A DNA stretch of 31,929 bases, from positions 1-31,929 of IMG/VR virus record IMGVR_UViG_3300025000_000307; one strand, written 5' to 3'. The translations under genes and the position numbers were made by a program. The stretch is from a virus. Positions 1-31,929 of the stretch are shown here, piece by piece. The notes beneath the pieces were generated by a model. The model was not told where the DNA came from and did not search any database. It saw only the letters and a list, made by a program, of their open reading frames with translations. How positions within the stretch are numbered: the first letter of the stretch is position 1; each line of letters starts with the position of its first letter.

Positions 1-430
1 TTTGTTTCTGCAACTGTTCAATTGACGCCTCTACCCCTGATTTTAGCTGATCGAATTCAGCAGTAACAACCATGTCGGTAGTTTGCGCTGTGGCGGTGGT
101 AGTGTCTGTAGTGTTCCAAACTTTCTTAACCTCAGCCAGCGCATCATGGATTAAGCTATCCCACTTGTCGTCAGTGTACTTAATCCTTGACGCTTTTCCT
201 AACCCAACAGCCCGCAAAATAGCATCACTCAGTTTATCCTCGCCCCTAATTCCCTTTATTGCTGCATACTGCTCAGTTGCAGACACAGCTATCTTAGCAA
301 TGCCCTTGGCAGTAGCCATTTGTTTCTCGGTGAAATGCTGCCTAAGATAATAAGCACCCATTGTGAGTAGTATACTTATTAGTGACTTAATGGCCGTGTC
401 CATGTCCGGGGTGAATTGACTTAAATCCAT
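1..430 (-). CDS. LLH-family phage holin (partial, runs off left edge)
   Basis: This reading frame is open from an ATG at 430 to the window edge (143 codons visible), and the C-terminus is missing. The ATG follows a strong GGAGGTG ribosome site about 7 bases upstream. The protein starts MDLSQFTPDMD, has one hydrophobic segment (about residues 13-30), then an amphipathic stretch with QMATAKGIAKIAVSATEQ and a DKLSDAILRAV segment. This is the layout of LLH-type holins (holin superfamily with one N-terminal membrane helix followed by a soluble helical part). It would sit in the cytoplasmic membrane and help release or activate the endolysin encoded just upstream. The plus-strand ORF opposite is a shadow. 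The family call rests on pattern recognition only. Confidence 0.72.
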   Translation of the reverse strand, partial: MDLSQFTPDMDTAIKSLISILLTMGAYYLRQHFTEKQMATAKGIAKIAVSATEQYAAIKGIRGEDKLSDAILRAVGLGKASRIKYTDDKWDSLIHDALAEVKKVWNTTDTTTATAQTTDMVVTAEFDQLKSGVEASIEQLQKQ

Positions 431-462
431 GCTAACTGCACCTCCATTTTAAAATTTAAGAA

Positions 463-482
463 GCCCCAGCGTGAGCCAGGGC
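463..482 (-). terminator. Intergenic hairpin between endolysin and LLH holin genes
   Basis: The minus-strand transcript can form an 8-bp stem, GCCCTGGC against GCTGGGGC with two G-U pairs, closed by a TCAC loop. It is followed by TTCTTAAATTTT. It lies in the 58-base gap between the two lysis genes, just before the holin ribosome site. The U-tract is imperfect, so it may be a weak terminator or attenuator, or only an RNA-stabilising hairpin. Confidence 0.4.
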
Positions 483-488
483 CAAAGA

Positions 489-1724
489 TTACTTCTTAAC
501 TTCCAGCTTACTAATCACTGAAGCTAGCTCTCCCCATGTCGGCCTTGCGCCAACAGGGTGGTCACTACTGATTATCCCTGCAGCTTTCAGCGCATCTACA
601 AAGCTTTGCGGAATCTCAGCTGCGTCAAGCAATCCACAGCGGTTCAACATTACAGCCAGCATTTCCCGGGTTACTGCCCCCTGCGGGTTTGTGCCATCCA
701 GAATGCCTTTTGCCATAGCCTTCCGCCATGATTCCCTCGCCCACTCTGCAACTACAATATCATACTGCTGCAGATTATGGGTATTTATTATATCAATAAG
801 CTTCTTTGGATAATCAGGGTCAGTTGCATAGCCACATTTGTATAACTGTTCAGCTGCTTCCCCAGGTGTTACTGCCTGGCAAACAGGGATGTAACGGTCC
901 TGCATAAGAAACGCATGATGATCCCGTAGGCTTTCCAGATAATTATTATAAGCTCTGAATTGTGCATCTATTTCAACCCGCTTGCCGTCATATACCTCCC
1001 ATGTCCGGGACAGTACGCTACCGGCTGTACCCTTACCTTTTACGCCGAATAAATTATAGCTTACCTGACCGGTATTTTTATCCTTTGGCATAAATTTTCC
1101 CCAACCGGTTTCCAGTGCTGCTTGCGCTAACGTTACAGAAGCAAAAATACCAAATTCCAGTTGCAACTTTTGAGCATCAGGAACTAGTAGACTGATGAAT
1201 TGTTTTGGCTCCATGCCTTTTGCCTCCCCGTAAAATATGAAATACTGCCTTGCCTGCTTCTTGAATATGTCGTAGGCTGCTTTGGTTCTGGTAGTACTGT
1301 TCGGATCATTGACGTAAATAATCTTGTTAGCTTCATCAACGTTCCACAACAAAATATAGTGGCCAAACTTTGTGAAATATCCCGGGCCCATACTTGCAAC
1401 AACCAAGGCGTTGTTCTTGAGTTCCTCAATTGTCTCATCAGTTGAAGTTGTTTGCTTCATTCTAAGCCCATATTTTTTAGCCATGACCGGAAACCATGCC
1501 CAGTCTACGCCATTATTATAGGTACGATAGCCGCTATCCATTATGTCATAAGCCACACCTTCCGGCGCAATAGCAGGATCGCGCAAAGTAGCAAGTACCA
1601 TTGCAGATGACGCAGCACCACAACCGGACGAAGCGATTGTTTGTTTAGTGTCGTTGTGGTTAGAGAACATTATTTTACCCCACTTAGGGTCGTATTGCAG
1701 GTAATGAACGGGTTTTTTTCTCAT
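489..1724 (-). CDS. Multidomain endolysin: C39-like peptidase + glucosaminidase + SLH-like tail
   Basis: This is a predicted phage lysin that cuts peptidoglycan. Residues 1-165 resemble the C39-like peptidase fold, with a putative Cys35 (in SSGCGAASS), His122 (FGHYILLW) and Asp140 (YVNDPN). Residues about 172-318 match the FlgJ/LytG-type N-acetylglucosaminidase family, with the likely catalytic Glu205 in AALETGWG and a downstream YNLFGVKG motif. Residues about 327-365 (EWARESWRKAMAKGILDG) look like an SLH-type or cell-wall-binding repeat found at the ends of Bacillota lysins. Two earlier in-frame starts exist (1742 TTG, 1730 ATG). The AGGAG ribosome site is 8 bases before the ATG at 1724 but only 2 before 1730, so 1724 is preferred. 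The gene sits between two holin genes. Whether the peptidase domain is active is inference. Confidence 0.85.
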   Translation of the reverse strand: MRKKPVHYLQYDPKWGKIMFSNHNDTKQTIASSGCGAASSAMVLATLRDPAIAPEGVAYDIMDSGYRTYNNGVDWAWFPVMAKKYGLRMKQTTSTDETIEELKNNALVVASMGPGYFTKFGHYILLWNVDEANKIIYVNDPNSTTRTKAAYDIFKKQARQYFIFYGEAKGMEPKQFISLLVPDAQKLQLEFGIFASVTLAQAALETGWGKFMPKDKNTGQVSYNLFGVKGKGTAGSVLSRTWEVYDGKRVEIDAQFRAYNNYLESLRDHHAFLMQDRYIPVCQAVTPGEAAEQLYKCGYATDPDYPKKLIDIINTHNLQQYDIVVAEWARESWRKAMAKGILDGTNPQGAVTREMLAVMLNRCGLLDAAEIPQSFVDALKAAGIISSDHPVGARPTWGELASVISKLEVKK

Positions 1725-1747
1725 ACTCATCACTCCTAACAAATAAC

Positions 1748-2161
1748 TTATTTCCCTTGCTCCTGTTTCTTGGACTTCAAAATTTCTAGCATATTTTTTA
1801 AGATAGCAGGTAACGGAATGCCCACCCTACCTGCGTTTTCAAGTATAGATAGTCCCTCTATACCGAGATAAAAGCCAACAACAGCGTCACGTATCATGTT
1901 CGCTCCAATCAGTTGATCAATAATATAGGCTACAGCTACCAGTATGAGGATAAAAACCTTCTTAGCTACCCCCCGAAAACCTATCCTACTGCTAAGCCTG
2001 CCTTCAAAGCCAGAGGCAATAAGACCACTAATATAATCCAACACGATAAAAATAACTAAGGCTTTGAGTAGCGCGTCCCACCCTCCCAACACTGCCCCCA
2101 GGGAGCTGCCAACTGCAGTCCCAAGCACTCCCGCGCATACTTTTATTCTGTTGAAATCCAT
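1748..2161 (-). CDS. Phage holin, TcdE / phage_holin_4-like
   Basis: The 137-residue membrane protein has hydrophobic segments around AGVLGTAVGSSLGAVLGGW, LLKALVIFIVLDYISGLIA and VFILILVAVAYIIDQLIG. It also has an internal GFRGVAKK and a C-terminal VGIPLPAILKNMLEILK. This pattern is typical of the TcdE/phage_holin_4 family of lysis holins. The frame is open up to 2263, but the upstream part is not holin-like. The ATG at 2161 is preceded by GGGAGATGG, so the start is set there. The endolysin gene follows 23 bases downstream. A cluster of GTATAC sites lies just upstream and may control the lysis genes. Confidence 0.82.
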   Translation of the reverse strand: MDFNRIKVCAGVLGTAVGSSLGAVLGGWDALLKALVIFIVLDYISGLIASGFEGRLSSRIGFRGVAKKVFILILVAVAYIIDQLIGANMIRDAVVGFYLGIEGLSILENAGRVGIPLPAILKNMLEILKSKKQEQGK

Positions 2162-2201
2162 AAAACCATCTCCCGGTAACCAAATAAAAATAACCTCCGA
2201 A

Positions 2202-2242
2202 GAGGTATACATAGGTATACTTGTATACTTTTTGTATACCTC
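2202..2242. promoter_or_regulatory. Cluster of four GTATAC palindromes (possible operator)
   Basis: Four GTATAC hexamers start at 2205, 2215, 2223 and 2234. The outer copies extend to a perfect inverted repeat, GAGGTATAC (2202-2210) and GTATACCTC (2234-2242), and the inner pair is symmetric about nearly the same centre. The cluster is in the noncoding leader of the lysis cassette, between a hairpin and the holin ribosome site. Single GTATAC sites elsewhere in the window look like chance occurrences inside genes. A protein-binding operator is the likeliest reading. The TATAC cores also resemble -10 elements, so a promoter may overlap. Confidence 0.5.
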
Positions 2243-2277
2243 AAATATTACGCGTAAAAACAATTAATGATTATGTA

Positions 2278-2299
2278 AAGGAGAGCCTTCGCCCTCCTT
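2278..2299 (-). terminator. Hairpin after the tail-protein operon
   Basis: On the minus strand AAGGAG and CTCCTT form a 6-bp stem, extended past one mismatch by two G-C pairs around a GAAG loop. It lies 22 bases past the stop of the last tail gene and is followed by the weakly U-rich TTTACATAATC. The position between the tail module and the lysis module favours a (leaky) terminator. Confidence 0.45.
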
Positions 2300-2320
2300 A
2301 TAATTAAGCAACTAGATAGA

Positions 2321-3001
2321 TTAGATAGACCAGTTGCCTGCCTCGTCTTGCACAAATACCTTAATGACGTTAACACCCTCAGCACCAGCAGTCTCTAAAT
2401 CTGCGCCGTCTAAGGTGCATTCAATGTCAGTGTCTGCAGCATACCCGCCTGCACTACCTGACATATTCACAGAGCCATTTACTACTCCAATCAAGGTACC
2501 AGAGGCATGTCCATCACCGGCATTAGCTACTACCATAACCTCGTAAGCCTCAAACCCTTCGTCAGAGCGGAAGCTGAAGGTAGTTACGCGCTTACCGGTT
2601 ACCTTGGAAATCTTGGCCGGAGTCGGGCCACCAGTAATCGTAATAATGGGTGAAGTAGTGTCCAAGATAATGGTGTCGGTTGCGACAGTTGATTCGTTTA
2701 AAACATCGTCACGCAATCTTAAGTTAATAGTCTTAGTACCGTCACCGGCAGACCACTTAATTTGCTGAGACGTGCTGAAACTTATCCATTCAGAATCTTC
2801 CTCAGCAGTCTGGATATTTACGTTTTCAGACTCGTCAACGTCTCCCCAAAGCTTCATTTGGTACCCAGTCGTAATTACATCGTCAGTGCCAATAGTGCTG
2901 TTGCATAATAGAGATGTTGAATAGGTTGCTCCACCATCAAGAGAAATACTTGGATTTGCCGGACCACTCATGTCTAAATTCACCTCAATACTACTTGCCA
3001 T
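2321..3001 (-). CDS. Ig-like tail or baseplate-associated protein
   Basis: I do not recognise a precise family for this 226-residue protein. The central segment, TIILDTTSPIITITGG, is the strand-rich signature common to bacterial Ig-like surface domains. A similar stretch, LDTIAPVLNITAP, occurs in the neighbouring repeat protein, so the two probably share a domain. A GGAYxADTDIECTLDGADL-like region and a closing FVQDEAGNW resemble the ends of such domains. The start ATG follows GGGGAGGG. It is the last gene of the tail-fibre group before the lysis cassette, which suggests an exposed tail decoration or adhesin component. Function is inference. Confidence 0.6.
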   Translation of the reverse strand: MASSIEVNLDMSGPANPSISLDGGATYSTSLLCNSTIGTDDVITTGYQMKLWGDVDESENVNIQTAEEDSEWISFSTSQQIKWSAGDGTKTINLRLRDDVLNESTVATDTIILDTTSPIITITGGPTPAKISKVTGKRVTTFSFRSDEGFEAYEVMVVANAGDGHASGTLIGVVNGSVNMSGSAGGYAADTDIECTLDGADLETAGAEGVNVIKVFVQDEAGNWSI

Positions 3002-3032
3002 TTTAAATCCCTCCCCTATTTAGTTATATTAA

Positions 3033-3050
3033 TTGACCCTTACGGATCAA
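3033..3050 (-). other. Small hairpin with GUAA loop over the stop codon of the repeat protein
   Basis: On the minus strand TTGATCC and GGGTCAA pair (7 bp, one G-U) around a GTAA, GNRA-type loop. The hairpin includes the TGA stop of the upstream gene and is followed by TTAATATAAC, which is not a convincing U-tract. It could be a stabilising 3' structure or a weak attenuator. Confidence 0.3.
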
Positions 3051-4021
3051 ATTATGAACACTCGAACTTTCATTCTGAGCAAAACAGACCTTGCTATATT
3101 GACACTTGACGTTTCGGTAGCGTCGTTATGCACCTCATCGCGAAAACTAGCAGTTACCAGGGCAGTACCGACAGACAGTACAGAACTGCTAATCATGCCC
3201 TGCCACGTTCTCTTGTTAACGAAATAACCAGTGACGACATGACTATTACCGGCAGAATCTTTAATGACAACCTCCTGCCAGTTATCCAAATCCTCACTGC
3301 TCGTAACATGAACCGCAATATCCTCGCCTTTTACCACGCTGACAGGCGCAGTAATATTCAGAACAGGAGCTATAGTGTCAAGATAGACAGAAAGAAAACC
3401 AGATGCAATAACGTCAATACTGAAACTAATTTCTGCACTATTCGAGTATGGCACAACGAAGCCAGTTTCTAGACATAGGGCCTCACCAACCTCAACTGTG
3501 AAAGCTGTTTCAAGGGACAGGACATTGCCTGTCTTAAGCGATACCTCAGCGTCATTTAGCCATGGTACTGCAAAAGCAGTTTCTAGTCCTAGAGCTTCGC
3601 CGACTTCAACAACAAATCTAGTCTCTAGTGCCAGAATCTTTCCGACAGCTAAATCTATTTCCCCATTGTTTGTCCATGGCACAACGAAGCCAGTTTCTAG
3701 ACATAGGGCCTCACCAACCTCAACTGTGAAAGCTGTTTCAAGGGACAGGACATTGCCTGTCTTAAGCGATACCTCAGCGTCATTTAGCCATGGTACTGCA
3801 AAAGCAGTTTCTAGTCCTAGAGCTTCGCCGACTTCAACAACAAATCTAGTCTCTAGTGCCAGAATCTTTCCGACAGCTAAATCTATTTCCCCATTGTTTG
3901 TCCATGGCACAACGAAGCCAGTTTCTAGACATAGGGCCTCACCAACCTCAACTGTGAAAGCTGTTTCAAGGGACAGGACATTGCCTGTCTTAAGCGATAC
4001 CTCAGCGTCATTGCTGTACAC
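3047..4021 (-). CDS. Tandem-repeat tail protein with C-terminal Ig-like domain
   Basis: The first 190 or so residues are about 2.5 copies of an exact 76-residue unit. Each unit has four LET motifs (LSLETAFTV, LCLETGFVV, LALETRFVV, LGLETAFAV) spaced 14 and 24 residues apart, so each unit is itself two 38-residue halves. The alternating pattern suggests a beta-rich fibrous repeat. The rest (from about residue 210) carries DTIAPVLNITAP and SEDLDNWQEVVIKD, resembling bacterial Ig-like domains and the next gene downstream. The frame begins at a GTG at 4021, 4 bases after the stop of the 843-residue tail protein, with AGGGG about 9 bases before it. An ATG overlapping that stop is in another frame. 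Probably a tail-tip or fibre component; its length may vary. Confidence 0.6.
   Translation of the reverse strand: MYSNDAEVSLKTGNVLSLETAFTVEVGEALCLETGFVVPWTNNGEIDLAVGKILALETRFVVEVGEALGLETAFAVPWLNDAEVSLKTGNVLSLETAFTVEVGEALCLETGFVVPWTNNGEIDLAVGKILALETRFVVEVGEALGLETAFAVPWLNDAEVSLKTGNVLSLETAFTVEVGEALCLETGFVVPYSNSAEISFSIDVIASGFLSVYLDTIAPVLNITAPVSVVKGEDIAVHVTSSEDLDNWQEVVIKDSAGNSHVVTGYFVNKRTWQGMISSSVLSVGTALVTASFRDEVHNDATETSSVNIARSVLLRMKVRVFII
3448..4012. repeat. Exact 228-bp tandem repeat, about 2.5 copies
   Basis: The sequence repeats with a period of 228 bases; for example, the segment starting CCTCACCAAC occurs at 3481, 3709 and 3937. By eye the copies are identical over the whole 565-base array. 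The period is a multiple of three (76 codons), so gain or loss of a unit keeps the reading frame. Identity at all codon positions points to very recent duplication or ongoing homogenisation. Confidence 0.93.
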
Positions 4022-4025
4022 AGCA

Positions 4026-6557
4026 TCACGCCCCTATCACTTCTTCCACTCTGACCTTGACTACAGACGATGGAGCAGTAACAGTCTGCGCCAACACAAC
4101 ACGCATATAAAAAGTAGCACTTGCACCGTCCACAAGCTCTTCCTCAATCAACAAATCATTTTCCGCTACAAACGGAGTTGCTGTCCTGCTGAATTGATAG
4201 GTCTGTCCCTCATTGACTGTATCAGTCCAAATGCGTACACCTGCCAGCGTCTTTCCGGTCATGTTCTTGGCCATAAGCTCCAGAACGCTTGACATACCAC
4301 CGGCTTTAACAATGCCTAGGTCAGGACGATTCAATACATTCCTCATGTCATCTGACATATACAGACCGTTATTTAAAAGCATTATATTTTGATAGGTAGG
4401 CGTAAACGGCATTGCCCATGATCCGGCACTACCCAAAGAGTCCTCAAATTCAATTAGCAGTGTATTTTGCTCATCAATAATAACGTCTGAGGCATTAAAT
4501 CTGTAGCTAATGTCAATAGGAGTCGGCAAAAAGTCGGTAAAGTCACTCTCAGGATATACCTGCACACCATTTACTTTGAGCTTGTACCGCGTCGTGTCTG
4601 ACTCCGGGTCAGTTATATTAGCCGTTAATGTCATATGACTGGTAGACGCTGTAACGCTCGGACGCGTGTTATTTTTCGTCACAAAGCCCTGCCACGAAGC
4701 AGTTTTTCCAGCAGTATTCTTGACTTCAAGCGTTATTGTGCTTACAGTAGCGACAGTAAATAGATTGTTTGCCAATGCCTTGTCTATGTTTACAGGAGAA
4801 GTAACCTGCTCCCAAGGGTATATCTCCACCCCGTCTTTCAGGACGCGGTAAAGCATTTCTCCCTTGTCGGTTGTTAATGTAGCGGTAAGCTCTGAGTCCC
4901 CGATGTGTATATTAGATACCACTGCCGGATTTGTAATCACAGCGTCAGGAATAACAGGGTCAACTATCTGTGCAGTAACCGCCCCGATTTCATCAGTAGT
5001 AGTGATTTTAATCCGATCTCCGACATAAAAGTCAATGGATGATAGGTCAATAAAAATATCTGTATCTAGTTCTGCTATTCTCTCTCCGATAATAGTGCTC
5101 AAAACTACTCCATCGCTATCTAAGCGCTCTATCTTGTACGATACACTGTCGGCGTCAGCGTCTAATATTCTGACAACTAAACTTGTGATCGTATTCGATA
5201 TTGCACTTATGGTTGGCGCTATATTGGTTTTAGTTACAGTGGTTGATGCTGAGACTGCTTCAGACATCGCGTTCATTGCTGTTACTTGAACCGTGTTAGT
5301 CCCAACAATAAACAAGGAGTTATCTAATGTTAAATTAACACTAATTGGAGAAGATGCTAATATCCCATAAGGGATCACAACCACGCCGTTTACAGAAACC
5401 TGATATTTGACTTGAGTTTCTGCTGTACATGTGCAGGTTAGTGCAATATTAGAATTGTGCACTAATGACGGAGTAGTCATTAAGTTATTAACAGATATCG
5501 TTGATTCAACCAAAAGTACAGGTCTAAATCCTGCTACATTAGACGCAGTGCTAGGATTTTGAGTTGTGTAAAAAGAAACGTCATTAGTTCCGTAGACAGT
5601 ACCAGAGTAGCTGTACTCTCCTCTGGTAACCTTGTTGGTGTTTGTCGTAGTATTAACTGTCCATGTTGCTGCTAAAGAACCACGCCAATTCCACACATTT
5701 GTATCGCCGGGAGTAATAAGTCCCCCAAGTGACGAGCCAGCGACTATATTATCCCATTCATTATCCTTATCGGTACTGCTAGATCCGCCTGTCGGTAATT
5801 GTAGAGTACATTTCACCCCGGGACTATCTAGTATCGAAATGCCCGTAGTTATGCCAGCAGCATCTAGGGTGGAGTAGGATATGCTATGCTGAATATTTCT
5901 ATCTGCTATAAATAATTTACGCCCTTCAGAATCATATCCACAAAATATCAGGAGAAATGAACCATCTGGCGTGGCAGTCCCAGAAGGTAATATGGCTGGC
6001 TTAGTGCAATTACCAACTTCGAATATTGCCCCAAATGCACCACTCAAAGCAGCATACCTAGCTTTTAAATAATCTCCAATAACACTCACATCTGCAAAAG
6101 CAGTTCTCATATTTGCTAATGCAGGATGAAATATCTCGCAACCACTATCTATGTCGACGCAGTCAAAACCCATATAATTCGCAACATTCAGAGTTATTAG
6201 TACAGTATGTTTTGTATTGGGAAGTCCAGTTTTTTCAAAGAACACAGTCTGAGGGGGACCCAGATTAGCTAAAGATACTGTTTGACTTACTCCGTCAATT
6301 GATACCGATACATCATAAGCCCTGTACTGATCTCCCACATCAAGTAATCTTATTCTAGTTCCAGTAAATAGGAACGATATTCTAGCTCCTATAACCGCTG
6401 AGTATCTATCTTCACCATTATAATATTGTGCATTAGCGTCTGATTTCCATTGATTTACTGCCGCAGAAGAGGGAGCAATAAAAACCACCCTAGGATCTGA
6501 CCCGTCAAATCTAACCCACCCAGCTTCGGGAGCTAATAATTGTTGCCCAACTGACAT
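4026..6557 (-). CDS. Large multidomain tail fibre / tail-tip protein with Ig-like repeats
   Basis: This 843-residue protein starts after a good AGAGGTGAG ribosome site. Residues about 50-135 (ISFLFTGTRIRLLDVG, NYMGFDCVDID) look like a jelly-roll carbohydrate-binding segment of the kind found in phage fibres. Residues about 350-710 contain at least three Ig-like modules marked by a repeated motif: KYQVSVNGVVVIPY, LYRVLKDGVEIYPW and RYKLKVNGVQVYPE. The C-terminal 130 residues form a separate domain starting MLLNNGLYMSDDMRN. The gene follows five small baseplate/fibre genes and is followed by two more Ig-like proteins. The most likely role is host-surface binding at the tail tip. No catalytic motif was recognised. 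Confidence 0.68.
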   Translation of the reverse strand: MSVGQQLLAPEAGWVRFDGSDPRVVFIAPSSAAVNQWKSDANAQYYNGEDRYSAVIGARISFLFTGTRIRLLDVGDQYRAYDVSVSIDGVSQTVSLANLGPPQTVFFEKTGLPNTKHTVLITLNVANYMGFDCVDIDSGCEIFHPALANMRTAFADVSVIGDYLKARYAALSGAFGAIFEVGNCTKPAILPSGTATPDGSFLLIFCGYDSEGRKLFIADRNIQHSISYSTLDAAGITTGISILDSPGVKCTLQLPTGGSSSTDKDNEWDNIVAGSSLGGLITPGDTNVWNWRGSLAATWTVNTTTNTNKVTRGEYSYSGTVYGTNDVSFYTTQNPSTASNVAGFRPVLLVESTISVNNLMTTPSLVHNSNIALTCTCTAETQVKYQVSVNGVVVIPYGILASSPISVNLTLDNSLFIVGTNTVQVTAMNAMSEAVSASTTVTKTNIAPTISAISNTITSLVVRILDADADSVSYKIERLDSDGVVLSTIIGERIAELDTDIFIDLSSIDFYVGDRIKITTTDEIGAVTAQIVDPVIPDAVITNPAVVSNIHIGDSELTATLTTDKGEMLYRVLKDGVEIYPWEQVTSPVNIDKALANNLFTVATVSTITLEVKNTAGKTASWQGFVTKNNTRPSVTASTSHMTLTANITDPESDTTRYKLKVNGVQVYPESDFTDFLPTPIDISYRFNASDVIIDEQNTLLIEFEDSLGSAGSWAMPFTPTYQNIMLLNNGLYMSDDMRNVLNRPDLGIVKAGGMSSVLELMAKNMTGKTLAGVRIWTDTVNEGQTYQFSRTATPFVAENDLLIEEELVDGASATFYMRVVLAQTVTAPSSVVKVRVEEVIGA

Positions 6558-6561
6558 ATTC

Positions 6562-7017
6562 TCACCTCTTTAATTCCCATTTCATGCAATTGACCCGCAC
6601 CTGACTTAATGTCACGCCATTTCGAGCAACAAAAAAACTGCTCTCGTCGGCAGTTTCAGCTTTTAAATAAGCGGGATTCCCTGTTGTCGGAACACACAAC
6701 AGCACTTTGGCATCATTGCAGCTAAATCCAATATTGTGCTGAATAATCCTACTGCCCGCACCTAAAGCAAAAGCAGAGTGCTTATACTGCAGTATCTCAC
6801 CAGGCGTAAACCTATGTCCGTCACGTCCCACCTCAAACCTCTGTCCTTGCACCCAAAATGTCCCGGCCATATCAAAATAGTTTCTAAAGCCGTTACCTTC
6901 CAAACCAAAAGAAATTAGCTTTGATCTATCGACTAGGCTAAAACTTACCCCTTCACGCTCAGATAACTGCTTCCCATCAGCGTATTGAGCCAACCAAAAC
7001 AATCTTTGCCTAGACAT
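6562..7017 (-). CDS. Tail-associated hypothetical protein
   Basis: I do not recognise this 151-residue protein. It begins MSRQRLFWLAQYADG and has a beta-rich look (FDMAGTFWVQGQRFEVG, GVTLSQVRVNC). The frame extends to 7062 with a TTG, but the ATG at 7017 overlaps the upstream stop by 8 bases. I see no clear ribosome site before it, so translation is probably coupled to the upstream gene. Its place among the fibre genes suggests a virion accessory or fibre component. Confidence 0.6.
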   Translation of the reverse strand: MSRQRLFWLAQYADGKQLSEREGVSFSLVDRSKLISFGLEGNGFRNYFDMAGTFWVQGQRFEVGRDGHRFTPGEILQYKHSAFALGAGSRIIQHNIGFSCNDAKVLLCVPTTGNPAYLKAETADESSFFVARNGVTLSQVRVNCMKWELKR

Positions 7018-7504
7018 GCGTATATACAAAAACCGTCTGCATGACGTGATCCCCAAAGTCAATACAGTCAGCAGGAACGTTAAGTCTCAGGGAAATATCC
7101 GCATAGTTTGCAGTGTCGGTAAGCTCCATACTTGCACCGGCAGGCTTTACCCCGCTCAATACACCAGGAGTGCCAGCAGCTCCGATTATATGATCGTTAC
7201 TGACTCCTCCTACTGCAGTAAATTCAGCGTCTCCGAGCGATTGACAGCGGACATTTAGCCACTTGCCAACAACCGGAGGCTTAACCTCGTTAAAGCTCAA
7301 ATCGTCATAAGTCGTTACGGTCAAGTCGTGGGCATCTGTAACACCGTCCACACCGTCAAAATTATTGCAAACTAAAATCCTCTTTTCTTCCGACTGACCA
7401 CCTGCCCGGACAATGCCAGGATTAAACCCACCGGATGCTGCAAGAGTAAGCGGTATTTCTTGTAAAGTAATCGGATCTCGTAAAGTTAAAATTGGTGCTC
7501 CCAT
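7010..7504 (-). CDS. Tail-associated hypothetical protein
   Basis: This 164-residue protein begins MGAPILTLRDPITLQEIP after the strong ribosome site AGGAGGGGG. It contains VCNNFDGVDGVTDAHDLTV and NVPADCIDFGDHVMQTVFVY, a strand-rich pattern with no membrane segment or catalytic motif that I recognise. It sits in a run of four small proteins between the beta-helix fibre and the 843-residue tail protein. A structural role at the tail tip is inferred from position only. Confidence 0.65.
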   Translation of the reverse strand: MGAPILTLRDPITLQEIPLTLAASGGFNPGIVRAGGQSEEKRILVCNNFDGVDGVTDAHDLTVTTYDDLSFNEVKPPVVGKWLNVRCQSLGDAEFTAVGGVSNDHIIGAAGTPGVLSGVKPAGASMELTDTANYADISLRLNVPADCIDFGDHVMQTVFVYTHV

Positions 7505-7515
7505 AGAACCCCCTC

Positions 7516-7908
7516 CTAAACTAAAATAACTACTTCGACAGACAAACCTTCCAGGCCTGCAACTTCATCCAAGATGTTTAGTCTAAAGTAATCCCTTTCC
7601 GAGATAGGATCACCTCTTGGCGTTGCCGGGTCGCTTACTTTGCTGCCTCCTTGAAGTAGAATTTGACTAACGGTAATAGACTGCCAGCCTGTATTTGCTG
7701 CAAAGTCCATCTCAGTAGTCTTTTCTACCGATAAACTAACCAATGTACTGCTTGGCACATGACAACTTGCGGCAACCTGGATAACGCGTCCCTTGGTTGG
7801 AAACATAATAGGTACATCGACCACACCTGCCTCAATCGGGCCAGAGACTGCAAATACAAGCACTCTTGTTTTTTGCGCTGTCGTAATCGGTGGTGGAGTA
7901 AAAAACAT
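7516..7908 (-). CDS. Small tail/fibre-associated structural protein
   Basis: This 130-residue protein is not recognised as a named family. It reads as a compact beta-sandwich-like sequence (RVLVFAVSGPIEAGVVDVPI, TKGRVIQVAASCHVP, SLSVEKTTEMDF). It ends YFRLNILDEVAGLEGLSVEV, a pattern common to small phage fibre proteins. The ATG is 1 base past the upstream TGA, and the AAGGAG ribosome site lies inside the end of that gene, so the two are co-translated. Confidence 0.62.
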   Translation of the reverse strand: MFFTPPPITTAQKTRVLVFAVSGPIEAGVVDVPIMFPTKGRVIQVAASCHVPSSTLVSLSVEKTTEMDFAANTGWQSITVSQILLQGGSKVSDPATPRGDPISERDYFRLNILDEVAGLEGLSVEVVILV

Positions 7909-7909
7909 C

Positions 7910-8557
7910 TCAACTCACTCCTTCAGCACGGAAAGCAACATTTGTAGTTATCGTCACAGTTGTAAAAGGTTCGAGGTTAAAATTCCAACCCTCATATGGC
8001 AGTATCTCCCGCGTGTCACCAGCAGAAGGGCCATCGTCAATAGTAAATGACAGTGATTCTTCGCCGTCATTCTTAATCATTAGCCCCCGCATCGTCTGAC
8101 TGAATACGTGTGTAACCGTCTCACTACCGCTAAACGGTTCTTTGAATATGCCGGCCGAAAAACCAAAACCGACTGCCTGGTAAATATATAACTCTCCCTG
8201 CGCGTCGGCATTGTTTTCGTACCTAAACCGATACATTTTTTTAGTTAGTGCTACCCAACCCGTGTCTGCTTGTGTGTTTAGCGTCACAGTAACCTGCTTT
8301 CGCTCTGTCCACGTGCCATCTTCCGACCGTTCTTCGACGTACAAAGTGCCGCTTTGGTCTGTATACACAAAACCTCTCACACGATTAACTAAGACGCTAC
8401 CAAAGCGGTTTTTAACTTTCTGCTCATATACTCCACTAGCTAACAAAGGATCATTTGTCAGTAGAAATGGCGTGTCCGCCACGTCAGCAACAATTGTCAT
8501 AAAGTCGCTTGCCGGGGTTAATTCATTGTTAATGTTTAATGGTGAGGAAAAGTTCAA
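7910..8557 (-). CDS. Tail-associated structural protein
   Basis: I do not recognise this 215-residue protein. It is strand-rich, with TLYVEERSEDGTWTERKQV and a glycine- and aromatic-rich middle. The C-terminus (YEGWNFNLEPFTTVTITTN) is typical of small virion surface proteins. The start is a TTG at 8557, with AGGCGG 7 bases before it. The next in-frame ATG is 19 codons inside and lacks a comparable site. It follows the beta-helix fibre gene by 11 bases. Confidence 0.62.
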   Translation of the reverse strand: MNFSSPLNINNELTPASDFMTIVADVADTPFLLTNDPLLASGVYEQKVKNRFGSVLVNRVRGFVYTDQSGTLYVEERSEDGTWTERKQVTVTLNTQADTGWVALTKKMYRFRYENNADAQGELYIYQAVGFGFSAGIFKEPFSGSETVTHVFSQTMRGLMIKNDGEESLSFTIDDGPSAGDTREILPYEGWNFNLEPFTTVTITTNVAFRAEGVS

Positions 8558-8568
8558 GAAATCACCGC

Positions 8569-9687
8569 CTATCTGATTTGGCCGCCGTCCACAGTAGCTT
8601 CAGGCGTGGTTCCGGGGGGTTGGCTAAGCCTTTTTGCAATACATCCAGTTGACCACGCACGCAATCCAATTACATTATTAGCGCCGCTATTGGTGTCACT
8701 AAGCACCTGAGAACCTCTGTGTGCCTCTATCGCACCGCCACTGCAATTTGATATTGTTGTGACATATATCCAAGCGTTTGAGTTTTTTACATCAACCCCA
8801 ACAGATATACTTACAGGCGGTTCCGCAGTATTTATAAAGCAATACTCCACTTTGGCGTCAACACTATTATCTATGTCGACACTTCTAATTATTAAGTTAG
8901 ACAATGTAACCGTTAGCTGGCAACCTGAAATAGCAATACTCCCATTAATATTTACAATGTCGACAGTATGCCTCCTAATATTAATAGCGCCACTGCCATA
9001 AAAACCTTTGATATACACATTCTCATCATAGATACCAGCATATATAGTAATATTAGCGGTGACATTAATTCTCGCAGGAAGTTTGTTTATGGCTGCAGTT
9101 ATTGTTTTTAGTGGACTTTCACTACTTCCGTCATTATCGTCATTGCCAGTAGCAGCGTTTACATAGTAAGTTATACTGCTAGTAAGGGTGTGTGCATTAG
9201 GGTTTGTTAAATGATTACCAATTCCATGTGCAGTGTCATCGTCAATGTGCTCCACAACTCTTTTGCCGATATTGCTTAAAATACCCCTCTTGTCTCTCTT
9301 GGACAGGTCAGATAAACTCTGACCTACTACAATCTCCCACAGCAGCAAGCTATCTGCCGGAATATCACCAGTATTTGTGGCAATAGTTCCGTCACTCTTA
9401 ATGCAAACGTTATAAATGGTATTAATGGCCGGATTTACAATGTTACAAGCAGTGTCCACACTCAGTGAAGCACTTACAACCTCACTTCCCACAATCTCCA
9501 CAAAGCCAGCACCGAGAACAAAACTTATTACACTTCCCGTTTCGTTATAGCTCAGCGAGTCAAGATAAAACTGATCTCGCGTTACTAACCTGTCGATAAT
9601 ATCAAGATTTTCATTATATGCCGCCCTGGTTACTTTATCCGTCCCAAGCGGCTTTTTAAGCCCTAATTTCGCTGTCTCAACCGGCAA
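8569..9687 (-). CDS. Tail fibre with beta-helix (pectate-lyase-like) domain
   Basis: This 372-residue protein begins VETAKLGLKKPLGTD, an N-terminal signature common in phage tail fibres that anchor to the baseplate. A His-rich linker follows (residues about 146-166, including EHIDDDTAHGIGNHL), of the kind that trims or trimerises fibres. Residues about 174-200 (YYVNAATGNDDNDGSSESPL) match the start of right-handed beta-helix or pectate-lyase-like domains. The remainder is repetitive, strand-rich sequence. The start is a TTG with GGGGGTG 6 bases upstream. It directly follows the YmfQ-like gene, the usual place for the first fibre gene. Possible glycan binding or depolymerase activity is inference; I see no obvious catalytic residues. 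Confidence 0.75.
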   Translation of the reverse strand: MPVETAKLGLKKPLGTDKVTRAAYNENLDIIDRLVTRDQFYLDSLSYNETGSVISFVLGAGFVEIVGSEVVSASLSVDTACNIVNPAINTIYNVCIKSDGTIATNTGDIPADSLLLWEIVVGQSLSDLSKRDKRGILSNIGKRVVEHIDDDTAHGIGNHLTNPNAHTLTSSITYYVNAATGNDDNDGSSESPLKTITAAINKLPARINVTANITIYAGIYDENVYIKGFYGSGAINIRRHTVDIVNINGSIAISGCQLTVTLSNLIIRSVDIDNSVDAKVEYCFINTAEPPVSISVGVDVKNSNAWIYVTTISNCSGGAIEAHRGSQVLSDTNSGANNVIGLRAWSTGCIAKRLSQPPGTTPEATVDGGQIR

Positions 9688-9707
9688 TACTCACACCCCC
9701 AATAATA

Positions 9708-10349
9708 CTACTGAAACCATAATACAGTACTTTCGTACCCGTCCCAACTGTCGCCATCCGTCTGATCCCATGTCAGATCAAGTGCGTCCTGATCGTCCCA
9801 TGTCCTGACTGACACCTCAAAGTCATCCCATATAAAACGCTCTATTTCGTCCCACGATAAACTTAAAGCATCAAGGTCATCCCATGTAGTGCCGATATAC
9901 CTATAGCCCAGTATTAAATGCGCTGGCTTCATGACATCAACAGCTTTCAACATTGCCATAGTATTATGCAGCAAAGCAGGTTCAGGAGATTCGATAATTA
10001 GTTGATAAAGATAAACATTGCCTGCCTCAACTACCCGCGCGTTTTCAATATATACTCTCGCTACGTTATTGATTTTAGCCACAGTTGGCGCACCAAAACC
10101 ACGTATCCTAGACAAAATAATCGCTCGCCGTTCCTCGTAAGTCATGGCAGAATTAGACGGCAGGTTAAATATTGTTTCCCATTCGCTTAAGCCTCCAGTG
10201 GCACTAGCAACAAGTAGTTGCTGGCGAAACTCTTCGAGGTCACTGTCTAGTAGATCAAACTCTGCACCAAGAGCGGCAATAATTGCAGAGTCCCCTGAAT
10301 TAAACCACCTGCGCGGGAAAAAGTTTCTTAGTACAGTACCAAAATCCAT
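9708..10349 (-). CDS. YmfQ/XkdU-like (DUF2313) baseplate protein with Trp-Asp repeat tail
   Basis: This matches the Mu gp48 / PBSX XkdU-like family, which completes the baseplate wedge next to baseplate J. Supporting features are MDFGTVLRNFFPRRWF at the start, the SEWETIFNLP segment, EERRAIILSRIRGFG and VDVMKPAHLILGYRY. The C-terminal 60 residues are unusual: six WD pairs (WDD, WDE, WDD, WDD, WDQ, WDG) occur at 8-10 residue spacing, giving an acidic, Trp-rich tail. The frame extends to a GTG at 10373. The ATG at 10349 fits the family start and is 13 bases past the upstream stop. Confidence 0.82.
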   Translation of the reverse strand: MDFGTVLRNFFPRRWFNSGDSAIIAALGAEFDLLDSDLEEFRQQLLVASATGGLSEWETIFNLPSNSAMTYEERRAIILSRIRGFGAPTVAKINNVARVYIENARVVEAGNVYLYQLIIESPEPALLHNTMAMLKAVDVMKPAHLILGYRYIGTTWDDLDALSLSWDEIERFIWDDFEVSVRTWDDQDALDLTWDQTDGDSWDGYESTVLWFQ

Positions 10350-10362
10350 AGCACCCACCCAC

Positions 10363-11430
10363 TTATTCAACACTTATTACGCCAGGTACAGCCACATCAG
10401 TATTACCAAGAGTCACATTTGCGGCAGGTGAAATAATTACATAGTCCAATACGCCGGACACATCAATGACAGCGTTGCCAATACCGGTCAAGCGCACAAC
10501 ATCGCCTATCGCTACGCTGCTGATATAGTTATCTATTGCATCACGCACAGGTTCTACTAAATCAACTACCAGATATCCCGTTTTGGCTTGCAATGTCACG
10601 GTTACATCAACAGTTATGGGGTTAGGCGCTACTACATCCACGTCTGCACCAATCGGTCTTACCGTTTCGATATAGTCAGCAACCGCCTGCAATAAAATCG
10701 CCGGAGGCACCCCGCTTGTGGTATTGATCAGTACATCCACAGTACCGGGCCCACGATTAAGCGGATAGCATTTAGCATCTGTCACGCCGGACACAGACAG
10801 CGCCCAATATTCATAGTCCGCTTTTGTACCACCCCTAACAGGAGTTCTTAGCAGTTCCAGTATGCGGGCTCTGAAATCATCGTCACTCTCAGTATCCGTG
10901 CCGCCCGAAGCGTGAGAGGTATTACTTACCCCGTCAATGCCCGTACTGGCGGAAAGGTTAATCTCACCTGTCATGACGTTTCCAATTAACCCGGCAACCG
11001 TACATTCAGTGACAACTGGATTGGAATATTGAGAACCGGCAGGAATAATAGTTGCCTCAGTCGTAACAAAATAAACCGGTTCGCTGCCACCTATTGGCGT
11101 TGTTGTGACTAGAATACCGGCACCAATAGGAGTATCGATCGACACAGGACTTGCTTTCTCCAACACGCAAACTGTTACGGCTTTAGTTGCCTTCTTCCTC
11201 GTTAAACCCCATTCTGCAGCCTTCTTATCCAAATTTTCTTCGGTTGCACCCAAAACAAAGGACTGATCGAAAGACCATTTTAGGGCAACGTAAAACTTCT
11301 CCTGAATGTCAGATATTCCTTCAATCAGAGTTCTGATAATCGACCCTGGGTTTAGGTCGGTAATCTTGGTGGTTGCGCTGAATATCCCTTCCACCAAGGA
11401 CTGTGCTATCTCAGTAAACTTCCTAAACAC
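10363..11430 (-). CDS. Baseplate J-like protein (Mu gp47 / XkdT family)
   Basis: This 355-residue protein has the hallmarks of the baseplate J family, which forms the wedge ring of contractile tails. These include an N-terminal DLNPGSIIRTLIEGISD, a central AGLIGNVMTGEINL, and TESDDDFRARILELLRTP, which is the characteristic middle signature. YWALSVSGVTDAKCYPLNRG and a C-terminal DVVRLTGIGNAVIDVSGV follow. The start is a GTG at 11430, overlapping the upstream gene by 8 bases, with GAGGTGA 6 bases before it. It is flanked by XkdS-like and YmfQ-like genes, the conserved PBSX order, which strongly supports the call. Confidence 0.93.
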   Translation of the reverse strand: MFRKFTEIAQSLVEGIFSATTKITDLNPGSIIRTLIEGISDIQEKFYVALKWSFDQSFVLGATEENLDKKAAEWGLTRKKATKAVTVCVLEKASPVSIDTPIGAGILVTTTPIGGSEPVYFVTTEATIIPAGSQYSNPVVTECTVAGLIGNVMTGEINLSASTGIDGVSNTSHASGGTDTESDDDFRARILELLRTPVRGGTKADYEYWALSVSGVTDAKCYPLNRGPGTVDVLINTTSGVPPAILLQAVADYIETVRPIGADVDVVAPNPITVDVTVTLQAKTGYLVVDLVEPVRDAIDNYISSVAIGDVVRLTGIGNAVIDVSGVLDYVIISPAANVTLGNTDVAVPGVISVE

Positions 11431-11809
11431 CTTCGATCACCTCACTGAAAGGGAATACTGCATTAATTGGGACCTGTACTCCTATTGCCTTAAAGGTTAG
11501 ATAAACCAAAATCGCTTTTGCAATTACCTCCACCTCAACAGTCAACACAACCTCAACGCGCGGATCCTGCAACACGCACTGCGCCACCTCGTTCTGAATA
11601 TCAGATATATTGCCTGGAGTCATCGGTTTGCCCACATACTTATATATTTCACTGCCATACTCAGGGTGATGGACTAATTCGCCTTTGTCGGCAATTAATC
11701 TGTGATACAGGGCTTGCTTAAGATTATCAACATTGGTTACTGTCACTAAGTCCGTACCTGCAAACTTTATGTCTTCAAGTGCCGCTATATCTGTACCCAA
11801 AATACTCAC
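11423..11809 (-). CDS. Baseplate wedge protein, XkdS/DUF2634, gp25-like
   Basis: This 128-residue protein fits the gp25/W-like wedge family (PBSX XkdS, DUF2634). It has an N-terminal DNLKQALYHRLIADKGELVHHPEYGSEI-type segment (the pattern of short stretch, Leu, GE and HP-YGS is diagnostic), then ISDIQNEVAQCVLQDPRVE and a beta-rich end. It would connect the tail tube/sheath to the baseplate. The start is GTG at 11809, which overlaps the stop of the upstream gene as GTGA, so translation is coupled. Baseplate J follows directly. Confidence 0.88.
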   Translation of the reverse strand: MSILGTDIAALEDIKFAGTDLVTVTNVDNLKQALYHRLIADKGELVHHPEYGSEIYKYVGKPMTPGNISDIQNEVAQCVLQDPRVEVVLTVEVEVIAKAILVYLTFKAIGVQVPINAVFPFSEVIEGV

Positions 11810-12162
11810 CAGAGCGGACCCAATATCACTCCACTACTAAAGTCACTGTACAGCATTAGGACCACCACCTCCTGTCCTACCCAGTTATAGCTAGAAAATT
11901 CGTCTTTTTCGTGATTAAGGTCTTGGTTTTCGGCGCTTGTCGTTAGTGGTGGTTCGTTGTGCGTATGCGGGCTGTGTTTTTTAGGTAAATAAGGCCACTG
12001 CAGCACTCTGAGCCAACCAGACTCGACGCCATAAGGTTCTAGCATCACTTTTAATGCTCGGCTTGCATTGTCCTGAGAAACAACCACCCCATGGCAGGAA
12101 GTCACCGTTTCCGCTTGAGTGTTTACTATGTCCTTTAGCTGTTCAATCATGCGCTGTGTCAA
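11806..12162 (-). CDS. Baseplate spike/XkdR-like protein (gpV-type OB fold likely)
   Basis: In the PBSX order this is the XkdR position (DUF2577). The sequence itself resembles gpV-like spike proteins: HGVVVSQDNASRALKVMLEP, a GWLRVLQWPYLP strand, then NWVGQEVVVLMLYSDFSSG and GVILGPLW, the closing strands of an OB-fold. It would sit at the tail tip below the hub. It is short (118 residues) and lacks an obvious beta-helix needle. The start is TTG at 12162, with GGAGG 8 bases before it, overlapping the upstream stop as TTGA. Choosing between XkdR and gpV needs a profile search. Confidence 0.7.
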   Translation of the reverse strand: MTQRMIEQLKDIVNTQAETVTSCHGVVVSQDNASRALKVMLEPYGVESGWLRVLQWPYLPKKHSPHTHNEPPLTTSAENQDLNHEKDEFSSYNWVGQEVVVLMLYSDFSSGVILGPLW

Positions 12163-13256
12163 GGCGAATACCTCCCCGCGTCCTGGATGTAGTTGTTTAC
12201 AAATGATAATTCTGCTTCAATGCCACCACTCAAGGATGATTGAACGGTAGTTTTTGTCACATAATAAATCTGTGACAAACCAAGTCCTACACCATGCAAA
12301 GCAATTCTGCGGTCAGTGCCAAACTCAGGTATCCAATCAGTCCTGAGTCGTCCAAACATCTCTTGCGCGCTCAGTTCCTCTAGGATAGACCTAGCCCGCT
12401 TCTGCGCCTGCTCTCGTGTTAAGCCTGGAATGGTAAATCTCTGGGTATACTTTTCCTCAACATGCGTTCTTGATGTGGCTTTTTCTACCACGCGCTTTTT
12501 ACCATGCCAACTAACCACTTCAACGACAAGGTTACGCGCTGCATGCGGACCACGTTCTATTTCCAGGTCTAAAATATTTAAACCCCAGGTATATACCAAG
12601 GGCTCTGCGGAAAGGTTTACCACTCCGGATCTCGGGCCAAAATACCCCACGTTGTCGTTTACCCTGCAAACAAAACCTTCCTCCTGAGCCAACCACAGCA
12701 ACAAGTCCCACTGTGCTGTCTCACGCTCCATTTGCGTCTGATCTTTGTTCAGGTATGTACCTACAAGGTTTGTCGTTTTTGTGACCTGTGGAGTCAGTCC
12801 GTGTTGAATAAAAAACTGCTCGGCAACCTTGCTGGCAGTCAGGTTTTGGTATTTTTCAGTTGTTTTAGTGTCGATTAGCTGTCCGGTTAAATTTCGACCT
12901 ATAACAGTTGCGACTTCCCCGTCACTGTCAAAGTTCCATCGCGCTACATCCATCTTGCCGTACATAATCCGCTTTGCCGACTCGCGCTCAAATCCCAGAT
13001 AAACTTCTACTGGGATATTGGTACCGCTCACGAACTGGCTTTGAAAGTCCGGGCCACTTGATAAAAGAGGATCAATCTGCTTATCAGATACATCCCATGG
13101 TAGGGATATATCAAAACTGTCCGCTACAGAAAAAGCGTTATTTTCTACCAGAATACTTTCCCATTTAGGCAGGTCATAACCTAACATCCTGACAGTTGCC
13201 TTTGGTTTACCATATCCACGAAAAAAACCAGGTTTTAATATTTGCTTACTGAGCAC
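12159..13256 (-). CDS. Baseplate hub protein, gpD/XkdQ-like
   Basis: This 365-residue protein corresponds to the late-control gpD / PBSX XkdQ hub, which forms the central tail-hub ring. Features include an N-terminal FSVADSFDISLPW, a central RIMYGKMDVARWNFDSDGEV and GRNLTGQLIDTKTTEKY, which is the gpD-type signature (a G-R-[DN]-L motif followed by D). ASKVAEQFFIQHGLTP and the C-terminal REQAQKRARSILEEL follow. The start is GTG at 13256, overlapping the LysM gene by 11 bases. Its place between the LysM protein and the spike-like gene agrees with the role. Confidence 0.85.
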   Translation of the reverse strand: MLSKQILKPGFFRGYGKPKATVRMLGYDLPKWESILVENNAFSVADSFDISLPWDVSDKQIDPLLSSGPDFQSQFVSGTNIPVEVYLGFERESAKRIMYGKMDVARWNFDSDGEVATVIGRNLTGQLIDTKTTEKYQNLTASKVAEQFFIQHGLTPQVTKTTNLVGTYLNKDQTQMERETAQWDLLLWLAQEEGFVCRVNDNVGYFGPRSGVVNLSAEPLVYTWGLNILDLEIERGPHAARNLVVEVVSWHGKKRVVEKATSRTHVEEKYTQRFTIPGLTREQAQKRARSILEELSAQEMFGRLRTDWIPEFGTDRRIALHGVGLGLSQIYYVTKTTVQSSLSGGIEAELSFVNNYIQDAGRYSP

Positions 13257-13887
13257 TTGGTATCACCAGCCATGATGTATTATCTGTATTTTCAACGGGT
13301 ATTACCAGTTCCATGCCAGCATAGATCATGCTTGGATTTTTAATCTTATCCGCGTTAGCTTCGTATATTGCCTGCCAAGTAACGCCAAACCTATTTGATA
13401 TTTTGGACAGCGAGTCTCTGTGTTGCACTACATATGTTACGGTTTGCTTTTCGGGCGGGTTAGTTTGAGCCACTGCATTTGCCGCTACAGCTAGTGCATC
13501 TAGTGATAACGTCGTCCCGATCGGAGGTTCCTGACACACCTCCAACTTGATTGTATACGGCACGCTGTACTTGTTTTGTGGCTGATAAGTAAAACTTGCT
13601 ATCACAACGGGCAGCGATATTGGTCCCCATGACAGAGTTAATTGCTTGCCTGCCCTACGCATAGAGTCAAGCTCCGCCGCCCTGTCCATGGCTTCTTCAT
13701 ATAAAAACTCACCCGACCATTCGACAGCTTCATCGAATGCGCCTAGAGCCTGAATCGACTTATACCCACCGGGAAACTTATGCACCGCTAACAACTGTTC
13801 CCCGCCAAGTGGTATCTGTTCGGGCAGTTCATGTATATCGAAGGTGATCGTCTTGGATCCGCCTTTTAGCTTCAGCCTGTAACCCAA
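13246..13887 (-). CDS. LysM-containing baseplate/tail protein, XkdP-like
   Basis: A LysM module occupies residues about 149-197, with TYVVQHRDSLSKISNRFG and YAGMELVIP, preceded by a domain of about 140 residues. This is the architecture of XkdP-like proteins that link the tail tube or tape measure to the hub. The frame is open up to 13935 inside the tape measure gene. I place the start at a TTG at 13887, immediately after the tape measure stop, because GGGGGTG is 7 bases before it and the next codons give MGYRLKLKGG. The LysM could bind peptidoglycan or act as a structural module; inference. Confidence 0.82.
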   Translation of the reverse strand: MGYRLKLKGGSKTITFDIHELPEQIPLGGEQLLAVHKFPGGYKSIQALGAFDEAVEWSGEFLYEEAMDRAAELDSMRRAGKQLTLSWGPISLPVVIASFTYQPQNKYSVPYTIKLEVCQEPPIGTTLSLDALAVAANAVAQTNPPEKQTVTYVVQHRDSLSKISNRFGVTWQAIYEANADKIKNPSMIYAGMELVIPVENTDNTSWLVIPSAQ

Positions 13888-13888
13888 C

Positions 13889-16800
13889 TTAGAGCACCCC
13901 CACAGATATTTTGCCGGTATTGCGCATCTTATCACGGATCATTTGCTCATACTTTCGCGCTATAAGGGGCATGGCTTTTTTAACTACTGCTTGGGCTATA
14001 TCGTCTGCACTTTGCTCTGGACTTGCCTGAATAACTATTGCACCCGACTCGATCTTAATCGAAGGTGCGCTACCGCCATTGCCCTGTGAATTTACCGTAA
14101 TAGTTTGCGCTGTCTGTGTCATTTCCTGAGCTATTGGCGTATTCGCTTGATTTGCGTCCAAGATGTTTCTAATGCTTCTTATCGGAGAGAGAGCGCCAAG
14201 AATATGCCCTGTCTTCTCCCAAAGAGACAGTGCCCTGTTTCTGTTATTTGACAGTGGTATAATAGACTCAGGGCCTTCCTCACCGACATATGCCAGGTGC
14301 TTTTGATTGATTATGCCCCCGGTTGCATATCCGACATACTTGCCACCACTCCGGAACAAAGGCGTATTATAAACACTGCCATAACGCCCTTTGATGTAGT
14401 TTATAGCGGCAGCCGCATTATGCACCGGATTATTGATATCGCCCATGCCAGGCGCAGCATTAGCCCTAAAAGTGCTCGGCAAAGTCTGCAATAACCCTGT
14501 AGCGTGCTCTTTGCCAACAGGCGTTGAATTGTACGCTTTCGGATTTCCGCCTGACTCTGCAGCAACCAACCTTTGCAAACCAGGCAACCATGACTGAGAT
14601 GTTCCTGTCAAAGCTAGTGCCGCCGACAGCCACTGTGTAACGTTACCGCTGACAGCTCCACCACCGCTAAGTACACCACCTAAAGCACTTGGAATATCGC
14701 CAAAAATATCAGTTGCCATGCTCTTTAAGTCATTTGCCTTTAGTCCGTTAATCAGTCCCTGAATCATGTTAATGCCGATGCCATGAAAAACGGTTGAAGG
14801 AGACTGAATTCCAAACGATGCCTTAACCGTGCCGATAACCTTATCTGCCAGGCTTTTAGCTGCAGAAGTCACGCCTTCTGAGCCACTACTTATTCCTGCT
14901 GCCAAGTTATGCGCCACACCAAGTCCAAGAGTATTCATCTGCTCCGCTGTCGGCAGGTTACTCTTAACTGTCTCTGTCACTCTTTTGACCGCGTCAGCAA
15001 CCTTAGGCAGTCCACTGTCTATTCCCTTAGCGTATTCGGCAGATGTATTATTGCCAAGCTCCGGCATTTGCTTGTTGACCTGGTTAGTTAGCCCGTTAAC
15101 ATCAAGGTTGGCAGGAACGTTTAGGTCGGGCACTTTAGTTCCGCCTATTGCCGCTACCTGCTTATTTAACTCTTCTGTGTTAACATTTGCCGGTACCGAT
15201 AAATCTGGCACACCACCGGCATTCAGTGCCGCTACTTGCTTTTCAATGTCCCCAGTGTCAAGATTTGTAGGTATTGATACACCTTGCATCCCCGGTGCAT
15301 TAAGTAGCTTTGTTAGATCGTCAAGATTTTGTGGCATTTCTAAGGATGTCGGTATCTTGACTTCCGCACCCTTCGGCACTTCGGGAGGCTTAGGAGGTTG
15401 CTTCTCCGCTTCTGCCTTAATTCCTAAAAACTTTTTAACAGCGCTTACTGCCTTATCCCAATACTTTGCTATCAAAATGGGTATTCCGATAATTGGCATA
15501 AAGTATGCCAACACAACTATTGCCCAACCCGGTATACCTGCCGAGAATTCTTTTAGCGCATTCCAGAACTTACTCCAGTACATAATAATCAGTACAACTG
15601 CCGCGATTAGAGCAACAATAAGCATAATCACAGCACCAATAGGGTTGGCAGTTAAGGCAGCGTTCAATGCCCATTGCACGCCTGTCCATATCACAGTTAA
15701 CGCTCTAACTGTTGCTATGACCGGTGCAAGTAGAATTAGCGCCGCTCTTTGCAGGTTAGTCGTAATGACAACTGCACCGATCGATGCAGCATATAGCCAT
15801 TGGGCAGCAGTAACAACCAGCATAATACTGTTATATGCTCCGGTTATTAATGCTGCCGATCTAGTGTATATAGCTAGTGCAAGCATTTTCAATCCGGCAT
15901 ATCCAGTAGCAGTACCCATGACTATAGCGTTGTAAGTAGCTACTACCATGGCAGGTATATAGGCTATAATTAGTAATCCTGCTACCACTTTTATGACAAT
16001 GCCGTACCTCTCCCATAAACCTTTCACTGTATCCCAGTTTTTATAGACGAGATAAGCGATTCCTGCCACTAATGCAAACGCACCGAAGGCAAGCAAAGTC
16101 TTAGTCGCTACCATAGTCCAGGTTATCCCCGAAGCCACCATGATAATCCTGAGGATGCCCATGATTCCGACAAGCATCATCGTAACACCAACAACAGTAA
16201 GCGTTACAGACGTTGCCAACAGTGCCGCTCCGATATACTTTATCATCTGCGGATGGGCTTTTGCCCAGACAACAACATTATCACCCATATATTTATTTAG
16301 CTCACGAAAAGCCGTTTTAAGCGGATCCAAGAAAGGTTCCCCAATAACACGTTTAACGATTTTCCATGTCTCCATCATGGATTCCATCAGGTTCTTTGTT
16401 CCGCTCATTTGGATCTCAATCTGCTGATACATGTCCAATTGATTGCCTATGTTCTTACTAACGCTTGTATATATGTTTGAGTCTGACGCCAAAGCTAGAG
16501 CTGTTACCTTGCCTTGTTCCAAGAACACCTTAGACATAAGCGACTGAAAGGCGGCAGGGTTATTAATTTTCTTCCGCGTTTCCTGCAGTATTTGAGTTAT
16601 GTAATCAGCGCCTTTTGTCTGTCCCTTATCGTCGAAAAATATGCTTGTGCCGTCTTGCTTGAGCCAACCAAGCTGATCCATAGCACCTTTTTGTCTTTTG
16701 GTTTTTGGAATAAGGCGGTCGAGAAAATCCTTAGTAAACGTACCTGCAGAAGCACCGTCTTTCGTGTAGGTGCCGGTTGCTGCAAGTATCTTAACCGTGT

Positions 16801-17509
16801 CCTCTGGTGTCATGCCGAGCGTTCCGGCTACCCCGGAGGAAGTCAGCATGCCCGACATAACTTGAGCATAGTCCATCGTCGAAGCAGCAGCTGTTTTGGC
16901 GTAGAAATTTGCCGCCTGTAGTGTACGGTCCCCACTCATGTTGAACGCCGCTTTTTGCTTTGCTATGAAATCCCCTGCTTCTTGGGTCCCTACTCCGCCC
17001 AACTGCGCTGAATAAATAGCGGCGGTAAGTCCGGAGTAGTTATAGCCTTCCTTGCCTTTCATGCCAAGCAGGAATTCTTTACTTACACCACCCTTCAACA
17101 TGCCTAAAGCGGCCTCTGCAACCCCGGTATCACTAAACTTTGTAGCAATACCTATTTTCTCGAAGCCATGCTCTAGTTCCTTAAGGGTTTGCTTTATTTG
17201 TCCGGTCTTGCCAGAATCCAAAAGGTCTTTGCCAAAGGCGGCTATCTTGACGTTATTCATAACGTCCTCGAATTCCATAGCCTCTTTGGTGACATCTTTT
17301 AGTGCCGACGTCACCGCAACTATCCCGGCAACCCCGGCACCCGCCAAAAGCCCTCCGGCAAAAGTAAATTTCTTTAATTTGTCGAGTTGTCTCAAAGTTT
17401 CCTCGCTGGCATTTCCAAGTAAACGAAAACGCGCTGCAACCCTATCAATGTAAGCGGAGGCGTGATCCACCGCTGAAATAATGACCGCTAATTTAAAAAC
17501 TGTATCCAT
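13889..17509 (-). CDS. Tail tape measure protein with C-terminal SLT lysozyme domain
   Basis: This 1206-residue protein is the largest gene and lies between the chaperones and the LysM protein, the canonical tape measure position. It determines tail length and is ejected through the tube. The N-terminus shows AVIISAVDHASAYIDRV, and residues about 440-680 hold several hydrophobic segments typical of tape measures. Three related segments of about 25 residues occur at about 713-815 (GVSIPTNLDTGD, DLSVPANVNTEE, DLNVPANLDVNG). Residues about 960-1060 form a soluble lytic transglycosylase-like domain, with the likely catalytic Glu in VAAESGGNPKA and GLLQTLPSTF downstream. It starts at ATG 17509, just after AGGAGG. 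The large plus-strand ORF opposite is a shadow. Confidence 0.93.
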   Translation of the reverse strand: MDTVFKLAVIISAVDHASAYIDRVAARFRLLGNASEETLRQLDKLKKFTFAGGLLAGAGVAGIVAVTSALKDVTKEAMEFEDVMNNVKIAAFGKDLLDSGKTGQIKQTLKELEHGFEKIGIATKFSDTGVAEAALGMLKGGVSKEFLLGMKGKEGYNYSGLTAAIYSAQLGGVGTQEAGDFIAKQKAAFNMSGDRTLQAANFYAKTAAASTMDYAQVMSGMLTSSGVAGTLGMTPEDTVKILAATGTYTKDGASAGTFTKDFLDRLIPKTKRQKGAMDQLGWLKQDGTSIFFDDKGQTKGADYITQILQETRKKINNPAAFQSLMSKVFLEQGKVTALALASDSNIYTSVSKNIGNQLDMYQQIEIQMSGTKNLMESMMETWKIVKRVIGEPFLDPLKTAFRELNKYMGDNVVVWAKAHPQMIKYIGAALLATSVTLTVVGVTMMLVGIMGILRIIMVASGITWTMVATKTLLAFGAFALVAGIAYLVYKNWDTVKGLWERYGIVIKVVAGLLIIAYIPAMVVATYNAIVMGTATGYAGLKMLALAIYTRSAALITGAYNSIMLVVTAAQWLYAASIGAVVITTNLQRAALILLAPVIATVRALTVIWTGVQWALNAALTANPIGAVIMLIVALIAAVVLIIMYWSKFWNALKEFSAGIPGWAIVVLAYFMPIIGIPILIAKYWDKAVSAVKKFLGIKAEAEKQPPKPPEVPKGAEVKIPTSLEMPQNLDDLTKLLNAPGMQGVSIPTNLDTGDIEKQVAALNAGGVPDLSVPANVNTEELNKQVAAIGGTKVPDLNVPANLDVNGLTNQVNKQMPELGNNTSAEYAKGIDSGLPKVADAVKRVTETVKSNLPTAEQMNTLGLGVAHNLAAGISSGSEGVTSAAKSLADKVIGTVKASFGIQSPSTVFHGIGINMIQGLINGLKANDLKSMATDIFGDIPSALGGVLSGGGAVSGNVTQWLSAALALTGTSQSWLPGLQRLVAAESGGNPKAYNSTPVGKEHATGLLQTLPSTFRANAAPGMGDINNPVHNAAAAINYIKGRYGSVYNTPLFRSGGKYVGYATGGIINQKHLAYVGEEGPESIIPLSNNRNRALSLWEKTGHILGALSPIRSIRNILDANQANTPIAQEMTQTAQTITVNSQGNGGSAPSIKIESGAIVIQASPEQSADDIAQAVVKKAMPLIARKYEQMIRDKMRNTGKISVGVL

Positions 17510-17519
17510 ATCACGCCTC

Positions 17520-17660
17520 CTAACTTTTTGGATTATTAAACTTATTGATTATTTTTATTGCTGCATATCGTTCACGTCTGGTAAACCCTACCGCCACGTC
17601 CCATGGTATGCCGTTCATGGCAAGCCCTATAAGTTCTTTAAAGGTAGGGTTATCAGTCAT
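17520..17660 (-). CDS. Second tail-assembly chaperone ORF (T-like), 46 residues
   Basis: This short ORF (MTDNPTFKELIGLAMNGIPW...) was found by eye. It fits the downstream member of the tail-assembly chaperone pair, whose members carry a GIPWDVAV-RRER-type segment in PBSX/Mu-like phages. Its ATG overlaps the stop of the upstream ORF as ATGA, and its own stop lies inside the tape measure ribosome site. In most tailed phages this part is made by a programmed frameshift. Here the downstream frame is closed by a TGA five codons before its ATG, and I see no slippery heptamer in the overlap. Coupled re-initiation is therefore more likely. Confidence 0.65.
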   Translation of the reverse strand: MTDNPTFKELIGLAMNGIPWDVAVGFTRRERYAAIKIINKFNNPKS

Positions 17661-18037
17661 TCCGAGAGCTGTTCATCGTCCTCTTTGAACTCGTTCAGTT
17701 GGGAGTATTTCTTGTCAATCTGCGCTTTTTCTTTCGACGTGAAAGTAGCCCAAAACAGGTCAATGTCCTCGGCTTTTCTTATCGGGTTAGGCTTTTCACC
17801 GTCAATACTGACGACGGATCGGGCCATTAAGCCAGAGCGGTACAGCATAGCACCAGCTGAGTTTGGGGTAAACTTGGAACCGAGTAGCTTGGTAACGATA
17901 GTCTCATCAAGGCCGGTTGTTTCCCTAAGCTCTATTTTCCGACCCTTGTAGGTTGTTACCGTTGCGGAATCAATAGCAGTCCCGCCCTCCGGCATACCTT
18001 CCGCCATTTCCTTGAGCAGTTCTTTTAAAGTAGGCAT
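17657..18037 (-). CDS. Tail assembly chaperone (XkdN/gpG-like)
   Basis: This 126-residue protein is placed between the tail tube and tape measure genes, the conserved position for the chaperone that loads tube subunits on the tape measure. Features include TTYKGRKIELRETTGLDETIV, MLYRSGLMARSVVSIDG and a DLFWATFTSKEKAQIDKKYS segment typical of the family. It starts at ATG 18037 after GAAGGGAG. It overlaps a second small chaperone ORF by ATGA. The hairpin just upstream of its ribosome site may lower its expression relative to the tube gene. Confidence 0.82.
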   Translation of the reverse strand: MPTLKELLKEMAEGMPEGGTAIDSATVTTYKGRKIELRETTGLDETIVTKLLGSKFTPNSAGAMLYRSGLMARSVVSIDGEKPNPIRKAEDIDLFWATFTSKEKAQIDKKYSQLNEFKEDDEQLSE

Positions 18038-18069
18038 AGTAATAATCTCCCTTCAATGTGCAAATTTAA

Positions 18070-18091
18070 GACCTCAGATTTCTCCGAGGTC
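18070..18091 (-). terminator. GNRA-capped hairpin between tail tube and chaperone genes
   Basis: On the minus strand a 9-bp stem (GACCTCGGA against TCTGAGGTC, one G-U) is closed by a GAAA tetraloop. It follows the tube gene stop by only a few bases and is followed by TTAAATTTGC, a weak U-tract. The opposite strand ends in AGTTTTTATT, but no plus-strand gene is present. It could be a partial terminator that gives high tube and sheath output with less chaperone and tape measure; inference. Confidence 0.5.
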
Positions 18092-18096
18092 AGTTT

Positions 18097-18525
18097 TTAT
18101 TCAGCAGTCCTGCGCGGAGAGAAGCCTTTGGCCTGCTCCTTAATCGCCTCTGCAGCTTTGTCCTGGCTAAACTGGTAGTCGTAAATGGTGACATCCTCAA
18201 ATTCATACTTCTCTTGAGTGCCGTCATAGTGGTCGATCACCTGATTAAAAACAAACTTCGGCATAGCTTCGCCGTCATGGTAATTGTCTTCAAGTGAGGC
18301 GATCAGGTTTGCCAGTTCCCTATCGATTTTTTCCCCGTCCCAGTCCAAACTCCAGCCTTGCGGCACGAACTGAGCGTGAACCTTGGTTTCGCCAAGCGGT
18401 TGCTTTTTCTTTAAATCGCCTTCTTGTTTGGCGGAGAACTTAAGCACCTCACCGACCGATTGCGGGCCACTGGAGGTAGTTACTGACACATACGCCATAC
18501 TTCCGAGAATACTGTCTTTAGCCAA
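18097..18525 (-). CDS. Tail tube protein (XkdM-like)
   Basis: This 142-residue protein has the profile of the PBSX XkdM/Mu-like tube family. It starts AKDSILGSMAYVSVTTS, continues GEVLKFSAKQEGDLKKKQPLG, then WSLDWDGEKIDRELANL, a VFNQVIDHYDG region and a C-terminal DYQFSQDKAAEAIKEQAKGF. It would assemble the inner tube around the tape measure. The start is TTG at 18525 with GGAGGTG about 6 bases before it. It directly follows the sheath gene, the conserved sheath-tube order. Confidence 0.9.
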   Translation of the reverse strand: MAKDSILGSMAYVSVTTSSGPQSVGEVLKFSAKQEGDLKKKQPLGETKVHAQFVPQGWSLDWDGEKIDRELANLIASLEDNYHDGEAMPKFVFNQVIDHYDGTQEKYEFEDVTIYDYQFSQDKAAEAIKEQAKGFSPRRTAE

Positions 18526-18528
18526 TTC

Positions 18529-19989
18529 TTACACCTCCACATTGGAGCCAGACTCCAACCGAATTACAATAAAGTCAGCGATATTCCACAGTTTAACCTT
18601 CGGGTCAGCAATCAGCATTTTAGATGCCATTGTATCGGCGGTGTTATTCGTGCTGTCTGCTGTCACCGAGTAGTTTTCAATCATTTCAAGTTTTTTATAG
18701 GAACCAAAATAAGACTTAATCTGATTGGCCACTTTTTCCCTATGACCGTTTTTTACTGCCGGTGCATAGGTATGAGGCTTAGATTTAGCCCACCTCAGAG
18801 CAATCGGCAATTCCCTCTCAAACAACGAAGTCATGCGACGTCGGAATATCTGTTCCAACTCAACATCGGAGGATAGGGTATTACCGTTAAGTACTTCCCA
18901 GCCTGCCCCTAGATTGACGACGCTGTTCATCCGTGCCGTAGTCAGCTTAATTGCTTCATTGCGGTCAATCGGTATAACGCTACTAAGAATACCGTTGACT
19001 GTCGTACCTGCAGGGCTTTCGTGAGGACTAATAACAGAGGTAACACCACATACATAGCCACCGCCTGCAGTCACATACCCTCCATCGTCGTTGTACCAAC
19101 CATAAGCCATCGTTGCAAAGTCACTGTTGTAGTTAGGAACTGCTGCAATTGCCTGGTCAACTGTCTGACCACTTGGAGTATTGCACACAGCGAAACGGTT
19201 GAAGTTTTCTGCCTGCGTGATTAACGAGCTATTAACCGCCTGACTGCCCACCTCAGCGACATGGATAATTTCAACGTCGGACACCGCTTCAAGTGCTTTT
19301 AAGCCTGTACGGTTGCCGTTCACGTCGATAGCACCCTGATAGTCAGTGTCGCTTAAAGCCGCACCATTACTGCCGCCTGTCAATGCAGTTGCTACCAAAA
19401 CAGCAGGATTGGCTAATGCTCCGTCTGAGGTGCTGGCCAAGTCCTCAAGGATAATGTTTTTAGAGACTCCGTTAATAACGGTTAAGGCATACTGCTTACT
19501 TGTCTTGTCCATCACGAGGTTGTCATAAATCTCATTAGCGCCATTGCCGGAAATTGTGAGCTTAAAGGTACCTGCTATGCTGCCATCTGCAACTGCCACT
19601 TTAAAGTCGTTGCCATACGCACCAGGATAAATTGCCGATACCTTTAGCGTCTCGCTTGCAGGATCTTCCCTATCTTCAAGCGTAATACTCGCTGTTCCGT
19701 AGCCAGCTCCCAACACGCGAATCAAGCGGAAGTTTGACGCTCCCTGCTTGCGAGCTGCAAGATAAGCATTGGCCCCGGAGAACTGCCCGGTACCGACATT
19801 GCCCATCTTTAAAACAAAGTCTTTTTCCTCGCCGACAGTAACTGGCTCACCAACCGGTCCACGCTCAAAGGTACCAACGATACCAATAACCCCCGAAGGT
19901 AGCATATCAAAACCTTTTGGCGTTGGCGGTACCTCTAAAATATAAACATCCGGGATGACTAACCCGGACAAGTTCTTAACAATGGTCAA
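18529..19989 (-). CDS. Contractile tail sheath protein (XkdK-like)
   Basis: This 486-residue protein is the contractile sheath, which identifies the phage as a myovirus. Features include an N-terminal VPPTPKGFDMLPSGVIGIVG and TFERGPVGEPVTVGEEKDF, a typical sheath start. A middle CNTPSGQTVDQAIAAVPNYN and VCGVTSVISPHESPAGTTVN follow. The C-terminal half contains ARMNSVVNLGAGWEVLNG. The start is TTG at 19989, with GGGGGGAG 4 bases before it. It is followed at 4 bases by the tube gene, so both are made from one message. Confidence 0.93.
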   Translation of the reverse strand: MTIVKNLSGLVIPDVYILEVPPTPKGFDMLPSGVIGIVGTFERGPVGEPVTVGEEKDFVLKMGNVGTGQFSGANAYLAARKQGASNFRLIRVLGAGYGTASITLEDREDPASETLKVSAIYPGAYGNDFKVAVADGSIAGTFKLTISGNGANEIYDNLVMDKTSKQYALTVINGVSKNIILEDLASTSDGALANPAVLVATALTGGSNGAALSDTDYQGAIDVNGNRTGLKALEAVSDVEIIHVAEVGSQAVNSSLITQAENFNRFAVCNTPSGQTVDQAIAAVPNYNSDFATMAYGWYNDDGGYVTAGGGYVCGVTSVISPHESPAGTTVNGILSSVIPIDRNEAIKLTTARMNSVVNLGAGWEVLNGNTLSSDVELEQIFRRRMTSLFERELPIALRWAKSKPHTYAPAVKNGHREKVANQIKSYFGSYKKLEMIENYSVTADSTNNTADTMASKMLIADPKVKLWNIADFIVIRLESGSNVEV

Positions 19990-20000
19990 TTTTCTCCCCC

Positions 20001-20528
20001 CTATGTAACTTGATTATTAATAATAACTTCAGTCGCTTCTTGGAAGTTATCTACTATCAGCAACCTGCCGCTACACTTTAGCGTAAAGTCGCGCTGATAA
20101 AATCCCACCTCACCCTTGCTGTCATGCGGCACGCCTTGAACCAAAACAACAGTATAATCGCCAAAGGGATCCCCAGGTAAGGCATGATAACGTTTTTTCT
20201 GCAGGTATTCTTCAATCGTCTGACCTAACTCTGATCGCTCACGTTTGGTCTCGGTGAATACAGATAACTGCAACAAATATGAATATCTTTTCCATTCACC
20301 AACTACTGGCAAAGTGCCATCAGGATTGACAGGCAAGGTAACGTGTGAGTCACCCGGCGTTACAAAATCCCTTGCCTTCCCGCCTATCTTTAATAGCCCC
20401 ACAGCAGGCGTTTTAGCCTTAAAATAAGACGGGTCAGGATAATCTGCCTTGACTGTTATTTGTGTTTCTGTGGCAGTTCTTATAGCTACTTTTAGAGCTT
20501 CGTAAATCAGCAACACCGGGTCTCTCAC
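20001..20528 (-). CDS. Tail terminator / tail completion protein (XkdJ-like position)
   Basis: This 175-residue protein lies immediately before the sheath gene, where XkdJ and gpU-like terminators sit. Its central region (RYSYLLQLSVFTETKRERS, then ELGQTIEEYLQKKRYHALPG) resembles that family's beta-rich core. The frame opens at a GTG at 20537 that lies in the ribosome site. A second in-frame GTG at 20528 is 8 bases after AGGAGG and gives MRDPVLLIYEALKVA, so I use that. A role at the head-proximal tail end is inferred from order. Confidence 0.7.
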   Translation of the reverse strand: MRDPVLLIYEALKVAIRTATETQITVKADYPDPSYFKAKTPAVGLLKIGGKARDFVTPGDSHVTLPVNPDGTLPVVGEWKRYSYLLQLSVFTETKRERSELGQTIEEYLQKKRYHALPGDPFGDYTVVLVQGVPHDSKGEVGFYQRDFTLKCSGRLLIVDNFQEATEVIINNQVT

Positions 20529-20533
20529 AATAA

Positions 20534-21064
20534 TCACCTCCTGAAAGTTTTCATAATCGCATCGGCAAATTGACGTTTTATTTCTTCTTCGCTTTCTTGC
20601 AGTGCCGGGCGCGCGTGGGGTCTTGCAGGAATCGGTACTTTATGCCCTCGCCCTGCCATGCCTCCGAATTCCTGTATTGGTCCATAAATCTTATCTGTAC
20701 CCACAACTGCAGTCATGCCGTTATCGCGGATTTCCATAGTGTAACTGCCCTTTAGGTGCGCCATATCTATCAACGGAGAATCTGCATCAGTGCCGGTTAC
20801 CCATGTTCCATGCTCTGCAAGGTGCTTAACGCCTGAACGCATAAGTTTGCCCTTTCTGGCACCAGATTTAACGGTAAATTTACGCTTGACGGTTGAGGCT
20901 TTTAGTTTCGGCCAACCTGCTTGATATTTACCAAGTTTGGCTTTTATTCTGCCCATCACCAGCACACCAGAGCGCTTAACCGCTGTCTCGAGATTACCTG
21001 ATAGATTAGCGGGCAGGGTAGATAGAGTTCTTATTAAGTCATCAAAGCCGCTCATACTACTCAT
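20534..21064 (-). CDS. HK97 gp10-like / virion morphogenesis protein
   Basis: This basic protein of about 176 residues (KLGKYQAGWPKLKASTVKRK, SGARKGKLMRSG, GPIQEFGGMAGRGHKVPIPA, ARPHARPAL near the end) fits the Mu G / HK97 gp10-like family that builds the head-tail joining region. The motif R-P/A-F/H with conserved prolines near the C-terminus is typical. In-frame ATGs exist at 21082, 21064 and 21055. I prefer 21064, which overlaps the upstream stop by 8 bases, but the start is uncertain. It has AGGAGG at its own end, serving the next gene. Confidence 0.78.
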   Translation of the reverse strand: MSSMSGFDDLIRTLSTLPANLSGNLETAVKRSGVLVMGRIKAKLGKYQAGWPKLKASTVKRKFTVKSGARKGKLMRSGVKHLAEHGTWVTGTDADSPLIDMAHLKGSYTMEIRDNGMTAVVGTDKIYGPIQEFGGMAGRGHKVPIPARPHARPALQESEEEIKRQFADAIMKTFRR

Positions 21065-21455
21065 TGTCCACCAACCCTTCATCCATCAACCTTTCGGCGA
21101 TGCAGTGCAGCGCCTGCAAGGATCCCCACGCTCTTTCAGGGAACACAGAGTTTATTTTGTACCTCTCACCATCAACGATCAAGAAGTAACTTGTCTTTAT
21201 GTCGGCGTCGGGTTGTGCTACGAATTCAAAAACCCCTGCCGGTTTGCCGCCTACAGGAGTTTCGTCCTCGCTTTGCTTTTGCTCAGCTTCGATAATTTTA
21301 ATTGTAGTAGAGATAGGTGGTCCTTCTGGCTCAGCTAAAATGTCCTCAGGATCTGCAACTGGTGGTTTTTCGATGATAGCGTTAAATCCATGAGCGGCAA
21401 ATATAGCGGAAATATTCCTTTGTGTACGTGAGGTTTTACTGTCACCTAAAGCCAT
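21057..21455 (-). CDS. Head-tail joining region protein, unrecognised
   Basis: I do not recognise a family for this 132-residue protein. It begins MALGDSKTSRTQRNIS, has a Pro/Glu-rich middle (DPEDILAEPEGPP) and a beta-type end (YFLIVDGERYKINSVFPERAW). The ORF extends to 21482, but the ATG at 21455 is one base past the upstream stop and has GGGG and GGGAG just upstream. Position between the connector and gp10-like genes suggests a head-closure or neck role. Confidence 0.65.
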   Translation of the reverse strand: MALGDSKTSRTQRNISAIFAAHGFNAIIEKPPVADPEDILAEPEGPPISTTIKIIEAEQKQSEDETPVGGKPAGVFEFVAQPDADIKTSYFLIVDGERYKINSVFPERAWGSLQALHCIAERLMDEGLVDNE

Positions 21456-21456
21456 G

Positions 21457-21993
21457 CTACCCCACGCTCCCATATGCCACAAAGTAAACCTGATCTTCGT
21501 ACTGTTGCCGAGCTACCGCTGCTAACTTAATTAGATAGTCAGGCAACTTTGAGTTATCTACCTCAAAGGATTTGCCAATTTTATATTTGGCCAGCATAGC
21601 TTCATCACCGGCAAGTGCATTATAGGCTTTGCCTTTTGCGAACAATACCAAGGGGTTAGGGTCTACCTTATCCCAGGGCCATGTAGCGCGGTAATCAAAA
21701 GACCACTCATAACTTGACGATGGTATAGGGATTAATCTTAACTGACTGTCAATAATGCGGTATTCCCATTCTTCCAGTTCTTCATAAAAGCCAAGGAAGT
21801 CATCTGGCAACGGGTATTTACTGACACCCGCCACAAGATTCATACTTCCTTCGCGGAGATATGGCTTATTGCCTGAATAGTCTCTTAGTGCTGATGTAAG
21901 ATAGGACTGCAGATCGTCGTCGGTAAATACCTTTTCCTCTCCCGTGTCCCTGATTTCTTTACGGAGTATTTCAACAATATCAGCTAGGGCCAT
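21457..21993 (-). CDS. Head-tail connector-like protein
   Basis: This 178-residue protein is mainly helical: an N-terminal DIVEILRKEIRDTGEEKVFTD is followed by DLQSYLTSALRDYSG. This resembles connector proteins (gp6/gp15-like adaptor families) that attach to the portal ring. The rest includes a WEYRIIDSQLRLIP segment and a helical C-terminus. A GTG at 22002 is also in frame. The ATG at 21993, 8 bases after GGGG, is preferred. It overlaps the small membrane protein gene upstream by 14 bases. Confidence 0.65.
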   Translation of the reverse strand: MALADIVEILRKEIRDTGEEKVFTDDDLQSYLTSALRDYSGNKPYLREGSMNLVAGVSKYPLPDDFLGFYEELEEWEYRIIDSQLRLIPIPSSSYEWSFDYRATWPWDKVDPNPLVLFAKGKAYNALAGDEAMLAKYKIGKSFEVDNSKLPDYLIKLAAVARQQYEDQVYFVAYGSVG

Positions 21994-22216
21994 CTCTAGC
22001 ACCCCTCTTTTTATTGATTAATTCAACCAATTTTTCAGCTATAGCCTGAGATAGGTTTTCGTCATACTCTTTTTGATCTTTAAGTGCAGTTGCCTTGAGT
22101 TCTTCTAACTGAGCTATCACCATATCAATAACTTTATTAACACGACATCCCAGACGAAAAATAAGGACCATCAAAACAACATTTAAAACTACAGAAAACA
22201 TAAGCAGGCTATTCAT
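21980..22216 (-). CDS. Small single-pass membrane protein in the connector module
   Basis: This 78-residue protein has one clear N-terminal membrane segment (LLMFSVVLNVVLMVLIFRLG) followed by a charged helical, probably coiled-coil region (MVIAQLEELKATALKDQKEY and onward). The ATG overlaps the upstream stop as TAATG, and the downstream gene overlaps it by 14 bases, so it is clearly translated in the operon. A membrane protein among head-tail joining genes is odd. Candidates are a head or tail assembly factor, an exclusion protein or a spanin-like protein. No family was recognised. Confidence 0.65.
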   Translation of the reverse strand: MNSLLMFSVVLNVVLMVLIFRLGCRVNKVIDMVIAQLEELKATALKDQKEYDENLSQAIAEKLVELINKKRGARDGPS

Positions 22217-22416
22217 TACTGCTCACCTTGCTTCCTACTACTGCCCTCTGGCTTATCGCCCGGCTTTACTTTGTTATCCTTCTGAGCATCGTCCGGAGGA
22301 TTTTCTTGCTTCTCCTTAGGCTCAACCGGATCGGGCACATGATAGACCTGACCGGGAGCTATTAACTGCCCGGTCGCTGGGTTGATAAAAGGCGAACTTC
22401 CATTTACTTTAATCAC
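22216..22416 (-). CDS. Small hydrophilic protein, unrecognised
   Basis: This 66-residue protein starts MIKVNGSSPFINPATGQLI and ends in a disordered, charged tail rich in Lys, Glu, Pro and Asp. The frame opens at 22425, but GGAG is 8 bases before the GTG at 22416, so I place the start there. The N-terminal part looks like a short beta-motif (GQLIAPGQVYHVPDP). The position just after the capsid gene suggests a head accessory or capsid-decoration component; inference only. Confidence 0.6.
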   Translation of the reverse strand: MIKVNGSSPFINPATGQLIAPGQVYHVPDPVEPKEKQENPPDDAQKDNKVKPGDKPEGSSRKQGEQ

Positions 22417-22433
22417 GGTCAACACTCCAATTC

Positions 22434-25400
22434 TTAACCGTTGTATAGTTTGATAGTGCGGTAAGGCGGATTAAAGGTTACCCCGTTATCGTCAGTCAAC
22501 AGCGGAGTCGTGATACAAAGCTGCTGTGATGCAAAATACTGCTTAGCAGAAGTAATCTTCATGTTTGCATCATAGTGCGGGTGCGGCCCTTCAATGGTGA
22601 AGGGACTGCCCACACCAAGGCGGGTCTTGTTCATTGCACCAAGTAGGAGGCGCTTGTCACCTGCTGCCCACGGCGAGTTGATTTCTCCAAGCTGCACACC
22701 ATTTCTAGTGGCAATGTACGGTCTACCGCTTAACAGGTTAGTGCCTGCAGGCAAGCGGGAGTTATAAAACAGTTCGGCAGAGGTAATATTGACCATAGCA
22801 TTAAGAGAACCTAAAGCAAAGTTAGGTGTTACATATCGCGGTGCGCTGCCCATATACGCTTTTTCATAGTCAAACTGCTCGACCAAGCGGTTGAAATACT
22901 TGGCACGGTCAACGCCGTTCGGCACAGTGATATTAAAGAAAGATACATTTGTCGCATATGCATAAGAAATTGTGGGCCTATGCGTTGCATCAACACCAGA
23001 AGCGGCAGTAAAATACACAAGTGCATTCTCAAAGTCTACCGCATAATGTGGGGTCGTCCTGGTTTGTCTTGCAGGGTCAAATTTGGCTTTAATCTGTCCT
23101 GCAATCGGATCCCAAACACCTTCCACCAGGGTAGCAGCACCAAGCACAACAGTAATCGGGTTAGTTGTGGTAAATACCTTTTTGCCTGTGTGGTCGATGT
23201 AGTGCTTTTTCCTTGGCCTTACGACAGGAGGAACCATTGCGCCAATTGCGGTTGTAGCGTATCCAGCAAGCAGAGAAACAACAAAAGCGGCGTTGGTACC
23301 AATAGGAGCATTTGTGCCAGCTCTAATCGCTGCAATTTCATCTACCGTCACTACTTCGTCAACTACTGATTTTGCCAGGTATTCGTCAGAAGTCATCAGC
23401 ATTTCAGTGCTAGTCTTCTGATCAGTAAGGCGAGCAAGACGTTTAGTTAGATTTGCAAGGTTACGGGCTAATACATCGTACCTAAACGGTCCACTCTTCA
23501 GTTCTTCCACTGATTCCTTGGAAACAACAGTGCCACGTTTCAACCATTCGGCACCGAATTCTAAGGTTGAAGTTGCAGTTCCTTCGGTTTCAATACCTTC
23601 ATATTCGCCTGTCGCAAAGTCATCTTGCGAATATAGATCAGCGCTTTCAATCTCCATCAGCACCTTCATGGTTGTGCCACTGAATGGTTCAGTCATAACA
23701 AGTTGCAGGAAATGTAAGTCTTGCCATACCTGTTGCAAAATTGCGCTGGAAATAATTGACGCTTGCGAAAAGTCACCGGTTGCGCTAAGGGCAGAGTCGG
23801 TAATAGCGCCTTCATCATTAATTGCCTGAGCGCTGTCAGTCAGGGATTTCATATGCTTAATAAAATCAGGGTGATTCTCATTTTCCATGCGCTGGAGTAG
23901 TCGATCAAGAATCGCTTTATTAGCTTTTCTTAACTCAGTGTCTGGTAATACGCCTGTTTTGATTCTAAGATGATCATCAAAAGCTAACATAAGCTTATCG
24001 ATAATCGGTTGCCACGGTTGAGCACCTTCACCAAATGTTACTTCAGGTACTGACGTAGTTTTTGCCTGAGTCTGAAAGCCAAGATTATCTAGCTTGCCTA
24101 CCACTTGCATAGAGTCAACAAAGGCTTTCTCCTGCTCAATAAAACTAACCACCTGAACAGCGTCAGTAATAACGGCCTCACCTTTTTTCTGCAAGGCGTC
24201 CTTAATCTTTTGGTCGTAGGGTAAAGCATTTACAGCGTCAGTCAGTGCTTGGACTGCTGCCTCTTTGAGTTGTGCTGCTGCCACTTCTGCCTGGCGGGTC
24301 TCTTCTGCCTGTCTGTAGCGAGTTAATTCATCGGTGACTGCAGTGCTTTGTTCGGCAATTTCTTTCAGCCTAATAGCCTCGTCACATACGGCCATATCTT
24401 TATGCCCGGCATTAGTAGTCTTCCATTGCTTCAATTCATTAAGAGTCATTGAAAGAAAATTCATCTGGTTATCATCCTCCTTTAGCGAGTCACATATTTC
24501 TTTTATTGCAGCGTCGGTCAAGGGTGTGGGTGCGGAAAATGCCAAAGATTCCCCTGGATTCATAACAACGTCCCAACCATACAAAGTTAAGTTCACCGGA
24601 ACTTCCACATTACGGTTATTAACTTTTCTGGTTACTAAAGGACCAGTCATCCGATTTGAAAGACCGACCGGTTTTCCTGCGTCAATTAGTGCTTGTACCA
24701 TTCTACCCTTAGGGAACTCAGACAATGGCTTATATTCAACCATCACAATACCATCGTCTGTAATGTATGCATCACGAAAAGCCACAGCCTGATTTTCAAG
24801 TACTGATTCAAACATCACAGCACCTGTCTTAGCTCTGTATGATTTCGGGTGTGGATTTTCGCCTACATAAGGGAATTTAGCCTTTTTTAATATTGCTAGT
24901 GCAGGTTCATATATAGGACGTGGATATAGCCTCAGATTGTCATTGATTGCGTCAACTTTGCTGGCAGGTTGACGATACCATCCGGACGGTTTTCCTGCGG
25001 CGTCAACTATCGGCTGTGCCATCGACAGGCAAATATCGTGGGTCTCGCCTGTCGCGTCGGTAATAGTGGCGTGTTGTGCGTCGGAAACTTCGGCAGTAAC
25101 TACGATTGTCGTATCGCCGACTTTGAATCCTACAGCGTTTTGCTTTGCCGCTTCCTCCGCCTCTTTTCTTGCCGCGTACTCAATAGAATAAGCACCTGTC
25201 AACTCGCGTCCCTTAATGTCGATTGCCTCATAGTACAGTCGGCGGTCAATCTCGGTTAGTGCTTCGTTAGCAAGTTTCTTCTTGATTGCCAACAGCGCAA
25301 TTGCCGAAGTCGCGGCAAGAATTTCCTTCATTTGCAAGTCGTCTGATAGTGCGTCGGTGACAGGTGCCGTTTCTCCTACTCCTACATCGTTAGCGCTGTC

Positions 25401-25517
25401 TACTATTGCCCGATCTGCCTGATTCTCGCCGGGCTTAAAGCCGATTGTTCCGTTCTCGTTTCCAGGCTCCAAGCTATCCAAAATAGCTTCTTCCCAGTCG
25501 GTATTTGGTATTTTCAT
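22434..25517 (-). CDS. Prohead protease-scaffold-major capsid fusion protein
   Basis: This 1027-residue single ORF appears to combine three functions. Residues about 200-330 resemble the S78/gp21-like prohead protease: a candidate His223 (ENPHPK), Ser287 in VGLSNR and Asp316 in YGWDVVMNPG. Residues about 340-575 are helical and charged (TRYRQAEETRQAEVAAAQLK), fitting a scaffold. Residues about 580-1027 look like an HK97-type major capsid protein (GDFSQASIISSAILQQVW, TSAELFYNSRLPAGTNLLSG). The ATG at 25517 follows AGGAGG at a good distance. No internal frame break or separate ribosome site was noticed. In most phages these are separate genes. Self-cleavage to release the shell protein is inference. 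Confidence 0.82.
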   Translation of the reverse strand: MKIPNTDWEEAILDSLEPGNENGTIGFKPGENQADRAIVDSANDVGVGETAPVTDALSDDLQMKEILAATSAIALLAIKKKLANEALTEIDRRLYYEAIDIKGRELTGAYSIEYAARKEAEEAAKQNAVGFKVGDTTIVVTAEVSDAQHATITDATGETHDICLSMAQPIVDAAGKPSGWYRQPASKVDAINDNLRLYPRPIYEPALAILKKAKFPYVGENPHPKSYRAKTGAVMFESVLENQAVAFRDAYITDDGIVMVEYKPLSEFPKGRMVQALIDAGKPVGLSNRMTGPLVTRKVNNRNVEVPVNLTLYGWDVVMNPGESLAFSAPTPLTDAAIKEICDSLKEDDNQMNFLSMTLNELKQWKTTNAGHKDMAVCDEAIRLKEIAEQSTAVTDELTRYRQAEETRQAEVAAAQLKEAAVQALTDAVNALPYDQKIKDALQKKGEAVITDAVQVVSFIEQEKAFVDSMQVVGKLDNLGFQTQAKTTSVPEVTFGEGAQPWQPIIDKLMLAFDDHLRIKTGVLPDTELRKANKAILDRLLQRMENENHPDFIKHMKSLTDSAQAINDEGAITDSALSATGDFSQASIISSAILQQVWQDLHFLQLVMTEPFSGTTMKVLMEIESADLYSQDDFATGEYEGIETEGTATSTLEFGAEWLKRGTVVSKESVEELKSGPFRYDVLARNLANLTKRLARLTDQKTSTEMLMTSDEYLAKSVVDEVVTVDEIAAIRAGTNAPIGTNAAFVVSLLAGYATTAIGAMVPPVVRPRKKHYIDHTGKKVFTTTNPITVVLGAATLVEGVWDPIAGQIKAKFDPARQTRTTPHYAVDFENALVYFTAASGVDATHRPTISYAYATNVSFFNITVPNGVDRAKYFNRLVEQFDYEKAYMGSAPRYVTPNFALGSLNAMVNITSAELFYNSRLPAGTNLLSGRPYIATRNGVQLGEINSPWAAGDKRLLLGAMNKTRLGVGSPFTIEGPHPHYDANMKITSAKQYFASQQLCITTPLLTDDNGVTFNPPYRTIKLYNG

Positions 25518-25541
25518 AATATCCTCCTTTCGTAGTTTAGA

Positions 25542-25577
25542 TTACCGCTCGTCAGTCGGTGCTCTAACCTGTTTCAC
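25542..25577 (-). CDS. Possible 11-codon leader ORF before the capsid gene
   Basis: A GTG at 25577 lies 7 bases after a strong GGAGG ribosome site and opens 11 codons, MKQVRAPTDER, ending at TAA. It sits between the strong terminator and the capsid gene ribosome site. Such a short ORF with such a strong site could be a leader peptide that affects capsid gene translation or transcript stability, or a degenerate gene end. This is a speculative call. Confidence 0.3.
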   Translation of the reverse strand: MKQVRAPTDER

Positions 25578-25600
25578 AAAATCACCTCCGGGCAAAATAA

Positions 25601-25652
25601 AAAAGGCGATCACCGACACATTCCCGAAGGAACATACCAGTGACCGCCTTTT
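25601..25652 (-). terminator. Strong intrinsic terminator between regulator and capsid genes
   Basis: On the minus strand AAAAGGCG pairs with CGCCTTTT. A second stem (GTCAC/GTGA-type pairs) follows past one mismatch, with an inner TTCC-TTCG-GGAA hairpin capped by a cUUCGg tetraloop. The 3' side runs into TTTTTTATTTT. It lies 46 bases past the regulator stop and about 85 bases before the capsid gene start. This is the best terminator in the window and also reads as bidirectional by its flanking A and T runs. Confidence 0.85.
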
Positions 25653-25681
25653 GTAAGGTAGGTCCAATATGGATGATTTAA

Positions 25682-25687
25682 ATTATA
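25682..25687 (-). promoter_or_regulatory. Perfect -10-like TATAAT between regulator and terminator (weak candidate)
   Basis: The minus strand has TATAAT here, just past the regulator stop, next to the small palindrome ATAACGTTAT. At a 17-base spacing the upstream hexamer is GATACA, a poor -35. The region is AT-rich, so chance is possible. If real, the transcript would begin around 25675 and meet the strong terminator at once. Confidence 0.25.
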
Positions 25688-25698
25688 ATAACGTTATA

Positions 25699-26526
25699 TT
25701 ATTCTGTATCTTTTAGTGATAAGCAGAATTCCGCAAGGGCATCTATTATATTTACAATCGAACCTTTGCCCATATTTCTTATTTTAAGTAAGTCATCATA
25801 GGTTTTATCAGTTAATTCTGAGACAGTACCTATTAACGCTCTCCTTAAATGATTATACGCTCTGGAGTTTATATTTAATTGACTTATGTCACCGTCTAAA
25901 TATAATTCACTTCCATTTCTAACTATTTTCTCGCTATCAACTAGTCTGACATATCTTTTGTTAGCCTCAATCTCGCATAATTTAGCATCATAATCTTTAT
26001 CCCATTTACGGCGACGCGAACAATGAAACATTTTTTTAACTGCCTTTGTCGCGATTTGCTGCGCTCTTGATGGGGTAATATTTAAACCGCTTGATATGTC
26101 AGAATAAGGCTTTAAACTTCTTGCCCTCTCGGTTAATATATAAACTTCTCTCTCGGTTAGATTAACATCTACTGGGCCGACCTCATTATTAACCAGATAA
26201 TCTATTAGTCTCTGATTTCCGTTATCGATATAGCATTCACTGAAAGGCAGGATAGATTTAAGATAACCACGCTCCTCAATATCTTCTCTAAGGCTAGCTA
26301 TTTTTTCATCTTTTTTTATCCGTGCCTGTTTATCTCTATTACTTACATCTTCCTGATACCTTTTAATATCATCTTGACTTATCAAGCAACAACGATCTCC
26401 AGCGCGATAATACTGAATTTTCCCTTTCATGCAAGCAGCATAAATAGCCTCACAAGAAACCCCAATTATATTGGATGCCTCTTTAATAGAGTAAAGTGTC
26501 GTTGGCTCTTTGATAATTATTGGCAT
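25699..26526 (-). CDS. Regulator with HTH, sigma-region-4-like and RNAP alpha-CTD-like domains
   Basis: This 275-residue protein has three recognisable parts. Residues about 10-58 (LYSIKEASNIIGVSCEAIYA and the DDIKRY end) form an excisionase/MerR-type DNA-binding domain. Residues about 122-167 (LTEREVYILTERARS to SRAQQIATKAVKKM) resemble sigma-70 region 4. Residues about 214-273 (SRAYNHLRRALIGTVSELT, KIRNMGKGSIVNIIDALAEF) closely follow the RNA polymerase alpha subunit C-terminal domain, keeping residues equivalent to E. coli Arg265, Asn268, Gly296 and Ser299, with His and Gly at the 269 and 298 positions. It starts after GGAGGTAATAGGA. A strong terminator follows, then the capsid operon. Likely a DNA-binding activator or RNAP-associated factor; direct targets are unknown. 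Confidence 0.78.
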   Translation of the reverse strand: MPIIIKEPTTLYSIKEASNIIGVSCEAIYAACMKGKIQYYRAGDRCCLISQDDIKRYQEDVSNRDKQARIKKDEKIASLREDIEERGYLKSILPFSECYIDNGNQRLIDYLVNNEVGPVDVNLTEREVYILTERARSLKPYSDISSGLNITPSRAQQIATKAVKKMFHCSRRRKWDKDYDAKLCEIEANKRYVRLVDSEKIVRNGSELYLDGDISQLNINSRAYNHLRRALIGTVSELTDKTYDDLLKIRNMGKGSIVNIIDALAEFCLSLKDTE

Positions 26527-26553
26527 TCCTATTACCTCCAGTTTTCTGGTTGG

Positions 26554-26694
26554 CTAATCAACCTTTTCTCTTGTAGTAGTTTCCACTGTTTTAATTTTAC
26601 CATCATGGCAAACAATTTTTAACTCGCCATATCTCGGCAAACGAACTTCCTTTTGCTCTGCCCCATATACAATAATAATCTTATTAACGCTCAA
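26554..26694 (-). CDS. Small YezD/DUF2292-like protein, 46 residues
   Basis: This ORF was found by eye. It encodes MSVNKIIIVYGAEQKEVRLP and then YGELKIVCHDGKIKTVETTTREKV. The last part resembles the short YezD/DUF2292 proteins of Bacillota (a YG-x-[LI]-x-[IV]-x2-[HQ]DGK-[IV]-x2-[IV]E-x-T-x-K pattern). Function of that family is unknown. It sits between the terminator at 26750 and the regulator gene, so it is likely co-transcribed with the regulator. The start is uncertain: a TTG at 26694 is used, but AAGG spacing would better suit an ATT just upstream. Confidence 0.5.
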   Translation of the reverse strand: MSVNKIIIVYGAEQKEVRLPRYGELKIVCHDGKIKTVETTTREKVD

Positions 26695-26749
26695 AATAAT
26701 TTCACATCCTTTTTTAATTAAATAACAACAAGAAGAAGATACTAAATAA

Positions 26750-26776
26750 AAAGCCCATCACAAAGGTGAAGGCTTT
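26750..26776 (-). terminator. Intrinsic terminator after the two small unknown genes
   Basis: On the minus strand AAAGCCT pairs with GGGCTTT (one G-U), then TCAC with GTGA past a single bulged T, around a CTTT loop. It is followed by TTATTTAG. It begins 8 bases after the stop of the 86-residue gene. A T-rich 3' end and the position make it a convincing terminator for this small cassette. Confidence 0.78.
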
Positions 26777-26784
26777 AACTGAAT

Positions 26785-27045
26785 TTATTTTCTTTTAAAC
26801 TTCTCTGCCATCTTCTCTCTCCCTGCAGCGATTTCATCCGCCGCTTTTGCAAATCCCTGAGCTATCTCATAAAATGCAGCTGCCATGACTCTTGCTTCGT
26901 CTTCTATCTCATCAAGGCCGAGTCCTATTTTAAAATTAAGCTTGTCCATGCCCAAAATCTGAGGATGTTCCGATCTGTTTTTCTTCTGCGCCGCTTCATT
27001 TTTGGCTTTTTGTTGTTTGAATTTTTCGTGCATGTCATCCGACAT
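26785..27045 (-). CDS. Small charged helical protein, unrecognised
   Basis: This 86-residue protein has a highly charged N-terminus (EKFKQQKAKNEAAQKKNRSE) and a helical remainder (GLDEIEDEARVMAAAFYEIA, FAKAADEIAAGREKMAEKFK). No membrane segment or family was recognised. The ATG follows AGGGGGAG, and the start overlaps the end of the upstream 68-residue gene by 11 bases, so they are co-translated. A terminator follows directly. The location between portal and capsid genes suggests an accessory (moron-like) gene rather than a core virion protein. Confidence 0.7.
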   Translation of the reverse strand: MSDDMHEKFKQQKAKNEAAQKKNRSEHPQILGMDKLNFKIGLGLDEIEDEARVMAAAFYEIAQGFAKAADEIAAGREKMAEKFKRK

Positions 27046-27241
27046 AATTTCTCCCCCTTGTGTCTAAGATATTTAAGGGAAGGATACACCGGAACTGGTT
27101 AGGGTGTTCAGGAATAAATGAAATATTGGCATAAACTCTAACTTCCTGTCCAACCCCGACAAAACACGTTCTAGGGTCGCGAATATAGCCTTCGGGTATA
27201 CAATCGAATTCATCCCTAATCGAAACCTTATCTCCCAACAC
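27035..27241 (-). CDS. Small hypothetical protein
   Basis: This 68-residue protein (MLGDKVSIRDEFDCIPEGYI, then DPRTCFVGVGQEVRVYANIS) is not recognised. It is strand-rich, without a membrane segment, and contains three Cys. The start is GTG at 27241 with AGGTGG about 6 bases before it. It is preceded by a candidate promoter and overlaps the next gene, forming a two-gene cassette. Confidence 0.65.
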   Translation of the reverse strand: MLGDKVSIRDEFDCIPEGYIRDPRTCFVGVGQEVRVYANISFIPEHPNQFRCILPLNILDTRGRNYVG

Positions 27242-27279
27242 GCTTAACCACCTCTTACCCTTATACCTAATATACTGTC

Positions 27280-27288
27280 ATTATACCA
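27280..27288 (-). promoter_or_regulatory. Candidate extended -10 promoter before the small-gene cassette
   Basis: On the minus strand TGGTATAAT is a perfect -10 with the TG extension. It sits a few bases past the portal stop codon and about 40 bases before the GTG of the 68-residue gene. No good -35 hexamer is visible at 16-18 bases, which an extended -10 can tolerate. The expected start site is near 27273. Confidence 0.5.
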
Positions 27289-27293
27289 CAAAT

Positions 27294-29531
27294 TTATGGC
27301 ATTATGGGGAGTAATGTACAACGGCACTGAGGATGTTTTGGAATATCTGGCGCATCGTCAATGTCATAGATATTTCCGTCAAGCGCTTTACATATCGGGC
27401 ATGTCCTCGCATCTCTTGCGGCACTCCATTCAACCCGCTCAACTCCGGCACCTTTATAATGTGCCTTTGATGATTGATTATAGGCCCACATCATCTCTGT
27501 TCTGGCTATTACAACCGACCTAACAGATTGAGCTGTATTAAATACCTTGTCGATACGTGCAGCAATTTTAAGAGCACCTTCACCGGCCATATAGCCTTCA
27601 GATAAAGCAACCCTGATCTGCTCCCGTGTTGTGTCGCCAATACCTTTAATCCGCTCGCCTGTCTCGTTATAGACGCGGTTAAAGATATCTTCCGTTAGAA
27701 GTTTAAATTCAAGCCCTAGCTGAATATAAGCATATTCACCGCCAAGACCTGCCGCACTCCTATAAAATGGAGACATAGCATTTAAGTAAAGTGCAGTTTC
27801 ATCTATCCATGCACTGTCAAAGCTATCGATAATCTTTTGTGTAGCTTTGTGCGCTGCTTCATCGTCTACCTCAGCGTCGGCAGCGTCAGTTACTTCCTGC
27901 TCCTGCTCAGCTATCTTTTTTTTTAGCTTTTTATGAACATTGGAGAATAGTTTTTGGGTTTGCTTTAGCACCTTAGCCTCAAGAGCGTTGATTTCCTTCT
28001 CTTGAAACCCATCTGCCCACTCTTGAGCGTCAGTGATATGGCTATGACCATAACCGTCAGTAAGTTGCGTTTCCCGTGGTTCTAAGATAGGCGGCATACC
28101 GGCCAGCAAAGCCAACGCCGCCTTACTTTCTTCGTCAATCGCTGCAAGTTCCTCGTCCACACTCTCAACATCGAAGTCGTTAGCGATGGACTGCAGCGCT
28201 GTTCTCCTGCTCAGCAACTTGCCCCTCATAACCTTGAGAACGCGATCTATCCTGTCCTTTGTCGGTTCGTTGCTCTTATCGCTCCAGCGGATATTGTAGC
28301 TCACTGAATCAGGGTTAATGCCCTGTAGTAGCAGCGCAAAATCGAATATATCCCGAAGACCTGAGAACGCTCCAGAATCCCCATATTCCAAGGCATCAGT
28401 CAGCTGTTCAAGGCTTTTTTCATATTCCTTATACTGATCTTCTAGTACGTCGCGGTTAATATCCTCAGCGAAACCCAGCAGACCTTTTGGAACCCCTAAG
28501 CGTAAAAAAGCCATATTGAGCAGATAAATAATATCCGCAATTTCATGTAGCTTAGCGTCACCGTCAAGGTTCTTTATGTCCGTTAGACCATTGCCGTAGT
28601 AGTCAGTTGTAACTTTAAATTTACTACTGCCAAGGGAATTTTTCTTTTTATATTCCTCCACCGCGTCCCAGTTCTGCGGCTTTTCTTTGTTACCAACTGT
28701 ATGTAATCTTCTCTGTGGTGCCCTGGTGCGACGTCTAACAACCAAGTCTTCCTCTGTCATTTGTAACTTCTTCACTAAGCTTCGGATCTGCTTATACTGG
28801 CTGTTGCCGTAAACATCACCGTCTGTATGGTCCCACCTGATATGGTTCATCTGCCACAAGGCAAAGTGGCGCGATGCACTGTCAGGTATTCCAGCAAATA
28901 ATGAAGCAGCGTGCATGGCAGGATCTAACTGACTAAATGCTTGGTTGATATCGATAAACTGCCCTCTGTCATCCACATTTCGCTTCATCGTGATCGGTGG
29001 TACCCTACGAATATCGACAATGGTATTGTCCCGCATATCAACAATGACGTTGAGCATCAGATCGCCGTCAGAAACCAGTCGCTTTGCCCAGCCGTTGACC
29101 TTAGCATTAACCTTTGCTGTTTTCACCAGGTCGTTAAGTATCTGCTGCGCCTTGTTGGCTGTAGCGTTGGACCGTGCTTTTGTCGCACCGGGTCGCGCTT
29201 TTTTGTTTTTGGCTTGAATGTCAGAAGTAGCACCCGACACGACTACTGTTATGCCGCCCCGCGTTGCAGCGTTAGCCATGCGCTTATTAGCCTCAGCTAC
29301 CCTCGGATCCTCGTCAAGCAGTTTTTGAACATCAGCAAGCACAGACCTTCTGTCATTTTCAACCTTGAATATGTCGTAGTTAAAAAGACTCTCAGATTGT
29401 GCCTGACTAGCTACTTCTGAGTAGTGATCTGTTGATTGTACATCCTCAACCTCCGCTGTAGGCTTAGAAGTTTTAAAAAGAGAGGTTATTTTGGAGGTAA
29501 GTTTATCTATAAGCATCATAGTAATCATCAT
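27294..29531 (-). CDS. Portal protein fused to C-terminal MuF-like minor head domain
   Basis: This 745-residue protein carries a portal core: residues about 160-320 with DNTIVDIRRVPPITMK, a QMNHIRWDHTDGDVYGNSQY segment and VRRRTRAPQRRLHTV, which resembles the T4 gp20-like portal family. The last 130 or so residues resemble MuF/SPP1 gp7-type domains: VVIARTEMMWAYNQ, then a cysteine pair in CPIC and CRC and a KHPQCRCTLLP end. Normally this is a separate gene. It overlaps the large terminase gene by 29 bases. Several ATGs crowd the start (29531, 29528, 29519, 29516) and the GAGG site suits none perfectly, so the exact start is uncertain. The ring anchors DNA packaging. Confidence 0.85.
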   Translation of the reverse strand: MMITMMLIDKLTSKITSLFKTSKPTAEVEDVQSTDHYSEVASQAQSESLFNYDIFKVENDRRSVLADVQKLLDEDPRVAEANKRMANAATRGGITVVVSGATSDIQAKNKKARPGATKARSNATANKAQQILNDLVKTAKVNAKVNGWAKRLVSDGDLMLNVIVDMRDNTIVDIRRVPPITMKRNVDDRGQFIDINQAFSQLDPAMHAASLFAGIPDSASRHFALWQMNHIRWDHTDGDVYGNSQYKQIRSLVKKLQMTEEDLVVRRRTRAPQRRLHTVGNKEKPQNWDAVEEYKKKNSLGSSKFKVTTDYYGNGLTDIKNLDGDAKLHEIADIIYLLNMAFLRLGVPKGLLGFAEDINRDVLEDQYKEYEKSLEQLTDALEYGDSGAFSGLRDIFDFALLLQGINPDSVSYNIRWSDKSNEPTKDRIDRVLKVMRGKLLSRRTALQSIANDFDVESVDEELAAIDEESKAALALLAGMPPILEPRETQLTDGYGHSHITDAQEWADGFQEKEINALEAKVLKQTQKLFSNVHKKLKKKIAEQEQEVTDAADAEVDDEAAHKATQKIIDSFDSAWIDETALYLNAMSPFYRSAAGLGGEYAYIQLGLEFKLLTEDIFNRVYNETGERIKGIGDTTREQIRVALSEGYMAGEGALKIAARIDKVFNTAQSVRSVVIARTEMMWAYNQSSKAHYKGAGVERVEWSAARDARTCPICKALDGNIYDIDDAPDIPKHPQCRCTLLPIMP

Positions 29532-31035
29532 CCTCTAGCTCGTCGTAGCTGTGCTCTTCCGATTCACCAATTGGAACGGCAAAATTACCAGCCGCTCTGG
29601 TCAGATAGCCTAAGGCTTTCATAAAGTCGTCATGTCCTTCTGTTTCAGACACAAAAAACTTTAACTTCTGTTGGGCTTTTATTTCATACCTACATTGCCC
29701 GGCTTGCTCCCAAAACTCTTTATATTCTTCACTGCCATCGTCGGCAAACATTTTTAGGAGACCGGTATTGACTTTAGCAAGTATCGCAAAGCCATCGTCA
29801 CTGTTGGTTATGTCTGTTGACTGGTGCTCTTCAACGGCATTGTATTTTTTGGCCAACCAGGAAGTTATATCTGCACCAATACCGCGAGCATCAGATACGA
29901 CATATTCAGGTTTCCATAGGTTCAGGTCTGCCAGCAGTTCTAATTTCTGAGTGTCGAAGTCGTGCCCTGTACGGTATGTCGCTTCAACTATTTTAATTAG
30001 CGGGTCCTGATTAATGGCATCGCATACCGAAAAATCAAGCTCACCAATAATATGTACTGTACTGTCTTTTTTGGGCTTTAGTCCTCTCAGTACTGCGTCC
30101 TGTGCTTCTTCGTCTTTACCGGCTATATCTATGGCCGATATATATCGCCGGCCCGGCTTTGGCTTATGATATCGCTCATGCTCACCCTGAAGCTTTGCCT
30201 TTTGCTGTTCGTTTAGAAACTTCCCTGCAGCGGCAATGGCTTTGAGAAGGTACTGGGTTTGAATGATCGGATGCTCTAGACCTAAACGCTCAACTTCACG
30301 GTTAAAATACGTCTTATAATCCGGGTTATGCTTGGATACCTCGTAAGCGTCATACTCGAAGTGGTACCGCTCCTGCGCTGGCAAGTCTTCTACTCTGCAG
30401 TTTAGTTCCTTTGCCCGCTTTTGGTCCTTCTTCCTATTTATCTGCCGTTGCTTCTCCAGCATATTATCAGTGTCCCAAGCAGTTCCCCAAAACACTGTAG
30501 TAACAGCTTTATTGGCACCCATTGGAGCAAAGTCTTTATCGTATTTCTGCTGGTTCACGTCCTGGGCTTCGTCTATCTCCAGAAGTATATCTGCAGTGGC
30601 ACCAACTACCTTGGCGTTCGGTTCAGCAGAGAAAAAAGCAACCCTAGACTTGCCAAGGACAATCATAAAACCAAATTCGCCCTTAAAAGCTTTTTTGGTC
30701 AGAGAATTGTCCAAGACATCTTTGACGCGGATTATGCTGTTAACTATCTGAGGTTTCCATGTCGGGGCCGCTTTAACGATAATACTGCTGCGACGCTTAT
30801 TTTTAGTCAATAAAAAACCCTCCAGCTGTGCTGAGGATTCGTTTTTACCACTTTGCCGCGACATCATCACAGTGATTATCTTGGCTTTTTTGTTTTCTAC
30901 GCTGTCTACGATGCAGAGCAATGGATCAACTTGGTACGGCCTTAGGGGTTTGGTTTTCCTTAATCTGCGGGAGTAGTTGCGTATGTCTTTAATGATATGC
31001 TTAACGAATTGCCGCTTTTTTTCCCGCTCATCCAT
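29503..31035 (-). CDS. terL: Terminase large subunit
   Basis: This 510-residue protein has the packaging motor signatures: a Walker A-like SRQSGKNE (residues 59-66) and Walker B ILLEIDEA (Asp155-Glu156). The C-terminal nuclease has candidate acidic residues Asp303 (ISAIDIAG), Asp382 (VVSDARGIGAD) and Asp469/470 (EGHDDFMKAL). The length is normal for the family. The ATG overlaps the small terminase stop by 8 bases with GAGGG 8 bases upstream. It couples to the portal gene downstream. It cuts and pumps DNA into the prohead through the portal. Confidence 0.95.
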   Translation of the reverse strand: MDEREKKRQFVKHIIKDIRNYSRRLRKTKPLRPYQVDPLLCIVDSVENKKAKIITVMMSRQSGKNESSAQLEGFLLTKNKRRSSIIVKAAPTWKPQIVNSIIRVKDVLDNSLTKKAFKGEFGFMIVLGKSRVAFFSAEPNAKVVGATADILLEIDEAQDVNQQKYDKDFAPMGANKAVTTVFWGTAWDTDNMLEKQRQINRKKDQKRAKELNCRVEDLPAQERYHFEYDAYEVSKHNPDYKTYFNREVERLGLEHPIIQTQYLLKAIAAAGKFLNEQQKAKLQGEHERYHKPKPGRRYISAIDIAGKDEEAQDAVLRGLKPKKDSTVHIIGELDFSVCDAINQDPLIKIVEATYRTGHDFDTQKLELLADLNLWKPEYVVSDARGIGADITSWLAKKYNAVEEHQSTDITNSDDGFAILAKVNTGLLKMFADDGSEEYKEFWEQAGQCRYEIKAQQKLKFFVSETEGHDDFMKALGYLTRAAGNFAVPIGESEEHSYDELEDDDYYDAYR

Positions 31036-31929
31036 CAGTTAAACCCTCTTCTTCCAGGACTTCGTCAAGGATATCTCCTAGCTCCCCACCGCCACCTTGC
31101 GCTTTATTAAGATCTGCCTTAAGCTTTTCAACACGTAACCGGTGCTCTTCGACTATCAAACCCTTAAGCTCATACCTCTCCACCATGTCCTCATAGCTAG
31201 ATATCAAACCGTCAAGCGTCTTCATAGCTGTACTCTGAGCCTTCAAGAAACTAGCATGTTTATCCCATGCGTATTGGAACTCCCATTCCCGTTCGTTGAT
31301 TATTTCAATGCTTTCACCGTTTTTATCAACCTTGCCAAGATTACTGCCCTTGACTTGCTTCAGATGTTTTGTTATGTCTTTCTGGTCTCGGACAAACATA
31401 ATCTTCTGCGCTCTTGCAATAGCAGTATACTGGATTACTATCTGATCCCAAATAATATCCAGAGGACTTTTACTGTCGATAGCCTCATATATCTCCCTGG
31501 TTTCCTCGTCATCGGGAAATATTTTTGCGAAAAAGCCATGTTTAACGGCATTTTGATTTCCCTTCTGCCCTCCTGCTCCAGGAGCTCCGCCGTGCATCCA
31601 GCAAACCCTCTTGCCTCGCTCTACCGGATTTTTGCATTGACTACCGTCCCGATTATGCCCGGAACATATTTGAGACGAATCAGGATCAGAAAGAATAGCC
31701 CGTCGCTCTCTCCGAACTTTACCCAATTCTTTATATTCTTCCGGAGTCACTTCCTCGGGCGGGATACTCTCCAGCTCTTCTTTTCTTAGTTCAAGTTGCT
31801 TCAAGTAGGCCTTCAGTTTGTCGTCTGGCCAGTCAGTAAACTGCTGCTTTATCTTCTCCCAGGCATGAAGGTCCTTTTGTTTCGTTTCACTTTTTTGTTC
31901 TTTTTTCTGTTGCGTTTTGTTGCGTTTTT
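31028..31929 (-). CDS. terS: Terminase small subunit (partial at right edge)
   Basis: The reading frame is open from the stop at 31028 to the right edge without an ATG, so the true start lies outside the window. A TTG start at 31804 would lack a ribosome site and would drop about 41 visible codons (including DLHAWEKIKQQFTDWPDDKL). The conserved part has Cys/His residues (ICSGHNRDGSQCKN, VCWMHGGAPG) followed by GNQNAVKHGFFAKIFPDD, a signature of small terminase proteins with an HGGAPG-type motif. The C-terminal half is helical. It would recognise phage DNA for packaging. It sits directly before the large subunit gene. Confidence 0.85.
   Translation of the reverse strand, partial: KRNKTQQKKEQKSETKQKDLHAWEKIKQQFTDWPDDKLKAYLKQLELRKEELESIPPEEVTPEEYKELGKVRRERRAILSDPDSSQICSGHNRDGSQCKNPVERGKRVCWMHGGAPGAGGQKGNQNAVKHGFFAKIFPDDEETREIYEAIDSKSPLDIIWDQIVIQYTAIARAQKIMFVRDQKDITKHLKQVKGSNLGKVDKNGESIEIINEREWEFQYAWDKHASFLKAQSTAMKTLDGLISSYEDMVERYELKGLIVEEHRLRVEKLKADLNKAQGGGGELGDILDEVLEEEGLTDG

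Follow-up and report, generated by a model that had tools for sequence, protein, structure and literature searches.

A Predicted Protease-Scaffold-Capsid Polyprotein with a T4-Type Protease and a Conserved Internal Start in a Clade of Tailed Phages

Introduction

In phage T4, the head genes for protease, scaffold and capsid are separate and follow the order 21-22-23. For phage lambda (C/Nu3), the scaffold is produced from an in-frame internal start within the protease gene. The same arrangement has been described for the I/Z genes of Mu and for PaMx73 (PMC4378225). In other phages, the protease is joined to the shell protein. Protease-capsid fusions were described for Paracoccus prophages, Rhodobacter RcC and Rhodococcus CF (PMC6536676, PMC8601537, PMC13313380), and for gp5 of Pseudomonas phage MD8 (KX198612), protease, scaffold and capsid were proposed to lie in one gene (PMC8508860). 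The gp6 protein of Brevibacillus phage Emery is listed as "Prohead core scaffolding/protease" in Table 4 of PMC4168068.

This paper deals with a gene in a viral DNA of 31,929 nucleotides (IMG/VR record IMGVR_UViG_3300025000_000307), the whole of which is referred to as the window. A sequence-only reading of the window had described the gene as a single protease-scaffold-capsid polyprotein. The coordinates of its predicted parts are given in Table 1.

Table 1. Positions of the polyprotein gene and of its predicted parts and signals in the window.
Feature	Position	Strand	Basis
Full ORF, putative protease-scaffold-capsid polyprotein, stop included	22434..25517	-	ORF and PHROG 22848 match
Shine-Dalgarno sequence AAAGGAGG of the full-length start (ATG at 25517-25515)	25523..25530	-	Upstream sequence, 16S pairing
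N-terminal extension, residues 1-156	25050..25517	-	Alignment, full-length model
Predicted protease domain, residues ~157-322, T4 gp21 (S77) fold	24552..25049	-	Structure, profiles, conservation
Internal Shine-Dalgarno sequence AAAGGAGG before codon 352	24476..24483	-	Start-codon scan, 16S pairing
Predicted internal start codon (ATG352), from which the 676-aa scaffold-capsid protein would begin	24462..24464	-	Start-site comparison
Scaffold-like helical region, residues 352-574, many [ILVMF]xD[SA] motifs	23796..24464	-	Model, motif counts
Predicted maturation cleavage Asp574/Ser575 (ITD/SA); second candidate Asp561/Ser562	23793..23798	-	Alignment, motifs
Predicted mature major capsid protein, residues 575-1027 (453 aa), HK97-type fold	22437..23795	-	Model, structure search

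The Gene and Its Relatives

An ORF of 1027 codons, with an ATG start behind AAAGGAGG, occupies positions 22434-25517. Protease-, scaffold- and capsid-like regions follow each other in one uninterrupted frame, as the sequence-only reading had stated, and the boundaries of the frame proved exact, though it lies on the minus strand. PHROG 22848, a family labelled "unknown function", matches the window protein along residues 48-1026 with 1300 bits and was found in all 23 genes compared. NCBIfam contains no family for the window protein, and an Rfam search around the gene yielded nothing. Confidence in the full-length structure model is low on the whole (pLDDT 59). In the N-terminal extension, residues 1-50 are poorly conserved and residues 61-126 are helical in the model; L014 and L018 are without the extension.

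Emery gp6 (KC595516) was identified as a homologue over 95% of the length, with 52.5% identity. At first pass, six viral loci with full-length homologues were found. Genomes of Brevibacillus, Paenibacillus and Clostridia contributed 11 loci, of which three are fragmentary, and viral contigs at a greater distance carry homologues as well, with an identity that falls to about 30%. Wherever the DNA of a relative spans the gene, the homologous frame is without an internal stop, the gene's own terminal stop being set aside where the match overran the gene end. A frameshift or sequencing error hiding separate ORFs, which had been named as a possible refutation of the polyprotein reading, is ruled out by these intact frames. 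Protease and capsid profiles were both found in one stop-to-stop frame at 63 of the 70 loci scanned, many of which overlap on the same contigs. The seven exceptions are the contig-edge fragments L030, L035, L039, L086 and L107 and the remote genes L009 and L052, in each of which just one of the two domain profiles matched.

Split homologues of this capsid were absent from the 41 loci of the capsid-profile scan. In the protease-profile scan, the protease was a stand-alone gene in all 19 more distant viral loci (L117-L135); there, as in Rhodothermus phage RM378, the frame with the profile has a length of only 181-205 aa. The fusion thus belongs to this capsid clade and not to the protease as such.

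The Protease Domain

Residues 157-322 of the window protein are predicted, on profiles and a structure model, to form a prohead protease of the T4 gp21 type (S77). Homology to proteases in residues 200-330 had been expected, and it was found by sequence as well as by structure. PHROG 207, "head maturation protease", matches the window protein with E 3.6e-9, in a match that extends to residue 494, and it matches 23/23 genes. With the sequence profile, T4 gp21 (5JBL) was found at E 1.7e-6. In a structure search with the model, 5JBL was aligned over 144 residues with Z 12.6 and an rmsd of 3.2, well ahead of the row below it (Z 4.7); a herpesvirus protease had Z 4.4. Foldseek placed three T4 gp21 chains on top (E 3e-6 to 2e-5). 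Within this domain, the model has a pLDDT of 65-86 in most ten-residue blocks, but of 35 at residues 221-240.

With Pfam S77, 18 of 23 genes match at E 0.1, while the window protein alone is not significant (E 0.18). When the same model was run over 11 genomes, nine gave one match each, which was always the fusion gene; at E 0.001, no match was obtained in the window or in L001. The miss in the window is a limit of the Pfam model, given that PHROG 207 recognises the window protein.

His223, Ser287 and Asp316 are invariant in 23/23 genes, some of which are only 30% identical, and they align with the active-site region of 5JBL. At the positions where the family has the His and Ser of this triad, 5JBL shows Ala; presumably it represents a catalytic mutant.

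In a distant group, an insert resembling a zinc ribbon, with Cys pairs and DPDGDxD, was observed between protease and scaffold (codons ~195-230 in L034, L036 and L037, codons ~280-310 in L038).

The Scaffold-Like Region and the Predicted Cleavage Motif

Residues ~352-574 are described here as scaffold-like on the basis of their position, the predicted helices, the motif pattern and the reach of PHROG 207 to residue 494, rather than of similarity to an established scaffold protein. In this region the motif [ILVMF]xD[SA] is strongly enriched, with 169 occurrences in 23 genes compared to 22.7 +- 4.5 in shuffled sequences. It is also frequent in the protease (68 versus 11.1 expected) and in the N-terminal extension (47 versus 8.6), and it is depleted in the capsid (11 versus 21.5). 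The Glu version, [ILVMF]xE[SA], is rarer than expected in the scaffold part (8 versus 23.1), a pattern that would argue against cleavage at Glu. While the totals over 23 genes are inflated by shared ancestry, the window gene alone contains 16 motifs versus 3.2 +- 1.8 expected; among the 20 other ORFs of the window, the largest excesses are 4 versus 1.0 +- 1.0 and, for the portal, 6 versus 2.8 +- 1.6.

The last site before the capsid, ITD574/S575, is present in 18/23 genes. The motif is likely a cleavage signal, with Ser575 as the predicted N-terminus of the capsid; the earlier placement of this N-terminus near residues 575-590 agrees with the ITDSA motif at 572-576. Characterised proteases of the T4 type, including that of T4 itself, are described as cutting behind Glu, with ITE and LTE among their sites (PMC5694885), whereas the motif of the window gene has Asp. 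A shift from Glu to Asp with unchanged spacing is therefore predicted for this clade.

The difference between the Asp-based motif and the Glu-based sites of the studied relatives would also be expected if the polyprotein were cut by a host protease or by another phage protease, with the S77-like domain persisting as a structural relic. A relic would hardly be expected to keep His223, Ser287 and Asp316 without change in all 23 genes, aligned with the active-site region of the T4 enzyme, and we regard this explanation as most improbable.

The Capsid Domain

Residues 575-1027 were folded alone, using an alignment of 36 sequences (pLDDT 70), and the model shows an HK97-type capsid fold. In the structure search, the top match was phage HRP29 (Z 11.8), followed by jumbo phage S6 (Z 11.4), T4 gp23 (Z 11.1) and HK97 (Z 9.1), and the rows listed are capsid-type shells; the structural alignment leaves out roughly the first 90 residues of the domain. 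Because Foldseek alone was marginal, with E 1e-3 at best, it is the agreement among these rows that carries the assignment. Direct sequence matches of the capsid part to solved structures gave none that counts, and among the 19 other ORFs of the window scanned against PHROGs, no other capsid gene was found. The three segments for which structure prediction had been proposed thus resemble the T4 gp21 fold, a helical scaffold-like part and an HK97-type capsid.

The Internal Start at Codon 352

A scan of the frame for start codons preceded by a Shine-Dalgarno tract identified codon 352, which sits at the protease/scaffold junction. The window gene was compared with 23 others, Emery included. A start codon is present at the junction in 24/24 genes (ATG in 18, GTG in 5 and TTG in 1); for the four most remote genes, L034, L036, L037 and L038, the codon was picked by inspection at the scaffold's first residue and not by alignment column. 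Predicted pairing with the 16S tail has a mean of -12.4 kcal/mol at the junction starts versus -11.3 kcal/mol at the genes' own starts. The 1230 other in-frame start codons average -3.1 kcal/mol, and 0.16% of them reach the median of the junction starts. In 19/24 genes the junction start is the strongest internal one; in the other five (L011, L034, L036, L037 and L038), another in-frame start is at least as strong. Predicted accessibility is no worse at the internal start (0.69 unpaired) than at the main start (0.60).

The signal was also looked for in 14 more distant or partial fused genes which had not been used to define it. In 13/14 of these the strongest internal start lies between protease and capsid, where 4.16 would be expected (P 1.1e-6 on the assumption of independent genes, which holds only in part), and in 12/14 it lies at the scaffold's first residue. 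In L080 the junction start ranks second, and in the distant L085 the signal is absent. Owing to the shared ancestry of the genes, all of these counts overstate independence. The partial genes L015, L019, L020, L030, L035, L039, L040/L084 and L086 were left out of the counts, as were L117-L135, since the protease there is not fused; the partial L019 has the same start, with AGAGGAGG.

A signal of this kind might be a by-product of the protein sequence, namely of a KEDD..M linker, and not of translation. The linker of the close group, which often reads KED or KEE followed by M, is in line with such an origin. However, the encoded residue may be M, V or L, yet it is specified by a start codon in all 24 genes, and in other clades the linker residues differ while the purine tract persists. 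The codon phase of the Shine-Dalgarno tract varies between clades, where it encodes KED, KGG, EGG, KGD or EEE, so that amino-acid constraint does not explain its conservation. Synonymous constraint also speaks against a by-product, with five 5-codon windows within codons 342-351 ranking 7 to 15 of 968. An origin in the protein sequence is considered very unlikely, and the conservation pattern looks like selection on translation.

Two nested products are likely to be formed from the gene, a protease-scaffold-capsid protein of 1027 aa and a scaffold-capsid protein of 676 aa. It had been proposed instead that the single frame implies a fixed 1:1 ratio of protease to shell, unless internal starts exist. 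This would hold if only the 1027-aa protein were made and the internal start remained unused, and both the uninterrupted frame in all relatives covering the gene and the good ribosome-binding site of the full-length start would suit a single product. Against it stands the internal start with its Shine-Dalgarno sequence, kept at the nucleotide level though the encoded residues change; moreover, some 350 N-terminal residues per subunit, multiplied by hundreds of subunits, would be expected to crowd the prohead. A single product is judged unlikely, and the fixed ratio is probably wrong, since the conserved start at codon 352 should give a product without protease.

A separate capsid start near residue 575 was also considered and rejected: among the in-frame starts up to 25 codons away, the best one of the window is weak (-2.6 kcal/mol), and those of 18 other genes range from -1.2 to -7.7 kcal/mol at scattered positions. 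As no start is conserved at the capsid, the mature shell protein should arise by cleavage. The earlier suggestion that an internal start could supply free capsid protein did allow for such a start, but codon 352 precedes the scaffold and would supply scaffold-capsid instead.

Gene Neighbourhood

The gene is part of a head cassette. Before it lie a terminase small-subunit-like ORF, a 510-aa ORF for which database searches gave no convincing match, and a portal of T4-like type with a fused Mu F-like domain; after it come genes for adaptor and neck, followed by those for tail sheath, tape measure and baseplate. The tail sheath, baseplate and other genes of this cassette point to a contractile-tailed phage.

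The portal gene at 27294-29531 (-) joins a T4 gp20-like portal and a Mu F/SPP1 gp7-like domain in one frame of 745 aa. In Emery, the portal region is annotated as a two-piece join, which is described as ribosomal slippage (PMC4909266). Between portal and polyprotein, positions 25603-26526 (-) code for a protein of 275 aa with HTH_17, weak sigma-70 region 4 and RNA polymerase alpha-CTD matches, and a strong 20-pair terminator-like hairpin follows the gene. The gene is absent at that place in the closest relative, L001, and looks like a moron-type insert with a transcription regulator. A leader ORF of 11 codons lies at 25542-25577 (-); its GTG follows GGAGGTGAT, and it stops shortly before the polyprotein start.

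A block of 17 nt, MGGGTGCTTTTTGATTC, which is absent from the window, was observed in the protease coding region of L005 (8499-8588) and of ten further loci of A6. It carries the strongest synonymous constraint in the gene, with top ranks above the windows at codons 342-351, and can pair with the upstream GGAGAGCACCC in a 12-pair hairpin whose pairs are nearly invariant, so that covariation is uninformative. In viral contigs, 12 of 13 hits to the block were attributed to this polyprotein gene family (L040 and L042 by tblastn, the others by contig name) and one, L048, to chance. A role as terminator or frameshift site was rejected, as slippage by -1 would lead only to a stop codon and the block is missing from the window; a terminator scan of L005, whose loop limit of 8 bases excludes the MGGGTGCTTTTTGATTC/GGAGAGCACCC hairpin, gave nothing.

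Proposed Mechanism

We propose, with a probability of about 80%, that a cassette in T4 order was fused into one frame with the scaffold start kept, and that its two products co-assemble before the protease matures the head. The proposal builds on what was observed: one open frame, protease homology with an intact triad, a capsid fold, a conserved internal start and the uneven distribution of the motif. A gp21-type protease, a gp22-like scaffold and a gp23-like capsid would have been fused, perhaps by loss of the stop codon between genes 21 and 22, while the start site of gene 22 and the ribosome-binding site of the scaffold cistron would have been retained. Initiation at codon 1 would give the protease-scaffold-capsid protein, and initiation at codon 352, presumably the dominant one, the scaffold-capsid protein. 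Both products may then co-assemble into the prohead via their common capsid domain. The covalent linkage would place the protease inside the shell, and its dose would be set by the relative strength of the two start sites. After assembly, the protease is predicted to cut [I/L]xD/[S/A] sites behind the Asp, which would release the capsid domain at Ser575 and shred scaffold and protease, so that shell protein of one kind remains.

With somewhat less assurance, we favour the extension of this scheme to a whole clade of tailed phages: one capsid gene with two starts would give a rarer protease-scaffold-capsid and a commoner scaffold-capsid protein, which co-assemble; the two ribosome-binding sites would set the protease dose, packaging would be covalent, and a protease of the T4 type would have switched from Glu to Asp.

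Comparison with Known Systems

The T4 head genes 21-22-23 share the protease fold and the capsid fold with the window gene, and a T4-like portal lies upstream of the latter. Stand-alone proteases, as in T4, are found with 198-205 aa in the 19 viral loci L117-L135. In HK97 gp5, the scaffold is fused to the N-terminus of the capsid (delta domain), like in the window gene; however, the protease of HK97 is a separate gene 4 (PMC8508860). The conserved internal Shine-Dalgarno start at the protease/scaffold junction, in 24/24 and 13/14 genes, is of the lambda Nu3/Mu Z type. For lambda C/Nu3 and Mu I/Z, the nested product consists of scaffold only, the capsid having its own gene, whereas in the window gene the capsid would be part of both products.

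Among the described fusions, MD8 gp5, of 693 aa, has a ClpP-like protease, not one of the T4 gp21 type, and a capsid closest to Mu (PMC8508860); the Paracoccus prophage fusions likewise combine ClpP-like and gpT-like parts. In MD8 gp5 (L136:4371-6449), the strongest internal Shine-Dalgarno start is codon 185 of 693, near the protease/scaffold border and inside the published protease range 16-204 (PMC8508860); the word "internal" is absent from the text of that paper. In virus Rctr41k, the record annotates protease and capsid in one gene, and a junction ATG297 behind AAGGAG is present, yet it is only the eighth strongest internal start. No report of an internal start in a protease-capsid fusion was recognised in the literature searched. 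Emery gp6 has the portal directly upstream and the same internal start as the window gene; in the table of PMC4168068, no major capsid protein is given for Emery and the internal start is not mentioned.

Three-way fusions are thus known from MD8 and, separately, nested scaffold starts from lambda and Mu. Their combination with a T4-type protease is new, as are the recognition of the capsid part and a conserved nested start giving scaffold-capsid rather than scaffold. It shows how a phage could fuse its protease to the shell gene without a protease on every shell subunit, supplies the missing capsid gene of Emery-like phages, and leads to predictions for both the cleavage rule and the N-terminus of the capsid. 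Other protease-capsid fusions could be checked in the same way, since those which have been called single products may hide a nested start.

Follow-up and report, generated by a model that had tools for sequence, protein, structure and literature searches.

A phage protein uniting an excisionase-type winged HTH, a sigma region 4-like domain and an RNA polymerase alpha-CTD, as predicted from sequence and fold, in a moron-like cassette of the head operon

The window analysed here is the whole 31,929-nucleotide stretch of the viral record IMGVR_UViG_3300025000_000307, and the genes around the regulator lie on the same strand as it, in the order TerS, TerL, portal-Mu F-like fusion, 86-aa ORF, regulator, protease/capsid and tail genes. 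The regulator is read from the minus strand, from 26526 to 25699, and has a good GGAGG ribosome-binding site. As the initial annotation stated, its gene lies in the head operon, with a strong terminator just downstream and the capsid gene next. The features of the locus are as follows:

27294..29531, minus strand: portal protein fused to a Mu F-like head morphogenesis domain
26785..27045, minus strand: ORF of 86 aa, upstream of the inserted cassette and also present in the sister phage L002
26744..26775, minus strand: upstream terminator (-10.1 kcal/mol), common to the window and L002; the cassette starts at its T-tract
25594..26743, minus strand: inserted cassette of 1,150 bp, absent from L002 at the same site
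26554..26694, minus strand: XtrA-like ORF of 46 aa with a TTG start, directly upstream of the regulator
25699..26526, minus strand: regulator gene P0001, ATG start, 275 aa, with an excisionase-type winged HTH, a sigma-4-like domain and an alpha-CTD
26350..26496, minus strand: excisionase/MerR-type winged HTH (HTH_17), residues 11-59, by Pfam and Foldseek
26014..26163, minus strand: sigma region 4-like HTH, residues 122-171, by a weak Pfam match and by a family profile compared with shuffles
25897..26022, minus strand: linker, residues 169-210, a long predicted helix between sigma-4 and alpha-CTD (AlphaFold2, pLDDT about 63-70)
25702..25911, minus strand: RNAP alpha-CTD, residues 206-275, with counterparts of R265, N268, G296 and S299
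25605..25648, minus strand: strong intrinsic terminator closing the cassette (stem-loop of -30.5 kcal/mol)
22434..25517, minus strand: head protease/major capsid protein, 1027 aa (phrog_22848, phrog_207), downstream of the cassette

With gp6 of Brevibacillus phage Emery the capsid protein shares 52.5% identity, which points to a Bacillota host; a TerL scan across bacterial genomes found no host. Elsewhere in the window, a LSLETAFTVEVGEALCLETGFVVPW-type unit recurs several times in near-identical form within an ORF at 3047-4021 (minus strand).

The regulator had been read initially as a combination of an excisionase HTH, a sigma-4-like and an alpha-CTD domain, and this reading is borne out by Pfam, the predicted fold and a family profile. 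Its C-terminus is, by sequence profile and predicted fold, a true RNAP alpha-CTD. It matches PF03118 (RNA_pol_A_CTD) with E=6.6e-14 (51.8 bits against a cut-off of 23.8), and its top sequence matches in the PDB are the alpha subunits of clostridia and Bacillus. As AlphaFold gave a poor model from the single sequence (pLDDT 41), an alignment-based AlphaFold2 model was used in its place; the alpha-CTD part of this model (pLDDT about 90-96) superimposes on the B. subtilis alpha-CTD (1z3e_B) with a Z of 13.6 and an rmsd of 0.8 A over 67 residues. Both the profile match and the predicted fold are hence those of an alpha-CTD, and the proposed counterparts of Arg265, Asn268, Gly296 and Ser299 are found as R222, N225, G253 and S256. 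In E. coli alpha these four residues contact DNA, while D259 and E261 touch sigma. This 261 determinant is lost in the regulator (D259Q, E261N), and other alpha-CTD positions are also changed (K298 to G, E302 to N). A search with a second alpha-CTD motif found nothing.

Pfam detected neither the alpha N-terminal dimerisation/assembly domain of RpoA nor Sigma70_r2 (region 2, responsible for -10 recognition and core binding) in the regulator at E values up to 10. As region 2 is absent, the protein cannot open promoters or act as a sigma factor on its own. The N-terminal domain matches PF12728 (HTH_17) just above the cut-off (4.1e-6, 27.4 bits against 27), and Foldseek relates its model to the Xis structure of phage Pukovnik (4j2n) with an rmsd of 0.7. 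By their kind, all three predicted domains would be expected to face DNA or RNAP.

The central domain matches Pfam weakly, with PF04545 alone giving E 0.0064 and 16.4 bits, under the cut-off of 24.1. A sigma-4-only profile built from ten phage relatives (see below) scores 28.3 bits against the regulator, and 20,000 composition-preserving shuffles reach 18.5 at most. Since this score exceeds that of every shuffle, we regard the sigma-4 domain as real by homology. The corresponding part of the structural model was built on the relatives' alignment and is not independent of this homology claim, and the VIA-align structure matches listed all fell on the alpha-CTD, so that none is independent for sigma-4. 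The residues with which sigma70 reads the -35 element (R584, E585, R588 and Q589) are P, S, Q and Q in the regulator, whereas most of the phage relatives retain RERIRQ or a close form at this helix. The replacement of R584, E585 and R588 implies that either the target differs or a -35 element is no longer read, and the domain may have lost its RNAP or promoter function.

When the whole regulator protein was scanned against IMG/VR and 84,980 genomes no close relative was recovered. A scan of IMG/VR with an alpha-CTD alignment yielded 20 loci, including L019, L021, L026 and L029-L035, whose proteins match both Sigma70_r4 (6.7e-10 to 6.5e-19) and RNA_pol_A_CTD (2e-16 to 1.7e-23) above the cut-offs; L036-L038 duplicate L035 or L034 almost exactly. 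The full profile of this family aligns to the regulator without interruption over residues 97-273 (76.6 bits), with sigma-4, linker and alpha-CTD colinear. In the ten phage relatives R265, N268 and G296 are invariant and S299 is nearly so. A Cro/C1-type HTH is present at the N-terminus in L019, L030 and L035, indicating that an HTH ahead of the sigma4-alphaCTD pair recurs. These profile alignments identify a core of sigma-4 and alpha-CTD with an exchangeable N-terminal HTH as recurrent among phages, and, together with the model, place the regulator as a divergent member of this family.

Inspection of the gene neighbours of these homologues, as the initial annotation had suggested, places those with readable surroundings in early/replication regions and not in head operons. 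The genes of L021 and L033 precede an SbcC-like ATPase, RecT or Sak4, that of L031 follows a DNA polymerase, that of L030 is near a helicase and a DnaD-like loader, that of L026 neighbours replication initiation and that of L019 a DnaB-like helicase. Given this difference in setting, the role of the relatives may differ from that of the regulator. The initial annotation knew of no well-described phage system with this combination of domains. At least ten phage contigs do carry sigma-4 plus alpha-CTD, so that the pairing itself is not unique to this phage; our literature searches found no paper on such a protein, their coverage being partial and absence there weak evidence.

An alpha-CTD with no sigma-4 match was found in Mazun gp26, L020, L023 and L025, and also, as judged by eye, in Goe8 gp005. 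The Goe8 gp005 gene, coding for an alpha-CTD and an unrelated N-terminal part, occurs near both genome ends (L027 2409-2567, L028 4001-4159), possibly within a terminal repeat. Terminal repeats often house host-takeover genes. At L020 (G005 14144-14335 and 14649-14834) and L022 (G007 5062-5455), two adjacent stretches of one phage code for alpha-CTDs, and the proteins of 97 aa and 179 aa have a C-terminal tail in common. The phage-database matches H1-H3 and H6 were discarded because they are bacterial rpoA genes, encoding full RpoA among ribosomal genes, on metagenome contigs that had been mislabelled, and unannotated human-faecal, Listeria, Enterococcus and Staphylococcus matches in that database were left out. 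The records MT837142, MT837710, MT837602 and MT835508, labelled Bacteriophage sp., hold rpoA in a bacterial ribosomal operon and on this account represent bacterial contamination.

The regulator gene lies on a cassette that contains, in addition, the XtrA-like ORF and the strong terminator, and has a GC content of 35% against 45% for the window. The sister phage L002, which is about 87% identical to the window over TerL-portal and 82% over the capsid gene, is continuous across this site, with the 86-aa ORF and its terminator followed directly by the capsid leader. The T-tracts of the two terminators flanking the insertion are near-identical. The cassette thus shows several traits of a moron, namely a close relative that lacks it, an atypical composition and a terminator of its own. 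A search for a cassette promoter gave no clear candidate, the promoter-like matches being weak and near the number expected by chance, and this leaves the moron reading incomplete. Its sequence features are best read as those of a moron-like, accessory element.

At the portal-capsid junction (window 26785-27350, compared with Emery L041 3171-8378) the two genes are 8 bp apart in Emery; L002 has the 86-aa ORF and terminator between them, and the window has these plus the 1,150-bp cassette. The close spacing in Emery implies that the junction gathered its cargo in steps. Two intrinsic terminators (26744-26775 and 25605-25648) precede the capsid gene within the head operon; little space is left there for a new promoter, an arrangement suggestive of antitermination or leaky readthrough in late transcription.

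The 46-aa ORF of the cassette is likely to be a homolog of XtrA: it matches phrog_1551 with 3.9e-7 and PF17356 (PBSX_XtrA) with 4.6e-6 (26.8 bits, slightly under the cut-off of 29.7). No XtrA was found in the records of the sigma4-alphaCTD family, indicating that it is not a general partner of these proteins. In Streptococcus satellite phages the protein following XtrA-like ORFs has no matching domain; in Javan746 (L015 3950-5058), a 48-aa XtrA-like ORF is followed by a 291-aa protein with no recognised domains, and this pair resembles the cassette pair in size.

These observations bear on the initial proposal that the regulator could be a late-gene activator. In the form that we consider, it would be an Xpf-like factor as in PBSX, co-expressed with XtrA and required for transcription of the phage's own head and tail genes. 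Its sigma-4-like domain and its location in the head operon are in keeping with such a role, as is the XtrA-like ORF directly upstream, since XtrA similarly precedes the late-regulating sigma-like factor in PBSX-like elements (PMC8347963). In a B. pumilus PBSX-like element XtrA is followed by a positive control sigma-like factor with 49% to Xpf, and the same paper states that regulation of the late cassette by Xpf is known (PMC8347963). Likewise, the XtrA gene of Aeribacillus phage AP45 is located two genes ahead of a sigma factor of the Xpf-like phrog_1190 family; this AP45 protein, however, matches neither HTH_17 nor alpha-CTD, and the regulator itself matches phrog_1190 with E=0.16 only. 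The proposal is weakened further by the distribution of the gene: L002 lacks it at the site together with the rest of the cassette, and the records of the three closest relatives, one of them 80 kb long, show no regulator match. Moreover, both longer virus relatives, G002 and G003, already encode a separate, ordinary sigma-4 protein. That of G002 (158 aa, phrog_1190 at 4e-24) lies about 2.8 kb upstream of TerL, and the matching place in the present phage falls beyond the end of the window. A full sigma factor, comprising both region 2 and region 4, is encoded in the early region of Emery. Late regulators usually sit upstream of the terminase, whereas the regulator gene lies between the portal and capsid genes, inside the very structural operon that it would switch on, and not upstream of the small terminase as in the PBSX Xpf type. 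As the sister phage lacks the gene at this site and the lineage has another sigma-4 regulator, we consider it unlikely that the regulator is the main late switch.

The explanation that we favor, with some reserve, is that the regulator is probably an accessory transcription regulator that acts with the host RNAP and is encoded, together with an XtrA-like gene, on a moron-like cassette closed by its own terminator. The winged HTH and the alpha-CTD would bind DNA upstream of a few promoters, and the sigma-4-like domain might touch the beta-flap of RNAP or bind a -35-like element of a different sequence. Host RNAP would thereby be recruited to, or excluded from, the target promoters, so that the protein may activate by recruitment or repress by occlusion. 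The target could be a promoter of the phage; the moron-like look of the cassette also allows for one of the host or of a prophage in the lysogen. Against this explanation we count the weakness of the sigma-4 match on its own, the changed -35-reading residues, the loss of the sigma-contacting 261 determinant from the alpha-CTD and the want of a clear cassette promoter. Purely negative action is a related scenario, in which the protein would occupy UP/-35-like DNA or the beta-flap and block promoters of the host or of rival phages, serving host takeover or superinfection immunity. The moron-like setting would suit this, as would the presence of the upstream half of promoter recognition without sigma region 2, with which promoters would not be opened alone; a precedent is T4 gp33, a beta-flap-bound mimic of sigma4 that represses basal transcription (PMC2988020). 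Binding to ordinary -35 elements would be expected of most relatives, which retain an RpoD-like recognition helix, but the residues concerned are gone from the regulator, and we hold a dedicated repressor or competitor to be rather doubtful. Still further from the evidence, and in our estimate quite improbable, is a role in DNA architecture or excision, with the activity residing in HTH_17 and the polymerase-derived domains contributing DNA binding only. The alpha-CTD and HTH domains are indeed all DNA binders, and the N-terminus has the Xis fold and matches the excisionase profile TIGR01764 (2.2e-5, under the cut-off). However, Xis proteins are usually small and single-domain and their genes usually lie beside the integrase gene, whereas the regulator gene is located in the head operon with no integrase recognised beside it, and its relatives carry a Cro/C1 HTH or none.

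Phages are known to take over host RNAP by means of sigma factors, anti-sigma factors and small proteins that bind RNAP. Both sigma-4 regulators and alpha-CTD proteins of phages have already been recognised, at least by annotation, and a recurring fusion of the two in phages is apparently undescribed in the literature, of which our coverage was partial. We tentatively raise the possibility that phages have repeatedly built regulators from sigma-4, alpha-CTD and a target-choosing HTH, as a portable upstream half-holoenzyme that redirects host RNAP and that has here moved between phages as a small cassette. A single regulator that fuses the -35-gripping and UP-gripping polymerase domains would represent a new design, one that is easily tested in vitro and that might serve to redirect transcription in Gram-positive bacteria. 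The fusion also provides a searchable signature for regulators that are now listed only as a sigma factor or a DNA-binding protein.

Among known systems, the alpha subunit of RNAP (RpoA) shares with the regulator the alpha-CTD fold and the DNA-contact residues, but the regulator lacks the alpha N-terminal domain and the 261 determinant (D259, E261). Phage-encoded alpha-CTDs on proteins other than RpoA are found in Goe8 gp005 and Microbacterium phage Mazun gp26, and also in BFVD records (Mithril, Finch); in the first two, sigma-4 gives no match (Mazun) or is not visible (Goe8), and the N-terminal parts are unrelated. T4 gp33 and gp55 imitate sigma domains and work through the beta-flap (PMC2988020). 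They share with the regulator the idea of phage copies of sigma domains, with no sequence relation claimed, and gp33 differs in lacking DNA sequence recognition. The late regulators of the PBSX Xpf/phrog_1190 type resemble it in their sigma-4-like domain and in the XtrA-type gene nearby, but the phrog_1190 members examined show no alpha-CTD or HTH_17 match and are encoded upstream of the terminase, not between portal and capsid. The closest architecture is that of the IMG/VR proteins with sigma-4 and alpha-CTD (L019, L021, L026 and L029-L038), which have about 19-28% identity to the regulator and display the same colinear sigma region 4, linker and alpha-CTD, some with an added N-terminal HTH. 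Unlike the regulator, most of these keep RpoD-like -35 reading residues, and they bear a Cro/C1 HTH or none where it has HTH_17.
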